From contig JAOARC010000036.1 in assembly GCA_025210745.1 (NCBI GenBank), positions 1-64,000 on the forward strand: a DNA stretch of 64,000 nt, in the 5' to 3' direction. How positions within the stretch are numbered: the stretch's first letter is position 1; each line of letters opens with the position of its first letter. The notes under the pieces were generated by a model. The model worked only from the letters and a program-made list of their open reading frames with translations. It made no database searches and was not told the origin of the DNA. The position numbers and the translations under genes were made by a program. The DNA is from Bacteriovoracaceae bacterium (GTDB lineage: Bacteria; Bdellovibrionota; Bacteriovoracia; Bacteriovoracales; Bacteriovoracaceae). Below are positions 1 through 64,000 of the stretch, piece by piece.

Positions 1-1
1 G

Positions 2-145
2 CCAAGCTTTGATAAATCAATGGAACCTAAAAAAGCAAAAGAGTTTTTTGATATTTTTAATCAAAAATTAAAAAATGAAAAACTTCATGTTGAAACAGGT
101 ATATTCGCAGCCGACATGCAAGTTTATTCAATACTTGTTCTATAG
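2..145 (+). pseudogene. dtd: D-aminoacyl-tRNA deacylase, 3' part, end altered
   Basis: Reading the plus strand in the frame starting at base 2 gives PSFDKSMEPKKAKEFFD, then TGIFAADMQV, then YSILVL and a TAG stop at 143-145. The first parts match the C-terminal half of Dtd, the homodimeric deacylase that removes D-amino acids from tRNA (family pattern RPSFxK...FAADMQVSLVNDGPVT). The 5' part lies outside the window. What is odd is the end: after ADMQV the family continues with LVNDGPVT, whose Gly-cisPro motif forms the chiral-selective active site, but here only six unrelated residues follow. The change occurs where the convergent rsmA gene ends. The gene is therefore probably inactive, or the junction is an assembly artefact. 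Identity is fairly sure; status as a real truncation is uncertain. Confidence 0.7.
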
Positions 146-893
146 ATAGTGTTTCAGCTCTTAGAGTACTATCAATACCGATATTAGTAAAAAGTTCAGG
201 ATCTTTCTTCTTATACTTTTTTAAGACACTTCCAAGTTGCTTTCTTTTAAATTGAAAAAGTTCACGAAGAAATGATTCAAACTTTTTCCAGTCCTTTATG
301 CAGACAATTGGATCTTCAATTCTTTTATAACTGACTACAACTGAATCAACCTTTGGAGGAGGGTTAAAGGCTCCTGGAAGAACTTTTGTTAGCATCTTTG
401 ATTCAAAGAAATTCTTAGAAATACTTAATAAAGAACTCATTTGGTTCTTAGTATTTTCTCTGAAATAAGTTTTTTCTCCAACTTCTTTTTGAAACATTAA
501 AGACATATATTTAATTTGTTCTATTTTTGAAAAAGATAGAAAAAGAGGGGCACTAATATTATATGGAAGGTTACTTACTAACCATATCTTTTTATCTTGG
601 TAATTATTCTTTTGAATAAAGCTATTCCAGTCAAACTTTAAGGCATCTTCAAAGTTTATATGTTCTTTTGGAGTGCATTCTAAAAGAAGCTCTTCAAATC
701 TTGTATCCATTTCAATAAGATGAAGTGGCTTATTATGAGCAGATAAAAATTTTGTTAAAATAGCAGGGCCTGGTCCTACTTCAACGATGACATCACATTC
801 ATGACTAAAGTCTGTTGTTATTTTCTCTATAACAACTTTATCTTTTAAAAAATGTTGTCCTAAATCTTTATTTGGTTTTGGAAGATTACCCAT
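57..893 (-). CDS. rsmA: 16S rRNA adenine dimethyltransferase RsmA (KsgA)
   Basis: Transfers four methyl groups from S-adenosylmethionine to the two adjacent adenines of the 3'-terminal helix of 16S rRNA during small-subunit maturation. Visible: the SAM-binding motif EVGPGPA (residues 38-44), the catalytic NLPYNIS motif (108-114) and the FNPPPKVDS motif typical of RsmA. The start is ATG at 891-893, sharing its A with the TAATG junction to tsaD, so the two are translationally coupled. The last 20 or so residues (after RAETLSIEQVLNKLA) do not look like RsmA: they are read from the antisense strand of dtd, because the native stop seems lost at the junction near base 120. The catalytic domain is intact, so activity is likely retained. 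Confidence 0.93.
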   Translation of the reverse strand: MGNLPKPNKDLGQHFLKDKVVIEKITTDFSHECDVIVEVGPGPAILTKFLSAHNKPLHLIEMDTRFEELLLECTPKEHINFEDALKFDWNSFIQKNNYQDKKIWLVSNLPYNISAPLFLSFSKIEQIKYMSLMFQKEVGEKTYFRENTKNQMSSLLSISKNFFESKMLTKVLPGAFNPPPKVDSVVVSYKRIEDPIVCIKDWKKFESFLRELFQFKRKQLGSVLKKYKKKDPELFTNIGIDSTLRAETLSIEQVLNKLACRLRIYLFQHEVFHFLIFD

Positions 894-1972
894 TAAATAA
901 AATCCTTCTTATTGATAAACCTTCCTTTTGCATCAAGTTCTAAAGACTTTGGAAAAGGTAGGGCATTTTCTCTTTCTAAAAACGCTTTATTTGCAATCAT
1001 GGCCCCATTATCGGCACAAAATTTCTTTGAGACAAAAAAGACATCTTTATATGAATTTGTTAGTTCTGATCTGATAGCACTATTACAAGCAACACCGCCT
1101 CCAACTACAAGAGGAATATTATTTATATTAAAGTCTTCTTTAACTTTTTTATAAGCATACTTAAGCTTTAGTTTTAAGGCTTTAACAATGGCATTTTGAT
1201 AGCTAGCGCATACATCATAAAACCTTTGATTCTGTTGATTAAAAGTATCAAAATCATCTGGCCTACAATTAATAATAGTAGGATCTTTTTCAATAAATAT
1301 TCTAAGAGAAGTTTTAAGTCCTGAAAAAGATAGTCTACAATCAGCTGATGATTTTAATCCTATAGGAAATTCATATTTACTTGGATCTCCAAAGCTAGCA
1401 AGTTTATCAATAATATGTCCACCTGGATAACCAAGGCCTAAGAGCTTAGCTCCTTTATCAAAGGCTTCACCAGCAGCATCATCGATTGTACTACCTAAAA
1501 CTTTAAACTCGTTAGTACTTTCAACGAAAAAGAAAATACTATGCCCTCCACTTATGAGAAGACCTAAGTAGGGGTACTGTACTTTTTGATCAATATGAAT
1601 AGCTTCAAGATGAGCATATAAATGATTTATAGGTACAATTGGTTTTTTGTAAATTAAAGAAAGTGACTTTGCTGTATTTAGTCCTGTAAGAAGAGGACCT
1701 AGTAATCCAGGGAGCGAAGTGACTCCTATATAATCAATCTGTTCAATTGAAACACCTGCTTCATTAAATATTGAGTCTAATAAAAGGGGCATTTTTTCTA
1801 AATGATTTCTCGCTGCAATCTCAGGGACAACTCCTCCCCATTTTCGAAGAGCTTTTTCTTGATCAAAGCTTTTGTGTGCAAGAACCTGTGTCGTATTTCC
1901 ATATTTAATAATGGCCATAGAAGTATCATCACAACTTGTTTCAATGCCTAGGATTAAGGTTTTTCTACTCAT
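893..1972 (-). CDS. tsaD: tRNA N6-threonylcarbamoyladenosine transferase TsaD
   Basis: Transfers the threonylcarbamoyl group from threonylcarbamoyl-AMP to A37 of ANN-decoding tRNAs, working with TsaB and TsaE. Of 359 residues, the N-terminal LGIETSCDDTS (about 8-18), the metal-binding HLYAH (117-121), the nucleotide-binding SGGHS (141-145) and the C-terminal DNGAMIA stretch are all family hallmarks (ASKHA/Kae1 fold). Length is slightly above the usual 335-345. It overlaps the upstream metallophosphatase gene by 8 bp and rsmA by 1 bp, so it sits inside a minus-strand operon starting at pal. A YciO/TsaC-type protein that could be related to the same modification lies at 18935-19555. Confidence 0.95.
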   Translation of the reverse strand: MSRKTLILGIETSCDDTSMAIIKYGNTTQVLAHKSFDQEKALRKWGGVVPEIAARNHLEKMPLLLDSIFNEAGVSIEQIDYIGVTSLPGLLGPLLTGLNTAKSLSLIYKKPIVPINHLYAHLEAIHIDQKVQYPYLGLLISGGHSIFFFVESTNEFKVLGSTIDDAAGEAFDKGAKLLGLGYPGGHIIDKLASFGDPSKYEFPIGLKSSADCRLSFSGLKTSLRIFIEKDPTIINCRPDDFDTFNQQNQRFYDVCASYQNAIVKALKLKLKYAYKKVKEDFNINNIPLVVGGGVACNSAIRSELTNSYKDVFFVSKKFCADNGAMIANKAFLERENALPFPKSLELDAKGRFINKKDFI

Positions 1973-3521
1973 GTTTTGGACAACTAACTTCTTTTAATTT
2001 TTTATTAAATATAGCTTTATTAATTTTAAGGCTTTCTTTTTCATACCACTGTGGAGATTGATCTTTAGTATGGCACTCGATACATTTTGCTTGATAATTT
2101 GTTTTAACTTTCTTTTCATTTAAGGCAAAAGGATGATCAAAGTCTTTATCATGACAGTTTAGACATTGAACATTAGCAAAATTGTGAGTTATTTCATATT
2201 TTTCATCTAGCTTTACCCATTTGTTAGAAAGATCCATCCTTTGTTTTTTAGATAATTGCCTAATGGATTTTGTTTTAGAAAAAAGCTTTTCAAAATCTTG
2301 CCAGTACTTTGCATGATCTTTATCTGTTTTAATAATATTTGTCTTTGAACTAAAACCACTTGTTTCATTGTAATGAAGAGAATGGCAACCCACACATTTT
2401 GGGTTATAAGAGGCTTTTGCATTATGAAGTGTAATAAAAGCAAGTGAGTGAGGTGTCTTTTGCCAAAAGTTAGTTTGATCTTCATGGCACTCTACACAGC
2501 TAGCATAAGTAGGTGCTGACTTTGATGCCGCAAAAGATTCACTTAGTTTTGTCTGTTCTTTTTGTTGTATTGCTTCTAAGTCTTTTTTATATTGATCTAA
2601 CCAGGCCATAAAGGGATTATCTTTCCACAGATCCTTAAGCTCATCTCTTGTTTCAACTATTTCATACTTATCTTTTGCCTTTTTATTTGCAGCAATTTTT
2701 ATATGTCCTAGATAGTGGTTACGAGATAAGACCTGTACAATCTTTGTTTTTCCAATTTCAACTGGTGATCTTAAAAAGGATTGAGTGTGAGAGCCAATAA
2801 TCCAATCAATAAATGGAAAGTCTCTAGCTATCGCTTTGTCATAGTCTATACCACTATGACTTAAGAGAATAACTTTTCCTTGTTTAGGATCAAAGCCTTT
2901 CTTTTGCGCTTCTTTCATCGTATCAGTTATTGCTTTTGTGGCAGAACTAAAGTACTTGGATGACTTCCCATAAAGATCAGGGTTTGCTATAGCTAAAAAT
3001 AGAATCTTTTGATTTCCAAACTTTAGTATTTTAAATTTTCTATGTTTAATTTTAGAGTCTTTTTTTAGATTAGATATTAAAAATGTATAATGAGAAGATT
3101 TAGAGATTCTTTCTAGAAAACTTTGTCCTAGAGCAAAGTCTTGATCTCCTGGTAAAAAGAACTTCATTCCAAGTTTTGACATGGCTTCATTTAGTTTTAT
3201 TGCACTAAAAGTTTGTGACTCTTTTAATGAATCAGGAACTGTTACAGACATAAAAAAGGTATCACCAGTATCAATATAAATAGTTGGTTCTTTTTTCTTT
3301 AATTCATATAATTTTCCAGCAACTTGAGGAAGGCCACCTAGAGGAAAGTTTCTACAGCCACATGGATGAGTTTCAGCATTTATATTATGTGAAAAGACAA
3401 TATTAAGGTGTTTGGCTCCACTTTTTACATCGATAGCTTCAGATGCTGTATCATCAGTCATTTCTATAAATTGCATACAAGAGCTAAGTGTAAACAGAGT
3501 TAAAAGTAAAAGAGTTTTCAT
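1965..3521 (-). CDS. Lipoprotein: metallophosphatase domain plus four-haem cytochrome c domain
   Basis: A 518-residue lipoprotein (signal MKTLLLLTLFTLSSC, lipobox cysteine at 15). The N-terminal 300 residues resemble 5'-nucleotidase/UshA-type calcineurin-like phosphoesterases (IDTGDTF, LPGDQDF, LLSHSG, IIGSHTQ), but with HPCGCRNFPLGG near residue 53 in place of the usual DxH start. The C-terminal part carries four CxxCH haem-binding motifs (near residues 342, 376, 453 and 480: CVECH, CVGCH, CLNCH, CIECH), like cytochrome c554-type proteins. It should face the periplasm, anchored by lipid, and could couple electron transfer to hydrolysis; the substrate is unknown. This fusion occurs in deltaproteobacterial genomes, as far as I recall. 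It starts directly at the stop of the cpoB-like gene and overlaps tsaD by 8 bp. Confidence 0.75.
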   Translation of the reverse strand: MKTLLLLTLFTLSSCMQFIEMTDDTASEAIDVKSGAKHLNIVFSHNINAETHPCGCRNFPLGGLPQVAGKLYELKKKEPTIYIDTGDTFFMSVTVPDSLKESQTFSAIKLNEAMSKLGMKFFLPGDQDFALGQSFLERISKSSHYTFLISNLKKDSKIKHRKFKILKFGNQKILFLAIANPDLYGKSSKYFSSATKAITDTMKEAQKKGFDPKQGKVILLSHSGIDYDKAIARDFPFIDWIIGSHTQSFLRSPVEIGKTKIVQVLSRNHYLGHIKIAANKKAKDKYEIVETRDELKDLWKDNPFMAWLDQYKKDLEAIQQKEQTKLSESFAASKSAPTYASCVECHEDQTNFWQKTPHSLAFITLHNAKASYNPKCVGCHSLHYNETSGFSSKTNIIKTDKDHAKYWQDFEKLFSKTKSIRQLSKKQRMDLSNKWVKLDEKYEITHNFANVQCLNCHDKDFDHPFALNEKKVKTNYQAKCIECHTKDQSPQWYEKESLKINKAIFNKKLKEVSCPKHE

Positions 3522-4297
3522 TAAAACTTCATTTCCTTTTTCGCTTTCTTAGCAGAGCTTGATTTTGGGTATTGAGTTGTTACTTTAGAAAAAGTTGCTA
3601 AAGCTTCATCTTTTTTCCCTTTTTTCTTAAATGATCTAGCTATATAGAGTAAAGACTTATGAGCAAGTCTGCTTTTAGGATACTTTGTATAAATTTTAGA
3701 AAAGCTAACAAGAGCATCATCATATTTTTTATTCCAGTAACTCATAAGTCCCAGGTTAAAGTAGATATGGTTTTTTTGGGCATTATTAACTAAGTTTTCA
3801 CTAAGACATTCTTTATATAGCTTTGTTGCCTTCTTTTGCTTATTTTTTTCAAACGCTTCATGGGCCATTTGAAGCTTACTTTGAGATGTTGCTTTTGTGG
3901 GTCCTGCAATTTTTGTTAGTGTCCCTGTTACATTACCAATATATTTTTTTAAGCTAGCAATTTCTTTGGTAAGTGATTTTATCTGAGACTGGTTTTTTGT
4001 ATCATTAGCGATGAGAACCTTTATTTGTTCTTGAAGTTGTAAAAGATTTTTTTGAAAGCTTTCATTAAGTTCTTTTTGATTTGTTGTTTGAAGATGAGTC
4101 ATCTCTTCAATTTTTCCACTTGCATCCATTTGATTATTTTGCAAACTTTGAACTCTTGTTGTAAGGTCTGCGACAAGCCTAGAAGATTGTTCTAATCTTT
4201 GTTCCATGGTGTCAACAAGCTTTTCTCTTCTGATATCTTCGGCCGTTTTAAAACAAGATGTTAAACTCAATAGAGTTAATAGATATATAAGTTTCAT
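3521..4297 (-). CDS. CpoB/YbgF-like envelope lipoprotein with coiled coil and TPRs
   Basis: 258 residues. The signal peptide ends in a lipobox (LLSLTSC, Cys15). Residues about 25-125 are a Gln/Leu-rich coiled coil (MEQRLEQSSRLVADLTTRV onward), and residues about 140-258 form TPR-like repeats with pattern YFNLGLMSYWNKKYDDAL and AHKSLLYIARSFKKKGKKDEAL. This is the architecture of CpoB (YbgF), the Tol-Pal partner that coordinates outer-membrane constriction with peptidoglycan synthesis. Classic CpoB has a cleavable signal rather than a lipid anchor, so this is a variant. It lies two genes downstream of pal, which supports the assignment. Stop and next start overlap by one base. Confidence 0.75.
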   Translation of the reverse strand: MKLIYLLTLLSLTSCFKTAEDIRREKLVDTMEQRLEQSSRLVADLTTRVQSLQNNQMDASGKIEEMTHLQTTNQKELNESFQKNLLQLQEQIKVLIANDTKNQSQIKSLTKEIASLKKYIGNVTGTLTKIAGPTKATSQSKLQMAHEAFEKNKQKKATKLYKECLSENLVNNAQKNHIYFNLGLMSYWNKKYDDALVSFSKIYTKYPKSRLAHKSLLYIARSFKKKGKKDEALATFSKVTTQYPKSSSAKKAKKEMKF

Positions 4298-4375
4298 AAA
4301 GTTTCCTCATAAGTAAATATGTGAATATTTTACTGAAACAATTCTTAAATGTCATATTAATGAAGGATAAAAGAT

Positions 4376-4675
4376 TTATTCGTCTTCTTCGTCTTGAGCT
4401 TGTTTTTTGATAGAGTAGAACTCTGCTTTTTCAGAGAACTTTTTACAAAGACTAGCGTAAGCTTTTGCTTTATTAAAATACTTTCTTCTATAAGCAGACT
4501 TTGCTTTGAGGTAATAAAGCTCTGCTTTTCTAAAAAGATCAGATGAGTGAACATCTGCTTTTGCTTCTTTTGCAGCTAAAAAAGCAGCTGCGGCATAGCT
4601 CATTTCTTGTTTTGGTCGTGTGGTAGTTAAACCACACGACACAAGTATAAATATAATACTTAAGATTTTGATCAT
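4376..4675 (-). CDS. Small DUF4398-like lipoprotein
   Basis: 99 residues. The signal and lipobox are MIKILSIIFILVSC (Cys14), followed by a helical Ala/Lys-rich region (SYAAAAFLAAKEAKADVHS, then AELYYLKAKSAYRRKYFNKA) that has the alanine-rich, two-helix look of DUF4398 proteins, often found beside OmpA/Pal-type lipoproteins. It ends in an acidic QDEEDE tail. It is sandwiched between pal (TAATG overlap of 1 bp) and the cpoB-like gene (78-bp gap), so it probably acts in the same outer-membrane complex. Function is not known; the DUF assignment is from pattern only. Confidence 0.6.
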   Translation of the reverse strand: MIKILSIIFILVSCGLTTTRPKQEMSYAAAAFLAAKEAKADVHSSDLFRKAELYYLKAKSAYRRKYFNKAKAYASLCKKFSEKAEFYSIKKQAQDEEDE

Positions 4676-5178
4676 TATTTAGCAGTAACCATGAAGTTTG
4701 CTCTTCTGTTTTGAGACCAAGAAGAATCGTCATGTCCAAATGCTAATGGCTTTTCTTTACCATAACTAACAATTGAAATTCTTGATTCACTTACACCTAA
4801 AGCGATTAAGTAATCTCTAACAGATCTAGCTCTTCTTTCTCCAAGAGCAAGGTTAAACTGGTGTCCACCTCTTTCATCACAGTGACCTTCAATTTGAATA
4901 TCAACTGAAGAAGCAACATTTAACCACTTTGCATTGTTCTCTAATGCAGATTTTGCATCTTCAGATAAGTCACTTGACTCATAGTCAAAAAATACAGTTC
5001 TTAAACCACCAGCAGTGTTTCCATCGCTTGTTCCGTTAAGCTCTAATGCAAAGTTTTCTGCAGACATTGCTGAATCATCTCCAGATTCTTGCTCAGATTT
5101 ACTTGAACATGAAGTCATAGCTCCTAAACAAAGAACTAAAACTAAAGATAAAACATTTTTTTTCGTCATTAATTTCAT
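4675..5178 (-). CDS. pal: Peptidoglycan-associated lipoprotein Pal (OmpA family)
   Basis: 167 residues. The lipoprotein signal is MKLMTKKNVLSLVLVLCLGAMTSC (truncated here to the part that matters: lipobox MTSC), followed by a short Ser/Glu-rich linker and an OmpA-like peptidoglycan-binding domain (about 60-167). The domain shows VFFDYESSDLS, IEGHCDERG, NLALGERRARSVRDYL and RRANF, which include the Asp and Arg that contact diaminopimelate. It tethers the outer membrane to the cell wall and works with TolB. No tolQRAB is present nearby. It is the first gene of a minus-strand run (pal, DUF4398-like, cpoB-like, metallophosphatase, tsaD, rsmA). An AGGA-type ribosome site precedes the ATG. Confidence 0.92.
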   Translation of the reverse strand: MKLMTKKNVLSLVLVLCLGAMTSCSSKSEQESGDDSAMSAENFALELNGTSDGNTAGGLRTVFFDYESSDLSEDAKSALENNAKWLNVASSVDIQIEGHCDERGGHQFNLALGERRARSVRDYLIALGVSESRISIVSYGKEKPLAFGHDDSSWSQNRRANFMVTAK

Positions 5179-5388
5179 GAAAAATCCTTTTTTCTATTTT
5201 GTTAATAATAAACGTTATAAATTCCTGAAATTATTGTAACTAAGTTTATCTATTTTTGCATATTTTTATTTTTTCAAAAAAACGAAAGAGGTTTTTGCGT
5301 TGCGTTTTCTGACGGGGTGGGTGTTGGAGGTTTTGACGCTTTTAACTTCAGTTTTATGTTATTTTAGATAGTTAGATGCTTGTAAAAG

Positions 5389-5405
5389 TTGGCATGGCAC
5401 TTGCT
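5389..5405 (+). promoter_or_regulatory. Sigma-54 (RpoN) type promoter
   Basis: TTGGCATGGCACTTGCT matches the sigma-54 consensus TTGGCACG-N4-TTGCW at all but one defined position, with the obligatory GG (-24) and GC (-12) separated by exactly 10 bases. It points into a stretch with no open frame that ends 110 bp later in a strong terminator. Transcription would start near 5416. No upstream activator site could be recognised by eye. Confidence 0.72.
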
Positions 5406-5415
5406 CTATATATGG

Positions 5416-5513
5416 TGTGTGTGTTGAGGTTGTAGAAAAAGGATTTTTTTATAACTTCTCCTTATGTCTCTCAAAAAAAAAGCTCATCTAATTCTAGATG
5501 AGCTTTTTTTTTA
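5416..5513 (+). ncRNA. Candidate sigma-54-dependent small regulatory RNA
   Basis: Predicted transcript of about 97 nt between the sigma-54-type promoter and a terminator. It has a classic small-RNA layout. First comes a 5' tail, then a hairpin with arms GTTGTAGAAAAA (5429-5440) and TTTTTTTATAAC (5444-5455), which pair fully if two G-U pairs are allowed, closed by a GGA loop. A single-stranded pyrimidine-rich linker TTCTCCTTATGTCTCTC (5456-5472) follows, and then the terminator hairpin with a U tail. The linker carries UCUCC, complementary to Shine-Dalgarno sequences: it can pair over 9 nt with TAAGGAGAA before sucC and gltX in this window. No reading frame of note is present. Expression is inferred, not shown. 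Confidence 0.6.
5473..5513. terminator. Bidirectional rho-independent terminator
   Basis: Arms AAAAAAAAGCTCATCTA (5474-5490) and TAGATGAGCTTTTTTTT (5495-5511) with an ATTC loop. The A and T runs on both flanks make it work in both directions: it would end the ureohydrolase gene on the minus strand (stop codon at 5523-5525) and the small RNA on the plus strand. Confidence 0.85.
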
Positions 5514-5522
5514 TATAGACTT

Positions 5523-6380
5523 TTAATCGTTAGTGATAAATTTATATATTAAGCTTGCTAAATATCTAGCTCCTTTTTGTGATAGATTATCAAAAACTGG
5601 ATTGTATTCATAAATTCCAAAAACTTTCTTGCAATTAAGGTTTAAGCAATAGTTCATAATAGATGAGATTTCGCTTTTAGAAACACCATCATGATTAACC
5701 GCGCTTACTGCTTCCATTACAGATGAGTCTAGCGCATCAGCATCAAGACTAATAATAAGAACATCTTTTTGGCCAGGCTTTATATCTTTTAAAAAAGATA
5801 AATCTGAGCACACTTGCATATTGATATGACAAAGTTCTGTTCTTGTCAGTTCACTATTTGCATATCTGTGAATTCCGAATTGGTAGAGGTTTATTTTTTT
5901 TGTATTTATTTGATCAGCATCTCGAAATGGAGTTCCTGAGTGTCTAAAAGTATCAACCCTAGTGTCTAAATGGGCATCAATATTAATAATATGAATTGTT
6001 TCAACTGCTTTATCCCTTGATATAGCTTTTATGAGTGGATACACATGATCGTGTCCTCCTCCAATGTGAATCGTTTTATGTTCTGCTAAGTTTTTTTCAA
6101 TAAGAAGAGTTTCTTTTATTTGTGACTTTTCAAAATCAATTCTTTCATCCTGTTGGTTGGAAACTTGATGTACTTTTATTGATTCAATATCGAGATCATA
6201 CTTATTAAGTTTTCCAAAAGTATTTAAAAGAGCCTCTGGGGCAAATCTTGTTCCATTTCGACCTTGATTCAATCTTACTCCAATATCTGAAGGACTTAAT
6301 AAGATAGAATACTTAGATTGATTATTTTTTGTTGTATATAGCGTGGATATATAGTCATCTTTTCTATTTGTTGGTTTCAT
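5523..6380 (-). CDS. Ureohydrolase (arginase/agmatinase/formimidoylglutamase family)
   Basis: 285 residues with all manganese-site motifs of the arginase superfamily: GGGHDH (107-112), NIDAHLDTR (133-141) and SLDADALD (211-218). HSGTPFR (147-153) resembles the substrate loop of formimidoylglutamase (HutG), so hydrolysis of N-formimidoyl-L-glutamate to glutamate and formamide is the best guess. Arginase and agmatinase cannot be excluded, and no other hut genes are nearby. It stands alone: a terminator follows and a gene of opposite strand begins 32 bp upstream. Cytoplasmic. Confidence 0.8.
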   Translation of the reverse strand: MKPTNRKDDYISTLYTTKNNQSKYSILLSPSDIGVRLNQGRNGTRFAPEALLNTFGKLNKYDLDIESIKVHQVSNQQDERIDFEKSQIKETLLIEKNLAEHKTIHIGGGHDHVYPLIKAISRDKAVETIHIINIDAHLDTRVDTFRHSGTPFRDADQINTKKINLYQFGIHRYANSELTRTELCHINMQVCSDLSFLKDIKPGQKDVLIISLDADALDSSVMEAVSAVNHDGVSKSEISSIMNYCLNLNCKKVFGIYEYNPVFDNLSQKGARYLASLIYKFITND

Positions 6381-6412
6381 TTGAATCCTTTTTTCAGTAT
6401 AATAACTATTAT

Positions 6413-7747
6413 ATGCAATGGTTTATTATAAAAAATAAGGAAAAAAGAGGCCCTTTTACTAAGCTTCAATTAAAAGATGAAATAGAGTCTAACTCAGATC
6501 TTGTTATAAGTGAAAAAATGAAATCACCTATGTCATTTGAAGAGCTTTTTGGTCATATTTGTAGAGATAAGGATTTACCTGGATTACCAGATCTTTTAAC
6601 GCAAGAGAGTTTAGATTTAAAAAATGAGATTTTAGATCAAGAAGAATCTGAAAATAACCCTAAAGAGGAAAAGCTTTTTGTTGGTGAAGAGCTTGAAGAC
6701 AAGCCGATACAACAAGTTGATGTTGATTTTTCTCAATTTGAAAGCTTAGCAAAACAAAAAAGTACTAAATTTATAGCATTTGGCTTATTGATTACTATTT
6801 TAACTTGTTTTTTTATTTCATATTATTACATGATATCTTATAGACCATCATTTATAAGACCTAATGCCATGGGATTAAGTGACGCTAAAAAAGCTAGAGC
6901 TATTATAGAATCAAATTATTTTTCTCAAAGATTATTTTTCTCTAAAGAAAAAAATATTTTTTGGTTTGTCACAAATAACTTTTCTAGCGGTCAACTTATA
7001 TTAGAAGCAAAATCTGTTTATAAAAAAATTTTAAGTAATAAGGAAATAAAGTTTAGTGCAAAAGCAATTATTAAAGATGGCGTGGCTAGGTTCGATGAGC
7101 TTTCTTTTGATATCGGACAAAGAGTTAAAGACGGTATTTATGAAGTTAGTGTTCAAAATGTTCTTCCACTAACTAAAAAATTTCCTTATACCTTACAGGA
7201 CCATAATTCGAGAATTTCATTTAAAGATACAATTTTGATAAGTCATTTTTCAGTTGCAGATTTTCAAAAAAAAATCAATTCTTTTATTCAAAAAAATACC
7301 AATAATAATAATGAGTTTAAAGATGAGCTTGTTCAAAAATATCTTACTTTAAAAACAATTGTGACGCAGATAAGAGAAGCTTTTTTAAGTTCATTTGCTA
7401 AATCAAATGAACCGTGGGCAAAAAGAGTTAAGAACTTTGAAAAAGAATACACTGAAAAATACGGACAATTTTTTACAAGTTTTGTCATTCAAAATGAAAA
7501 GCAATATGAACAAATAAATAAAAAGGAGTTTCCCAATAAAACTCAAGTGATATCTGATTATACGAGGTTATCAAGACTTGCTAAGCAAACAGGAGTTATA
7601 TCTGTTGCTACTATGAGTGAGTTGGAAAAGTTTCCTTTTGATACAGCTTTAATGGAAGATATTTTAAAATTAAAAGAAAAGGCAAAGTCTAATTTTGAAA
7701 AAATACTAACTACTTGTAATGATAGAATTGAAGCGATTCAAAATTAA
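6413..7747 (+). CDS. Membrane protein with N-terminal GYF_2-like domain
   Basis: I chose ATG at 6413, because MQWFIIKNKEKRGPFTKLQLKDEI fits the start of a GYF_2 domain (pattern W-(Y/F)-x...GPF-x-x-x-L). An upstream extension would run into the divergent ureohydrolase gene. The 444-residue protein has the small GYF_2-like domain (1-50), an acidic linker (about 60-110), one membrane segment (FIAFGLLITILTCFFISYYY, about 121-140) and a 300-residue hydrophilic C-terminal part, probably periplasmic, rich in Lys and Phe. GYF_2 domains are thought to bind proline-rich or membrane partners; no specific function is known. A TATAAT sequence at 6398-6403 is so close to the ATG that the mRNA may be nearly leaderless; no clear Shine-Dalgarno is present. 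Confidence 0.65.
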   Translation: MQWFIIKNKEKRGPFTKLQLKDEIESNSDLVISEKMKSPMSFEELFGHICRDKDLPGLPDLLTQESLDLKNEILDQEESENNPKEEKLFVGEELEDKPIQQVDVDFSQFESLAKQKSTKFIAFGLLITILTCFFISYYYMISYRPSFIRPNAMGLSDAKKARAIIESNYFSQRLFFSKEKNIFWFVTNNFSSGQLILEAKSVYKKILSNKEIKFSAKAIIKDGVARFDELSFDIGQRVKDGIYEVSVQNVLPLTKKFPYTLQDHNSRISFKDTILISHFSVADFQKKINSFIQKNTNNNNEFKDELVQKYLTLKTIVTQIREAFLSSFAKSNEPWAKRVKNFEKEYTEKYGQFFTSFVIQNEKQYEQINKKEFPNKTQVISDYTRLSRLAKQTGVISVATMSELEKFPFDTALMEDILKLKEKAKSNFEKILTTCNDRIEAIQN

Positions 7748-7770
7748 GTAAAAGCAAAATTCGTATATTT

Positions 7771-8619
7771 TTAAATTTTTTCTATAGCTTTTTTTTGAGA
7801 ATGTAATTTCTCAGCACCTTTAAAACGTCTTTTTTCGTTAAGTACTACTTTTGCTCCAACCGTTTCATTATCATGCTCAAAAATCATTGTTAAATCTTCT
7901 TTTTGAATGAAATGATAAAACTCTTTTTTATACTTTGTTGTTACTACTGGTTCAATATCGTACCCCATAACCCAAGGTATCGGTATATGATGTTCCATGG
8001 GAACAAGATCGGCCATATAGATGTACTTATTATTATAAGGATGAATCATGTAGGGAGTATGTCCAAAGCTTGTTTTGTATTTTATTTCATCTTTGCCATC
8101 TTTAATAATAATTCCATTAAGATCTGTTAGAAGATTTAATTTATGTTTTTCTAGGAGAGGTAAAAATATTTTTGAATGAAAAGAGCCAGCGTCTTTGTCA
8201 CTAGGTTTTTTAGCGTACTCAAGGTGTTTTTTATGAAGATGAATAGTTGCATTTTTAAAAAGAGGATTTCCATCTTTATCCCCAAGCCCACCAACATGAT
8301 CAAAGTGAAGATGAGTTAGAATAATATCACTAATCTCATCAGGGTAAATATTATTTGCTTCTAAAATTGAAATAAGAGGCTTATTTGTATTTGAAATTTC
8401 AAAATTCTTGATAAATTTTTCATCATGATATTCACCAATACCAGTATCTACTAAGATTTTTTTATTTTCTGTTATAAAGAGAATGACTCTTAAACTCATA
8501 AGTATCCGATTCTTATCATCAGACTTTATCTTTTTTTCCCATAGAGGCTTTGGGATAATTCCAAACATAGCACCTCCGTCAAGTTTAAAGGTAGATGGGT
8601 GTAAGACAAGTGTATCCAT
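7771..8619 (-). CDS. Metallo-beta-lactamase-fold hydrolase (lactonase-like)
   Basis: 282 residues. The dinuclear-zinc motif HLHFDHVGG (His103, His105, Asp107, His108), an LVDTGIG strand-loop (57-63) and downstream metal ligands (SFGHTPYM, YMADLVP) place it in the MBL-fold family that includes N-acyl-homoserine lactonases and related esterases. The N-terminal DGGAMFGIIPKPLWEK sequence is shared with a widespread bacterial subgroup of this family. The substrate cannot be told from sequence. No signal peptide, so cytoplasmic. It is a single gene, divergent from sucC with a 184-bp shared upstream region. Confidence 0.8.
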   Translation of the reverse strand: MDTLVLHPSTFKLDGGAMFGIIPKPLWEKKIKSDDKNRILMSLRVILFITENKKILVDTGIGEYHDEKFIKNFEISNTNKPLISILEANNIYPDEISDIILTHLHFDHVGGLGDKDGNPLFKNATIHLHKKHLEYAKKPSDKDAGSFHSKIFLPLLEKHKLNLLTDLNGIIIKDGKDEIKYKTSFGHTPYMIHPYNNKYIYMADLVPMEHHIPIPWVMGYDIEPVVTTKYKKEFYHFIQKEDLTMIFEHDNETVGAKVVLNEKRRFKGAEKLHSQKKAIEKI

Positions 8620-8803
8620 AAGTATATTCCTTCAATGAGTTCAAAGCTAAATGTAAGAATAAATCGTGCTTACGTCAATGAAGCTATGCATCTTTATATT
8701 TAGAATAAGAAGGTGGCTTTTTGAGCAAATATGCCTATAATTATAAAAGTAATTTTTTTAACAAAAGTTAGTTTTAATATAAAAAATAGTTTAAGGAGAA
8801 ACT

Positions 8804-9973
8804 ATGAACGTTCACGAGTATCAGGCAAAAGACCTGATGAGGCAAGCAGGCATTAGTGTGCTTAATGGAGCAACAGCTACAACAGCAGATGAAGCTGTTG
8901 AAGTTGCAAAAAAACTTGGTGGAAGTGTTTGGGTTGTTAAGGCTCAGATTCATGCCGGAGGCCGTGGTAAAGGTGGTGGTGTAAAAGTTGCTAAATCTTT
9001 AGATGAAGTTAAGCAATATGCTTCAGACATCATCGGGATGCAGTTAATTACTCCTCAAACGGGAGCTGAAGGTAAAAAAGTAAACCTTGTTCTTATTGAA
9101 GAAGGTTGCGATATCGATCACGAATACTATGCAGGTATTGTTTTAGATAGAAATACTGGAAAAATCACAATGATGGCTTCAAGTGAAGGTGGAGTTGAGA
9201 TTGAAGAAGTTGCAAAAGCAACTCCAGAGAAAATCATTAAAGCATCTATTGATCCAAGTGTTGGTTTTTCAGCATATGTTGGTAGAAAGTTAGCTTTTGG
9301 AATTGGTCTTAAAGGTGATCAAATGAAAAAAGCGATTAAGTTCTTTAAAGGTCTTTATGATATGTATATTGAAAAAGACTGCTCTATTGCAGAGATCAAT
9401 CCATTAGTTACGACTAAGTCTGGAGATGTAATTGCACTAGATGCTAAGCTTAATTTTGATGATAACGCTCTTTTCAGACATCCAGAAATTGAGCAGTTAA
9501 GAGATATTACTGAAGAGTCTGAGCAAGAATTAGAAGCTGGAAAATACGGACTATCTTATATTTCATTAGATGGAAATATTGGATGCTTAGTAAATGGAGC
9601 TGGACTTGCCATGGGAACACTAGATATCTTAAAGATTTTTGGTGGAGAGCCAGCAAACTTTTTAGATGTTGGTGGGGGAGCTACAAAAGAAACTGTTCAA
9701 AAAGCTTTTTCTATTATTTTAGAAGATTCAAATGTAAGCGCTATTTTAGTTAATATTTTTGGTGGAATTATGAAGTGTGACATCATCGCAGAAGGTGTTG
9801 TTGCTGCTGCTAAAGAATTAGAACTAAAAGTTCCTCTTGTTGTAAGATTAGAGGGAACAAATGTTAATATCGGAAAGAAAATTTTATCTGAGTCTGGATT
9901 AGCAATTACTCCAGCTGATGATCTAGCAGATGCAGCTCAAAAAGCAGTTGCTGCTGCAAAAGGAGAGTTGTAA
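8804..9973 (+). CDS. sucC: Succinyl-CoA synthetase beta subunit (ADP/GDP-forming)
   Basis: 389 residues, the usual length. An ATP-grasp domain ([32 protein letters not shown] at about 46-61) is followed by the CoA-ligase domain ([23 protein letters not shown]). With SucD it makes ATP and succinate from succinyl-CoA in the TCA cycle. The ribosome site AAGGAGAA is strong. A TATAAT at 8736-8741 is a likely -10 element, although its -35 is weak. The stop overlaps the sucD start (TAATG). Confidence 0.97.
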
Positions 9974-10845
9974 TGGCAATTCTAGTAGGAAGAGATACAA
10001 AATTAATGACAGTTGGTGTGACTGGAAAGCAAGGTACTTTTCACACGCTTCAATGTCGTGACTATGGAACAAATGTTGTTGGTGGTGTTACTCCTGGTAA
10101 AGGTGGAATGAACCACGAAGGAATTCCAGTTTTTAATAGTGTTAAAGAATGTATTGAAGCAACTGGGGCAAATGCTGCGATGATTTTTGTTCCGCCGCCA
10201 TTTGCAGCTGATTCAATCTTAGAGTGTATCGATGCTGGTATGCCACTAATCATTGCAATTACGGAAGGAATTCCTATTAATGATATGGTAAAAGTAAAGA
10301 ATGCTCTTAAAGGTTCTAACTCAAGACTAATTGGTCCAAACTGTCCAGGTATCATTACTCCAGGTGAGTGTAAAATTGGGATTATGCCAGGTCATATTCA
10401 TATGCCAGGAAGAGTTGGAGTTATCTCAAGATCAGGTACTTTAACTTATGAAGCTGTTTTTCAATTAACTCAAAGAGAGATTGGTCAATCAACATGTGTT
10501 GGTATTGGTGGAGATCCAGTTAATGGAACAGACTTCATTAATTGTTTAGAGTTATTTGAAAATGATCCAGATACAGATGCAGTTATCATGATTGGTGAGA
10601 TCGGTGGATCTGCTGAGACAGATGCTGGTAAATGGATTCAAGAAAATATGTCAAAGCCAGTTGTATCATTTATTGCTGGAGCAGCAGCGCCTCCAGGTAA
10701 AAGAATGGGACACGCTGGAGCAATTATTTCTGGTGAAGATGATTCAGCAGATGCTAAGTTTAAAGCATTAGAAGCTTGTGGTGTTACAATTGCAAGATCT
10801 CCTGCTGAGCTTGGTGAAAAGGTTGCACAGGTTTTAAAGAAGTAA
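9973..10845 (+). CDS. sucD: Succinyl-CoA synthetase alpha subunit
   Basis: 290 residues. CoA-binding Rossmann domain ([25 protein letters not shown]) and ligase domain with the phosphohistidine motif [12 protein letters not shown] near residue 245. The intermediate phosphohistidine passes phosphate to the nucleotide bound by SucC. Translationally coupled to sucC by a one-base overlap and followed by a strong terminator, so sucCD form a two-gene operon. Confidence 0.97.
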
Positions 10846-10869
10846 AAAATATCTTTTAGATACTAAGCA

Positions 10870-10907
10870 AAAAGCCCTACTTATTAAAAGTAGGGCTTTT
10901 TTTATAT
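10870..10907 (+). terminator. Rho-independent terminator of sucCD
   Basis: Arms AAAAGCCCTACTT and AAGTAGGGCTTTT around an ATTA-type loop, followed by a T run. It lies 25 bp after the sucD stop. Confidence 0.9.
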
Positions 10908-10931
10908 TAATGATAACGATTAGATTTATCT

Positions 10932-10960
10932 AAAAAAGATTAGCCCCATATTAGAGGGGC
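10932..10960 (-). terminator. Weak terminator of the sterol-desaturase-family gene
   Basis: On the minus strand, GCCCC-N8-GGGGC (10960-10943) is followed after five bases by six T. The stem is short, so efficiency is uncertain. Confidence 0.45.
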
Positions 10961-10976
10961 AGATCTATAGGTTTTA

Positions 10977-12218
10977 TTATGCTATAGCTTTATTATTCTT
11001 TTTCAGAAAGTTTAATCCATATAAACTAATAAGATTAATAATAAGAATAATGCAGATATAGGTCGCTACTCTAGGTGTAATTACATTTTGAAATTCTCCA
11101 ATCTTTAAAAAACAAAGACACATACAGATTGTACTTAAAGTAACATGTGTAAAATATTTCTTTGTATTATCCAGTAGATATTTCCAAGATTCTAAAGCAT
11201 ATAGTAATACAAAAGAAAATACGACTTTATAAAAACTTGGTATATTAAATTTGGCACTAATTGTTGCATACATAAGAACAAGACAAATTGCGACTTGAAT
11301 AATGATATAAAACTTTGAGTTCTTGTGAGCAGTTGTTATAAATGCTCTTGGAGTTCCATACTCAATGGGTTTTACTTTACTTCTGTATGAGACATCATCT
11401 GGTCTCCATCCTAGAGGCATAAACCATAGTCTTATTTTGTTCCACCAAGATTTTGTTTCTATAAAATCTTTTGCAAGCATTGCCCAAAAATGAAAATTAA
11501 TTGTTATCATTGAATTGGACATAGGGTGTCTTAGGATTCCATATCTTACAGGATCTTCATCTAGTTCTTCTTGAAAAGTTCCAAACATTCTGTCCCAAAT
11601 AATAAAAACTTCAGCATAGTTTTTATCAAGATATCTTGCATTTGTTCCGTGGTGAACTCTATGGTGAGAAGGAGTGTTAAATATGTATTCAATAAATGGC
11701 CCAAGCTTTGGTATTAATCTTGTATGATGAGTGAATCCTATCATTAGGTGAATCCCCGTCATCATGTATATATCCATTGGCTCAAATCCAATAAAGCATA
11801 ATGGCCAAAAGAAAGTAAAGCTAAACAATCTTTGAGTTATAGAAGCCCTTGCTCCAACAGTATAGTTAAACTCTTCTGAACTATGGTGCGGGGAGTGAGC
11901 TGCCCATAAAAAATTTATCTCGTGGTTAAAGCGATGATACCAGTAAAATAAAAAATCAATGAATAGCAAAAGTATAAAGTAGTATAAAAAACCTTTTTCC
12001 CATGTGACAGTATTAAAGTTATCGTAGAGATATCCGTAAGAAACTAGAACAAGAAAAAGAATTAGCATGTTAACACATTGATTAAACATACCAGTTCCTA
12101 AATTAATAACAGAGTCTGCAAAAGTTATGACTCTTTTTTTAAATACTATTGCCATGATGACTTCAATCACAACAAGCCCTATTGCAATAGGAGCTAGGAA
12201 ACTATAAATGTGATCCAT
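10977..12218 (-). CDS. Sterol desaturase / fatty acid hydroxylase family membrane enzyme
   Basis: 413 residues with several membrane segments (about 1-30, 45-95, 145-165 and three near the C-terminus). The di-iron histidine boxes of the FA_hydroxylase family are clear: HRFNH, HSPHHSSEEFN and, further on, HTR...PSHHRVHHG. Members hydroxylate or desaturate sterols, carotenoids, alkylglycerols or fatty acids in the inner membrane; the substrate here is unknown. The extra C-terminal hydrophobic region (about 300-413) is longer than in the minimal family and may be a regulatory or packing unit. It diverges from the Crp-like regulator gene with about 100 bp between, so that regulator could control it (inference). 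Confidence 0.82.
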   Translation of the reverse strand: MDHIYSFLAPIAIGLVVIEVIMAIVFKKRVITFADSVINLGTGMFNQCVNMLILFLVLVSYGYLYDNFNTVTWEKGFLYYFILLLFIDFLFYWYHRFNHEINFLWAAHSPHHSSEEFNYTVGARASITQRLFSFTFFWPLCFIGFEPMDIYMMTGIHLMIGFTHHTRLIPKLGPFIEYIFNTPSHHRVHHGTNARYLDKNYAEVFIIWDRMFGTFQEELDEDPVRYGILRHPMSNSMITINFHFWAMLAKDFIETKSWWNKIRLWFMPLGWRPDDVSYRSKVKPIEYGTPRAFITTAHKNSKFYIIIQVAICLVLMYATISAKFNIPSFYKVVFSFVLLYALESWKYLLDNTKKYFTHVTLSTICMCLCFLKIGEFQNVITPRVATYICIILIINLISLYGLNFLKKNNKAIA

Positions 12219-12322
12219 TTTTTTACCGCCTTTTTCTTAATATTTTAATTATTAAGGTTATTTTAAGCTCAACCTGTTATATGATCCTTGATATAGTTTG
12301 TTATTTTACTTTGTGGTGCGTT

Positions 12323-12892
12323 ATGTTTGATATTTTAAATTTATCTGAGCTTATCTTTTCTAGTGATCTTATTAGTCAGCAAGAGTTAGAAAAGTTTAAA
12401 AGCTTTTTGGTAAGAAGAGTTTATAAAAAAGGTGATTATTTAGTTAAACCGGGACAGGATGAGTATAAGTTCTTTATTGTTAAAGAAGGTGTTCTTAGAA
12501 ATTTTATTATTGGTAAGGATGGTAAGGAGCATACTAAAAACTTTCATTCAAATGGAGGGATTTTAGGCCCTTATATGGAGTATTTGGGAAAAACAAAAAC
12601 TATTTATTATATAGAGGCTGTCACTAATACAACTGTTGATATGTTTTGCATGTCTGATATTTTACAAAATATAGATGATTCTCCTGGGTGGACTAAGGTT
12701 TTGAGGAAAATGGCAGAAATTAGCTTTTTAGATAAGGAGCACCGAGAGGTTTGCTTGCTAACAATGGATGTAAAGTCTCGTTATGAGCAATTTTGTAAAA
12801 GGTTTGCTCCTTTTTATGACCAAATACCTAAATATATGATTGCTTCATATATTGGGTCTACTCCCGAAGGCCTTTCTAGATCTTTAAAATAA
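12323..12892 (+). CDS. Crp/Fnr-family transcription regulator
   Basis: I chose the second ATG (12323), because the 14 residues before it are a hydrophobic stretch unlike a Crp start. The protein of 189 residues has a cyclic-nucleotide-binding-like beta barrel (YKKGDYLVKPGQDEYKFFIVKEGVL, about 31-55) and a C-terminal winged-helix segment (IPKYMIASYIGSTPEGLSRSLK), whose recognition helix resembles the TPExLSR type. The residues that bind cAMP are not conserved, so it may sense something else or work ligand-free, as in the Bacteroidetes-type Crp-like proteins. Target genes are unknown; a 12-bp palindrome lies just downstream, before ndk. Confidence 0.78.
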   Translation: MFDILNLSELIFSSDLISQQELEKFKSFLVRRVYKKGDYLVKPGQDEYKFFIVKEGVLRNFIIGKDGKEHTKNFHSNGGILGPYMEYLGKTKTIYYIEAVTNTTVDMFCMSDILQNIDDSPGWTKVLRKMAEISFLDKEHREVCLLTMDVKSRYEQFCKRFAPFYDQIPKYMIASYIGSTPEGLSRSLK

Positions 12893-12912
12893 GATTAAAG
12901 TAATTAAAAGTG

Positions 12913-12941
12913 TTGAATATTCAATAATTTAGCGGTAAATT
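12913..12941 (+). promoter_or_regulatory. ndk promoter with overlapping palindrome
   Basis: -35 TTGAAT (12913-12918), 17-bp spacer, -10 TAAATT (12936-12941). The -35 is the left half of the perfect palindrome TTGAATATTCAA (12913-12924), a possible repressor or activator site. Confidence 0.45.
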
Positions 12942-12979
12942 TGCCCCATTAATTTAATTAGTTTTAAGGAGATTCTATC

Positions 12980-13408
12980 ATGGCAATAGAAAAAACATTT
13001 TCAATTATTAAACCAAACTCAACTTTAGATAATAATATTGGAAATATTAAATCAATTTTTGAAAAAAATGATTTAAGAATAGCAGCAGCTAAATTTACAA
13101 AGTTATCTAGAGAAAAAGCAGAAGGTTTCTATATCGAGCATAAAGAAAGACCATTTTTTGGTGAACTTGTTGATTTTATGACTTCTGGTCCAGTAATGCT
13201 TATGTGTTTAGAGGGTGAAAATGCTGTTATGAAAAATAGAGAAATCATGGGAGCAACAAACCCAGCAGAAGCGGCTGAGGGAACTATTAGAAAATTATAT
13301 GCTAAGTCAATTGGAGAAAATGCTGTTCATGGGTCAGATTCGGAAGCTTCGGCTCAAAGAGAGCTTGCATACTTTTTTGAAAAAAATGAGTTAGTTGATA
13401 GATTTTAA
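12980..13408 (+). CDS. ndk: Nucleoside diphosphate kinase
   Basis: 142 residues, normal length. Moves the gamma phosphate from ATP to nucleoside diphosphates through a phosphohistidine. The start TFSIIKPNS and the active-site segment [20 protein letters not shown] (catalytic His about 117) are typical. AAGGAG precedes the ATG at a good distance. It is a single gene, ended by the terminator at 13436. Confidence 0.96.
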
Positions 13409-13435
13409 TTTCAGCAATTTCATATACTTATGTTT

Positions 13436-13463
13436 AGGGAGAGCTTCAGCTCTCCCTTTTTTT
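13436..13463 (+). terminator. Rho-independent terminator of ndk
   Basis: Arms AGGGAGAGC and GCTCTCCCT, TTCA loop, then six or more T. Confidence 0.92.
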
Positions 13464-13486
13464 GTCTGTAAAGTTTACACTTTGCA

Positions 13487-13515
13487 TTGAGTTATTTTTC
13501 CATACGCGTTATAAA
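13487..13515 (+). promoter_or_regulatory. Sigma-70-type promoter of the carD-like gene
   Basis: -35 TTGAGT (13487-13492), 17-bp spacer, -10 TATAAA (13510-13515), about 31 bp before the ATG. Confidence 0.55.
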
Positions 13516-13546
13516 AATAGAAATAATAATTTACTAAGGTTTTATT

Positions 13547-14020
13547 ATGTTTGAAATTGGAAATTATGTTGTTTGTCCGGGGCATGGTGTTGGTCAAATT
13601 ACGAGTATTGATGCACAGGAAGTTGCTGGGACTAACTTAACAATGTACGTGGTAAAAATTATCTCTAATGGAATGACGGTAATGGTTCCTAGTACTAAAA
13701 AAGATGGTATTAGAAATTTAGTTACACAAACAGAGATTGACGATGTTTACGAGCTTCTAAGTAATCACGATGTTAAGGTAGATAACTCAACGTGGAATAG
13801 AAGGCATAGAGATTATCTTGCTAAAGTTAAGACTGGTTCATTAGTTGAGATTGCAGATGTTTTAAGATCTCTTTTCTTACTTAAAACAAGTAAAAAGCTA
13901 TCATTTGGAGAAAAGAAAATGATGGAACAGTGTAAAGAGTTAATCATAAAGGAAATTGCGATTTCTACAGGTGGTGTAGAAAGTGATATTGATGGAAAAA
14001 TAGAATCATATTTTAATTAA
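13547..14020 (+). CDS. CarD/CdnL-family transcription factor
   Basis: 157 residues. The N-terminal RNA-polymerase-interacting domain (FEIGNYVVCPGHGVGQITSI, Tudor-like) and the C-terminal helical DNA-binding domain (WNRRHRDYLAKVKTGSLVEIADVLRSL; LSFGEKKMM) match CarD/CdnL. These bind the polymerase beta subunit and stabilise open promoter complexes, especially at rRNA promoters. Length equals the family norm (155-165). It has its own promoter and terminator, so it is monocistronic. Confidence 0.92.
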   Translation: MFEIGNYVVCPGHGVGQITSIDAQEVAGTNLTMYVVKIISNGMTVMVPSTKKDGIRNLVTQTEIDDVYELLSNHDVKVDNSTWNRRHRDYLAKVKTGSLVEIADVLRSLFLLKTSKKLSFGEKKMMEQCKELIIKEIAISTGGVESDIDGKIESYFN

Positions 14021-14044
14021 TACTCAGCAAATATTAAAAACTTT

Positions 14045-14072
14045 AAAGCCGCTAATATAGCGGCTTTTTTTT
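14045..14072 (+). terminator. Rho-independent terminator of the carD-like gene
   Basis: Arms AAAGCCGCTA and TAGCGGCTTT, ATA loop, then a T run. Confidence 0.92.
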
Positions 14073-14129
14073 GTTCAAAAATGACCCTATATTAGGTAAG
14101 TTATAGGAGATAAATTTTAAGGAGAATTC

Positions 14130-15572
14130 ATGTCAGTTAGGGTTAGATTTGCACCTTCGCCAACGGGGTACTTACATATTGGTGGAGCAAGAACAGCACT
14201 TTATAACTATTTATTAGCAAAGTCGAAAGGTGGAAAATATATTCTTCGAGTTGAAGATACAGATGAAGATAGATCTGAAAAAAAGTATGAGGATCTACAA
14301 ATCGAAGATCTTAAATGGGCAGGAGTCATGCACGATGAAGGAGCACAAGCCTCTGGAGATCTTGGCCCTTATCATCAGTCCCAAAGATTAAATATTTATA
14401 TGGAGCATGCTTTAAAATTAATTGAAGAAGGTAAGGCTTTTTACGATTTTTGTACAGATGAAGAGTTAGAGAAAATGAAAGAGGAAAATATTAAAAATGG
14501 AACCTCTGCATATACAGGAAAATGGAGAAATGAAGAATTTTTTAGTGAAGCAAAACAAAAAGTTGCTAATGGTGAAAAAGCTTCAATTAGATTTAAAGTT
14601 GATGAGTCTAAGGCTTACAGTTTTAAAGATCTTGTTAGATCGGATGTAAAGTTTCCAGCTGGTATGGTTGGAGATTTTGTTATTATGAGATCAAGTGGAA
14701 TCCCTACTTATAATTTTTGTAATGTTATTGATGATCATCTTCATCAAATTTCTCACGTTCTTCGTGGAGAAGAGCATTTAAATAATACAGTAAGGCAGCT
14801 TATGATTTATGAAGCTTTTTCATGGCAGCCTCCAAAGTTTGCCCATCTTTCTATTATGATTGGTTCTGATAGACAAAAGCTTTCAAAAAGACATGGAGCA
14901 ACTTCTGTACATCTATATAAAGAAGAAGGATACTTGCCTCAAGCTTTGATGAACTATTTATGTCTTCTAGGGTGGTCTCATCCTGAAGAAAAAAGTATCT
15001 TTACCATTAAAGAAATTGAAAACATTTTTGATGAGACAAGATTTAATAAATCTCCAGCTATGTATGATATTGAAAAACTAAAGTGGACAAATGCTCAGCA
15101 TCTTAAGTTGTTATCAGAAGACGAATTACTAGCTCATGCTAGAGATATACTATCAGCAGATGGACTATTTATGTCTCATGATGAAGCTTGGCAAAGAACT
15201 TGTTTAAATCTATTGGTTGAAAAGATTCAACTCATAAGTGAAATTGATCCAATGCTTGAAGATTTAATGGTAAAAACTATTTATGAAGATAGTGATGAAA
15301 CTTTAGAGATTAAAGGTTGGGAGACAACACCACAAATAGCAAGTTATATAAAAGAGAGCTTAGAAAGCGTAAGTGAGGAATACATAAGTAGTGAAACTTT
15401 TAGTTCTTGGATGAATCATTGTAAAAAAGAGCTTGGTATTAAAGGCAAACCTTTATTTATGGGTTTTAGATATACATTAACAGGTAAAAATCATGGGCCA
15501 GATTTAAAAATTTTAATCCCACTTATTCCTGTTAAAATCTTAAAAGAAAGATTAAAAAACGTATTAGGATAA
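14130..15572 (+). CDS. gltX: Glutamyl-tRNA synthetase
   Basis: 480 residues. Class I synthetase: RFAPSPTGYLHIGGARTAL with the HIGH-type motif at 16-19, and the KLSKRHG motif about residue 251. It charges tRNA-Glu; the product also feeds the haem pathway through HemA (48391-49320). The AAGGAG ribosome site before the ATG is strong and has 9-nt complementarity to the predicted small RNA. The glnS start follows after 3 bp, so the two synthetases are co-transcribed. Confidence 0.96.
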   Translation: MSVRVRFAPSPTGYLHIGGARTALYNYLLAKSKGGKYILRVEDTDEDRSEKKYEDLQIEDLKWAGVMHDEGAQASGDLGPYHQSQRLNIYMEHALKLIEEGKAFYDFCTDEELEKMKEENIKNGTSAYTGKWRNEEFFSEAKQKVANGEKASIRFKVDESKAYSFKDLVRSDVKFPAGMVGDFVIMRSSGIPTYNFCNVIDDHLHQISHVLRGEEHLNNTVRQLMIYEAFSWQPPKFAHLSIMIGSDRQKLSKRHGATSVHLYKEEGYLPQALMNYLCLLGWSHPEEKSIFTIKEIENIFDETRFNKSPAMYDIEKLKWTNAQHLKLLSEDELLAHARDILSADGLFMSHDEAWQRTCLNLLVEKIQLISEIDPMLEDLMVKTIYEDSDETLEIKGWETTPQIASYIKESLESVSEEYISSETFSSWMNHCKKELGIKGKPLFMGFRYTLTGKNHGPDLKILIPLIPVKILKERLKNVLG

Positions 15573-15575
15573 AAA

Positions 15576-17270
15576 ATGGAAAATAGAACTCCAACTAATA
15601 AAAAAGAAGTACGTAATTTTATTGAAAATATAATTGCTAAAGATCTAGATGAAAATACTCATGATGGATATGTTGTAACAAGATTTCCTCCAGAGCCAAA
15701 TGGATATCTTCATATAGGACATGCTAAATCAATTTGTTTAAATTTTGGATTAGCTTTAGATAATGCTCCTAAAAGTAGATGTCATTTACGTTTTGATGAT
15801 ACTAACCCTGAAAAAGAAAGCACCGAATATGTGGAATCTATTAAAAAGGATATTGAGTGGCTAGGGTATAATTGGGAAAAAAATCTTTTTTTCTCATCAG
15901 ACTATTTTGAAAAATTATATGGATTTGCTATTGAGCTTATTGAAAAAGGTCTTGCCTTTGTTGATGATCAGGATGGGGATACAATTGCAGCTCAAAGAGG
16001 ATCATTTGAAAAACCAGGGATTGAGTCTCCCTTTAGAAATAGATCGATAGAAGAAAACCTTGATTTATTTAAAAGAATGAGGGCTGGAGAGTTTGAAGAT
16101 GGCTCAAAAGTTCTTCGAGCAAAAATAGATATGGCACATGGCCATATGTGTATGCGAGATCCTGTTTTATATAGAATTAGAAGAGTTCATCACCATAGAA
16201 CGGCAGATGATTGGTGTATATATCCTATGTATGATTTTACCCATGGAATAAGTGATGCTCTTGAAAATATAACTCATTCCATTTGTACTTTAGAGTTTCA
16301 AGATAATAGAGCTTTATATGATTGGTGTGTAGAAAATGTTTCGGTTCCAAGCAGGCCACATCAGTATGAAATGGCAAGATTAAACCTTGATTATACAGTA
16401 ATGAGCAAAAGAAAGCTTCTGCAACTTGTAGAAGAAAAGCATGTAGAAGGATGGGACGATCCAAGAATGCCAACCATTAGTGGTGTAAGAAGAAGAGGTT
16501 ATCCTGCTGCTGGAATCAGAAAGTTTATGGATCAAATTGGTGTTGGAAAGCAAAATAATGTTATTGAATTATCTATATTAGAAGAGTGTGTGAGATCCCA
16601 GCTTAACTCAACAACAAAAAGATGTCTTGGAGTTTTAGATCCAATTAAAGTCACTATCACAAACTGGGATAGAGAGAATCACATTATTGATGCTCCTTTT
16701 CATCCACAAGACGAATCTTTTGGTTCAAGAAGTATTACTTTTTCTAAAGAACTTTATATTGATGCATCAGATTTTTTAGAAGATCCTCCAAGCCCAAAAA
16801 AATGGTTTAGGCTAGGTCCAGGAAGATCGGTAAGGCTTAGATATGGATATGTGATTACCTGTGATGAATTTGTAAAAGATGAAAATGGTAAGGTGATAGA
16901 ATTAAAGTGTACTTATCATGAAGACTCTTTTGGTGGAGTTCAGCCAGCAGCTCTTGAAAAGAAAGTAAAAGGAATTATCCATTGGGTAAATGCTAAGGAT
17001 GCTTTAGATGTTGAGGTTAGACTTTATGATAGACTCTTTACTCATGAAGCCCCTGGATCCGTTGATGATTTTTTAAGTACTATTAATAAGAATTCTCTTA
17101 AGATTATTACAGCTAAAGTAGAGCCATTTTTAGCTAAAGCAAAAGCAGGGGAGCAGTTTCAGTTTGAAAGAATGGGTTATTTTACAGCTGATTCTAAGTA
17201 CTCTAAAGATGGAGCTCCTGTATTTAATAGAACGGTTACTCTTAGAGATAATTACGCTAAGAAAAAATAG
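15576..17270 (+). CDS. glnS: Glutaminyl-tRNA synthetase
   Basis: 564 residues, the usual length. RFPPEPNGYLHIGHAKS carries the HIGH motif (46-49), and VMSKRK (about 277-281) is the second ATP motif; the C-terminal anticodon-binding beta barrels are present. It forms glutaminyl-tRNA directly. Having both gltX and glnS suggests the GatCAB detour is not needed for Gln, though gltX/glnS alone does not prove this. Confidence 0.96.
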   Translation: MENRTPTNKKEVRNFIENIIAKDLDENTHDGYVVTRFPPEPNGYLHIGHAKSICLNFGLALDNAPKSRCHLRFDDTNPEKESTEYVESIKKDIEWLGYNWEKNLFFSSDYFEKLYGFAIELIEKGLAFVDDQDGDTIAAQRGSFEKPGIESPFRNRSIEENLDLFKRMRAGEFEDGSKVLRAKIDMAHGHMCMRDPVLYRIRRVHHHRTADDWCIYPMYDFTHGISDALENITHSICTLEFQDNRALYDWCVENVSVPSRPHQYEMARLNLDYTVMSKRKLLQLVEEKHVEGWDDPRMPTISGVRRRGYPAAGIRKFMDQIGVGKQNNVIELSILEECVRSQLNSTTKRCLGVLDPIKVTITNWDRENHIIDAPFHPQDESFGSRSITFSKELYIDASDFLEDPPSPKKWFRLGPGRSVRLRYGYVITCDEFVKDENGKVIELKCTYHEDSFGGVQPAALEKKVKGIIHWVNAKDALDVEVRLYDRLFTHEAPGSVDDFLSTINKNSLKIITAKVEPFLAKAKAGEQFQFERMGYFTADSKYSKDGAPVFNRTVTLRDNYAKKK

Positions 17271-17285
17271 TTTTCTATAAAAAAT

Positions 17286-17329
17286 ATTTGTAGCAAATCT
17301 TCTTGTTATGAAGGGATTTGCTGCAAACG
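17286..17329. repeat. Imperfect inverted repeat between convergent genes
   Basis: ATTTGTAGCAAATC and GGATTTGCTGCAAA pair with two mismatches, and inner TTC/GAA extends the stem around a 7-nt loop. No T run follows on either strand. It may protect or separate the 3' ends of glnS and the convergent protease gene. Confidence 0.5.
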
Positions 17330-17333
17330 TGAC

Positions 17334-18065
17334 TTATCTTCTAGCTAAACATTTTTTTATAGCAGCTTGCAGCTTTCTATTATATTTAATAGCTACACCT
17401 TGATTTTTTCCTGAAGAACTTGTACATCCTCCATTTGTATGAATACCAACAATTTTTCCTGTTTTAGCATCAATAATTGAAGAACCAGAATTGCCACCCA
17501 TAGTATCAACAGAGTACTTTAAAACTTTATTCCAAAAACCGACACTTGAAACTTTCCCTTTGTGAGTTTGAAGGGTAAAGTTTTTCTCAGGGTCATCTTG
17601 ATCGAGACCATATCCAGTGATAATAACTTCACTACCTCTTTTTATACCTTCAAAAGAAACATCGTAGTAACCGTTAATTTGTCCTGGAAGCTTTCCTGTC
17701 ATTTCATTCGGTTTAAATTTAACTATGGCCCAGTCCATGCCTAGTCCATTGTACTGCATATCAATTGAATCTTTATCAATATAGTATTTATCTTCTAGAG
17801 CTGCAGCTCTTGGCATTCCTGTCTTAGTAGATAGAGGTGGGTTAAACTCAGCATAATCTAAAACTTTTTCACAGTGGCCAGCCGTAATACCACATGATTC
17901 GGAGATCATAGTAACAGTACAACCTTTGTGCTTATCACCTGTTGATAGCCTTCCAATTTTCATATTATAAGCTCTGATTCTATCGTCAGTCTCACCGCAG
18001 ATTGTTTTTTCTTGTGAAAAAATAGTAGTTGATAAAATAGTTGTAATTAATATTAGTTTAATCAT
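17334..18065 (-). CDS. Secreted trypsin-like serine protease
   Basis: 243 residues. Signal peptide of about 17 residues (MIKLILITTILSTTIFS), then a chymotrypsin-fold domain with the full triad: His64 (TAGHC), Asp111 (MDWAIVKF) and Ser193 (GGNSGSSI). Paired cysteines suggest disulfides. It would be exported by Sec and might then use a type II system such as the one at the right end of the window (inference). The next gene upstream (18130-18837) encodes another secreted protease-like protein in the same direction, 64 bp away. Confidence 0.85.
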   Translation of the reverse strand: MIKLILITTILSTTIFSQEKTICGETDDRIRAYNMKIGRLSTGDKHKGCTVTMISESCGITAGHCEKVLDYAEFNPPLSTKTGMPRAAALEDKYYIDKDSIDMQYNGLGMDWAIVKFKPNEMTGKLPGQINGYYDVSFEGIKRGSEVIITGYGLDQDDPEKNFTLQTHKGKVSSVGFWNKVLKYSVDTMGGNSGSSIIDAKTGKIVGIHTNGGCTSSSGKNQGVAIKYNRKLQAAIKKCLARR

Positions 18066-18129
18066 AAAAACTCCCTTTAGTGAATATTAATCGTACCGGG
18101 AGCTTTTTAAGATTTAAACTATAATTTTC

Positions 18130-18837
18130 TTACTTTCTAGTTGATTCAATCATTTCTTTTGCAACTTCACCTGCGATTGCTCCTACAACATAAGGAACTT
18201 CCATTCTCATTGTTGCTGATGGCCCATGTAAGAAACCAAGTAGGTGAAGCCATTCATGTACAATATTAGAGACCATTTGGTGTGTTTCAAAAGATTTGTA
18301 GAATTTCCAATTAAGTTTCATCATTTTAGAAGAGCTTGGACTAGTTGAACCAATAACTTTTTTACACCAAGTAAATGGTCTTTCATACCACTTACACACC
18401 TTTACCCATGAATTAATATTCATTTTTCCAATAGTGGCAGGGATCATTTTTTCATCGGCTTTCATAATGATGTCATAAATTTGAGATGGAGATAGTCTTT
18501 TATTCTTATTACTCCATAAATAATTCTTTTGATATCCAGGCTCTGAGTGTTCAGGCCTTACGTAACTTAGAACTCTCTTTTTAAATGCTTCACTATTTAA
18601 AACGGGCTCCAACATAGCTAGTGCTTTTACAAATTTTTTCTTTTGTTTTTTTCCAAGGTTTGATCGACTTGGAAAACTAACATTTTCAATAATAACATCT
18701 AGGTATTGGGAGTTAAATTTTTCAAAAGTTGTTTTGTTATAAGTCTTTTTATCGTACTTAAGTTCTGGTTCAACTCCAATGTGAGTTGTGGCAAATACTG
18801 ATAATGAAACTAGTGATAATAATAGAAATTTAATCAT
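18130..18837 (-). CDS. Secreted zinc metalloprotease-like protein (HExxHxxGxxH)
   Basis: 235 residues. N-terminal signal peptide (MIKFLLLSLVSLSVFA). The zinc motif HEWLHLLGFLHG (His194, Glu195, His198, Gly201, His204) is the full metzincin-type signature, so peptidase activity is likely; a downstream ATMRM could be the Met-turn. The N-terminal 180 residues match no family I can name and may include a propeptide. Neighbouring serine protease on the same strand suggests a shared role in degrading external protein. Confidence 0.7.
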   Translation of the reverse strand: MIKFLLLSLVSLSVFATTHIGVEPELKYDKKTYNKTTFEKFNSQYLDVIIENVSFPSRSNLGKKQKKKFVKALAMLEPVLNSEAFKKRVLSYVRPEHSEPGYQKNYLWSNKNKRLSPSQIYDIIMKADEKMIPATIGKMNINSWVKVCKWYERPFTWCKKVIGSTSPSSSKMMKLNWKFYKSFETHQMVSNIVHEWLHLLGFLHGPSATMRMEVPYVVGAIAGEVAKEMIESTRK

Positions 18838-18934
18838 CCTGATTCTCCTTTTAAATTTTACTTTCTGTATATAAAGGCTAATCGGATAAAACTATTTTTG
18901 ACTTATTTCGTTGGCTTTTAGAGGAAGAATTTAC

Positions 18935-19555
18935 CTAAAATGGAGATATATCCCCTGCACCAGCTCTTAGAACATCTGGAATATCATCTATAAAGCTAAC
19001 AATTGTACTTTGACCAGTAAATTCAAATTCACCAGGATCGATGATCATAGAACATATTCCTCGAAGAGAGTCTTCAAGCATATAAGAATATATTTGTTCA
19101 TCTTCACTAAAAAGACTTTTAGGAAGATTTGTTGAAATAAGAACATCTCCATGAATATCTAAAAGCTTTTCAACTAGGCTTGATGGAACAAACCTAACTC
19201 CAACTTCTTTATCTGTTTTAGATGCACTAATAATCTTGGCTATTTTTTTCTTTGCTTCAAAAATAAAAGTATAGTTTCCTGGAATACATTTTTTTAAGAT
19301 TCTAAAAGCTGTATTTTCAATAACAGCCACATCACTTGCCATTTGAATATCTTTGCAAAAGAGACTGAAGTGCTTAGATGCATTTTCTTTTTTGATCTTA
19401 TAAAGTTTATCACTAGCTCCTTTTACATAAGGATCTGCAAGAAGTATCCAATTGGTATCAGTTGGAAGACAGATAAGTTCACCTTTTTTCAAAAGGTCGC
19501 TAGCTTTTTGTAAAACTCTGTCATCAGGGTTGGATTTTATCACGTATTCGATCAT
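18935..19555 (-). CDS. Sua5/YciO/YrdC-family protein (YciO-like)
   Basis: 206 residues, one domain, as in E. coli YciO. The nucleotide-binding start GELICLPTDTNWIL, PGNYTFIF, VGVRFVPSS and the C-terminal STIVSFIDD fit the YrdC fold. True TsaC makes threonylcarbamoyl-AMP for the TsaD reaction; YciO-type members are related, but their role is less clear. Without another TsaC in view, it might be the enzyme that feeds tsaD. Single gene, divergent from the next. Confidence 0.72.
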   Translation of the reverse strand: MIEYVIKSNPDDRVLQKASDLLKKGELICLPTDTNWILLADPYVKGASDKLYKIKKENASKHFSLFCKDIQMASDVAVIENTAFRILKKCIPGNYTFIFEAKKKIAKIISASKTDKEVGVRFVPSSLVEKLLDIHGDVLISTNLPKSLFSEDEQIYSYMLEDSLRGICSMIIDPGEFEFTGQSTIVSFIDDIPDVLRAGAGDISPF

Positions 19556-19710
19556 TTAGATATTTTTCCTTATTGAGTTCCAGGTTCCAAATTAGTCTTT
19601 TTCTATGTATTTTTTACAGTTACTTCGTTTTTTCACTCTTTTGCTGTGAGTAGTCATGATATATGAGCAGATAAGCTTTATCAACCTATTGATTAATTTT
19701 GGAGTAAATT

Positions 19711-20463
19711 ATGAACAAGATATCACTTATTATTCTTTTTACGTTTTCAATAAACCAAGTCTTTGCTTTTTCTGTTTCTAGGACAGATCATCAAGTAGAT
19801 ATAGCTCTTGAAAATTTAAGCAATGAAGTTTTAACAGCTCATGAAGTAAGTGATAAGTCTAATAAGTCTCAGAAAAAGTTTATTCGTTATTTAGAAAAAG
19901 AGATAAAGAAGGTTGAAGATATGACAGGTGAACAAGAAGTTAGTTACTTAAATAAAAGACTTCTTAAACTATCTAAGAGATCAAAAAGACTTTTTAGGCA
20001 ATTACAAAGAGCTGCTAAAAATAGAAAATATACTTTAAAAGTTGCCCAAAGATCTAACCTTGATCAACAGAGTATAAAATCACTACTTGTATCTAGTTCA
20101 GAGTATTATCGCCAAGATGTAGTTGTAAAAAATATGAAAGAAGATATAGAGTCTGCTGGTGGGTACAAGGCTTACTTAGAGCAAAAAATACAAGAAATAA
20201 AAAATATTAGTGTAAGATCTACAAGTCTTTTTAGTAAAAAAAGTGGGAGATCAATAGCAGATAGTAGCATCGGTTTATTTGGAGCATTAGTTATTCTGTA
20301 TATGATGATTTCTCCTTCCATTGCAGTATTGGGATTAATAGTTGCTGCTATAGGAGGTATTGTTATGTTAGCGACAGGCGGATTAGGTTCGGCGGCTTTA
20401 TTTGTTGGTCTTGGATTAGTTGGATCGACAATTCCTGCTGGTATTTTATTTATTACTCTTTAA
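19711..20463 (+). CDS. Exported or membrane protein, unknown
   Basis: 250 residues, not recognised. Signal peptide (MNKISLIILFTFSINQVFAF), a Lys/Arg-rich helical middle (about 45-180) with heptad-like spacing, and a hydrophobic Gly-rich end (about 185-250: SIGLFGALVILYMMI, then two more segments), which would sit in the membrane. GGAG precedes the ATG. It ends at a terminator shared with convergent rarA. It may be an envelope protein; no motif gives a function. Confidence 0.6.
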   Translation: MNKISLIILFTFSINQVFAFSVSRTDHQVDIALENLSNEVLTAHEVSDKSNKSQKKFIRYLEKEIKKVEDMTGEQEVSYLNKRLLKLSKRSKRLFRQLQRAAKNRKYTLKVAQRSNLDQQSIKSLLVSSSEYYRQDVVVKNMKEDIESAGGYKAYLEQKIQEIKNISVRSTSLFSKKSGRSIADSSIGLFGALVILYMMISPSIAVLGLIVAAIGGIVMLATGGLGSAALFVGLGLVGSTIPAGILFITL

Positions 20464-20473
20464 TTAATATCAT

Positions 20474-20500
20474 ATCAGGGCATACTTTTGTTGCCCTGAT
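20474..20500. terminator. Terminator between convergent genes
   Basis: Arms ATCAGGGCA and TGCCCTGAT. On the plus strand it is followed by TTTAACTC and more T; it overlaps the rarA stop codon on the minus strand. Confidence 0.7.
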
Positions 20501-21740
20501 TTAACTCTTTAATTTTTAAGAGATAGTCTTTTTGCATTTTCTCATATCCAAGATTACCAAATTCAAAAAACTTTTCTTTTAACCCTGTGTAGTCTTGTTC
20601 CACATAATGATTAGGATAACTATGAGGATATTTATAGTTTTTCTTATCAGGGTGATGGTTTTGAAGGTGAGTGGGAACTTCAATGGTTTTATTATTTTTT
20701 ACAAAGCTTAGAGCTTCATTTATGGCCATATAGCTTGAGTTACTTTTTGGAGCATTTGCTAAATAAGCCGTAGCTTGAGCTAAAATAATTCTTGCTTCAG
20801 GCATTCCGATTGTTTTAATTCCATAGTGAGCATTGGTTGCAATAGTTAAAGCCCTAGGATCTGCGTTTCCAATATCTTCGCTTGCACTAATGATAAGTCT
20901 TCTTGCGATAAACTCAATATCTTCACCGCCATCAAGCATGACTGCTAGCCAAAAGATAGCTGCATTAGCATCAGAGCCTCTAATACTTTTTATAAAAGCA
21001 CTAATCACATCATAGTGTCTGTTACTATTTTTATCGTACTCTCTGTTTATTTCTAGATAGCTTTGTTTAATTTCATCAGTAGATAAGTTTTTAATCTTAT
21101 CTTTATTTTGAATAAGGATTTCTAGTTTTGATAAAGCAAACCTAGCGTCTCCATCACTAATATCAGCGATAAGATTAATCACATCTTTATTAATGGATGA
21201 CTCTTTATCCCTATTTGCTTTATTTAAAATATCTTTGATGGCAGATTCATTAAGTTTATTTAGCTGCCATATTTGAACTCTTGACTGGATGGCCTTATTT
21301 AAAGTTGTTTTTGGATACTCTGTAGTTGCTCCTAAAAGAATAAAGTCAGCTCTTTCTAAGTAGGGAAGTAGTGCATCTTGTTGTGACTTGTTAAACCTAT
21401 GAATTTCATCAATAAATATTATTGATTTTTTACCTTGAAGCTCGCTATTGCTAATACACTCTTTGATTAAAGCTCTAAGCTCGCTTACACCCCCTAAAAC
21501 CGCATTAAAAGTGTGAATAGGCATATCAACAGCATTTGCTATAAGGTAGCTAAGTGTTGTTTTTCCGCATCCAGCAGGTCCATGTAAGATGATATGGGAG
21601 ATATTGTTTTTATTTAGTCTTTGAATCTTGGAGCTTAAATGTTCTTGTCCATAATAATGAGCAAAGTCATCTGGTCTTTGAGTAAAAGCTAATGGCCTAT
21701 TTTGGGAGGATTCATTAAAAAGTCCAAATTGAGTGCTCAT
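20475..21740 (-). CDS. rarA: Replication-associated recombination protein A (AAA ATPase)
   Basis: 421 residues, also called MgsA. Walker A GPAGCGKTT (54-62), Walker B FIDEIH (109-114), then the RarA-type helical tetramerisation domain (EDIGNADPRALTIATNAHYG onward). It acts at stalled forks and on ssDNA/dsDNA junctions with SSB. Related to the clamp-loader ATPases, but the C-terminal part is specific to RarA/WRNIP1. Divergent from rpsU. Confidence 0.93.
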   Translation of the reverse strand: MSTQFGLFNESSQNRPLAFTQRPDDFAHYYGQEHLSSKIQRLNKNNISHIILHGPAGCGKTTLSYLIANAVDMPIHTFNAVLGGVSELRALIKECISNSELQGKKSIIFIDEIHRFNKSQQDALLPYLERADFILLGATTEYPKTTLNKAIQSRVQIWQLNKLNESAIKDILNKANRDKESSINKDVINLIADISDGDARFALSKLEILIQNKDKIKNLSTDEIKQSYLEINREYDKNSNRHYDVISAFIKSIRGSDANAAIFWLAVMLDGGEDIEFIARRLIISASEDIGNADPRALTIATNAHYGIKTIGMPEARIILAQATAYLANAPKSNSSYMAINEALSFVKNNKTIEVPTHLQNHHPDKKNYKYPHSYPNHYVEQDYTGLKEKFFEFGNLGYEKMQKDYLLKIKELNQGNKSMP

Positions 21741-21765
21741 AATGCTAGGAATTCCTTTCTTTTTG

Positions 21766-21795
21766 TTGACATGTATACCCTTTTTCGACTATTTT
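21766..21795 (+). promoter_or_regulatory. rpsU promoter
   Basis: -35 TTGACA (21766-21771, perfect), 18-bp spacer, -10 TATTTT (21790-21795). The transcript would begin near 21802, giving a leader of about 60 nt. Confidence 0.55.
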
Positions 21796-21814
21796 AGCTA
21801 ATACGAATTTAAAC

Positions 21815-21830
21815 CCAATCAGTAGATTGG
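21815..21830 (+). promoter_or_regulatory. Hairpin in the rpsU leader
   Basis: CCAATC-AGTA-GATTGG is a perfect 6-bp stem in the 5' untranslated region, about 30 nt before the start codon. It may be a site for autogenous control of S21. Confidence 0.4.
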
Positions 21831-21861
21831 CTCAATGCTTGCGAAGGGGAGGTGAATTATT

Positions 21862-22077
21862 ATGCAAAATATCTATATTAAAATCGACGAAAAAGTTGGT
21901 GTAGAAAGATCTCTAAGAAAGTTTAAAAGACTTTGTGATTCTTATGGAATCGTAAAGCAATATAGAGCTAGACAAGAGTATAAAAAGCCTTCAATCCAAG
22001 CAAAAGAAAAGTCTGAAGCTGCTGAAAAAAGAAGAAGAAAGACTAAGAGTAAAGGATTTAGAAGATCTAAAATCTAA
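21862..22077 (+). CDS. rpsU: 30S ribosomal protein S21
   Basis: 71 residues. YIKIDEKVGVERSLRKFKRLCDSYGIVKQYRARQEYKKPS is the S21 core, ending in a basic tail (EKRRRKTKSKGFRRSKI). It binds the 16S rRNA near the anti-Shine-Dalgarno end and helps initiation. The ribosome site GGGGAGG is strong; own promoter and terminator. Confidence 0.96.
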   Translation: MQNIYIKIDEKVGVERSLRKFKRLCDSYGIVKQYRARQEYKKPSIQAKEKSEAAEKRRRKTKSKGFRRSKI

Positions 22078-22085
22078 AAGAATAT

Positions 22086-22115
22086 AAGCCCACTTTTTAA
22101 AGTGGGCTTTTTTTA
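22086..22115 (+). terminator. Rho-independent terminator of rpsU
   Basis: Arms AAGCCCACTTT and AAAGTGGGCTT with a short loop and a run of T. It reaches the stop codon of the convergent gene at 22113. Confidence 0.92.
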
Positions 22116-22841
22116 TGGCTTTATTAGAACAATTTTTAAAATACTTCTCCATCTTTTGTGAATGATGTCAAATCTTTGCAAAAGGTCTTTACTCATTTGA
22201 GTTGTAACTTCATTAAATTTGGAGTTGAATTCATTCCATGCATAATTCAATCTTCCCGTATGAGAATAAAAGAACTTGTCATCATTCTTTATAGAAACAC
22301 CTTTTATGAGAGGTTTAAAAAAGTTAAAATGAACAAGAGAGAGTTTCTCGTTATTTACTAAGCTTGTTTGAAATAAGCTATTAAAAAATTGTAAGTAGAT
22401 TCTATTTAAATACATTGTTAGTTTTGATAAATCATGGATAGATATTTCTTTATGCATTTTTCCTATATAGATTATTGCTTGTGCTAGAGTTTTTTTGAGT
22501 GCTAAGTATTCATGTCGATCTGTTTTATTCTTTATTTCTACAAGTAGATTTAGAGTGTTTTCCATAAAGGACAAACAAGTTGTATTAGACCCTTTTGTGC
22601 AGAGTTTATTTGATTCAATAATTTTTCTATCTAAAATAATCATTGAGTCAAATAGTTCTGAAAGTTTAGTTTGAGCTGGAAATATTTTTATTAGGGCCTG
22701 TTTATAGTCTCTAATAATATTTTTTACTTGAGGCCTAATATAGCGGCTATAGTTTTGCTTATTATATTTGATATCTTGTTTAGAGTATCCAAAACAAAGA
22801 ATGGGGATATATATAAGAAAAAGATATATCCCTTTATTCAT
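22113..22841 (-). CDS. Exported protein, unknown
   Basis: 242 residues, not recognised. A signal peptide (MNKGIYLFLIYIPILCFG) is followed by a helical, Lys-rich domain with no motif I can name. Two cysteines (about 79, 88) could form a disulfide. Its ATG shares one base with the ileS stop (TAATG), so it is translated from the ileS mRNA. A link to IleS function is not implied. Confidence 0.6.
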   Translation of the reverse strand: MNKGIYLFLIYIPILCFGYSKQDIKYNKQNYSRYIRPQVKNIIRDYKQALIKIFPAQTKLSELFDSMIILDRKIIESNKLCTKGSNTTCLSFMENTLNLLVEIKNKTDRHEYLALKKTLAQAIIYIGKMHKEISIHDLSKLTMYLNRIYLQFFNSLFQTSLVNNEKLSLVHFNFFKPLIKGVSIKNDDKFFYSHTGRLNYAWNEFNSKFNEVTTQMSKDLLQRFDIIHKRWRSILKIVLIKP

Positions 22842-25800
22842 TACTTTGTAACCTGAACTTTTATTGGATGCTCATCAATTTTATGCTCTAGTGTATTAGT
22901 AGCTCCATTCATCTTAAAAGCAATATCAGTTGTTAGTGTTTCAGACTTTATATAAGCACTATGCTTTGTAATAATAGCCTTTAAAGTATCACTACAATCA
23001 AAAGCAAGCTTAACTCTATCTTCCACGTTAAATCCAAGATCTTTTCTTGATTTTTGGATTCTATTAACAACTTCTCTTGCAATCCCTTCATCAATAAGTT
23101 CTTGAGTAAGGTTTGTATCAAGATCAATTGAAATCCATCTGTTAGAAATAGCATTAACTCCATCTTTTGTTTCTCTGTAGATTAAAAGATCCTCTGAAGT
23201 TAGATTCGATTCTAATACTTGAATATTATTACCCGCTTCTACTTCTTTTAAAGCATTTGAATCTAAAGCTGCAATTGCAGGAAAATACTTTTTAAACTCT
23301 TTACCAAGTTTTTTACCTAATACTCTTGAATTAGGTTTAGCAAAAAGCTTGATATAGCTATCTTCATTTGTATCATACTCGACATTCTTAATATTAAGTT
23401 CAACCTTAATAAAGTCTTCTAGGGATGCAATTTTATCTAATACTTTTTTATCTTGGTGAATAACAGTAAGTCTGTTAAGAGGAGTCTTAACTTTTATATC
23501 GCTACTTGTTCTTTTTTGTCTTCCAAGTAAAACAATCTCTTGCATTCTAGTTACCGCATCTTCTAGAGAATCATCAATCATTGATTCATCAAAAAGAGGG
23601 TAGTCACATAGGTGAACTGACTGGGGCATATTTTCTTTAAAGTTTTCTTTTAGCTCTAAAAATATTGACTCTGATAAAAATGGTGCAAATGGCGCCATAA
23701 CTTTACTAAGTTCTTTTAAGCAAGTGTATAAAGTTGAATAAGCTTTTTTCTTTTCTTGCGTAAGTTCACTTCCTTCCCAAAATCTTCTTCTATTAAGTCT
23801 GATATACCAATTTGTTAAATCTTCAATAAAATCAAATAATTTTGGAACAACATTATAAAGCTTATAACTTTCCATCTCAAAAGTTACGTTTTTAATAAGA
23901 GTTTGTAGTTTCGATAAAACCCACTTATCTAGAATATTATCAGATGTCGTTAAGTGCTCATTAGCATTAAATCCATCAACCTTTGCATATGTATTAAAGA
24001 ATTTAAAAGAGTTATACCAAGGTAAAAGAGCACGTCTTACCATGTCTTTTACTCCATCATCAGTAAATTTTAGTTCTTCGCCTTTTACAAGGGCACTTGT
24101 AATAAATGTGAGTCTAAGGGCATCAGCTCCGAATTCTTCCATCAGGCTATCAGGTGCTGTGTAGTTACGAAGAGACTTACTCATTTTTTTGCCATCAGCG
24201 GCCATAACCATTCCGTTTACAATAACATTTTTAAAAGCAGGTTTATTAAATAAAGCACTACTTAAAACTGTTAGAGTGTAGAACCATCCTCTTGTTTGAT
24301 CTAATCCTTCTGCGATAAATTCCGCTGGAAAACCATTTTTGAAAACTTCTTCATTTTCAAACGGGTAGTGAAGTTGTGCATATGGCATTGAGCCTGATTC
24401 AAACCAGCAGTCAAATACTTCAGGGATTCTTTTATATACACCTTCTTCACCATCAATAGAAAAAGATATTTCATCAACAATCTCTCTGTGTAGATCGTCT
24501 ATTTCAATTCCAGAGTATTTTTTTAGATCTTCGATTGATCCAATACAAACATGATTACCAGTGGTTTCATTAGACCAGATTGGAAGAGGAGTTCCCCAAA
24601 ATCTATTTCTTGAAATGGCCCAGTCACGAGCACCCTCAAGCCATTTTCCAAAACGACCATCTTTAATATGATCAGGAACCCAGTTAATTTGAGAGTTTGA
24701 TTCAATCATCTGTTCTTTAATTGTATCAACACTTAAATACCACTGTGGCATGGCCATATAGATTAATGGAGTATCAGTTCTATAACAAAATGGATAAGAG
24801 TGAACTAATACTGATTGATGAAATAGAGATCCATTATCTTTTAGATGTTTGATAATGTCTTTATCTGCATCTTTAATAAACTTTCCAGCAAAGTCAGATA
24901 CTTCATCTGTAAATTCACCTTTAGAGTTTAGTGGGCATGCAATGGCGCTGATATTATGTTCTTTTAAAACTCTGTTATCATCTTCACCAAAAGCTGGTGC
25001 TGAGTGTACGATCCCCGTACCATCACTTGTTGTTACATAGTTATCACTAACAATTTGAAAGGCTCCATTTTGTTTTTGATCTTTAAAGTAATCAAATAAA
25101 GGAGTGTATTTTCTTCCTACAAGATCTGATCCTTTTACTTCTTTTATAACTTCAAAATCAAAACCTTTCTTATAGCTTTCTAATCTTTCTTTAGCGATAT
25201 AAATTTTTACATCTTTATTTTTTTCATGAGCTAGTACATAATCAATATCTTTATTTACGATTAATGCCATATTACTTGGAAGTGTCCATGGAGTAGTTGT
25301 CCATGCACTAAAGTATGCATCTTCATCTGTGGCTTTAAATAAAACTGTTACAGCTGGATCTTGAACGTCTTGATAGTTAGATGTTGCTTCAAAGTTTGAT
25401 AGACCAGTTTCTAAAGCCGGAGAGTAAGGAACAATTTTATTTCCTTTATAGATTAACCCTTTATCCCAACATTGTTTAAACACCCACCAAATGCTTTCCA
25501 TAAAAGATGGATCCATTGTTTTATAATCATTTTCAAAATCAACCCATCTTCCCATTCTTTCGATAGTTTTTTGCCACTGAGAAGTATAAGTTAAAACAAT
25601 TTCACGGCAAGCGTCGCAATAAGCTTTAATTCCATTTTTTTCTACATAGTCATTGGCGCTCATTCCAAATTTCTTATCAATTTGTTGTTCAATAGGAAGA
25701 CCATGAGTATCCCATCCCCAACGTCTTGATACGTATCTTCCTTTCATCGTAAAATATCTTGGAATAATATCCTTTAAAGTTGAAGCCACAAGGTGACCAT

Positions 25801-25966
25801 GGTGGGGAAGTCCTGTTGCAAATGGAGGTCCATCATAGAAAATATATGGTTCATTATCTTTTGTTTTATCTAAAGACTTTTGAAAAATATTATTTTCATT
25901 CCAAAACTTTAAGATGTTTTGTTCATTTTCTGAAAATGAAAAAGCCCCACCACTTTGCTCAGACAT
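22841..25966 (-). CDS. ileS: Isoleucyl-tRNA synthetase, eukaryote-like type
   Basis: 1041 residues. Class I signature as PHHGH (54-58) and KMSKS (about residue 595), an editing domain between (TTPWTLPSN) and the anticodon-binding domain after. The length, GPPFATGLPHHGH and the C-terminal extension, without the Cys4 zinc end of standard bacterial IleS, fit the eukaryote-like IleS2 type, which is often resistant to mupirocin. No T-box leader is visible. The small exported-protein gene is translationally coupled behind it. Confidence 0.93.
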   Translation of the reverse strand: MSEQSGGAFSFSENEQNILKFWNENNIFQKSLDKTKDNEPYIFYDGPPFATGLPHHGHLVASTLKDIIPRYFTMKGRYVSRRWGWDTHGLPIEQQIDKKFGMSANDYVEKNGIKAYCDACREIVLTYTSQWQKTIERMGRWVDFENDYKTMDPSFMESIWWVFKQCWDKGLIYKGNKIVPYSPALETGLSNFEATSNYQDVQDPAVTVLFKATDEDAYFSAWTTTPWTLPSNMALIVNKDIDYVLAHEKNKDVKIYIAKERLESYKKGFDFEVIKEVKGSDLVGRKYTPLFDYFKDQKQNGAFQIVSDNYVTTSDGTGIVHSAPAFGEDDNRVLKEHNISAIACPLNSKGEFTDEVSDFAGKFIKDADKDIIKHLKDNGSLFHQSVLVHSYPFCYRTDTPLIYMAMPQWYLSVDTIKEQMIESNSQINWVPDHIKDGRFGKWLEGARDWAISRNRFWGTPLPIWSNETTGNHVCIGSIEDLKKYSGIEIDDLHREIVDEISFSIDGEEGVYKRIPEVFDCWFESGSMPYAQLHYPFENEEVFKNGFPAEFIAEGLDQTRGWFYTLTVLSSALFNKPAFKNVIVNGMVMAADGKKMSKSLRNYTAPDSLMEEFGADALRLTFITSALVKGEELKFTDDGVKDMVRRALLPWYNSFKFFNTYAKVDGFNANEHLTTSDNILDKWVLSKLQTLIKNVTFEMESYKLYNVVPKLFDFIEDLTNWYIRLNRRRFWEGSELTQEKKKAYSTLYTCLKELSKVMAPFAPFLSESIFLELKENFKENMPQSVHLCDYPLFDESMIDDSLEDAVTRMQEIVLLGRQKRTSSDIKVKTPLNRLTVIHQDKKVLDKIASLEDFIKVELNIKNVEYDTNEDSYIKLFAKPNSRVLGKKLGKEFKKYFPAIAALDSNALKEVEAGNNIQVLESNLTSEDLLIYRETKDGVNAISNRWISIDLDTNLTQELIDEGIAREVVNRIQKSRKDLGFNVEDRVKLAFDCSDTLKAIITKHSAYIKSETLTTDIAFKMNGATNTLEHKIDEHPIKVQVTK

Positions 25967-26095
25967 ATAACTTTCCTTTTAGGTTCAATTTTTTATGTAG
26001 AAATTAGGCAAAAATTTACCAAATTTTACATATTTTGAATAGTTTAAATATTTAAAATCACGTAGACGATAAGATAGATAAGAGGACCTAAGTAT

Positions 26096-27478
26096 ATGAA
26101 AGTATTAATGATTCTAGCAAGTATATTGCTTAGCATTGTATGTGAAGCTGATACCCCAAAGATTTTGGATAGTGATCCTGCTCTTTTTAAGGGGCAATCA
26201 AGAAGTACGATTAACTTCAAGTCTTTGGACTCAGATAGCTGGCTTAGTATTAAAGAGTGGATTAAAAGAAGGGAATTTAAAGATAGTAATCCTTTGTGGA
26301 AATATAATTTAAGACAAAACTCAACAATTGAAAAAATAGGTGTTGTGATAAAATGCGTTGGAGTTTGCTATTTGTATAAAGGAAAAATGCCTTCACGTAT
26401 TCATCAGGGAACAAAGGTTTATGAAGCAGATGAAATTGAAACCTTAGAGGATTCTTACCTTTGGATTGCTCTAGTAAATGGGGGACTTGTTAGAGTATCA
26501 GCAAAGAGCTCTGTTTCATTAAATGAATTTAATATTTCCACTGATAAAACTTTTACTTATTTAAGACTTAATAAAGGTCATATTTATTACCAAGCTAGAG
26601 TTAATGGAAACTTTAACTCATTAAATCTTCCCATGACGGATCAAATTTTCTATCCGTTAAATATCTTACAGGCCAATCGAGAGGTTTATGCCATGAAGAC
26701 GTATCGTTCCTTATCTAGACCTAAAAGAGCAATGTATGAAGCTTTATCTAATCATGGTTATTTAAAGCAATATGAGAGTTTAAATGAAAAAATAAAACAA
26801 AAAAGTTCAATTTTATCTGAATTAGAACACAAAGTACTTGTGAATACTCCGACTATATCAATGTATAGCTCAGATGCTCATTTTGATTTATTTCATGAGC
26901 CTGGGTTTGAATCTATTTTTAGAGTAACAGATAAGGTTTTTAACTTTAAGCCTGCATTGGTAAAGCTTCCAAAAATAGAAGTGATGATGAACTCAAATAA
27001 AATGCCTATTGAAGAGGTTTTAAATAAAGTATTTAAAGTAAGTAAAGATGGCAATAAGTATGAAGAGGTTGATTCTTCTTTATTTAACTTTAGCTTAATT
27101 CAAACGAAGAGAATACCAACAATTCATTTAGCAAGAGAGTTTATTTTAGAAAATGACTTTGCTTTTATGTTTGATAAAGAGGTTCTTGCAAAACCGCTTG
27201 CTCAAAAATTTGGATATAGAGTATGGAAGAAAAATGAAATGGTTCTACGTAAAGAAAAACTAACAAAGATGATTTATAAAAGGGAAAAAGATAATCTGAT
27301 TCTATCAAAAAGCTATCTTACAGGTTTAAAGTCAGAAGGATTGAATCAAAGCTACTATTATAAAGGAATGTTAGTTGATCTTGAAAAATCGAAAAATCTT
27401 AGATCGAAAAAGTCTTTGGAAAAACTTGCTTTTTCAGATTTAGAATATTTTATTTGGGTACAAAAAGATGAAAAATAA
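26096..27478 (+). CDS. Exported protein with FecR-like domain
   Basis: 460 residues. Signal peptide (MKVLMILASILLSIVCEA). Residues about 80-165 (GVCYLYKGKMPSRIHQGTKV, then LNKGHIYYQARVNG) look like a FecR domain, the beta-rich fold of periplasmic sensors and anchors; the other 300 residues are of unknown type. Its stop lies 11 bp inside maf, so the two are co-transcribed. FecR domains occur in signalling and in surface proteins; no anti-sigma partner is near. Confidence 0.55.
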   Translation: MKVLMILASILLSIVCEADTPKILDSDPALFKGQSRSTINFKSLDSDSWLSIKEWIKRREFKDSNPLWKYNLRQNSTIEKIGVVIKCVGVCYLYKGKMPSRIHQGTKVYEADEIETLEDSYLWIALVNGGLVRVSAKSSVSLNEFNISTDKTFTYLRLNKGHIYYQARVNGNFNSLNLPMTDQIFYPLNILQANREVYAMKTYRSLSRPKRAMYEALSNHGYLKQYESLNEKIKQKSSILSELEHKVLVNTPTISMYSSDAHFDLFHEPGFESIFRVTDKVFNFKPALVKLPKIEVMMNSNKMPIEEVLNKVFKVSKDGNKYEEVDSSLFNFSLIQTKRIPTIHLAREFILENDFAFMFDKEVLAKPLAQKFGYRVWKKNEMVLRKEKLTKMIYKREKDNLILSKSYLTGLKSEGLNQSYYYKGMLVDLEKSKNLRSKKSLEKLAFSDLEYFIWVQKDEK

Positions 27479-28031
27479 GTTTATATTGGCAAGCGCCTCT
27501 CCAAGAAGAAAAGAGCTATTATCCTATTTGGGAATTGAATTTGATATTGTTCCTTCTGGTATAGAAGAGGTTACAGACTATACAAAGCCTAGTGATATTG
27601 TTAAGGATCTGGCTTTCATAAAAGCAAAAGATATTTCTGATAAAACTAAAGATAAAGATACAGTTGTTATAGGAGCAGATACGATTGTTGAATTTGAAGG
27701 AAATATCTTAGGTAAGCCTAGTGATATAGAAGACGCTAGAAAAATATTGTTGAGCTTAAGCGGAAAAACTCATAATGTTTTAACTGGAGTTTGTATTATT
27801 TTAAATGGTAGAGTACATAAATTTTATGAGCAAACAAGGGTTACTTTTGATCATATATCGCAGGACATTCTTGAGATTTACTTAAATACAGGAGAGTCTT
27901 TAGATAAAGCAGGGGCTTATGGAATACAAGGAGCTGCTCTTCCTTTTATATCAAAAGTTGAAGGGTGTTACTCAAATGTTGTAGGACTTCCTTTAAATAA
28001 GCTTTATCACGAAATGAAAAATTTCTTATAG
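27468..28031 (+). CDS. maf: Maf-family nucleoside triphosphate pyrophosphatase
   Basis: 187 residues. LASASPRRKELLSYLGI (6-22) and VVIGADTIVEF (about 66-76), then the KPSD motif, are typical of Maf, which hydrolyses dTTP, UTP or modified nucleotides and affects septum formation. It overlaps the end of the FecR-like gene. The ribosome site is within that gene. Confidence 0.93.
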   Translation: MKNKFILASASPRRKELLSYLGIEFDIVPSGIEEVTDYTKPSDIVKDLAFIKAKDISDKTKDKDTVVIGADTIVEFEGNILGKPSDIEDARKILLSLSGKTHNVLTGVCIILNGRVHKFYEQTRVTFDHISQDILEIYLNTGESLDKAGAYGIQGAALPFISKVEGCYSNVVGLPLNKLYHEMKNFL

Positions 28032-28081
28032 ATATTTGTAAAATGCAACTTTTCCTCTATAGTCTCTAAATAATTAGACAA

Positions 28082-28246
28082 TTAATTTATCTTAGTTTTC
28101 TTTAAACCTGTTACTTTTAGTCTTTTAGGTTTAAAACTTTTTGTTCTACCTAGAGACTTTGATGGCCTAACGCTTAGAGATGGCATTTTTGGTAAAAAAG
28201 GTGTCGAAGTTGTAGTAGATTTAGATTCTTTTTGTGTTGTTTTCAT
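28082..28246 (-). CDS. Small basic Ser/Thr/Lys-rich protein (uncertain)
   Basis: 54 residues from ATG at 28246 (MKTTQKESKSTTTSTPFLPK...), a likelier start than the ATG at 28270, since GGGAA lies about 6 bases before it. It is rich in Ser, Thr, Pro and Lys, with SLSVRPSKSLGRTKSFKP, and lacks membrane or known motifs. Such composition might suit a nucleic-acid-binding or disordered protein; it may also be a chance frame. A 14-bp hairpin lies just upstream. Confidence 0.4.
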   Translation of the reverse strand: MKTTQKESKSTTTSTPFLPKMPSLSVRPSKSLGRTKSFKPKRLKVTGLKKTKIN

Positions 28247-28266
28247 AAAATTTCCCTGTTCTTTTG

Positions 28267-28297
28267 CCAAAGATCTTTTATGAAAAGACTTTTGGCC
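28267..28297 (-). promoter_or_regulatory. Hairpin in the leader of the small basic ORF
   Basis: Arms GCCAAA-GA-TCTTTT and AAAAGA-CT-TTTGGC with an ATG loop: 12 pairs around a small internal loop. No T run follows, so it is not a terminator. It might affect translation of the small gene. Confidence 0.4.
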
Positions 28298-28519
28298 TTA
28301 AAGTTGATGATGTTTAATCAATCAAATCTCCTTAGTTGCCTGTTATTAGCCTATATAATAATCGGTAAAAATTAAACCTTTCTTAAGTAGGAATATAAAT
28401 ATTATATCATAAAAATTTATTTAATGCGATGAGGCATGAGTTTTCCCTTAAATTTGTCAATTCCTAGAGCTTATAGGTAAAATATTGATGTAATTTCAAA
28501 TATTTATTAAGGTTTATAT

Positions 28520-29476
28520 ATGCAAAATATACTGATTTTATCTGTAGTAATACTGTTAGTTGGTTGTTCAACAATTGAAAAGAGGATTGAGCAAAAGGCC
28601 ATTGATAAGATGACTACCATGCTAGATAAAAGTAGCTTGTCTTTAACTCGAGAGTCTGATTGGGATTATTTTAAAGAAAGTTCACTTGGAAACCTTAAAT
28701 TATTAGAAACTTTGTATTCAATCCAGCCTAATAATAAAAGACTTTTAAAGCTTTTAATTAAGGGACATGGTGGATATGCCTTAGGAGTTTTCGATACTCT
28801 TGCCTTGGAAGATAAGATTAAAGAAGAAGATTTTTCTTGGTGGAGACAAAGAGCTATTAGTCACTACACTAGAGCGGTTGACTATGGAATTAAGTACCTT
28901 GCTCTTCATGATGTGAAATTTGAAGATTTGAAAAGCAAGAAAATTGAAGAAGAAATAAAGAAGTTTGATAAAGAAAATGTGACGGCATTATTTTATTTTG
29001 CACAGGCTTGGGGACAGATTATTAACTACAGAAGAACTGACCTTAAGCTTATTGGTGAAATTGGTTATGTAGAATATATTCTTAATTGGGCATGTAAGAC
29101 TGATCCATTTTTTGAGTCTGGATTATGTGATATGTATAAAGCTGTTTTTGAAGCCCAAAGACCAAGAGTTATGGGAGGAGATCCCAAATTAGCAAAAGAG
29201 CTTTTTAAAATTGCAATTAAAAGACATCCAAAAAATTTATTATTACGAGTTAATATGATTGAATATTTGTTAATCCCGACATCAGATCTTGCTGAGTTTA
29301 TTAAGCAAAAAGAGTTTCTAAATAGGGAGTTTTGGAGATGGTCGGGAACAAAGGATTACTCTAGAAGAGTTAATATAGAATCAGATTATACGGCATTTGA
29401 TCCTCAAAATTTATTTAATGCGATTGCAAAGAAAAGATTTTGGACAATTAAGAAATACGAAAAAGATTTATTTTAA
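28520..29476 (+). CDS. TatT-family lipoprotein (TPR partner of a TRAP transporter)
   Basis: 318 residues. Lipoprotein signal (MQNILILSVVILLVGC, Cys16), then helical repeats in TPR style (LLETLYSIQPNNKRLLKLLIKGHGGYALG; SHYTRAVDYGIKYL; LAKELFKIAIKRHPKN). It fits the TatT component family, first described in Treponema pallidum (Tp0956), where a trimer of this TPR protein binds the substrate protein TatP and may guide ligand. The dctP gene follows after 12 bp, as in the TPAT systems. It sits in the periplasm, anchored by lipid. Confidence 0.8.
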   Translation: MQNILILSVVILLVGCSTIEKRIEQKAIDKMTTMLDKSSLSLTRESDWDYFKESSLGNLKLLETLYSIQPNNKRLLKLLIKGHGGYALGVFDTLALEDKIKEEDFSWWRQRAISHYTRAVDYGIKYLALHDVKFEDLKSKKIEEEIKKFDKENVTALFYFAQAWGQIINYRRTDLKLIGEIGYVEYILNWACKTDPFFESGLCDMYKAVFEAQRPRVMGGDPKLAKELFKIAIKRHPKNLLLRVNMIEYLLIPTSDLAEFIKQKEFLNREFWRWSGTKDYSRRVNIESDYTAFDPQNLFNAIAKKRFWTIKKYEKDLF

Positions 29477-29488
29477 TAGGAAATATAT

Positions 29489-30442
29489 ATGAAGTTAATT
29501 TTATTGCTACTTTGTTTTAACGTTTATGCATTAACATTTAAAATTGGAGCGATCGCTCCTGATGGAACGAATTGGGCTAAGACTTTGAAAAAGATGTCTA
29601 AGGAAATAAAAAAAGCAACAGATGGTAAAGTAAAATTTAAGTTTTATTATGGAGGAGTTGCTGGAGATGAATCTGATGTTGTAAGAAAGATCAGAGTTTC
29701 TCAGTTTCATGGAGGAGTTTTTACGGGAAAGACTTTAGGAGATATTGTTCCTGATATTAGAGTAATTGAACTTCCCTTTAATTTTTATCATAGCAGACAA
29801 AAGGGTTTAAAAGCATTAAAAGAATTTACTCCTGATTTTAATCAAAAACTCAAGAATAAGGGATTTATTAACTTAGGTTTCTATGAAATAGGTCAGGTTT
29901 ATGTCGTATCGACAAAAAAAGTTAAAAATATTAATGAGATGAGAGGAATTAAAATGTGGTCTTGGCAAGGCGATAGCTTAGTGAAGGCGATGATTGATTC
30001 TCTAGGACTTATTTCAGTTCCTCTTTCTTTACCAGATGTACTTAGCTCATTATCAACAGGAATAATTGATTCGGCTTATGCACCCCCCTTGGGGATTTTA
30101 GGTTTGCAGTGGCATAACCAAGTAAAATATTTAATTAATTTTCCAACAGCATTTTCAATTGGTGCTTTATTGGTAAGCCAAAAAAGATGGGATAAGTTAT
30201 CTGATGTTGATAAAAATAAAATTATGAGCATTAGTAAAAAATATGTGGATCTTGCTAATAAATATGCTGTTCAAGATAATTTAGATGGTATTGAAGTCTT
30301 AAAAAAGAAGGGAATAGAATTTGTTGATTTTTCAAAAAAGGATATTGCGAAGGCTGAAACGATAAGAGAAAAAGTGATTGAAAGGTTAAAGGGAAAAGTT
30401 ATTAAAAAAGAAACAATTGAAAAGTTAAATAAGTTAAGATGA
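29489..30442 (+). CDS. dctP: TRAP transporter substrate-binding protein (DctP/TatP family)
   Basis: 317 residues. Signal peptide (MKLILLLLCFNVYA), then the TRAP solute-binding fold: FKIGAIAPDGTNWAKTL, IRVSQFHGGVFTG, the MRGIKMWSW segment with Arg for ligand carboxylate, and VPLSLPDVLSSLSTGIIDSAYAPP. It binds a carboxylate-type ligand in the periplasm and gives it to DctQM; ligand unknown. Its TGA stop overlaps the dctQ start as ATGA. Confidence 0.9.
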   Translation: MKLILLLLCFNVYALTFKIGAIAPDGTNWAKTLKKMSKEIKKATDGKVKFKFYYGGVAGDESDVVRKIRVSQFHGGVFTGKTLGDIVPDIRVIELPFNFYHSRQKGLKALKEFTPDFNQKLKNKGFINLGFYEIGQVYVVSTKKVKNINEMRGIKMWSWQGDSLVKAMIDSLGLISVPLSLPDVLSSLSTGIIDSAYAPPLGILGLQWHNQVKYLINFPTAFSIGALLVSQKRWDKLSDVDKNKIMSISKKYVDLANKYAVQDNLDGIEVLKKKGIEFVDFSKKDIAKAETIREKVIERLKGKVIKKETIEKLNKLR

Positions 30443-30918
30443 TAAAAAAAACAGTTTATATATTTGATAGAATCATAGAGTTAATACTTGTTACCTGTGT
30501 TACAGGAATTATTGTCTTTTCAATGTTAAATATTATACTTCGTTGGTTTCATTATTCATTTTCTTGGATAGATCCTCTTGTAAGACACCTTGTTTTTTTT
30601 AGTGCTTTTTTGGGAGCAGTTCTTGCAACGGCAGCTGATAGACATATTAAAGTGGATATTTTACAAAGATCGATCAATAAAAATCTTTCTGTAAGGAAGT
30701 TCGTCACAGTTTTAAATTTTGTTATTATCACAAGTGTTCTAACTGTTTTGAGTTATGCATCTATAAACTTTGTACGATCAGAATTTATTTACGGAAAAGA
30801 AGAGTTTTTAGGGATTCATAGCTCTGTTCTCACCGGAATCATTCCTTTAGGTTTTTGTCTTATGACGATAAGATATTTATTAGGTTTTTTTTCAAGGCAG
30901 GATAAATGCAGTCTTTAG
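30439..30918 (+). CDS. dctQ: TRAP transporter small membrane subunit DctQ
   Basis: 159 residues with four membrane helices (about 12-33, 45-65, 88-108, 128-148), as in DctQ. The ILRWFHYSFSWIDPLVRHLVFFSAFLGAV segment is typical. It pairs with DctM in the inner membrane. Overlaps dctP by 4 bp and dctM by 13 bp. Confidence 0.88.
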   Translation: MIKKTVYIFDRIIELILVTCVTGIIVFSMLNIILRWFHYSFSWIDPLVRHLVFFSAFLGAVLATAADRHIKVDILQRSINKNLSVRKFVTVLNFVIITSVLTVLSYASINFVRSEFIYGKEEFLGIHSSVLTGIIPLGFCLMTIRYLLGFFSRQDKCSL

Positions 30919-32168
30919 GTATCTTAACTCTTTTAACGTCAGCTCTTGCAGGGATACCGCTATTTATAATCTTGGGTGGAATTTCAATCATTTTATTTTA
31001 TGGTGTACAAATAGATTTAAGTGCTATTGCTATTGAAATGTATAGACTTGCAGGTTCTCCAACTCTAATTTCTATACCATTGTTTACTGTTTCTGGTTTT
31101 ATGTTAGCTGAATCTAAAGCTCCTAGTCGAATTCTTAATGTTGTTACTTGTATGTTTGGTTGGATACCTGGTGGAGTTGCAATCGTCTCATTAGTCGTTT
31201 GTGCATTTTTTACAGCTTTTACAGGTGCTAGTGGAGTGACGATTATAGCTCTAGGTGGATTGATATATCCTATGTTAGTGAATAATAATTATTCTCAAAA
31301 ATTTAGTTTAGGACTTATTACTTCATCTGGATCTTTAGGGCTATTGTTTCCTCCAAGCTTACCATTAGTTTTGTACGGTATTATAGCGAAGGTTGATATT
31401 GAAAAGCTATTTTTAGCTGGTATTATTCCAGGTTTTGTTTTAATAATATTTTTATCTGTTTACTCTGTGTTTTCTCAAAAAAAAGTGGAAACAAAAAAAT
31501 ACATCTTTTCTCTTAAGGCATTATTCCAAGCAATAAAGGTTGCTAAATATGAAATACCTCTTCCTCTTATTGTATTTGGAGGAATTTTTGGAGGTTTCAT
31601 TACTGTAACGGAAGCTTCGGCTATCACGGCCTTATACGTATTTATAACAACAATATTTATACATAAAGATCTTTCTTTGAGAACAGATTTAGTAAGAATA
31701 ACTCGTGAATCAATGATTCTTGTCGGTGCAATTATTTTAATTTTATCTTGTGCTTTAGGATTAACAAACTATCTTGTCGATGAAGAAATCCCAATGCAAG
31801 TTGTTGAGTTGATGAGCCGATATATTGATAATAAGTATGAATTTTTATTTTATTTAAATATCTTTTTATTAATAGTTGGAAGTTTGATGGATATCTTTAG
31901 TGCTATTGTTATAATTGTTCCAATTATTTTACCAATAGCAACTCAATTTGATATTGATCCAATTCATCTTGCAATTATTTTTCTGACTAATTTAGAAATT
32001 GGTTATATAACACCTCCTGTAGGAATGAATTTGTTTATAAGCAGTTTTAGGTTTCAAAAGAGCATTTTTTATTTATATAGGAGCTCGCTTCCATTCTTAT
32101 TTATTATGCTTGTTGCTTTAGGTGTTATTACTTACTTTCCTTTCTTGTCATTATTATGGTTCGAATAG
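30906..32168 (+). CDS. dctM: TRAP transporter large permease subunit DctM
   Basis: 420 residues, normal length, with about 12 hydrophobic helices. ALAGIPLFIILGG, PLFTVSGFMLAES, FTGASGVTIIALGGLIYPMLV and ITPPVGMNLF are family motifs. It is the ion-coupled (usually Na+) permease in the inner membrane. The next gene starts inside its last codons. Confidence 0.93.
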   Translation: MQSLGILTLLTSALAGIPLFIILGGISIILFYGVQIDLSAIAIEMYRLAGSPTLISIPLFTVSGFMLAESKAPSRILNVVTCMFGWIPGGVAIVSLVVCAFFTAFTGASGVTIIALGGLIYPMLVNNNYSQKFSLGLITSSGSLGLLFPPSLPLVLYGIIAKVDIEKLFLAGIIPGFVLIIFLSVYSVFSQKKVETKKYIFSLKALFQAIKVAKYEIPLPLIVFGGIFGGFITVTEASAITALYVFITTIFIHKDLSLRTDLVRITRESMILVGAIILILSCALGLTNYLVDEEIPMQVVELMSRYIDNKYEFLFYLNIFLLIVGSLMDIFSAIVIIVPIILPIATQFDIDPIHLAIIFLTNLEIGYITPPVGMNLFISSFRFQKSIFYLYRSSLPFLFIMLVALGVITYFPFLSLLWFE

Positions 32169-33666
32169 TTTTTTTACTTACCTTTATTTTTTCTTTGAAT
32201 GGGGATTGTGCTCGTATTACAAGTTTATATTTGGGGCAAAAAGATGGTGGATTGTTTTATGGAACAACAGATCCTCTTTTGAGACAAATTGGTATTGGAA
32301 ATGAGCAAGATTATATTGAACAATATAATCATAAGCATTTTATTGATCAATTTATTTCTCTACCTATTGGGCAATTAGAGCAAAGTATAACGAAGAATTT
32401 AAGGAATCTTGATTATTGTTCAAATGAAACACTTGCATTATTAAATGAGTTTTTTCGTTATTCACATCGTCTAATAGCACTTAGTTATCTTTATGAATCT
32501 ATAAAAAAATAGATTTAACTTATAGAAAGCTACAAATAGATGGATGTTTTTCAACATTCAAAAAAAATGTAAAAAAGTGTACTCCAAAATCATTAGATAT
32601 GATGATTTTTAAAGCGAATCTTGTTAAATATATGAGCTACGATAGTAAAGCGCTTATAAAATCGACATTTTCGCTCAAAGACTTTAAGAGACGTTGGGAA
32701 TCAAATAAGGCTCAAAAAAAATACTTTAATTTACTGTCTTATTTGTCTTTAGAAAAAAGTAAGAACGAATTACGATTATTGTGTTCTAAACAAATCAATC
32801 TTTTTAGATATATATGTTCAGAAGAAGATTCTTTATATGGAATGAGTTATATTCCCGAAACTTATGATCTTATTGCTAGGTCAAATCTTTTAAATGTATT
32901 TAGACAAAGAGCAGATGGTCTTAGTTGTCTTAGGAAGTTTCGAAGGATTTATGAGTATAGAGAAAAAACAAATTTAGATTTAAAAAGAATTTTTGAATAT
33001 CTTTTTGAAAAGAAAAAGTATGAAGTGAACTCTAGAGAGGGAGAAGTCTTTTCTTTAGGAGCACTGAAAGAATTTCTTAATAAGGGAATTACAGGTCTTT
33101 ATGAAAAGAAAAAAACAACGAAAAAGGTTGTTGTTGAGGCAATAAAAAAGACACCTATCATTGTAAAAAAACTATCTGGCAATGATGTAAAACAGATTAT
33201 AAAAAAGAGAACAAAAAAGTTAAGCAGAAATAAAAAACAGAAAAAAAATATGATCAGAATAAAGCGAACAAGTGCTTTTGAAGATGCTTTTATTTCTTTA
33301 AAAAGATCTGGGCAAAAAAATATTATGATCAATATGGATAAATTTAAATATGACTTGCTTTTTACTTTAAAGTTGAAAAGAGTTTTAGATGAAGTTTTAA
33401 AACCATATTTAAAAAGATCTTCTTTAATGAGAATGAAAAACGATGATAAGCTTGGAACGAAAGATGGCCCAGTACCATTAACTTTTTTAAAGTATATGAT
33501 TGAAACAGCAAAACATAAAGAGCTTTATAGTTTGATTCATCTCATTGGTGAGAAGTTTATTGTTGTTGATGATCTAAATAGAAAAAAAAGAGTCCACAAC
33601 TATATGATATCTTTAATAAACTCTAAAAAAACAAATTTTAAGTGGCAAATACAACTTTGGCGTTAG
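32156..33666 (+). CDS. Exported protein, unknown, split by -1 frameshift at A7
   Basis: The frame from ATG 32156 codes 118 residues with a signal peptide (MVRIVFLLTFIFSLNGDC) and stops at TAG 32510-32512. The -1 frame is open from there to 33666: a shift at the A_AAA_AAA heptamer (32503-32509) gives one protein of 503 residues, and the joined part between the stop and the next ATG (32599) reads as ordinary protein (IDLTYRKLQIDGCFSTFK...). So this is one gene: programmed frameshift, recent mutation or sequence error. The C-terminal 355 residues have a Lys-rich basic stretch (KKRTKKLSRNKKQKKN). Function unknown. It starts within dctM, so it belongs to the TRAP operon. Confidence 0.65.
32503..32509 (+). 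promoter_or_regulatory. Slippery heptamer A AAA AAA before a stop codon
   Basis: In the zero frame the codons are ATA AAA AAA TAG. The heptamer has the X_XXY_YYZ form used for -1 frameshifting in bacteria (dnaX, insertion sequences), and the stop comes right after. No strong stem-loop could be seen just downstream. Confidence 0.45.
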
Positions 33667-33675
33667 CTAAGAGAG

Positions 33676-35151
33676 TTAATCGGCTGGAAGAAGGCTTATT
33701 TGTCCATGTTGTAAGCTTCCCATGACAATATCAAGTTTTCCGTCTGAATTAATATCTGCAATATGCCCAACTCCCGCAAAGTAAGCATTGTCATGAACGT
33801 GACTAGAATAAACTCTGGAAGGACTATTAAAAGAACCATCATCATTTCCTGTTAAATACCAAGCGGCATGTCTATCTCCACCGCCAGATTGAAAGTCCCT
33901 GTTTCGCATTGGAGCAATCATATCGACATTGTTATCACCATTTAGATCGGCACATACTAGAGAGTATAAAGATGGTCTGTTATGCACAAAGTTTCCTCCT
34001 AATAATTGATATGTTTGAGTGAGCGTTTGATCAAGATTATTAATTGAGGCCGTTAAGCCGTAATACCAATGATGTTGGATTAGATCATTGTATCCATCAT
34101 GATTTATATCTTTCATGCAGGAGTCTCCACCTCCAGGGCCAGAGGCAAAACCAACATTAAAAGAATCGCTAAAACTACCTTGTCCATCGCTAAGAGCAAT
34201 ATATCTAGTTGAAGAATGAAGAACAATATCTAGTAATCCATCACTATTATAATCTCCAACAGAAAGATTTTTGTAAGCATCATCAATATTGGATATTTCA
34301 TACTTACTTATACTTAATGCCCCATCACTTTCAGATAAAACAGGATATATCTCTTTTCCACTACTATTTGCTGTTACGACAAAGTCAATATATTTATCAT
34401 TATTAAGAAATATTGGTTTTATATAATAAGCATTAACTGTTCCTGTGTTTGGAGTAGGTAGGTCAAAGCAACTTAAGCTAGAAAAATTACCAGCTCCATC
34501 ATTAAGATAGCGACATACCTGATTACTTGCTACACGGTTGGTATATACAATATCAAGATCTCCATCAGCTTCAAGATCAACCACACTTAATTTCATAATT
34601 GTTGGGCTGGATAAAGACTGTTCAAAGTTGAATGTTCCATCTCCAGCTCCACTATATAGTCTAATACTTGGAGAAGAGTTATTAGCTGCAATAATATCGA
34701 GATGTCCATCACCGTTAAAGTCTCCTGTGTAGACATCAGATGCTCTACTTCCATTGTCAAAAGATGTTGAGTTTACAGCACTAAATCCACTTGAGCCTAA
34801 TCCCACATTTATATCAAACCAAATAACGGAGCCAATAGCATCTTCAATTCTAATTCGGTATAAATCGGCTTTATTAGGGGCTTGAATGGTAGGAATTTGA
34901 GTGTTAACGATTTCTTCTTTTGCTTTTAAGAAGCTGAGCTCATAATAAGTTGATATTTTATAAGGAGGGTTTCCAAATTTAAAGTCTAACGTAAATATTT
35001 GCCCAGGTGATACAGTTTTGAATAAGTTCGTGGGAACCATTGCTGGATATATAGTTCCACTTTGAGTTTCTCTATTTTTAAACTCAAGACCTTGTTCTTT
35101 ACATCCCAAAAGTAATAAGAAAAATATATTTATAATAATTTTTACTTTCAT
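33676..35151 (-). CDS. Lipoprotein with FG-GAP/VCBS beta-propeller repeats
   Basis: 491 residues. Lipobox at LLLLGC (Cys17). From residue about 140 on there are at least six calcium-type FG-GAP repeats with the D-x-[ND]-x-D-G-x-x-D core: DFNGDGHLDI, DLEADGDLDI, DYNSDGLLDI, DINHDGYNDL, DLNGDNNVDM, DINSDGKLDI. They should fold as a seven-bladed propeller of the integrin type. The N-terminal 120 residues look like an Ig-like adhesin domain. It is likely a surface or outer-membrane lipoprotein for attachment; the ligand is unknown. Divergent from the next large lipoprotein. Confidence 0.78.
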   Translation of the reverse strand: MKVKIIINIFFLLLLGCKEQGLEFKNRETQSGTIYPAMVPTNLFKTVSPGQIFTLDFKFGNPPYKISTYYELSFLKAKEEIVNTQIPTIQAPNKADLYRIRIEDAIGSVIWFDINVGLGSSGFSAVNSTSFDNGSRASDVYTGDFNGDGHLDIIAANNSSPSIRLYSGAGDGTFNFEQSLSSPTIMKLSVVDLEADGDLDIVYTNRVASNQVCRYLNDGAGNFSSLSCFDLPTPNTGTVNAYYIKPIFLNNDKYIDFVVTANSSGKEIYPVLSESDGALSISKYEISNIDDAYKNLSVGDYNSDGLLDIVLHSSTRYIALSDGQGSFSDSFNVGFASGPGGGDSCMKDINHDGYNDLIQHHWYYGLTASINNLDQTLTQTYQLLGGNFVHNRPSLYSLVCADLNGDNNVDMIAPMRNRDFQSGGGDRHAAWYLTGNDDGSFNSPSRVYSSHVHDNAYFAGVGHIADINSDGKLDIVMGSLQHGQISLLPAD

Positions 35152-35455
35152 AGTTTATATTATCATATCATTTTTGTCGGGCATCAGGTGAAAGTGTAAA
35201 AACTAATAAATATCAAATTGTTAGGTCTATTTTTTTTGTTGTTTAAATATAGAAAATCACTTTTAGTGCCAAAAATAAATGCTTATAGGTTTAAGCAGAT
35301 AAAAAGTGCATTAGTTTTTTGGCATGAAGATGTATTAATAGTTTTTTTCTAAGTTATCGATATTATTCCTTATTTAGTTTTTTTTTACTATGAAGTATAG
35401 ATGAAAGCCGATAATAATTTTGTAGTTCAAATTAAATGATCTAGGAGAAAAGAGA
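35152..35455. other. Intergenic region between divergent lipoprotein genes
   Basis: 304 bp, very AT-rich. It must hold both promoters. I see no convincing -35/-10 pair, tRNA, terminator or open frame. A TTGGCATG at 35339-35346 resembles the -24 half of a sigma-54 site but lacks the GC at -12. Confidence 0.4.
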
Positions 35456-37657
35456 ATGACAAAAAAGGAAAGAGTTGCTTTGCAAAGAATTAGCTTATGT
35501 ATCTCATTACTAGTGCTTTCATTTTTATTTACACATTGTGAAGTACAAGTTTCTTCTCCTATTAAAGAAGATGGTAAAGTAACGGATCAAAAAGTTGAAG
35601 AGGATAAGAAAAGAGTTGAGGATTTTGTTGCTAGCGAAATAAAAGGGTGTATGATTCCAGAAGCTTTTAATTATAATAAAGATGCTACGATTGCCTACAA
35701 TGAATCATGCTCATTTGGTTCTTGTTGGAATGATAAACTTTTTACAACTGATAGATATTACCATGAAGTATATTTGCCTGATTATTGCTCTGGTAAAATT
35801 CAAGCAATGAATGATATTAAGCCAATAACAGCTTATGATATTAAATTCTATGATCCAATGTATGATTATCCTGTGTATCAAGAAAAATATGATTTAGTTG
35901 ATAAGCTTGTTCAAGAGGATGAAGAACAGGATGGTGAGGATGAACAGATTGAGTTAAGAGAATTAAGGGTGGCAACATCATTTGCACCTTTAGCATCTGA
36001 TACGAGACACTTTAATCTTGGAATTCGGCAAGGACATGATAATCTTGATTTCTTTGTTGCTGCAAGACAAGAAGCTTTTTATTATCACTTTCCTATTAAG
36101 GAAGGAGAGGATTACCATAAAATAGAAATATCAAAGAATTTGGGTTTTAAGATCATCAGTCTTAAAATTTATGAAGAGGATAGTCTTGTTGAGGTTCAAC
36201 CAATTATTACAAAGGGACAGGTAAAAGATGTAACATCTAAGACTGGAGACTTGAAAACGGACTTCATTGGCCAGATGTATAATGCAAGTGGGTTAAAGCC
36301 TAATACTCGTTATAAATTTGTTTTTAAAGTTCAAGAGACATTTAATAATGATATATGGTTAAGGGATCACTCAAAACCTGAGTTTGAAGTTGTAGGATAT
36401 GGTAAAACAACTCTACCTCCAGTTGTTATTAATCCAAAACCAACGCAAGATCAATGTGATCCTTATGGTGATCAAAGTAAGCTTGATCAATATGAAAAAG
36501 TCGTGTTAAGAGCTGATAGCTCTAACAAAAGATATGCTTCTGCGGGCTTTGTTGCAGATATTAGCTCATCTAGAAAGAGAACAATTGCAAGTAGGCATTA
36601 TCCTGCTGAAATTAGAGTACTTGCAGAGTTTGATTTAAAAGAATACATGGGAAAAATAAAGTGTCTTAAAACAAAGTTTGGTGGAGTATGGAGTAATCAG
36701 TTACTTGTAACAGATAGCTATTCAATATCTTCATACCCTTATAACCAAAGTGTTAAAGATGGAAGGGGAAAGATTGCTGCTCCTTATTCAGTATTTCATG
36801 CTGAGGCGGATGATCCGACATATCTTGTAAATACGACTTTACCTAAAAAGATGACTCGATTTTATCCATTTACAATTGAGCCAAAAATAATGGGTAGTAA
36901 TAAGTTTACAGAGCATAGTAGTACAGACTTTGTAACCTCTTTAAATACAAGTGGTGGTTTAAGATTTTATTATCAGGATGATGCTAGAGTCGATTACTTT
37001 GAGTTAACTCTTTATTTAAAGAAAAAAGAAGAGAAGAAAGAAAATCCAACTGTAAATCAATGTGATCCTTATGGAGATCCAAAGCTTTTAGACAACTATA
37101 AAAGTGTAACAATTAAAGCTGATAAAAATAATAGGCAACTTCCATCGGCGGCGTTTGATAGGGAGATAAATAAAAATCGACGTCATGGAACAATTGCTGA
37201 TGATAGTAATATTCCTGTAGATATAGCTCTTCATGCAGAGTTTAATCTACAAGATTATAAGGGAAAAATAAGATGTCTTAAAACAAAGTTTTCAGGATAT
37301 TGGAGTAATTACTTGTGGACAACGGATGGCTTTAGCTTTGTTTCATACCCATACAATACAGCATTGCCAGATGGCGGCTTAGCTTCTTTAGCATTCCCTT
37401 ACTCTAGATTTAGTGCAAAAACAGCTGTACCTAACTATCTTCTTACAAAGAATGATTCTAAAAGAGGAGGGTATGCAATGCTCGACTTTTCTATTGAACC
37501 TCGAATTATGGATGGAAAGAATATCGTTGCTGGAGCTCATCAAAATTTTATAGAGTCTTTAAATGAAACTGGTGGAATGAGGTTTTATTATCAAGATGAT
37601 GCGAGAATCGATGAACTTGAAATAAAACTTTATTTAGAAAATGATGAATTAAATTAA
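35456..37657 (+). CDS. Large lipoprotein with two copies of an unknown domain
   Basis: 733 residues. Signal with lipobox at LFTHC (Cys28). Residues about 63-90 (GCMIPEAFNYNKDATIAYNESC) match the short GCxxPxAxNYNxxA motif found in many surface proteins of Bacteroidetes and Bdellovibrionota. A middle part (about 150-310) is beta-rich. The C-terminal half holds a tandem duplication of about 190 residues: both copies begin QCDPYGD, contain KCLKTKFGG/RCLKTKFSG with WSN, then SYPYN and IEPKIM/IEPRIM, and end RFYYQDDAR. The copies differ enough to be old. Cell-surface role likely; no known family. AGGAG precedes the ATG. Confidence 0.72.
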   Translation: MTKKERVALQRISLCISLLVLSFLFTHCEVQVSSPIKEDGKVTDQKVEEDKKRVEDFVASEIKGCMIPEAFNYNKDATIAYNESCSFGSCWNDKLFTTDRYYHEVYLPDYCSGKIQAMNDIKPITAYDIKFYDPMYDYPVYQEKYDLVDKLVQEDEEQDGEDEQIELRELRVATSFAPLASDTRHFNLGIRQGHDNLDFFVAARQEAFYYHFPIKEGEDYHKIEISKNLGFKIISLKIYEEDSLVEVQPIITKGQVKDVTSKTGDLKTDFIGQMYNASGLKPNTRYKFVFKVQETFNNDIWLRDHSKPEFEVVGYGKTTLPPVVINPKPTQDQCDPYGDQSKLDQYEKVVLRADSSNKRYASAGFVADISSSRKRTIASRHYPAEIRVLAEFDLKEYMGKIKCLKTKFGGVWSNQLLVTDSYSISSYPYNQSVKDGRGKIAAPYSVFHAEADDPTYLVNTTLPKKMTRFYPFTIEPKIMGSNKFTEHSSTDFVTSLNTSGGLRFYYQDDARVDYFELTLYLKKKEEKKENPTVNQCDPYGDPKLLDNYKSVTIKADKNNRQLPSAAFDREINKNRRHGTIADDSNIPVDIALHAEFNLQDYKGKIRCLKTKFSGYWSNYLWTTDGFSFVSYPYNTALPDGGLASLAFPYSRFSAKTAVPNYLLTKNDSKRGGYAMLDFSIEPRIMDGKNIVAGAHQNFIESLNETGGMRFYYQDDARIDELEIKLYLENDELN

Positions 37658-37669
37658 ATTATAATTATA

Positions 37670-37706
37670 GCCTCAATAACTATAAATCGTTATTGAGGCT
37701 TCTTTA
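37670..37706 (+). terminator. Terminator of the large lipoprotein gene
   Basis: Perfect 11-bp arms GCCTCAATAAC and GTTATTGAGGC, loop of 8, then TTCTTT. It overlaps the last codons of the convergent HAD gene. Confidence 0.8.
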
Positions 37707-38313
37707 GATACCAGCTTACTTTATAAACTTCTTTTACTAAACTTTTGCAAGCGGCTTCTATTCCACTGGGAGAGTCTTCAAATATAATAGTGTGTTCATT
37801 GGCAATATTTAGCTTCTTCATTGCATATTCATAGGGCATAGGCTTAGGCTTGTTTTCTTTTGTATCTTCGACACTAATCATAATATCAAAATAGTGATCA
37901 ATTTTAGCTGCTTTTAAAGTCATAACCATGCATTCTTTATCAGAAGAGGTTACAAGAGCTATTTTTATTTTCTTCTGTTGCAGTAACTTAAAAAAAGAAA
38001 TTATATGAGAGCTTATAATGCTCTGATTTAAAAGAGCTGACAATTCTTTGTTTTTACTTATTGCAAAGTCTTGATAGCTTTTATCTACAAGTTTATCTTT
38101 AATACTCTTATAAACAAATATATCTGTTTGCCCGCTATATTGAGATTCAATTTGGCTAGGAGTCAAATATTTTGAGTTTTTTAATCTTTTATGGATGGCC
38201 AACGCATGTAAGTTTTCAGTTTGAACGACAGTTCCATCCATATCAAATAGAACAGCTTTAACATCTTGTAATTGTATAGAATTTAATTGATCAAAATTAT
38301 CTAGTGTTATCAT
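37690..38313 (-). CDS. HAD-superfamily hydrolase (beta-phosphoglucomutase-like)
   Basis: 207 residues. Motif I DMDGTVV (Asp24, Asp26), motif II VTSSDKE (about 116), the lysine in KPKPMPYEYAM (about 156) and motif IV FEDSPSGIEAA (about 178) are all present, with a helical cap between motif I and II. Cytoplasmic phosphatase or phosphomutase of the subfamily I cap type; substrate unknown. Single gene. Confidence 0.85.
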   Translation of the reverse strand: MITLDNFDQLNSIQLQDVKAVLFDMDGTVVQTENLHALAIHKRLKNSKYLTPSQIESQYSGQTDIFVYKSIKDKLVDKSYQDFAISKNKELSALLNQSIISSHIISFFKLLQQKKIKIALVTSSDKECMVMTLKAAKIDHYFDIMISVEDTKENKPKPMPYEYAMKKLNIANEHTIIFEDSPSGIEAACKSLVKEVYKVSWYLKKPQ

Positions 38314-38360
38314 TATTTACCCTCTAAAAGACTAGTGCTTATTTTAGCTATAATATCTAT

Positions 38361-38675
38361 ATGAAAGTTAACTCTCAAGGACAAATATCTCAAAAAAAGT
38401 CATTATCTAAAAAGGATGCTATCAAGGAAAGATTAAAGGCCAAATTTGGTAAGAGTTTTAAGGGTGCTAAAGAAAAAAATATTGAAATATCCAAAAAAGC
38501 TAAAGCTAAAGATAAAAAAAATAGCGAAATAGAGGATTCTTTTAAGTCTGATATTGGGCAAAATAACCCTGAGTCGCAAGTTACTCAAGAAAAGCTAAAG
38601 AGCTTATTAAGAAGCGGTGCGTTTCAGTTTAATGATGCAGAAAGAAGAGCTTTGGGAGAAATTCTAGACGTTTAA
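38361..38675 (+). CDS. Small Lys-rich protein, unknown
   Basis: 104 residues, about a quarter Lys, without membrane segments. The basic half (1-60) seems disordered; the end (QEKLKSLLRSGAFQFNDAERRALGEILDV) may form a helical hairpin. The gene lies 28 bp before the DUF6178-like gene, so the products may work together. Confidence 0.55.
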   Translation: MKVNSQGQISQKKSLSKKDAIKERLKAKFGKSFKGAKEKNIEISKKAKAKDKKNSEIEDSFKSDIGQNNPESQVTQEKLKSLLRSGAFQFNDAERRALGEILDV

Positions 38676-38703
38676 TTCTTATTTTTGTATAAGTTGCGTC
38701 AAT

Positions 38704-40416
38704 ATGAATAATAAAAAAAATAGTTTATTAAAAAATATCGTTTTAGAGTCTAGTGCTTATAATACTTTTAAAGAGATCGAGAAGCTTGTTGAGATCGGCT
38801 CAGACCTTTCAATGATTCCTATTCAACCGTTATATGTCTCATTACTGTCGGCACCAGCAGCCCAGGTTGCTAATATTTTACCTCGACTAAGCCAGGAACA
38901 AAGGCAGGCCCTTGTTGATTTGGACTTTTGGAATAAAGATGTTGTTGATGTTTCTTCTTTTGAGTATTGGATTGAGTCCTATGCTTTATGTAAAGATGAA
39001 CAGGTTGTAGGAGACTTTATTAAAGGTGAAGATTTTCTTTTGTATTTAAAGTCTAGGGTAAATATATATACATTTGATGCTGAAGATCCTATGTATCCGG
39101 ATCATGATTATTATTTTTTAACAGACGATAATTTATTACTCGTTGAATATGGACAAGATTATAATCATCCAAATAAGCTTAAATACCTTATTAGAATGTT
39201 GTATGACGTTCTCGGTGTAGAAAATGCTTATACAAAACTCTTTAAACTTATTAATGATTCATTTTCTCTTTTACAAGAATCAAATTATCTAGAGAAAAAA
39301 GAACGTCTTCGAGATTATGGCTTTGTTGATTATTACGAAGCAAGAGAAAAACTTTTTTCTTTTGTAACATTCTCTCAGATAAAAAAGTATATTTTAAGTA
39401 AAGAAAATACTCAGGTTGCTATTAATACAATGGCCAAAAACCAAAGTTTACATTCTTCAGCTCTCATTGGCTTTGATAGAGAGAATGAAAATATAATAAA
39501 TGAACTTGTAAAGCTAGATGATACAAAAAGAGAACACTTTTTACACTTTACTTTTATTCGATTAATTAATTCAACAATTACTGTTTCTGGAGCTCTTAGA
39601 AAAGGACGTGTTGAGTTGACAAGATTAGCTCATGATACGAAAAAATATATAGATCTTGGATTACAATATACGAGAAGTACTTTAAGTGATTTTTCACAAG
39701 AAAAATCTTTATTTGAGAAATTTGACTTTTTTGACTTTTATAAAGTTGGAATTAGTCTTATTCAAATTAATAAAACAAAATATATAAAAGAATTAAAGAA
39801 AACTATTTTTCAAAAAGAAGAAAATGAATACTTTTTAGGAGCTTGGTGGAATAGCTTTCTTGAAAATAGTGATCTTAATATACCAAAAGTGAAAGGCTTT
39901 GGTGTTGGTCTTCATGCTGTCGAGGTAGATGGGTTAAAAACGTTCGAGTTTTGGTCAAATGAAGTAGATGTTTTTTGTAAACAGCTACCTTTTATAGAAA
40001 AATTTTATAATATGCTTAATAATTTAAGAGAAAGTAATTCTATCAACAATGACTTTTATGTTAATTACAAGTTAGAGGAAATTGATTTTGAAGCTATTGT
40101 TATATCTAGTTATATAAACCATGTAAATGAAACTCAAGAAGTGAAACTAGGTGTAACGATTGAGGAGTTTAAGAAGTTTATGAACTCTTGTGCTAAAAAA
40201 ATAGCAGGAGAATATATTTTAAAGACTCAAGATGAAATCAAAGTGACTATTAATAGCTTTCTGAATAAGTATGGTCTAGATGAAGTAAATGGCTTTAGCT
40301 CTTATTTATATGGAATTTTAATAGAGCATTTAAATGGTTATGATTTTGATTCTTTAGATTTTGATGATTATGCTCATGTAGGTGGACCAATTATTTTTTC
40401 TCATTTAATTAACTAA
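38704..40416 (+). CDS. DUF6178-like cytoplasmic protein
   Basis: 570 residues. The N-terminal segment with LLSAPAAQVANILPRLSQEQRQALVDLDFWNKD and, in the middle, LRDYGFVDYYEAREKLFSF resembles DUF6178, a family known mainly from deltaproteobacteria and of unknown function. No signal or membrane helix. Acidic and helical. Overlaps the 3' end of the convergent gene by 8 bp. I am fairly but not fully sure of the family. Confidence 0.65.
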   Translation: MNNKKNSLLKNIVLESSAYNTFKEIEKLVEIGSDLSMIPIQPLYVSLLSAPAAQVANILPRLSQEQRQALVDLDFWNKDVVDVSSFEYWIESYALCKDEQVVGDFIKGEDFLLYLKSRVNIYTFDAEDPMYPDHDYYFLTDDNLLLVEYGQDYNHPNKLKYLIRMLYDVLGVENAYTKLFKLINDSFSLLQESNYLEKKERLRDYGFVDYYEAREKLFSFVTFSQIKKYILSKENTQVAINTMAKNQSLHSSALIGFDRENENIINELVKLDDTKREHFLHFTFIRLINSTITVSGALRKGRVELTRLAHDTKKYIDLGLQYTRSTLSDFSQEKSLFEKFDFFDFYKVGISLIQINKTKYIKELKKTIFQKEENEYFLGAWWNSFLENSDLNIPKVKGFGVGLHAVEVDGLKTFEFWSNEVDVFCKQLPFIEKFYNMLNNLRESNSINNDFYVNYKLEEIDFEAIVISSYINHVNETQEVKLGVTIEEFKKFMNSCAKKIAGEYILKTQDEIKVTINSFLNKYGLDEVNGFSSYLYGILIEHLNGYDFDSLDFDDYAHVGGPIIFSHLIN

Positions 40417-40744
40417 AAAAATCACTAAAGGTTTCATTGATTGATTTCCAAAACATTGCCTTTTTTGAAGCAAGTTCATTGACAGCTTTTGTTTTAGCTT
40501 CATTTGTTTTATTAAGTTGAGCTTGAATTATGTGATCTCCATGAGGAAAGTTTTTTAAAATATAAGTTGTCTCTTCAATAATAGAATCCATTTTTTTTAG
40601 TCGTTTCATTTCTTCTTCTAAAAACGAATACAATTCAAATGTTTTAAATTTTTCATGATTTTGAGATAGAGCTTTTTGATTTTTTTCTTTTAAAGCTTCT
40701 GCAAAGTCTTCAAACCCTTCTAATGTATCATTTTTTTTGCTCAT
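40409..40744 (-). CDS. Small coiled-coil protein, unknown
   Basis: 111 residues, charged, helical (FAEALKEKNQKALSQNHEKF; YSFLEEEMKRLKKMDSIIEE), ending in a Phe/Trp-containing tail (KAMFWKSINETFSDFFS). No known motif. It starts 2 bp after the stop of the gene at 40747, so the two form an operon. Confidence 0.55.
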   Translation of the reverse strand: MSKKNDTLEGFEDFAEALKEKNQKALSQNHEKFKTFELYSFLEEEMKRLKKMDSIIEETTYILKNFPHGDHIIQAQLNKTNEAKTKAVNELASKKAMFWKSINETFSDFFS

Positions 40745-40746
40745 AT

Positions 40747-41226
40747 TTACCTTTTGGATTGTCTTAAAACTTCTTTAAAAAAAGCTTCTTGTTTTTCAAG
40801 ACTAAAAATAGTTTTATGATTTTTAGTATATTCTTTTAATATGGGTTCAATTTCATCAGAGTTTGAAGAAAAAATTTTACTCTGTAGAAGATTGACTTTA
40901 GAAAGTAATTGATTTTCTTTTAGATTAAGCGGTTTTACTTTTTGACTAAAAAACTGTGGCGCTTCTTTTGCATCTTTTATAACGAGACAAGACTGACTGT
41001 GAATATCTTCTTGAGAAACTTGAATACATATAGGGTAAGGAATAGTTCTTATTTTTTTTTCTTTAATAAACTTATCTATCGTTTGAACAGCAGCTTTTTG
41101 ATCTTCTATTGCTGTAACTCCAAGAATTATAGGACTTAGGCTAAATTTGATAGTAGACAGTTGAGCATATAGCTCGGGTTCTGTTGTTTTAGATAAATTA
41201 ATTTTTTTTAAACTAGGTAATGCCAT
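40747..41226 (-). CDS. Cytoplasmic protein, unknown
   Basis: 159 residues. The first 95 residues alternate strands and helices (LYAQLSTIKFSLSPIILGV; IRTIPYPICIQVSQEDIHSQSCLVI) as in a small alpha/beta domain; the rest is helical. No recognised family. Operon with the coiled-coil protein; divergent from the gene at 41280. Confidence 0.55.
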   Translation of the reverse strand: MALPSLKKINLSKTTEPELYAQLSTIKFSLSPIILGVTAIEDQKAAVQTIDKFIKEKKIRTIPYPICIQVSQEDIHSQSCLVIKDAKEAPQFFSQKVKPLNLKENQLLSKVNLLQSKIFSSNSDEIEPILKEYTKNHKTIFSLEKQEAFFKEVLRQSKR

Positions 41227-41279
41227 GTTATTATTATAACAGAATTTAAACTAAATTAAATAAATATTAGGAGATCTTT

Positions 41280-41972
41280 GTGATAGAACAAGACTATGAT
41301 TTAATCTCATATATACCAAAGCCTCTTATTGAAATAACAAGTGCAAAAAATCTAAGTAGCAGAGCAATAAGTTCTTTGATTTTTGATATTACTCAGCAAG
41401 ATCCAAGTTTTGGAATATTGATTCAAAAATTATTTAATATGACTTCTACAGATAGTTTTGAGAAGTTTTTTTCTGACATTGGATTAGACCAATTTAGAAA
41501 CAAAGTAGCTCAAGCATATCTTTGTCATGCTAAAGTCGGAGATTATTTCTTGAAAGAGGCCCAAGAGGATATAGAACAAATTGTATCAATAGAAAAACAG
41601 TTTGAATCCTTTATGCCTCCTAATGATTTTAGCTTTTTTCTTCTGCTATTTTATTTAAAGTTGTGTGATATAAAATATGAAGCTTTAGGAAAAACAACCT
41701 CATTTTGTAATTATGATTTTACTAAAATCAAGGCATTATTAAATTTAAGTTCAAAAAGAAGTAGTAATATTTCGTGGCTTTGCATTTTGTTAAACTCTCT
41801 TATGCATAATATAGAAGACGATTTAATTTCTTTAATTGAAAATGCGAAAGGAGATTTTTCAAATATTTTAGAGAGTTTAGATATTGAACAAAGGTCAAGT
41901 ATAGTAAAGGACCACCTTGATTATGCTCAGGCGATAGATAGCTATAGTTACTTATTATATCATCGAGACTAG
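41280..41972 (+). CDS. Helical cytoplasmic protein, unknown (partner of CpaF-like ATPase)
   Basis: 230 residues from a GTG start, chosen because AGGAG stands 6 bases before. All-helical pattern; the first part (LIEITSAKNLSSRAISSLIFDITQQDPSFG) has a faint HDOD look (DITQQDPS), but HDOD hallmarks are not complete. The CpaF-like gene starts 2 bp after its stop, which suggests a joint role. Confidence 0.55.
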   Translation: MIEQDYDLISYIPKPLIEITSAKNLSSRAISSLIFDITQQDPSFGILIQKLFNMTSTDSFEKFFSDIGLDQFRNKVAQAYLCHAKVGDYFLKEAQEDIEQIVSIEKQFESFMPPNDFSFFLLLFYLKLCDIKYEALGKTTSFCNYDFTKIKALLNLSSKRSSNISWLCILLNSLMHNIEDDLISLIENAKGDFSNILESLDIEQRSSIVKDHLDYAQAIDSYSYLLYHRD

Positions 41973-41974
41973 TT

Positions 41975-43012
41975 ATGAATCCAGAGAATGAAGTTAATAG
42001 ATTTTTATCTCAAATAGCATCTATGAAAGATGTTACAGAGGTTATTATTAATGATTGGGATAATATTTATATTGAAAAAGCAGGAAAGTTAACGGGGTTG
42101 AATAAAACACTTTCTAAGTCATCAATTGTAGACTTTTGTAAAGAAGTAGCTGTTTTTAATAAATCATCATTTAACTTAAATAGTCCTATTATTGATGGAA
42201 GTCTTCCTGATGGAAGTAGAGTTAATATAATTTCATCACTATATACAGGGACATGTCCTGCTATAACAATAAGAAAGTATTTAAAAAGTATTGAAACTTT
42301 TGATTCTAAAGAAAATATTTTTGGCTTAGATGAAAGATGGATTGAGTTTATTAGACATCTTGTTAGTTCTAAGTGCAATATTCTTATATCTGGTGGTACA
42401 GGAAGAGGTAAAACAACCTTTTTAAACTTACTACTACAAGAAGTTTCTCCTGCTCAAAGAATTATAACTATTGAAGATACCAAAGAGCTTAATTTTGATA
42501 AACCAAATACTGTAAGGTTGTTAGCAAAATCAAATACTTTTGATATTCAAAATCCTTTAACAACAAGAGATTTACTTAAAAACTCTTTAAGGATGAGACC
42601 TGATAGAATTATTATTGGAGAGGTTAGAGGAGCAGAAGCTTTTGATCTATTGCAAGCGATGAATACTGGACATGAAGGTTCAATGTGCACGATCCATGCA
42701 ACGACTCCAGCTGATTGCCTTTCAAGACTAGAGAACTTATTCTTATTTTCAGGTATTGATATGCCTCTAAGAGCTATAAGAATGCAAGTCTGCAATGCTA
42801 TTGATTATATTATCCAGTTAGATAAAGATAGTGATGGAAATAGAGTTGTATCTGAATTTAGTGAAGTTTGCGGTATGGAAGGAGATACAATTTTAACTCA
42901 AAAAATAGGAACTATAGAAAATGGAGCACTCCATTTTACAGGTATAGTTCCTAAGAGAATGAAAAGACTTGTACAAGCAGGTCTTCCTACAAACTTCTTT
43001 ATTGATTTTTAA
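41975..43012 (+). CDS. CpaF/TadA-type secretion ATPase, orphan
   Basis: 345 residues. VirB11/CpaF-family ATPase: N-terminal domain, then Walker A GGTGRGKT (140-147), Asp box with EDTKEL (167-172), Walker B RIIIGEVRG (211-219) and the His box TGHEGSMCTIHA (about 230-241). It powers assembly of Tad/Flp pili or type IV secretion in known cases. No other tad gene is in view; it may be a regulatory or stand-alone copy, as found in myxobacteria and Bdellovibrio. Its last 4 bp overlap hemE on the other strand. Confidence 0.82.
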   Translation: MNPENEVNRFLSQIASMKDVTEVIINDWDNIYIEKAGKLTGLNKTLSKSSIVDFCKEVAVFNKSSFNLNSPIIDGSLPDGSRVNIISSLYTGTCPAITIRKYLKSIETFDSKENIFGLDERWIEFIRHLVSSKCNILISGGTGRGKTTFLNLLLQEVSPAQRIITIEDTKELNFDKPNTVRLLAKSNTFDIQNPLTTRDLLKNSLRMRPDRIIIGEVRGAEAFDLLQAMNTGHEGSMCTIHATTPADCLSRLENLFLFSGIDMPLRAIRMQVCNAIDYIIQLDKDSDGNRVVSEFSEVCGMEGDTILTQKIGTIENGALHFTGIVPKRMKRLVQAGLPTNFFIDF

Positions 43013-44049
43013 TATAAAAAGTTATCATGGATATACTGAACAGCATTTTTCACATTTTGCTGTGGAGTATGTTGTAAAACCCCATGACCAAGCCCCATGA
43101 TCCATTTATTCTGAGGAGCCTTCTTATCACAAATATTTTGATAGAATTCTTTTAGTTTTTGTTCACACTTTTCCCATGGAAGGTGTAACCAACATGGATC
43201 AAAGTTTCCTTGGATATAGTAATCATTTCCAAATTCATTTAAAATATCAGCAATATCATGTCTCCAGTCAACACCAAGAACATCAATATTATCATCTTCG
43301 ATTACTCTTAAATAGTTCTTATGAGTGTTTCTAGAATAATAGATGACTTTTTTATTTGGGAAAACTTTTTTAAATTCACTTGTTAGCCATTTGATTTTTG
43401 GTAAAGCAATATTTTTAAAATCATCTAATGTCAGTTCTCCAACTGCTGTATCAAAAATACACATGGCATCGGCGCCACCTTGTGCTTGCTGAATCATTTC
43501 ATTTAGAACATTTGGTAGCATTAGTTCACAAACTCTATCAAATCTTCCATCGTATAACCCTTTTTTAGAACTTACTAAAGATCCTGCATGAGCTCCTTCA
43601 ACAGCATAAGCATAAAGAGTAAAAGGGGCTCCAACAAAACCTAAAAGAGTCTTTTCACTTGGTAGAGTTTCTTTTAATAAAGTACAAGCTTCTTTTTGAA
43701 ACTTATAATAATCTTTATCAAAACTATCTTGTTTTAATCTATTCGTATCTTCTAATGTTTCAATTTTTAAATCTAACTTTGGACCGGGGTTATAAATAAG
43801 TCCAGTTCCTAGTTCTTCTAGAGGAAATAAAAGATCTGAAAATAAAATAGCTGCATCAAAATCAAACTCTTCTATTGGCCCCATTGTTACTTCACATGCA
43901 AGCTTTGGCTCTTTACATAAAGTCATAAAATCATATGACTTTTTTAAGTTTTGATAATGATCATGATATCTTCCAGCTTGTCTCATAAACCATACAGGTA
44001 CTCTTGTTTTATCATTCACTTTAATTCTATTTTCAAATATATCGTTCAC
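43009..44049 (-). CDS. hemE: Uroporphyrinogen decarboxylase
   Basis: 346 residues. The signature RVPVWFMRQAGRYHDHY (16-32) and GFVGAPFTLYAYAVEG are typical. It removes four carboxyls from uroporphyrinogen III to give coproporphyrinogen III in the cytoplasm. Last gene of the haem operon, 9 bp after the response-regulator stop. Confidence 0.96.
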   Translation of the reverse strand: MNDIFENRIKVNDKTRVPVWFMRQAGRYHDHYQNLKKSYDFMTLCKEPKLACEVTMGPIEEFDFDAAILFSDLLFPLEELGTGLIYNPGPKLDLKIETLEDTNRLKQDSFDKDYYKFQKEACTLLKETLPSEKTLLGFVGAPFTLYAYAVEGAHAGSLVSSKKGLYDGRFDRVCELMLPNVLNEMIQQAQGGADAMCIFDTAVGELTLDDFKNIALPKIKWLTSEFKKVFPNKKVIYYSRNTHKNYLRVIEDDNIDVLGVDWRHDIADILNEFGNDYYIQGNFDPCWLHLPWEKCEQKLKEFYQNICDKKAPQNKWIMGLGHGVLQHTPQQNVKNAVQYIHDNFLY

Positions 44050-44058
44050 TAGGCTCTC

Positions 44059-44757
44059 CTAAATTTCTAATTTATATCCGATACCACGAATTGAGCTGAT
44101 CTTAACACCAGGGTTATTATCATCTTCAATCCATTTTCTTAATTTAACTATATAATTATCAACTGTTCTATTTGATGGAAAGGCATTTTCTCCCCAAATA
44201 TTTTCAATAAGTGTTTGTCTACTTACAACTTCATTTTTTCTATCAAAAAGCATATTAAGTATCATACATTCTTTTTGACTCATAGAATGTAATATTCCTT
44301 TTGCATCTTGTATTTCAAACTTTTTAAACCAAATCTTAATATTTCCAAAAGTTACAAGTTCCCCAGCTTGTTCAAATTTATTTGTGGCCTTTAAGATCCT
44401 ACTTAGTCTTAACATTAGCTCTCGAAGATCAAATGGTTTCGTTATATAGTCTTCAGCTCCAATGCTTAAACCTTCAAACTTTATCTCTGGATCATTTAAA
44501 GCAGATAAGAATAAAAGAACAAAGTCTTTTCTTTTAAGACGAAACTCTTTTGCTAAATCAATTCCTGATCCATCAGGAAGACCAATATCCATAAGTACTA
44601 CATTAAAGTCATTATTAGCAAAAATCTCTTTTGCTTGTTCACAGCTTTGTGCGCTTTTAACTTGATAACCTCGAAGAGTTAAATACTCACTTAGAGTTGT
44701 GGATAGACTTAACTCATCTTCAACTAATAAAATTGATAGTTTCTTATCCATTTTCAC
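44059..44757 (-). CDS. OmpR/PhoB-family response regulator
   Basis: 232 residues. Receiver domain with Asp57 (VVLMDIGLPDGSG) and Lys near 105 (ITKPF), then a winged-helix DNA-binding domain (VVSRQTLIENIWGE; NRTVDNYIVKLRKWIE; IRGIGYKLEI). Its start overlaps the kinase gene by 14 bp. The pair lies between hemL and hemE, so control of haem genes or a link to haem status is likely (inference). Confidence 0.93.
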   Translation of the reverse strand: MKMDKKLSILLVEDELSLSTTLSEYLTLRGYQVKSAQSCEQAKEIFANNDFNVVLMDIGLPDGSGIDLAKEFRLKRKDFVLLFLSALNDPEIKFEGLSIGAEDYITKPFDLRELMLRLSRILKATNKFEQAGELVTFGNIKIWFKKFEIQDAKGILHSMSQKECMILNMLFDRKNEVVSRQTLIENIWGENAFPSNRTVDNYIVKLRKWIEDDNNPGVKISSIRGIGYKLEI

Positions 44758-45664
44758 CTCTTTGAAAATAGAGGTTAAACTGCAACTTATTATTCAAAGA
44801 AGATATCTCAAATCTTCCATTCATTTTAAGCATAAGACTTCTTACTAAATAAAGACCAAGTCCAGATCCTTTAGGAGAATCATGCTTATAAAAAAGTTTT
44901 CCAAGTTTTGTGATATCTCCACTAAATTCTTCTCCATTATCTGATATGGTAACTTTTGTTAAAGAATCAACTTGAGATGTTTTGATAATAATGTTCTTAT
45001 TTTCGTTCTTTACATGTCTTAATGTATTTTCAAATAAGTTTTTTAAGATTGTATCTAAAGCAAAACTATCACTTAGAATATAAAGTTCATCAAAGTCTTT
45101 AATATCAAAAGATATAGTAGGGTAGTTTTTTATAATAGCTTGTAGTTTTGACTTAAACTCAAGCTCAGCAGTATTTAAAACACCATCTCTTTCAATTCTT
45201 GCTAGTTGTAAGTGATTGTCTAGCTCATTTTCAAGTCTCATTGTCGATTCTTGTAGTCTTCCCGAGTAAGTTGAAAGAGCTGATTTATCACCATTTTCAA
45301 GATTTTTATTACTTAGAATAAGATCATTTAGCACTTGGGCTTGAAGCTTTATACTTGCTAGAGGAGTTTTTAGTTCATGTGTTAATGAAGCAAAAAATAA
45401 ACCAATAGATTTAGATTTTTTTCTATCAGCAAAGTACATATAAGCATGAGCAATTGATATAAATAAGATAAGCAGTAAAAAAACAGCTCCTTCCCATTTA
45501 ATCATATTAAAAAGATTTCCCATCTGATTTGGAATATCATGGTTTTCAATTTGTTTTGCTAATTTAAATACAAGGTATAGCCACCAAACTCCCATTAAAA
45601 AAAGAAAGCTAGTTAGAACACTTGTTCCTAAAAAGAATAGTTTTTTAGGTTTATTTAATTCCAT
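44744..45664 (-). CDS. Sensor histidine kinase
   Basis: 306 residues. Two membrane helices (about 9-33, 57-78) with a periplasmic loop of only about 23 residues, so it may sense a membrane or internal signal. H-box ASLTHELKTPLASIK (His96), N-box LKNLFENTLRH (about 213), G-boxes SDNGEEF and GSGLGLYLVRSLM. No PAS or HAMP domain. Overlaps hemL by 10 bp and the regulator by 14 bp. Confidence 0.92.
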   Translation of the reverse strand: MELNKPKKLFFLGTSVLTSFLFLMGVWWLYLVFKLAKQIENHDIPNQMGNLFNMIKWEGAVFLLLILFISIAHAYMYFADRKKSKSIGLFFASLTHELKTPLASIKLQAQVLNDLILSNKNLENGDKSALSTYSGRLQESTMRLENELDNHLQLARIERDGVLNTAELEFKSKLQAIIKNYPTISFDIKDFDELYILSDSFALDTILKNLFENTLRHVKNENKNIIIKTSQVDSLTKVTISDNGEEFSGDITKLGKLFYKHDSPKGSGLGLYLVRSLMLKMNGRFEISSLNNKLQFNLYFQRGENG

Positions 45665-46917
45665 AGTTTAGTTTTTAAATCCTCTAAAACTAATTCTCCG
45701 TGAGCGATTGAGCAAAAACCAACCTCATAAGCATTTGGTGACAGATATATTCCCTTATTTAAAAGAACTTCAAATAGCTTGTAGAATCTATCTGCTAGAT
45801 TGCTTGGAATGGCACTAATATCTTGTAACTTATCACTTGTTGGAACAGCCCAAAATAAAGATTTGTATTGAATCATTTTATAATCATTAAATTCTTCACT
45901 TTTAGAAAACCAGTCATCAAAAGTTTGAACGGTTTTATTAGAGATTGTCTCAAGTTCTTGATAAAAGTCTGGCGTTAATTGCTTTAAGTTCGCTAGACCA
46001 CAGGCCATAGCTACAGGGTTTGCACTTAATGTTCCTGCTTGATAAACATCTCCAATAGGAGCAAGACATTCCATAATGTCTTTTTTAGCTCCAATGGCAC
46101 CAACTGGAAAACCACCACCTATGATTTTGCCATAAGTAACCATATCTGGAGTTATTTTAAGATCATCTGCCATACCGTTAAATCCAGTTCTAAAACCAGA
46201 TATAACTTCATCAAAAATAAGAAGACTATTATGTTTAGTACATAAATCACGAAGAGCTTGTAAGAACTCTTTATTTTGAATTAGTAGACCATTATTTGCT
46301 GGAAGAGGCTCAATAAAAATAGCTGCAATATCACCAGCATATTTATCAAAAGCTGCATTTACTTGTTCAATATTATTTAAATCACAAACGATAGTATCAT
46401 TTGCAATATTTTCACTTATTCCCTTAGAAGAAGCTTCACTTGTTCCAGCAAGCCCAGATCCAGCTTTAATTAACATGGCATCAGTGTGTCCATGATAACA
46501 TCCATTAAATTTTAAGATTTTACTTTTTCCTGTATATCCTCTTGCTAGACGGATTGCTGTCATTACGGCTTCTGTTCCAGAGTTTACAAATCTTACTTGA
46601 TCAATAAATGGTATCTTGTTAATTAAATATTCAGCTAACTCTAAAGAATACTTTTCACATGCTCCATAACTCCATCCAAGTTCCATGGCCTTTATGGCAG
46701 CTTCATGAACCTTTTCATTCTTATGACCAAGAATTAAAGGTCCAAAACTCATACAAAAGTCGATAAAGGTTTTGCCTTCTTCATCTGTGATATAAGCTCC
46801 AGCTGCTTTATTGATAAACCTTGGAGTGGTATGTAGTCCTTTAAAACTTCTAACCGGTGAGTGAACACCACCTGGTACTAATTTTAGTGATTTTTCAAAT
46901 AATTCTTTGTTGTTCAT
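45655..46917 (-). CDS. hemL: Glutamate-1-semialdehyde 2,1-aminomutase
   Basis: 420 residues, normal length. PLP enzyme (class III aminotransferase fold): PGGVHSPVRSF, RFVNSGTEAVMTAIRLAR, IFDEVISGFR and the PLP lysine in TYGKIIGGGFPVGA. It makes 5-aminolevulinate from glutamate-1-semialdehyde, product of HemA. Overlaps hemC by 4 bp (ATGA-type). Confidence 0.96.
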   Translation of the reverse strand: MNNKELFEKSLKLVPGGVHSPVRSFKGLHTTPRFINKAAGAYITDEEGKTFIDFCMSFGPLILGHKNEKVHEAAIKAMELGWSYGACEKYSLELAEYLINKIPFIDQVRFVNSGTEAVMTAIRLARGYTGKSKILKFNGCYHGHTDAMLIKAGSGLAGTSEASSKGISENIANDTIVCDLNNIEQVNAAFDKYAGDIAAIFIEPLPANNGLLIQNKEFLQALRDLCTKHNSLLIFDEVISGFRTGFNGMADDLKITPDMVTYGKIIGGGFPVGAIGAKKDIMECLAPIGDVYQAGTLSANPVAMACGLANLKQLTPDFYQELETISNKTVQTFDDWFSKSEEFNDYKMIQYKSLFWAVPTSDKLQDISAIPSNLADRFYKLFEVLLNKGIYLSPNAYEVGFCSIAHGELVLEDLKTKLWN

Positions 46918-48404
46918 TTTATAAGCTCTTTTAAATGTTTGATGTCGATTACAGGTGTAACCTTAATATTATTGTTTTTAAATTGAGTATATGTCTTTCC
47001 AAGCCCACAAGTGTGAATCTTATCTTTAAGGCTAGGATATTTATTTATATATGTTTCATACTGAAAGTAACTAGACCAAAAGAAAACATCATTATCTTCA
47101 ATATTCATATTTTCTTGAGTTAACTTTCTTGTATAACAAGGCAAAACTTCTCCAATAACTGAGTCTGCTTTATCATGAGATAAAACTTGATATTCATCTG
47201 TCGTATGCATAATCTTTAAAGCCTCAGATTTAGTTAAATCTAAGATTTGCTCGTGACCAAAACCTTCAGCTGATCCATTAACCCAAAAACCTTTTTCTAC
47301 AAGTTTTCTTGCTGTTCTATTGCCGGCACTGAAGATTGCTTCTTTATGATTATTGTCAATTGCATGAAAACAATATGAGCTTGTTACAAAAAGATTTTTA
47401 TTACTAGCTTTAGCTTCTAAAAGATCCTTGTTTATAAGCTTATCTTCACAACCCATAGCAAAGAAAAGCCTTTTTCCTTTAAGATGCGAGTAATCGGTAT
47501 CTTCAATACTTAAATTATAGATCTCTTTATCATTATGAATCCCTTTTTCAATTTTTATAAGGTGATCGTTAATTGTTTTTGCATGAATTCCTACAGCAAG
47601 ATGGCACCCACCACCATAAGAGTTAAATGCCTTTCTTTCCACTTGAATTTCGTTAAAGCTTTTTTCACAATGAACACTTTTGATTGTTTTATCTAAAGTC
47701 GTTCCAATATTTTTCTCATTTATCTCAATACCTAATGATCCTTGAGAAGCACATGAAGGAAATACCTTTTGAGGTAAGATAAAGTAATTCAAACCATCTA
47801 AAAGCCTTATCAGTTCTTTTTTAGAATCCTCTTTATGAGCAAGTCTTTCAATTCCAGCATGAGCTAGAATAATGGCATCATACTCATCAGATCTTAATTT
47901 TTCTATTCTTGTATTAACATTTCCTCGCAGCATCTTGGTTTTTACTACAAGGCTTTCTTTTACATTTGGTAGGTATGGCTTTAAAGAGCTTTCAATATTT
48001 GTAATTCTTCTAGGGGAGCTTGTTCCAACGATAAACTCATCTAGTTTGTTTAAGTCTTTTATTTTGGATCTTTTGATTAAAAGAATATCATTTGAGTAGT
48101 TTCTTTTTGTTACACAAGCTAAGTGAATTCCATCAGGTCTAATAGATCCTAAGTCTTTATAGGAATGAACAACTAGATCGATTGAACCATCAAGTAATTC
48201 ATGATCAAGTTCTTTGGTGAAAAAATCTTTTCCATCCATTTGCCAAAGTGGTTTTTCAGTCTGCTGATCACCCCTAGTTGTAATAAGCTTTAAATCAAAA
48301 AATTTATTTGTTAAAGATTCAATTTCATTTTTTATAAGAGTACATTGAGTAACTGCTAAAAGACTACCTCTGGTTCCAATAAGGTATTTTTCATTTTCTG
48401 ACAT
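46914..48404 (-). CDS. hemC: Porphobilinogen deaminase fused to uroporphyrinogen-III synthase-like domain
   Basis: 496 residues from the ATG at 48404 (MSENEKYLIGTRGS), chosen because a PBG deaminase begins here; the frame extends 23 more residues upstream inside hemA. The first 300 residues are HemC: IGTRGSLLAV, VVHSYKDLG (catalytic Asp), LRGNVNTRIEKL and the dipyrromethane cysteine in YGGGCHLAVG. The last 190 residues (NLFVTSSYCFHAIDN; DVFFWSSYFQY; ITACGLGKTYTQFK-like) follow the HemD pattern but are diverged. So one chain may do both steps from porphobilinogen to uroporphyrinogen III. No other hemD is in the operon. Confidence 0.85.
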   Translation of the reverse strand: MSENEKYLIGTRGSLLAVTQCTLIKNEIESLTNKFFDLKLITTRGDQQTEKPLWQMDGKDFFTKELDHELLDGSIDLVVHSYKDLGSIRPDGIHLACVTKRNYSNDILLIKRSKIKDLNKLDEFIVGTSSPRRITNIESSLKPYLPNVKESLVVKTKMLRGNVNTRIEKLRSDEYDAIILAHAGIERLAHKEDSKKELIRLLDGLNYFILPQKVFPSCASQGSLGIEINEKNIGTTLDKTIKSVHCEKSFNEIQVERKAFNSYGGGCHLAVGIHAKTINDHLIKIEKGIHNDKEIYNLSIEDTDYSHLKGKRLFFAMGCEDKLINKDLLEAKASNKNLFVTSSYCFHAIDNNHKEAIFSAGNRTARKLVEKGFWVNGSAEGFGHEQILDLTKSEALKIMHTTDEYQVLSHDKADSVIGEVLPCYTRKLTQENMNIEDNDVFFWSSYFQYETYINKYPSLKDKIHTCGLGKTYTQFKNNNIKVTPVIDIKHLKELIK

Positions 48405-49320
48405 ATTTTGCCTGCCCTGGGTTTGGAATGTGATAAAGCGCTTTTTTTTCAAAAACTTTTTGTCTTTTTTCAACTATTCCATCCATGGCATTTTTGGCTT
48501 TAACAATCTGTTGTTTTTTATGATTTTCCTTAATCGCACCTTCGCTAAAGATGTTTTCTAATCTGATGATTCCATCATCCACTGTAAGGTTTGTATCTAT
48601 AGCACTAGGAGAACCTAGATCTACAAATGTTCTATCGTGATGAGCATTCTTCCAATTTTCAAAGAATACTTTATTAAAGATAATTTCTTTTGCTCCAATA
48701 GTATTGGCAATATGAGCAAAGGTGATGATTGATTTATAATCACCCCATTCGATAACATTAATTTCGTGGTTAAGCTTTAAGTTTTCAATGGCATTTTTAT
48801 TTCTAGCACAAATATAAATTTCACACTTCTTTTTAAATTGATTAATTAAATCTTCCGCCATTTGACCAGATCCAAGGATTAATACTTTTTTTGCTTTTTT
48901 ATCATTAACAATTTTTCTTCTTGTAATAGAAGCATATGTTTTTTGTCCTAATCCAATAAGATATTTAGTTCTAATTTCTTTTGTATCTTTGAAGAGTTTT
49001 TCTATGATAAGGAGCAATTGAGTATTTAAATTTTCTGTTTTTATAAATTCTTTATAAGCACTTTTGAATTGACTCACAATCTCATTTTCACCTAGAAGTT
49101 TACTTTTTAAACCGCAAATAACTTCTAACAAAAATAGATAGGATGCTTTTCCTTTTTTTACTTCATAGCTATCACAGTCATTTAAATTAATGATCTTAAT
49201 TTCTTCGTAAGAAACTAAGATCGTTCTTTGACAAGTTTTTAAAATAAAAGCACTACTTGCCACTTCTAGAGTGGGCTCAAAGCCAGAATTGAAATTAAAT
49301 AAAATTAAGTTAGTTAACAT
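48391..49320 (-). CDS. hemA: Glutamyl-tRNA reductase, short form
   Basis: 309 residues against the usual 410-450. The catalytic Cys30 (KTCQRT), GLKSKLLGENEIVSQFKSAY and the NADPH-binding VLILGSGQMAEDL plus FVDLGSPSAID are present. The end lacks the long helical spine and dimerisation domain, and the first residues of the catalytic domain are also shortened. It reduces glutamyl-tRNA to glutamate-1-semialdehyde, the first step to haem; loss of the dimer domain makes one wonder how substrate channel and regulation work. First gene of the haem operon; overlaps hemC by 14 bp. Confidence 0.85.
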   Translation of the reverse strand: MLTNLILFNFNSGFEPTLEVASSAFILKTCQRTILVSYEEIKIINLNDCDSYEVKKGKASYLFLLEVICGLKSKLLGENEIVSQFKSAYKEFIKTENLNTQLLLIIEKLFKDTKEIRTKYLIGLGQKTYASITRRKIVNDKKAKKVLILGSGQMAEDLINQFKKKCEIYICARNKNAIENLKLNHEINVIEWGDYKSIITFAHIANTIGAKEIIFNKVFFENWKNAHHDRTFVDLGSPSAIDTNLTVDDGIIRLENIFSEGAIKENHKKQQIVKAKNAMDGIVEKRQKVFEKKALYHIPNPGQAKYVRK

Positions 49321-49491
49321 ATAATACTTAAATATTACCCTATATTCTCATTAAATTGTCATAGAATTGTAAAATATCACTATTTTTAAAATGCTAATTA
49401 TATATCCTTACACATATGAACTTTTCTATAGTATAAGAAGTCCAAATTTATAGTAATTTTTGTACTTTTTCAATTGGATAGGACGACTTTA

Positions 49492-51156
49492 ATGGACACT
49501 TTTAAAATCATTTACACAATGCTGGGTGGATTGGGGATTTTCTTTTTTGGAATGAAGCAAATGTCAGACTCTCTTCAACAGATGGCAGGCGATGTTATTA
49601 CAAAAGTGATCAACTCTTTAACAACAAATAGACTACTTGCTGTTACTGTTGGAATGATCGTCACTATGATTGTTCAAAGTTCTTCTGTTACAACGGTTAT
49701 GGTTGTTGGGTTTGTTAATGCAGGCTTAATGCAACTAACTCAAGCTATTGGAGTTATTTTTGGTTCGAATATAGGAACGACAATTACGGGATGGATCATT
49801 TCTATTAAGGTTGGAAAATATGGTCTTCTATTTATAGGACTTGGGATATTTCCAGCTTTATTTTCTAAGAATAAGAGGTATCAAAATTTAGGTAAGGTTG
49901 TTTTTGGTGTTGGTATGATTTTTCTAGGTCTACAAACAATGAGTGGAGCCTTTAAGCCATTAAGAGCAAATGCTGAGTTTTTAAACTTAGTAAGTTATTT
50001 TAGTGGCAGTGATTATGGATCATATTTTGCGTCTATTTTAATGGGGTGTTTGTTAACTGTAATTATTCAATCATCATCAGCTATGCTTGGGATAACGATT
50101 GCTTTAGCTTCAACAGGAATTATTAACTTTAATACCGCAGCAGCTCTTGTTTTAGGAGAGAATATAGGAACGACTATTACGGCGATTTTAGCTTCTATAG
50201 GGACGAGCACTAACGCTAAAAGAGCTGCCAGGGCCCATGCTATTTTTAATGTGCTAGGAGTTTTGGCTATTTTTGCTGTTCTTCCTTTGTATATTAACTT
50301 TATCGAAATGATTATTCCTGGAGATGCTAATTTTATATCTTCGGATGGTTCAAAGCCTAATATTGCCGCTCATATAGCTGCATCGCATACAATATTTAAT
50401 GTATCAGCAACTTTGTTATTTTTACCATTTTTGCCTGCTCTTGCGCGTCTTGTAACGAGAATAACGCCTTCTCCTGAAGTGAAGAAGAAACCAAGACTTG
50501 AGATCGTTGGAGATGCTTCAGAGATTGTTCCTGCGGCTGCTATAGCACAGGTAGATGCTGAAATTAGGAAGATGAAAGATATCTTAGATCGAATGTATAA
50601 AGTGACAAGTGAATATTTAGTTGATGGCTCGGCTAAAAAACTTGCTAAAATTAAAGATTATGAACTTATTACAGATAATATGCAAAAAGAAGTAACTGTC
50701 TTTTTGTGCCAAGTTATGGAAAAGCCAATGTCGTCAGAGCAAACAAGAAGAGCTCAAGGCTTAGTTAAAATTGCGGATGAGTATGAATCAATCGCAGACT
50801 ATCTTGAAAGAATTGCCTCTTATAGAGCAAGGTTTAAAGATTCAGAGGCAGTTGTTTCTGGAGTAAGTAATGATGAATATTTCGAGTTTATGAAAAAAGT
50901 ATGGGAATTCTTTGAAATGTCTACAGTTGGTCTCTTTGAACCGATTTCTCATAATGAAACAGATATTGTTGGAAAGAGTGAAAAATTGAGGGTCCTTGCT
51001 GATGATATAAGAGATAAGCATTTACAAAGAGTATCTAAAAAAGAGTATTCACCTCTTTCTGCTCTAACGTATTCAGATATGGTTGTCGCTCTAAGAAAAA
51101 TAAGGCAACATGCTTGTAATGTTGGTGAAACAATTACTCTTATTAATCAAAAATAA
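49492..51156 (+). CDS. Na/Pi cotransporter family protein with PhoU-like tail
   Basis: 554 residues from ATG 49492, with AGGAC 8 bases before; a TTG 18 bp upstream is less likely. The N-terminal 320 residues have about 8 helices with two inverted QSSS repeats (VQSSSVTTVMVVGF and IQSSSAMLGITIALA) and GSNIGTT/GENIGTT, the Na+/phosphate site of PF02690. The C-terminal 220 residues are helical and PhoU-like (YKVTSEYLVDG; IADEYESIADYLERI). Inner membrane; may export or import phosphate. Divergent from hemA. Confidence 0.9.
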   Translation: MDTFKIIYTMLGGLGIFFFGMKQMSDSLQQMAGDVITKVINSLTTNRLLAVTVGMIVTMIVQSSSVTTVMVVGFVNAGLMQLTQAIGVIFGSNIGTTITGWIISIKVGKYGLLFIGLGIFPALFSKNKRYQNLGKVVFGVGMIFLGLQTMSGAFKPLRANAEFLNLVSYFSGSDYGSYFASILMGCLLTVIIQSSSAMLGITIALASTGIINFNTAAALVLGENIGTTITAILASIGTSTNAKRAARAHAIFNVLGVLAIFAVLPLYINFIEMIIPGDANFISSDGSKPNIAAHIAASHTIFNVSATLLFLPFLPALARLVTRITPSPEVKKKPRLEIVGDASEIVPAAAIAQVDAEIRKMKDILDRMYKVTSEYLVDGSAKKLAKIKDYELITDNMQKEVTVFLCQVMEKPMSSEQTRRAQGLVKIADEYESIADYLERIASYRARFKDSEAVVSGVSNDEYFEFMKKVWEFFEMSTVGLFEPISHNETDIVGKSEKLRVLADDIRDKHLQRVSKKEYSPLSALTYSDMVVALRKIRQHACNVGETITLINQK

Positions 51157-51162
51157 ATTAAA

Positions 51163-52647
51163 ATGGAATTTGAAAAGGGATTTTTAGAAAAAAATATATT
51201 TCAGGGAATTGAAAGAGAGTGTTTAAGGGTATCGGAAGATGGAAAAATAAGCAAAAATTTTCATCAAGAGGCTCTTGGTGCTAAGCTTACCCATGAATAT
51301 ATAACGACGGATTATGCTGAAGCTCTTTTAGAGTTTATTACAAAAGTACATAATAAAACGGAAGATCTTTATAATGAACTATTAGAGATTCATAAAAATA
51401 CATATGAGAATATTGGGGATGAATTTCTTTGGCCATTTAGTATGCCATGTATTTTACCGGAGGACCAAAATGATATTGCTGTTGCCGACTATGGAAGCTC
51501 TCATATTGGAAACTTAAAAAAAGTATATCGTATTGGGCTTGGACATCGTTATGGAAGAAGAATGCAGTCTATTGCAGGTGTTCATTATAATTTTTCTTTA
51601 TCTGATTTATTTTGGAAAAAATATCAGGATGAAAATGAGATAGAGTCTTTGCAAAAAGCAAAAGAAGTAGGTTATTTTCATATTATTAGAAATTATAAAA
51701 GATATCAGTGGGTTTTAAGTTACCTTTTTGGTGCTAGTCCTTGTGTCGATAAGAGTTTTTTAGTTGAAAATAATAGACATTCATTAGAACAAAATACTTC
51801 CAATACTTATGTAAATAAACAAGCAACTTCTTTAAGAATGGGCGGACTTGGATATACTTCTTCTGAACAAGATAAAATTGTTGTTTGCTATAATACTTTA
51901 AAAACTTATATAGAAACTTTAGAAAAAGCGAGACTTGAGTCTATTTCAAAGTATGAAAAGATAGGACTTCAATCTAAAGATGGATCTTTTAAACAACTTA
52001 ACTCTAACCTTTTACAGATTGATAATGAGTTTTATTCAACAATTAGACCTAAAGCAGTTGCTAAAAGTGGTCAAAGTGCTCTTATGGCATTAAATGAAAA
52101 TGGAATTGAGTATATTGAAATTCGTATTTTAGATGTTAATCCTTTTGATCCCGTTGGAATTAGTAGTCATCAGATAAAGTTTTTACATTTGTTTTTAACA
52201 ACAATGTTATTTCTAGATAGTCCATTCTTTGAATTAAGTGATTTTAATATGGCAAAAGAAGAGTTAGATCAAGTTGTAAAACATGGTTTGAATAGGCCGT
52301 TAAAAGAGAAACTAAATATATTGTATAAAAGCATGGAAGAGAATCTTACTTTATTCAGTGAGCAGTACGCTCTATCTTATTATAAAATTAAAAATGCCCA
52401 TTGGACTTTTAGTGAAAAAGTTGTTCAGCAACTATCTGAGAATGACTTTATTGAATTTGGTATAAAATTAGGACTTTTACATAAAAGAAAAATTCTAAAT
52501 TCTAATATTATAAAAAAAATAGACTTTGAGTTTCATAGAACGGAGTCTATTCGTAAGTTAAGACAAATAGAATCTCATACAGAAGGAAACTTTTTTGACT
52601 TTCTAACTCATTATTTTGAAAATATTAAAATACAGGAGTTTAAATGA
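51163..52647 (+). CDS. gshA: Glutamate-cysteine ligase
   Basis: 494 residues. GIERECLRVSEDGKIS (about 15-30), LTHEYITTDYAEALLEFIT and YIEIRILDVNPFDPVGIS are typical of the E. coli type GshA, which makes gamma-glutamylcysteine, the first step to glutathione. The start is 6 bp after the phosphate transporter stop; the ribosome site is weak. Its TGA overlaps the next start as ATGA. gshB is not in the window. Confidence 0.93.
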   Translation: MEFEKGFLEKNIFQGIERECLRVSEDGKISKNFHQEALGAKLTHEYITTDYAEALLEFITKVHNKTEDLYNELLEIHKNTYENIGDEFLWPFSMPCILPEDQNDIAVADYGSSHIGNLKKVYRIGLGHRYGRRMQSIAGVHYNFSLSDLFWKKYQDENEIESLQKAKEVGYFHIIRNYKRYQWVLSYLFGASPCVDKSFLVENNRHSLEQNTSNTYVNKQATSLRMGGLGYTSSEQDKIVVCYNTLKTYIETLEKARLESISKYEKIGLQSKDGSFKQLNSNLLQIDNEFYSTIRPKAVAKSGQSALMALNENGIEYIEIRILDVNPFDPVGISSHQIKFLHLFLTTMLFLDSPFFELSDFNMAKEELDQVVKHGLNRPLKEKLNILYKSMEENLTLFSEQYALSYYKIKNAHWTFSEKVVQQLSENDFIEFGIKLGLLHKRKILNSNIIKKIDFEFHRTESIRKLRQIESHTEGNFFDFLTHYFENIKIQEFK

Positions 52648-53279
52648 TTCGTTTTTTAAAGTATATTTTTTTAATTTTTGGCGGATTGGCGGCTTTAATT
52701 ATAACTTTCTTTTATATACAAAATAAGGAAGATCTATCTGTTGCTTATAACTATAAAAACAAATTAGATTATGATGTTATTTTAAAAACATGTAAGAGTG
52801 ATTTAGATAAGTCTTATTACAAGTGCTTTGAAAGAGAATTTAATGATTATGCATCTCAAGTAAGCTTAACTGGACTAAGTTTGGGGTTGAAACTTGCTTT
52901 TAATTTCTTGGAAGAAGATAAGAAAAAAGCAGATTTTAAGTATCCAAATATTATTTCAGCATTAAATCATCTGAAGATAAATAATATTGTTATTAAAAAT
53001 ACAATGAATCGATTTCATGGATTTGATTTTACTTATGGTGGATATATTGGGAAAATGAGAGACTTTCTTGATAAAGCACGAGAATTTTCTGATAATTTAA
53101 TTAAAGGATTAAAAGAAGATAAAGAAGGTTTGAGCTCTATTCGTGAGCAAAATAAAAAGTCTGATTTAAAACAAGAGCTTTTACATATAGAAAATGAGTA
53201 TAAAAGGTCATCAAAAACAATAGAAGCCTTCATTAAAAGTGAGATAAAAAGATTGAAACATCAACATGGAGTTTCTTAA
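52644..53279 (+). CDS. Single-pass membrane protein, unknown
   Basis: 211 residues. One N-terminal membrane helix (FLKYIFLIFGGLAALIITFFYI), then about 180 helical residues, probably periplasmic, with two cysteines (about 50, 61) and a Lys/Glu-rich coiled C-terminus. Not recognised. Coupled to gshA by ATGA and 11 bp before lgt. Confidence 0.6.
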   Translation: MIRFLKYIFLIFGGLAALIITFFYIQNKEDLSVAYNYKNKLDYDVILKTCKSDLDKSYYKCFEREFNDYASQVSLTGLSLGLKLAFNFLEEDKKKADFKYPNIISALNHLKINNIVIKNTMNRFHGFDFTYGGYIGKMRDFLDKAREFSDNLIKGLKEDKEGLSSIREQNKKSDLKQELLHIENEYKRSSKTIEAFIKSEIKRLKHQHGVS

Positions 53280-53290
53280 GGAGTACAGAA

Positions 53291-54100
53291 ATGATTTGGG
53301 ATATTGATCCAGTCTTATTGAAATTAGGGCCTATTGAAATAAGGTATTATGGACTATTTTTTGCTCTTGGCTTTTTAGTCGCTTTTACTTATACAAAGAA
53401 AATTTTTCTTGCTCACGGTTTTAAAGCAAAAGAAGTTGATAGTATTCTTAACTATATGATTGCTGGAACTGTTATTGGTGCAAGGTTAGGCCATTGCCTT
53501 TTCTATCAACCTGATTATTATCTTGCAAATCCACTTGCTATTTTAAAAGTTTGGGAAGGTGGGCTTGCTTCTCATGGTGGTTTTGCAGGTGTCCTTATCG
53601 CAACTTTTTTATATTTGAAAAAATGGAAGAGAATGTCTTTCTTTTGGCTTATTGAGGTTATGATGGCACCTATTATGTTTGTTGCAGGAATGATTAGACT
53701 AGGAAATTTGATGAACTCAGAGATTTTAGGCAGAATAACTGATATTCCTTGGGCATTTAAGTTTGTTCGTTACGATAGTTTTTACAGGCACCCAACTCCT
53801 ATATATGAATCTTTAGGTTATTTCTCAATATCTCTTATTATGTTTATTCTTTATAAAAAATATATTGAGCAAGGAAAGTGGCCTTCGGGAAGAGGTTTAG
53901 GTGTTGTATTTGTCTTGTCTTTTTCATTTAGATTCTTTATTGAGTTTTTTAAGATTGAGCAAGTTGCCTTTGAAAGAGGAATGAGTATTAATATGGGGCA
54001 GTACTTGAGTATTCCTTTTATAATTTTAGGATTGTATTTTATTTCTGGACATCAGAATAAAGTCAGATTTTTTAACTTTCTGACTAAACCGCTTAAGTAA
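53291..54100 (+). CDS. lgt: Prolipoprotein diacylglyceryl transferase
   Basis: 269 residues, about seven membrane helices. GARLGHCLFYQPDYY, GGLASHGGFAGV and the signature GMIRLGNLMNSEILG are typical. It transfers diacylglyceryl from phosphatidylglycerol to the lipobox cysteine of prelipoproteins, and so serves the many lipoproteins seen in this window. Inner membrane. Confidence 0.95.
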   Translation: MIWDIDPVLLKLGPIEIRYYGLFFALGFLVAFTYTKKIFLAHGFKAKEVDSILNYMIAGTVIGARLGHCLFYQPDYYLANPLAILKVWEGGLASHGGFAGVLIATFLYLKKWKRMSFFWLIEVMMAPIMFVAGMIRLGNLMNSEILGRITDIPWAFKFVRYDSFYRHPTPIYESLGYFSISLIMFILYKKYIEQGKWPSGRGLGVVFVLSFSFRFFIEFFKIEQVAFERGMSINMGQYLSIPFIILGLYFISGHQNKVRFFNFLTKPLK

Positions 54101-54170
54101 AACATTCTTTTTTCCTAAGGCAATATATTGTATTCTATGGAAGTTAACGAATTTTAATTAGGAATCTATT

Positions 54171-55922
54171 TTGCAAGAAATTATAGACATTGTTTGTTCT
54201 TATGAGAAGGTAAGAAGTCATCTTGAAAAAAAGCCAGATGATAAAAAGAAAATAATAAAAATCATTAAAGAGATTAAAGGCGACTATAAGGAAAATGTCG
54301 TTGGAGCTGTTGCTAAATTTATAGATAAAACTTTTATGAAGTTATATGACGGAGTCAACTTAGATCTTCCCGACGGATTTGATATAAAAGAATTTCAAAA
54401 GAAATATCATCTTATCTTGTGTCCAAATCATCAGTCTCATGCAGACTATATAGCACTTCAATATATTCTTTATAAACACGGAAAAATTCCTGTTTATATT
54501 GCTGGAGGAATAAATATGAATATTTTTCCAGTTGGGGGTCTTTTTCGAAAAAGTGGAGCTTTTTTTATTAGGAGAAAGTTTGATGAAGATATTTATAAAA
54601 TTACTTTTCAGGGTTATATCTACTACCTTCTAAAAACAGATAAGGTTGTTGAGTTTTTCTTTGAGGGTGGAAGAACGAGAACGGGTAAATTATTGCCTCC
54701 AAGATATGGACTTTTTAGCATGTTACTTGATGCTCATAAAAAGTTTGATGATAAGAAACCACTTATGTTTATTCCTGTATCATTAGCGCATGAGATGATT
54801 CCTGAAGAAAGTGCTCATGCTAAGGAATTGAGTGGAAAGAAAAAAAAGAAAGAAACAACGGGACAGTTATTAAAAGTTTTTAAGTTAATGAATAAAAAAC
54901 TGGGAACTGTACATGTTAAATTTGGTGAAGGCATTGTTGTTGATGATTATGATGATTTAAAAAGTAAAACTCAAGAGCTGGCATTTGAATGCTTTAGAAG
55001 AGTTGGTAAGGGGATGCCTGTCACTCCAACATCATTATTGTCAATGGTATTATTAGATGATCCAAAAGGAGCACTTACTTGGAAACAAATATTAAAGAAA
55101 GCTTCACAAGTTTGTCTTTACTGTCATCATATGAAAATACCTTTAACGAAGTCTTTAGAAGCGGATTCATTTGAAGCAGCTCTTAAGAATTCAATGGATA
55201 TTTTTATTAATAATAAAAAAATATCTTTAATAAAAAGAGAAAAACTAAATCAAGTATTTTATGCAATTAATTCGGATTGTCGGATTCATTTACTATATCA
55301 TAAAAACATGATTCTACATCATTTTATTGTTCCTTGGGTTATTAATACAACATGGTTTAATATTTTTAATGGAACAATAAAAACGGAAAGTGATTTGATG
55401 TCTTATTTAAAGAAAAAAAGGACGGAGCTTAAGTATGAGTTCTATCTTCCTACAATAAAAGAGATGTTAAAAGAAACGCTTGATGTAATAGAGTATGCTT
55501 CTGGAGTAAAGGTTCATTCGTTAGAAGAAGCATTTAATATGAAGCCCCAAGAGTTATTTAATCTTGCAAAAAAGTTATCTCCTTTTGCGACAGCTTTAAC
55601 TTATATATTTGAAGCAAATTATATTGGAGCTTTGGCTGTAAGGTATCTTAATGATGAAATTTTTTCTCAGGATCGATATCTTCAAGTCTCTAAAGAGCTT
55701 TTTGATCTAGAGATAGATCATGGACGAGTTGTTAAATACCCTGAAAGTTTTAGTGTTCCTAAAATGCAAACAGTTTTAAAGCTCTTTATTGATAGAAAAG
55801 TTGTTGAAAAAACAGAAGTTGGTTATAAGGTTATCGATAAAGATCAAGCAGATGAATTGAGTGAAAAGTTTGTTTCGGATTTACATGACCAGCTAGCGCT
55901 TAATTTAAAAGTTACAAAATGA
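54171..55922 (+). CDS. PlsB-like glycerol-3-phosphate acyltransferase
   Basis: 583 residues from a TTG start preceded by TAGGA; no ATG in frame is nearer. Acyltransferase motifs: NHQSHADYIAL (H-x4-D, about 88), GAFFIRR (about 126), FFEGGRTRTGKL (about 165) and FIPVSLAHEMIPEE (about 203). This order is the PlsB/GPAT type, but the chain is shorter than E. coli PlsB (about 800). It likely makes lysophosphatidic acid at the inner membrane. The next gene overlaps by 4 bp (ATGA). Confidence 0.82.
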   Translation: MQEIIDIVCSYEKVRSHLEKKPDDKKKIIKIIKEIKGDYKENVVGAVAKFIDKTFMKLYDGVNLDLPDGFDIKEFQKKYHLILCPNHQSHADYIALQYILYKHGKIPVYIAGGINMNIFPVGGLFRKSGAFFIRRKFDEDIYKITFQGYIYYLLKTDKVVEFFFEGGRTRTGKLLPPRYGLFSMLLDAHKKFDDKKPLMFIPVSLAHEMIPEESAHAKELSGKKKKKETTGQLLKVFKLMNKKLGTVHVKFGEGIVVDDYDDLKSKTQELAFECFRRVGKGMPVTPTSLLSMVLLDDPKGALTWKQILKKASQVCLYCHHMKIPLTKSLEADSFEAALKNSMDIFINNKKISLIKREKLNQVFYAINSDCRIHLLYHKNMILHHFIVPWVINTTWFNIFNGTIKTESDLMSYLKKKRTELKYEFYLPTIKEMLKETLDVIEYASGVKVHSLEEAFNMKPQELFNLAKKLSPFATALTYIFEANYIGALAVRYLNDEIFSQDRYLQVSKELFDLEIDHGRVVKYPESFSVPKMQTVLKLFIDRKVVEKTEVGYKVIDKDQADELSEKFVSDLHDQLALNLKVTK

Positions 55923-56278
55923 TGAATAATAGAAGAATTATTTTTTCTCATTTAAAAGACACCTCTCATGTTATAGAGCAATATTCTTATTTAGATTCTT
56001 ATATAGAAAATAGTATTGATTTAGATTTTTATGACAATTCTTATGTTTTATATAAAAAAGGTAAGAATTTGTGTGTTGGAAGATTTATTCTTGGCTATGA
56101 TGTAGAGATATTTGAAAATTTTGAATATCTTGATATAAAATTTATTTCGACTGAGGATTGGAATAAAATTGACTCTTTTGAAAAGACATTTGAGATCCTA
56201 GAGAGTAATATGGCAATACTGCTTGACTTAAAAACGGGCAAGTATTGCAATATTGTATTGGAAATACTAAATAATTAA
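55919..56278 (+). CDS. Small acidic protein, unknown
   Basis: 119 residues, rich in Asp, Ile, Tyr and Asn, no signal or membrane segment. Not recognised. Coupled to the PlsB-like gene and 41 bp before infC, so it may share their transcript. Confidence 0.5.
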   Translation: MMNNRRIIFSHLKDTSHVIEQYSYLDSYIENSIDLDFYDNSYVLYKKGKNLCVGRFILGYDVEIFENFEYLDIKFISTEDWNKIDSFEKTFEILESNMAILLDLKTGKYCNIVLEILNN

Positions 56279-56308
56279 TATTATAAGGTATATAAGTTTA
56301 ATTAGCGT

Positions 56309-56319
56309 GGAGGTATCAC
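56309..56319 (+). promoter_or_regulatory. Ribosome binding site that fixes the AUC start of infC
   Basis: GGAGG (56309-56313) stands 6 bases before ATC (56320-56322), in the infC frame. No ATG, GTG or TTG in that frame lies between it and the conserved IF3 sequence. Confidence 0.75.
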
Positions 56320-56874
56320 ATCGCAAGAAATGACAGGGGCCATGGCCCTAAGAAAAATCAAGGACCAAGAGTAAACGATCAAATTAGAACACCTGAGGTA
56401 AGACTTATTGGTGATAAAGGAGATCAATATGGTGTTGTTACGATCGCCAAGGCAAATGATATTGCTAGAGAACAGGGTCTTGATTTAGTTGAAGTTTCTC
56501 CAAATGCTAAGCCACCGGTAATTAAGTTAATTGATTATGGTAAATTTAAGTATCAACAGCAGAAAAAAGCTTCTGAAGCTAAGAAAAAACAAGTAACAAT
56601 AACTGTAAAAGAAGTTAAGTTTAGACCTGGAATTGATATTGGCGATCTTAATGTTAAAATGAAAAGAGTTGTTAAGTTTATTGGGCAGGGCGACAAAGTT
56701 AAGATGTTGATGCAGTTTAGGGGCCGTGAAATGGCGCATAAAGAAATCGGTCTGGATAAATTTAAAGAAATTATCAATCAAGCTGTTGAGCAGACAGGAG
56801 CTGTTATTGAGGCACCTGTTAAGATGATGGGCAATAGAGCTATTGGTATGTTGGCTCCTGCAAAAAAATCTTAA
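56320..56874 (+). CDS. infC: Translation initiation factor IF-3 (AUC start)
   Basis: 184 residues from ATC. The first residues ARNDRGHGPKKNQGPRVNDQIRTPEVRLIGDKGDQYGVV, the linker YGKFKYQQQKKASEAKKKQ and the C-domain FRPGIDIGDLNVKMKRVVKF and GREMAHKEIG are IF3. It holds apart the ribosomal subunits and checks the start codon. In E. coli infC begins with AUU, which lets IF3 repress its own synthesis; AUC here should do the same. Any simple search for ATG/GTG/TTG would give only the last 71 residues. Followed by rpmI and rplT. Confidence 0.93.
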   Translation: MARNDRGHGPKKNQGPRVNDQIRTPEVRLIGDKGDQYGVVTIAKANDIAREQGLDLVEVSPNAKPPVIKLIDYGKFKYQQQKKASEAKKKQVTITVKEVKFRPGIDIGDLNVKMKRVVKFIGQGDKVKMLMQFRGREMAHKEIGLDKFKEIINQAVEQTGAVIEAPVKMMGNRAIGMLAPAKKS

Positions 56875-56968
56875 AAAATTTCATTAAAATTCTTTAACTA
56901 TCTATTTTCATATGGTATCTACATATACTCAATTTTGCTAAATTTTGAATTTTTTTAGGAGATATATA

Positions 56969-57169
56969 ATGTCAAAGATGAAGACTAAAAGAGCTGTTGC
57001 GAAAAGAATTAGAGTAACGGCTAAAGGTAAAGTAAAAATTAAAAAGGCTAACTTAAGACACATCCTTACTAAAAAGGAGCAGTCTAATAAAAGAAATGCT
57101 AGAAAAGCAGGATATTTAGTACCAACTGATGCTAAAAATATGCTTAAATGCGCACCTTACTTAAAGTAA
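56969..57169 (+). CDS. rpmI: 50S ribosomal protein L35
   Basis: 66 residues from the ATG at 56969 (MSKMKTKRAVAKRIRV), preceded by AGGAG; the frame runs 8 codons further upstream without a good ribosome site. TAKGKVKIKKANLRHILTKK is typical. Second gene of infC-rpmI-rplT. Confidence 0.95.
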   Translation: MSKMKTKRAVAKRIRVTAKGKVKIKKANLRHILTKKEQSNKRNARKAGYLVPTDAKNMLKCAPYLK

Positions 57170-57257
57170 TATTAATTAAAAACTAGAATGTATTTTGCAA
57201 TAGCAGTGCTCGTAAAAAAGATTATATCTTTGCCTGACTGTTCAAAAAGGAGAAAAA

Positions 57258-57602
57258 ATGTCTAGAGTAAAACGTGGTTTTAAAGCCAGAAGAAGAAGAA
57301 ACAAAATTTTAAAGCTTGCTAAGGGTTTTCACTTTGATAGGAGAACTAAGTATAAGCATACAGCTGAAACTGTTAAATGAGCCTTACATAACATGTATAA
57401 AGGAAGAAGAATCCTTAAAAGAGACATGAGAAGGCTTTGGATTACAAGAATTAGCGCAGCTTCAAAAGTAGTAGGTACATCTTACTCAAAGTTTATGAAC
57501 TCTCTTAAGAAGAATAATATTAAGCTTAATAGAAAAATGTTAGCTGATATTGCTGCTAGAGACTTTGATGGATTTAAAGCTATTTTTGAATCTACAAAAT
57601 AA
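57258..57602 (+). CDS. rplT: 50S ribosomal protein L20 with in-frame UGA at codon 41
   Basis: ATG 57258 with AAGGAG before. Reading straight gives MSRVKRGFKARRRRNKILKLAKGFHFDRRTKY... to VK, then TGA (57378-57380), then ALHNMYKGRRILKRDMRRLWITRISAASKVVGTSY... to TAA at 57600. Both parts are normal L20, and total length (114 with the UGA position) is normal. At the UGA site L20 usually has Arg, Lys or His, so AGA/CGA to TGA is one base change. TGA is a true stop elsewhere in this window. Essential ribosome assembly protein; also represses its operon in known cases. Sequence error, mutation or readthrough must be told apart. A terminator follows. Confidence 0.85.
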
Positions 57603-57622
57603 CTAAATTAAAAAAGTCAGAT

Positions 57623-57662
57623 AAAAGGCCCATATTTTTTTTAATATGGGCCTTTTTTTTTT
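57623..57662 (+). terminator. Terminator of infC-rpmI-rplT
   Basis: Arms AAAAGGCCCATATT and AATATGGGCCTTTT, T-rich loop, then a long T run. Confidence 0.93.
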
Positions 57663-57689
57663 GCACCTATTCAAAATGTCTGCTAACCT
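57661..57689 (+). promoter_or_regulatory. Possible ihfA promoter
   Basis: -35 TTGCAC (57661-57666), 17-bp spacer, -10 TAACCT (57684-57689), just after the terminator. Confidence 0.35.
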
Positions 57690-57731
57690 ATTAATAAGAC
57701 GTAAATGTTTATTAATATCATGGAGGATATA

Positions 57732-58133
57732 ATGAGCGTCACAAAAGCAGATATTATTGAAAAGGTTTATAAGGAAGCTGGATTTTCTAAGAAGGAAGCT
57801 TCTGATCTGGTGGATCTTGTATTTAAAGTGATAAAAGATACATTATCTCGTGGAGAAAAAGTAAAAATTAGTGGCTTTGGAAACTTTTCGATTAGAGATA
57901 AGGCAACAAGAGTTGGTCGAAACCCTCAAACTGGTGAAGCTATGAATATTTCTGCTAGAAGAGTTTTAACTTTTAAACCATCTCAGATTTTAAAAGAAGA
58001 TGTGACTGAGAGATTTAAACATAGAATTGATGATAAAGGCAAAGAGGATAAGGCGATACCTCCAAAAGATGGTAAGCCAAGAGCACTTAGTAGTGTTATT
58101 GGTAATCTTGATAACTTTGAGGACTTAGATTAG
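57732..58133 (+). CDS. ihfA: Integration host factor alpha-like (HU/IHF family)
   Basis: 133 residues from ATG 57732, chosen because GGAGG is 5 bases before. TKADIIEKVYKEAGFSKKEA, GEKVKISGFGNFSIRDKATRVGRNPQTGEAMNI (with the DNA-bending Pro) and RRVLTFKPSQ match IHF-alpha. A 40-residue charged tail (KHRIDDKGKEDKAIPPKDGK...) is longer than usual. Place before a MerR-type gene and after rplT matches the pheST-ihfA-merR order, although pheST is absent here. Confidence 0.88.
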   Translation: MSVTKADIIEKVYKEAGFSKKEASDLVDLVFKVIKDTLSRGEKVKISGFGNFSIRDKATRVGRNPQTGEAMNISARRVLTFKPSQILKEDVTERFKHRIDDKGKEDKAIPPKDGKPRALSSVIGNLDNFEDLD

Positions 58134-58134
58134 T

Positions 58135-58611
58135 ATGAGCTTTGAAGTATATAATGAATCAAAAGATTTTTATACTTTTGCAGAGGTTATTTCAATAACA
58201 TCAATAAAACCTTATGTTTTAAGATTTTGGGAATCGGAGTTTGAGCAAATAAACTCAAAGGTTTTAGATGATGGCTCTAAGGTTTATTCTGAGAATTCAT
58301 TGTCTTCTATAAAAATCATTAAGGATTTGTTATTTAGTCAAAAAATGTCCATTCCAAAAGCGAAAATATTTTTGGATAAAAAAGTAGGGGCTGAAGATAT
58401 CTCTACTTTAGACGAAAAGAAAGTTTCTTTAAAAGAAAGATTGGGCACTAGTATGCAAGAGCAAGATAATGTATTTTTTGTTCAACCACCCATGATTAGC
58501 CAAATTTCAGGAAATAAAAATATTGATCTTAGAAAGATTGTAAGTGTGCGAATGAGGCTACAATCAACTTTAGAAAAATTAAGTGATTTAGAGGTCCAGC
58601 TTAATTTGTAG
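58135..58611 (+). CDS. MerR-family transcription regulator
   Basis: 158 residues. N-terminal winged helix (YTFAEVISITSIKPYVLRFWESEFEQI; KVYSENSLSSIKIIKDLL), then helices; no cysteines for metal, so not a metal sensor. This is the MerR-like gene usually found after ihfA, of unknown role. It starts 1 bp after the ihfA stop; its last 24 bp overlap ispA on the other strand. Confidence 0.88.
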   Translation: MSFEVYNESKDFYTFAEVISITSIKPYVLRFWESEFEQINSKVLDDGSKVYSENSLSSIKIIKDLLFSQKMSIPKAKIFLDKKVGAEDISTLDEKKVSLKERLGTSMQEQDNVFFVQPPMISQISGNKNIDLRKIVSVRMRLQSTLEKLSDLEVQLNL

Positions 58612-59463
58612 GTTAGGTAAAAACCTTTTTATTAGTTCTTTGTTATTATCTATTTTATTTATTATTTTTAATGTGTATGCATTTAAAAATCTTTTTAAAT
58701 TATTCAAATTCTTGTAATTAAGTTCATCTTGCATATGTCTATTGAGTTTTTCTAAGGTTTCAAGAATATCTTGAGCGTTAAATTTCAAAAATGGATTGAT
58801 GTCTTTTTCATGCTCAGATATGCTATTATCAATAAGTTCAGACAAATCATCGAGTAGCTGAAATATTATGCCTGCATTTTTTGTTATATTTTGTAATATT
58901 TTCTGATCAATTTTCTTATCTAAAATAATATTGGCGCAAAGTAAGCTAGCACTAAAAAGATTAGATGTTTTTAGTGTATGGATTCTTAGTATATCCTCAA
59001 AGTCTTTTTCTTTTTCTTGTTGAAGATCGAGGTATTGTCCTAGAATAAGACCATTTGCACCACAAAGCTTACTAAATTGTGTGATAAGTTCGGATAAAGA
59101 GTCAGATTTAATATGAGCTAGAATTTCATAACTTAGATTAAGTAGTGCATCTCCTGCTAATATGGCAGATGCTTCATTATATTTTTTATGAGAACTAAAT
59201 CTTCCTCTTCTATAATCATCATTATCCATTGCTGGCAGATCATCATGAATTAAAGTATAAGTATGATGAACCTCTATAGCACATTTAAGGTAGAACAAAT
59301 TTTTATTCTCAGGTTGATTTAAATCTTTTGCAAACTCTTGTATAAGATTTGAACGAAAATACTTTCCACCTGGAAAAAGACTGTATTTTAAAATACTTTT
59401 TAGTTCTTGGTCCTGTATAAGCTCATTTATAAAAGACTTAAATTGTTCTTCAAAGTTATTCAT
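58588..59463 (-). CDS. ispA: Polyprenyl (farnesyl/geranyl) diphosphate synthase
   Basis: 291 residues. First Asp-rich motif IHDDLPAMDNDDYRRG (about 93-107) with the FPPS-type insertion; the second is degenerate, QLLDDLSELID (about 206-216) instead of DDxxD. GGKYFRSNL at the N-terminus binds isopentenyl diphosphate. It makes short-chain prenyl diphosphates in the cytosol. Overlaps gspN by 8 bp, so translated with the secretion operon. Confidence 0.88.
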   Translation of the reverse strand: MNNFEEQFKSFINELIQDQELKSILKYSLFPGGKYFRSNLIQEFAKDLNQPENKNLFYLKCAIEVHHTYTLIHDDLPAMDNDDYRRGRFSSHKKYNEASAILAGDALLNLSYEILAHIKSDSLSELITQFSKLCGANGLILGQYLDLQQEKEKDFEDILRIHTLKTSNLFSASLLCANIILDKKIDQKILQNITKNAGIIFQLLDDLSELIDNSISEHEKDINPFLKFNAQDILETLEKLNRHMQDELNYKNLNNLKRFLNAYTLKIINKIDNNKELIKRFLPNLQIKLDL

Positions 59464-60379
59464 TTTTTCTTGGAGACTTTATGTTTTGAATTGTCAGAGG
59501 ACCTTTTATTTCCAATTGATAAAAATTATCTTTTTTATCAAATTTTTTCATTATCATATCTATGATCATATATTTTTGAATAAAATTTGAGCTAAAAGCA
59601 ACTTCACCTCTTAAATCAGCATTTGAATATTGAAAGTTTCTCATGTTTGGTACAATCTTTCCTTTAAAGTTTGATCTGATAGGGGAATTTAAATCTCCTA
59701 GTACAAAGTCTTTAATGATAAGGTCTTTCTTTTTCATATTGGCTCTTAGTAGCAGTTGATTTATGGGTAAGCTAGATAATTTAAAGCCACTTATATTTTG
59801 TGGTAAAAAGTTTAAGTCTTTAGATCTGATATTTAAGTTTAAGTTATTAATTTTTTGATTCATCATAGAGAGCTTGGCATCAATCTTAATTTTTCCAGAA
59901 GCTTTTATTTGAGGAAAGTCTTCTCTTAGTCTCTCTAGTATTAGAGAATTATTTTGAAGGTTAACAAGAATTTCTTTAAATCCTATTGTTGTTAAAGCGT
60001 GAAAATTATTCCCAAGAAGATTTGTTTCTATTTTAAAGTGAGGGCCTAGTGGAGAAAAAGTAAAACCTCTAAAGTTTATATGAGTATTTTTGACGATAAG
60101 ATCTTTTCCAAAACTTCCAAAGCATCTTCTAGGAACGGATATTTTTTTTATGATAGCTTTAGGCATAAAAAGTTCGAACTGTATTTGTTCTACTTTCAAA
60201 GGACATCCTGGCATTTTATAGGCCATATCAACAATAGTACTTTTAATACTGCGAGAAATAGGAAAATAAAGAATAAACGTAATGATAAAAATGACAGAGG
60301 TTATTGTAATCCATTTAAAAGCTCCGAGCTTAGGTAGACTATAATTCACATTTTCTAGAGAGTCTTCTTTTTTACTCAT
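59456..60379 (-). CDS. gspN: Type II secretion system protein GspN (deltaproteobacterial type)
   Basis: 307 residues. One membrane helix (WITITSVIFIITFILYFPI), then a beta-rich periplasmic domain with repeated patterns (VKNTHINFRGF; NNLNLNIRSKDLNFLP; LIIKDFVLGDLNSPI) as in AsmA/GspN proteins. Position after gspM and pattern support GspN. Its role is unclear in general; it is thought to contact the outer-membrane side of the system. Confidence 0.78.
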   Translation of the reverse strand: MSKKEDSLENVNYSLPKLGAFKWITITSVIFIITFILYFPISRSIKSTIVDMAYKMPGCPLKVEQIQFELFMPKAIIKKISVPRRCFGSFGKDLIVKNTHINFRGFTFSPLGPHFKIETNLLGNNFHALTTIGFKEILVNLQNNSLILERLREDFPQIKASGKIKIDAKLSMMNQKINNLNLNIRSKDLNFLPQNISGFKLSSLPINQLLLRANMKKKDLIIKDFVLGDLNSPIRSNFKGKIVPNMRNFQYSNADLRGEVAFSSNFIQKYMIIDMIMKKFDKKDNFYQLEIKGPLTIQNIKSPRKNE

Positions 60380-61004
60380 TTGTGTTTTCCAAAGCTTTGC
60401 TAAAGTAATGAACGCTCATAATTCCTCTGAGCATTGAGCTTTCTTGATCTTTTTGGATATTAATTTCATCGATACGAACTTTGCTTTTTCGTGTAAACTG
60501 AATAAGAGAGTTAAAAAGTTCTTCATTGGATAAGTTATCAAATTTAATATCTGCTTTAATCTTTGTGATAAGAGAAGCCTGTTCTGTTTTTTCAAAGCCA
60601 CTCATTTTTATTTTACTAGCATCGACACCTGCAATATTTAAAAGACCTGTTATTTTAGATTTGAATGAGCCTTCGGAGTCCACAAATGAATCTCCAAAGT
60701 AAACTCTCGATAGACTTCGAACGGAGGACTTTGCCTGTATTAAGGAGTTAGCTTTCGTTATAATACTTGTTCTTAGATCTAGCTGTGCCTGTGCGTTTGA
60801 GTTACTTTTCATAAAAAGTAGTACAATTAAAAGAGGTATTATTATAACACTCATGACACTTATATGCTTTATAATCTTTTGCTGTGAATCTTCTAATCCT
60901 GAGTAGAAGTCTAGAAACTTATTATATCCAGTGGATGTTTGAACTTTCTCAAGATTATTGAAAAGAGCTTTATCAATTTTCTTCATTAAGCTAGGAATTT
61001 TCAT
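60372..61004 (-). CDS. gspM: Type II secretion system protein GspM
   Basis: 210 residues. One membrane helix (HISVMSVIIIPLLIVLLFM, about 44-62), then a coiled and a small alpha/beta domain (AGVDASKIKMSGFEK; IDEINIQK) like GspM/PilO. It binds GspL in the inner membrane. Overlaps gspL by 4 bp and gspN by 8 bp. Confidence 0.85.
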   Translation of the reverse strand: MKIPSLMKKIDKALFNNLEKVQTSTGYNKFLDFYSGLEDSQQKIIKHISVMSVIIIPLLIVLLFMKSNSNAQAQLDLRTSIITKANSLIQAKSSVRSLSRVYFGDSFVDSEGSFKSKITGLLNIAGVDASKIKMSGFEKTEQASLITKIKADIKFDNLSNEELFNSLIQFTRKSKVRIDEINIQKDQESSMLRGIMSVHYFSKALENTNE

Positions 61005-62584
61005 AGATTATCACTTCCACTTACTTTAAACCTTTTATTTTCAAGGTCTATATCAGTTGATAAATTTGTAATATTAGAACTTTTAAAAATATTGCTTAAT
61101 TCTTTAGCTTCTTTTTCATTTTTTATACTGAATATGGCAACAAAGTCTCCTTGAGAAAGAGCTTGAAAGCTTCTTAGTTCAAAGTCTGTTCCTCCTACAA
61201 GATTTGCTAAAAGCTCTAGGCTTGCAATTGAGTTTGTATTAACAGCAGATTGAACGAGTTTAACTTCTTGTTTTATTTCTTTAAGTTTTCTATTTATCTT
61301 TTTTTGAACGACTTTTGGGTTTCTTTTAAACTTTCTTCTTAGTTTTTTATTTATTCCAAGAGTAGGATTTTTTAATAGTTTTGATGCTTTTACATTTACA
61401 TCTTTTATTTCATTATTAATAGCAACTCTCTGTACTATAACTGAGATCATTATAATAAGAAATAAAGAAGCTGCTCTTATACCAACAAACCCTAAGGTAT
61501 GAATTGGAAATGAATTTGTTGTTCCGATGGCATAATTTCCAGATAGAAGATTTGCCAATCTCGATTTTGTCATAGAGGCTTGGCTTAATATATTAGCATT
61601 TGAAAAATTATTTCTGAACTCATTATTATTATTCAGAGCATTTGCATTGACATTGATATAACTATCTAGATGACTTACTTTTACTTGAAGTTGTTGTGCA
61701 AGGTAGTGTTCAATATTTTTTATATTCGAGCTACCACCAGTTATATATATATGTTCTATTTGTATCCCATATTTTACTCTAAAACCAACATCCCACCTTT
61801 TAAATTCATTTATTAAGGGAGCAAGTGTATTATGCATAAGATCAGCAAAGTGTTTTTGATCTTTGTTTACACTGTCTTTTTGAGAGTCAGTTAAAACAAA
61901 GGCATTTTTATGTTTATATGAGCTAGCTTCATTTATTGAAATTTTGTATTGTTGGCAGATAGCTTCATTTATTGTTCGGCCGGCAATGAAACTGGTATGG
62001 CTGGATACAAGGTTGTTTTTGCTAAAAAAGTAACCCTTTGTCGTTGTATGGCCAATATCCAAAATACAGTAGACTTGATGATCAATATCAGAGTTAGACT
62101 TGATAAATGCTTCTAAAGAAGAAATATCTGAAGTTAAAACTTTTGGAGTCATTTTATATTCATTTATTTTGCCAAAAAATTGATCGAAGTCATCTTTTTT
62201 AGAGATATTAACAAGAGCTCTAGAGGTTTTCTTTCCAATATCAATAGAGCTAGTAAAGTGCGCATGAGATAAGCTATATGGTAAATCACTTTCTAGTTGA
62301 AAGGGAAGCATTTGGCTTGCTTTTTTTCTATTGTTAACAGGAAGTGAAAGTATCCTTGAGGTTAAAATGGTTGATGGACTGATTACATAAAGATTAAATT
62401 CTTCTTCGATATTTTGAAGATAGTCATGAACAATTTTAAGAGCACGATCTTCATAGTTATTAATATCATCACTTTGTTCGATTACAACTTCATGATTTGA
62501 AATATACTTAATTTTCTTCTTTTCAATAACAAAAGTAAGAAGTTTAACTGAATAGGAACCTAGGTCTACTGATATATTTAACAT
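61001..62584 (-). CDS. gspL: Type II secretion system protein GspL (PilM-like actin fold)
   Basis: 527 residues. Cytoplasmic actin-like domain (ISVDLGSYSVKLLTFVI; CILDIGHTTTKGYFF; IYITGGSSNIKNIEHYL), one membrane helix (GIRAASLFLIIMISVIVQ, about 370) and a periplasmic ferredoxin-like part with a Lys-rich coil (NPTLGINKKLRRKFKRNPK). It recruits the GspE ATPase and binds GspM. The longer chain than in E. coli type systems (about 400) is in the Lys-rich region. Confidence 0.85.
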   Translation of the reverse strand: MLNISVDLGSYSVKLLTFVIEKKKIKYISNHEVVIEQSDDINNYEDRALKIVHDYLQNIEEEFNLYVISPSTILTSRILSLPVNNRKKASQMLPFQLESDLPYSLSHAHFTSSIDIGKKTSRALVNISKKDDFDQFFGKINEYKMTPKVLTSDISSLEAFIKSNSDIDHQVYCILDIGHTTTKGYFFSKNNLVSSHTSFIAGRTINEAICQQYKISINEASSYKHKNAFVLTDSQKDSVNKDQKHFADLMHNTLAPLINEFKRWDVGFRVKYGIQIEHIYITGGSSNIKNIEHYLAQQLQVKVSHLDSYINVNANALNNNNEFRNNFSNANILSQASMTKSRLANLLSGNYAIGTTNSFPIHTLGFVGIRAASLFLIIMISVIVQRVAINNEIKDVNVKASKLLKNPTLGINKKLRRKFKRNPKVVQKKINRKLKEIKQEVKLVQSAVNTNSIASLELLANLVGGTDFELRSFQALSQGDFVAIFSIKNEKEAKELSNIFKSSNITNLSTDIDLENKRFKVSGSDNL

Positions 62585-62633
62585 AGAAATATTTTATGCA
62601 ATTAGTTGTAAAATGACTAGAAATTATACGTAA

Positions 62634-63956
62634 TTATCTTGCATAGATTTCTAATACTCTTGGCTCTAATAAATATGTCTTAGGTTTTTCGTCGGTTTTG
62701 TTTTCATCTTTCTCATTTTTCTCATCGTTTTCATTTTCCTCATTCTCATCCTCATCCTCATCCTCATCTTCATCTGTTTTTTTGTAAGCTGGTTTTGCTG
62801 GCATAGAAATATAGGCAGTAAGTGTATAAGTCGATCTACCTTTTTCACCTACACTGATAACTTTAAATAAAGTAGGGCTTGGTCCAAATTTTATACCATT
62901 TTTTTCAAACTCTTGGATTAGGCTATTAAAATTATCTTCAGACATAAGATTTGCAATAGAAACAATGTATTTTTTAAAATCATCTAATGAATTAAAGTAA
63001 TGTGGATTTTCAGGATCATCTTTATATTTGAAAAAGTCAGCTATTTCATCTTCAGTTATATTTGGAATAATTATTCTAAGCATTTTATCAGTAATTTTAT
63101 TGAGATCGATCATAATTGCACCATGAGTAGTAAACTCATTTTTTATGAGTTCTACAAGTTCATCATCCCAGCCAGGAATACTGTATAGCTCACTCATAGA
63201 TGCAAGAGGAGCATTTTTAGGAGTAAGATTGACATTTGAAAAGTTCGCAGCAATAGCCGATCCACTCTCAAGAGTCTCTGGATCACTCACATTAAACTTA
63301 ATATTATTTATGAGTTCATCTAATTGCATCCCAGCATACCTAGCGCTAAAATCATCATCATTTGCAATTTTGTTTTCAAAAGATCGTGTTAGTGAAGCAA
63401 CTAGTTGTGACTCTACATTATATTTTTCATCAGCTTTAGTGTTCTCATTATTTTCATCATCATCTTCTTCTTGAGAATTATTTAAAAGAGCAACTCTTAA
63501 GGCATTTAAATTCATTTTATTAGAAATATTATTAATTGTAAGTCTTAGATTTCCTTCTAGTAAGGTACCTTTTTCAAATTTTGCAATAGCTTCTTTTTGA
63601 ACAGTATTCATATTTTTTGTAATAGGAATAGGGTAGACAAATGGAAAGTTCCAAATGAGATTCACAATTTCCGGTTTGGCAACATTACTAACACCATCAT
63701 TTGCTTGAATATAGTTATAAGCAGCCTTATATAGCTTTAGCCTTGCTAAAGCAAATTTAAGTCCAGATTCAGCAGTTAGTTTAGCTTGAGCTTTATCTTC
63801 TTGATTGTAAGTTTTTATTTTATTAATACTTGATTCAAGTCCAAATGTGAGCATAATTGCAGACAGAAGAACGATGGCTGAAATAACCATCATTAAAGCT
63901 ACACCTTGTTGGTTATAAATTTTATTCTTCAAGCTCACTATTTGATCCTGTTGCAT
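62634..63956 (-). CDS. gspK: Type II secretion system minor pseudopilin GspK
   Basis: 440 residues. Prepilin leader NQQG followed by VALMMVISAIVLLSAIMLTF: cut after Gly, no Glu at +5, as in GspK. A GTG at 63938, with AGGA before, may be the real start, leaving a 12-residue leader. The large domain has the GspK insertion (INNISNKMNLNAL; SELYSIPGWDDELV). An acidic stretch near residue 405 (DEDEDEDEDENEEN) comes from hexamer repeats. It caps the pseudopilus tip with GspI and GspJ. Confidence 0.88.
   Translation of the reverse strand: MQQDQIVSLKNKIYNQQGVALMMVISAIVLLSAIMLTFGLESSINKIKTYNQEDKAQAKLTAESGLKFALARLKLYKAAYNYIQANDGVSNVAKPEIVNLIWNFPFVYPIPITKNMNTVQKEAIAKFEKGTLLEGNLRLTINNISNKMNLNALRVALLNNSQEEDDDENNENTKADEKYNVESQLVASLTRSFENKIANDDDFSARYAGMQLDELINNIKFNVSDPETLESGSAIAANFSNVNLTPKNAPLASMSELYSIPGWDDELVELIKNEFTTHGAIMIDLNKITDKMLRIIIPNITEDEIADFFKYKDDPENPHYFNSLDDFKKYIVSIANLMSEDNFNSLIQEFEKNGIKFGPSPTLFKVISVGEKGRSTYTLTAYISMPAKPAYKKTDEDEDEDEDENEENENDEKNEKDENKTDEKPKTYLLEPRVLEIYAR
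62741..62772. repeat. CTCATC hexamer tandem repeats in gspK
   Basis: About six copies of CTCATY (plus strand) coding for Glu-Asp pairs on the minus strand. As units are 6 bp, copy changes keep the frame and only alter acid tract length. Confidence 0.85.
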
Positions 63957-64000
63957 AGTCCTTATCTTTTATATTTTTTAGTTGATAGAAATTTTCCGAT
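63922..64000 (-). CDS. gspJ: Type II secretion minor pseudopilin GspJ, C-terminal end (partial)
   Basis: The last 25 codons (SENFYQLKNIKDKDYATG... SELEE, TAA at 63922-63924) are open on the minus strand and run beyond the window. It overlaps the gspK start by 35 bp. The name is from position only: gspJ precedes gspK in type II operons; the fragment itself is too short to tell. Confidence 0.5.
   Translation of the reverse strand, partial: SENFYQLKNIKDKDYATGSNSELEE

Follow-up and report, generated by a model that had tools for sequence, protein, structure and literature searches.

Several small RNAs are transcribed under sigma-54 from standalone genes, each with a dedicated EBP and upstream boxes: Qrr in Vibrio, GlmY in the enterobacteria, and CrcZ in Pseudomonas. 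The RNA described here, from the predatory Bacteriovoracaceae, likewise has a standalone gene under sigma-54 with upstream boxes, but the boxes are different, Hfq is absent, and Rfam holds no match. Against Rfam 15 the RNA rose above no gathering cut-off (the best score was 30.7 bits, with RsaE, against 79), and the Qrr covariance model, whose cut-off is 50 bits, scored it at only 15.5 and 19.2. The dual-function McaS and GadY RNAs of E. coli are similar in combining few GGA sites with a possible pairing segment; they are not sigma-54 driven, whereas the present RNA has a sigma-54 promoter in organisms without Hfq.

The Csr/Rsm RNAs (CsrB, CsrC, and RsmX/Y/Z) share with it apical ANGGA hairpins, an intrinsic terminator, a standalone gene, and a host that has CsrA. 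They differ in their many GGA repeats for multivalent sequestration: main-clade RNAs of the present family have one to three, a far smaller number than in CsrB, and the maximum is six, in genome G096. Because of these few repeats we have not filed the RNA as a member of the CsrB/RsmZ group, from which it also differs in its sigma-54 promoter and FleQ-type boxes, in the co-presence of fliW, and in the lack of an Rfam match. CsrA and RsmE recognize ANGGA or ANGGAN in a hairpin loop (PMC7652899), and the sites selected by the FliW-type CsrA of C. jejuni are mAwGGAs at stem-loop ends (PMC6692469). In a predatory relative from the same phylum, Bdellovibrio bacteriovorus, small RNAs include merRNA, which holds a c-di-GMP riboswitch, and the AP sRNAs, for which no homologues elsewhere were reported and some of which have FliA promoters (PMC3627812). 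Unlike merRNA, the present RNA matches no Rfam riboswitch. We found no open-access paper joining Bacteriovorax with CsrA, or Bdellovibrio with sigma-54 and a small RNA.

The RNA gene and its promoter

The window, by which we mean the whole 64-kb stretch of a Bacteriovoracaceae contig that was analysed, almost certainly contains a real small-RNA gene at positions 5389-5512. The gene lies on the plus strand in a gap without any ORF of 80 aa or more, between an OmpA-family gene (4675-5178, minus strand) and an arginase-family (ureohydrolase) gene (5523-6380, minus strand) that is convergent to it. A preliminary description had proposed a sigma-54 promoter, a gene-free gap, two hairpins, and a terminator here, and on re-check all of these were correctly placed.

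The promoter, TTGGCATGGCACTTGCT (about 5389-5405, plus strand), has its -24 element, TTGGCAT, at 5389-5395 and its -12 element, TTGC, at 5401-5404. It had been called near-perfect, and indeed no other site in the window fits TTGGCAY-N5-TTGCW exactly, where 0.03 exact matches would be expected. Every one of the 61 named homologues with upstream sequence keeps both TGGCA and TTG[C/T], at a fixed distance from the RNA, as in other sigma-54-dependent small-RNA genes, and RpoN is present in 121 of 129 family genomes. This conservation of the promoter together with the RNA argues for the proposed sigma-54 control. As a separate observation, the promoter of the window recurs, identical over 21 bases, at locus L021 (G006:C25, about 45461-45481) before an unrelated gene whose product has a start resembling a secretion signal.

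Transcription probably starts at about 5414-5417, at the 5' end of a GU run (GUGUGUGUGU, 5415-5424, plus strand) that lies 10-13 nt past the GC of the -12 element in all homologues. The predicted transcript of about 97 nt (5416-5512) folds into two hairpins, as had been described, at -33.7 kcal/mol (z = -6.7; none of 200 shuffled sequences equalled it). Hairpin 1 (5426-5458, plus strand) is supported by the fold, the count of apical GGAs, and covariation; GGA (5441-5443) caps its A-U stem (AAAAAGGAUUUUU). Most of UCCUUAUGUCUCUC (5459-5472) stays unpaired in this fold; within it, the alignment of homologues marks a near-invariant linker, AUGUCUCUC (5464-5472, plus strand). The intrinsic terminator hairpin (5473-5512, plus strand) is identified by the fold and by its self-match on the minus strand; being nearly symmetrical, it may serve as terminator for the converging ureohydrolase gene as well. 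A scan for consensus terminators flagged none at the 3' end of the RNA because the stem absorbs the T-run.

The ureohydrolase gene lies downstream of the RNA in 41 of 63 loci and the remaining loci have other contexts, so the RNA is independent of that gene. An artefact consisting of nothing but a terminator is ruled out, since promoter, boxes, and hairpin are all kept while the contexts vary. No EBP was recognized among the conserved neighbours of the RNA loci. At 21 of 63 loci, in one set of genera (L082, for example), the gene immediately upstream on the same strand encodes a conserved protein, some 100 aa long, with no assigned function.

Distribution and conserved parts of the RNA

Of 39 genomes searched at the DNA level, namely the window's own plus 38 relatives, 15 had matches, a few of them to the terminator or the promoter only. 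A pattern built from conserved blocks of the RNA and run over 84,980 species genomes found 64 loci. Two of these (L036 and L052, in an archaeal and a zetaproteobacterial bin) were rejected as chance matches; the other 62 belong to the Bacteriovoracaceae/Halobacteriovoraceae or to loosely named bins with the same architecture. The pattern contained GUGUGUG, [A/U]AGGA[A/U]UUUU, and UGU[C/U]UCUC, so their frequencies among the 62 loci partly reflect the search itself. It did not include the promoter, the boxes upstream, the stem of the hairpin, or the terminator.

Our covariance model, R1, contains terminator pairs only, since hairpin 1 was wrongly aligned at its foot by MAFFT; that hairpin was tested instead in an ungapped alignment of its own. 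Of the 129 family genomes, 97 have an R1 match (62 of the 73 good ones), representing 33 of 48 genera, and the RNA is nearly always present as a single copy. Genome G057 has two intact copies at different places (L098 and L099), and G044 has a second copy cut off at a contig end (L095, G044:C19). Over 240 genomes of the phylum outside the family, R1 gave nothing convincing and four marginal matches (E between 5e-4 and 1e-3).

Three parts of the RNA are near-invariant: GUGUGUGU at the 5' end, a hairpin whose apex reads AAAGGAU, and UGUCUCUC. The pairing of hairpin 1 is supported by a covariation score of 0.374, compared with 0.209 +/- 0.015 after shuffling and at most 0.167 for slid registers. 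Its seventh pair is formed in 43 of 43 sequences, as GC (23), AU (15), GU (4), or UA (1). Of 60 main-clade folds, 59 show GGA in the apical loop, compared with 31 of 600 shuffles; this is the placement typical of Csr/Rsm RNAs, and the replacement RNAs discussed below have it too, in a suboptimal fold in the case of genus g50. A few homologues carry UAGGAU in place of ANGGA. From these alignments hairpin 1, as a candidate CsrA docking site, looks like the most durable feature of the RNA. The best-conserved unpaired stretches are GUGUGUGU and UGUCUCUC, and the linker at 5464-5472 is a candidate site for base pairing or some other contact.

Promoter, hairpins, and an open linker are kept in the relatives; the anti-Shine-Dalgarno (anti-SD) stretch that the preliminary description regarded as the working part is not.

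Upstream boxes and a candidate activator

Within 250 bp upstream of the RNA, 41 of 62 regions contain between them 66 palindromes of the form GTCA-N6-TGAC, compared with 0.1 in shuffles; spacings other than N6 are almost lacking, except N10 (9 cases). The boxes are usually paired, about 32 bp apart, and precede the -24 element by roughly 110 and 78 bp. Such pairs occur in 40 of 129 family genomes (none in the reversed control), and by coordinates and reading all are at the RNA locus or its replacement, with the exception of a contig-end fragment, G088:C119, in a genome that also has a normal copy. It looks as though one activator has essentially one target of the paired-box form. Paired boxes in G271, outside the family, were set aside when reading revealed no comparable RNA in the sequence downstream.

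The paired GTCA-N6-TGAC arrangement upstream of the RNA is an undescribed enhancer. Full pairs occur in other genera; the window's genome and its near relatives have only TGAC half-sites, in the window at 5310-5313 and 5334-5337 (plus strand), where relatives have the palindrome. We read this region (5310-5337) as a degenerate activator site, and since only half-sites remain, the case for an enhancer is less strong in the window's own sequence. The single palindrome equals the FleQ box, GTCAAT-NN-ATTGAC (PMC10723142), and yGTCA-N6-TGACr is the box predicted for an FlrA/FleQ-like EBP in Desulfovibrio (PMC4641369).

EBP genes were sought in three genomes, and groups common to all three were considered. 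One shared group (L123, L124, and L127) has an N-terminal receiver domain, as in response regulators, a sigma-54 activator domain, and HTH_8; the best PDB sequence match of its C-terminal helix-turn-helix is FleQ (E = 1.3e-6). Its gene adjoins metK and lies near a second, short EBP gene and a flagellar cluster (flgB, flgC, fliE, and fliF), where the gene names come from sequence recognition; in all three genomes there are flagellar genes nearby. This conserved flagellar-cluster response regulator with a FleQ-like C-terminus is the likeliest activator, an assignment based on two matches, those of the box motif and of the helix-turn-helix. It had been suggested that RpoN would tie the RNA to nitrogen, stress, motility, or attack-phase signals; the FleQ-type enhancer and the connection with CsrA and FliW would favour motility over nitrogen.

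Replacement RNAs behind the same boxes

Genus g50 has no R1 match, yet paired boxes and promoter are present. The g50 RNA has lost GUGUGU and UGUCUCUC, and can form two hairpins, GAGAAA-ANGGA-UUUCUC-like and GAAA-ANGGA-UUUUC-like (N being G, U, or C), in a fold that is suboptimal, 1.1-1.9 kcal/mol above the MFE. The RNA of G054 keeps GUGUGUG and has a GAAGAAAGGAUUUUUUC hairpin but lost UGUCUCUC, and that of G096, with six GGAs and two ANGGA-type hairpins, has lost both the GU run and UGUCUCUC. By their sequences, ANGGA hairpins are the feature common to the RNAs that replaced the standard one behind the same enhancer. A GGA hairpin is not unusual in any single AT-rich RNA like these (P = 0.07-0.26 for each); the weight of these hairpins comes from their recurrence at one homologous locus.

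CsrA and FliW

CsrA is found in 119 of 129 family genomes, and all six sequences that we inspected retain their RNA-binding ends (signatures MLVLTRK and IHREEVY). FliW was present in 24 of 25 family members tested. In the window's genome csrA and fliW lie in one cluster in the order flgK-flgL-csrA-fliW (L117, 1103-4674, G000:C15). Hfq (PF17209) was found in none of the 129 family genomes, with positive controls, so the RNA falls outside the Hfq-dependent class and riboregulation in this family would be Hfq-free or use another chaperone. A generic Hfq-type blocker of translation, as first proposed, is therefore unlikely.

Because ANGGA hairpins recur, CsrA is near-universal, FliW is common, and Hfq is absent, our best reading, to which we give slightly better than even odds, is a FleQ-type, sigma-54-driven RNA that binds CsrA; for CsrA as the partner, in particular, the chances seem even or a shade better. 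The sequences themselves show the RNA, its promoter, the boxes, the covarying hairpin, the presence of CsrA, FliW, and RpoN, and the lack of Hfq; expression of the RNA, the identity of its activator, and the binding of CsrA with its consequence are inferred, and would combine as follows. A standalone regulatory RNA of about 97 nt, present in single copy and shared across the family, would be transcribed by sigma-54 polymerase once a dedicated EBP has bound to one or two upstream GTCA-N6-TGAC boxes. It would present one or more ANGGA hairpins to CsrA, which would be titrated or redirected, and in this way a small-RNA input to CsrA would be added to the protein input from FliW. GUGUGUGU and UGUCUCUC may add base pairing with mRNAs, as in the dual-function McaS; CsrA binding leaves the fixation of these two stretches unexplained.

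Alternative explanations

A trans-acting small RNA that pairs without Hfq with purine-rich ribosome sites through a UGUCUCUC seed, and perhaps through GUGUGUGU, would account for these being the top-conserved unpaired stretches, the GGA hairpin then serving as a stabilizer. In Hfq-independent systems C/U-rich loops do pair with SD regions, and base-pairing targets of the present RNA are possible. When the perfect complement of the seed was sought before start codons (GAGAGACA-N2-16-ATG) in eight genomes, counts were above the reversed control in some genomes and equal to it in several, and no recurrent target protein appeared among the matches read. In one genome, G125, a flagellin gene has GAGAGACA in its 5' leader, but the site is itself within a predicted hairpin. 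Moreover, the replacement RNAs behind the retained enhancer lack both stretches in g50 and G096 and lack UGUCUCUC in G054. We regard this explanation as rather unlikely.

The fixation of GUGUGUGU in the main clade, which CsrA does not explain, could instead reflect a structural or decoy RNA for some other protein, such as a reader of GU repeats. The GU run is lost in g50 and G096 and we know of no candidate protein, which makes this improbable.

The mechanism originally put forward, in which the linker UUCUCCUUAUGUCUCUC masks SD sites such as TAAGGAGAA before sucC and gltX, is very improbable. The 9-nt complementarity does exist at 8792 and 14118, but its frequency is that of chance, with three matches to TAAGGAGAA in 64 kb against 1.7 expected. 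The linker is mostly open as claimed, but the UUC of its UUCUCC is paired in the stem of hairpin 1. As a working part it fares poorly: of 62 homologues, 10 have TTCTCCTTATGTCTCTC, the full linker, and 13 have TCTCCTT, because this part of the RNA forms the 3' foot of hairpin 1, which varies along with the helix. A short peptide from the AUG of AUGUCUCUC, which is 3' of the GGA motif and kept in 51 of 62 homologues, was dropped as scarcely credible, given that the other 11 have TUG or GUG, lengths range from 6 aa to run-through, the frame enters the terminator stem, and conservation is at the nucleotide level.

Implications for control of CsrA

Small RNAs that antagonize CsrA have been held to be gammaproteobacterial and driven by BarA-UvrY, which is strongly anti-correlated with fliW; whether FliW species have inhibitory small RNAs was left open (PMC4682653). 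C. jejuni, a FliW species, has been described without small-RNA antagonists of CsrA (PMC6692469). We consider it conceivable, at somewhat less than even odds, that CsrA in the Bacteriovoracaceae is under two simultaneous antagonists, FliW and a dedicated small RNA switched by sigma-54 and a FleQ-type flagellar activator. To our knowledge, bacteria of this type are thought to control CsrA solely through FliW. If true, the proposal would break the rule that FliW bacteria have no small-RNA antagonists of CsrA, and would wire the flagellar programme of a predator to a global translational regulator. The RNA would also be a small-RNA family conserved across an Hfq-less predator family, in which riboregulation is almost unstudied. 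It is a concrete, single-copy, genetically tractable candidate in predators, with promoter, enhancer, and candidate activator named.

The flagellin leader of G125

The flagellin leader of G125 (L226, about 8000-8170; G125:C1 near 454,080-454,170) contains a GAGAGACA/UGUCUUUC hairpin complementary to UGUCUCUC of the small RNA. In order, it has GAGAGACA, a CUCUC-AAGGAUC-GAGA hairpin with apical AAGGA, and the ribosome site AAGGAGGA. By its sequence this leader looks CsrA-controlled and resembles the CsrA-controlled hag leader, in what is so far a single case.
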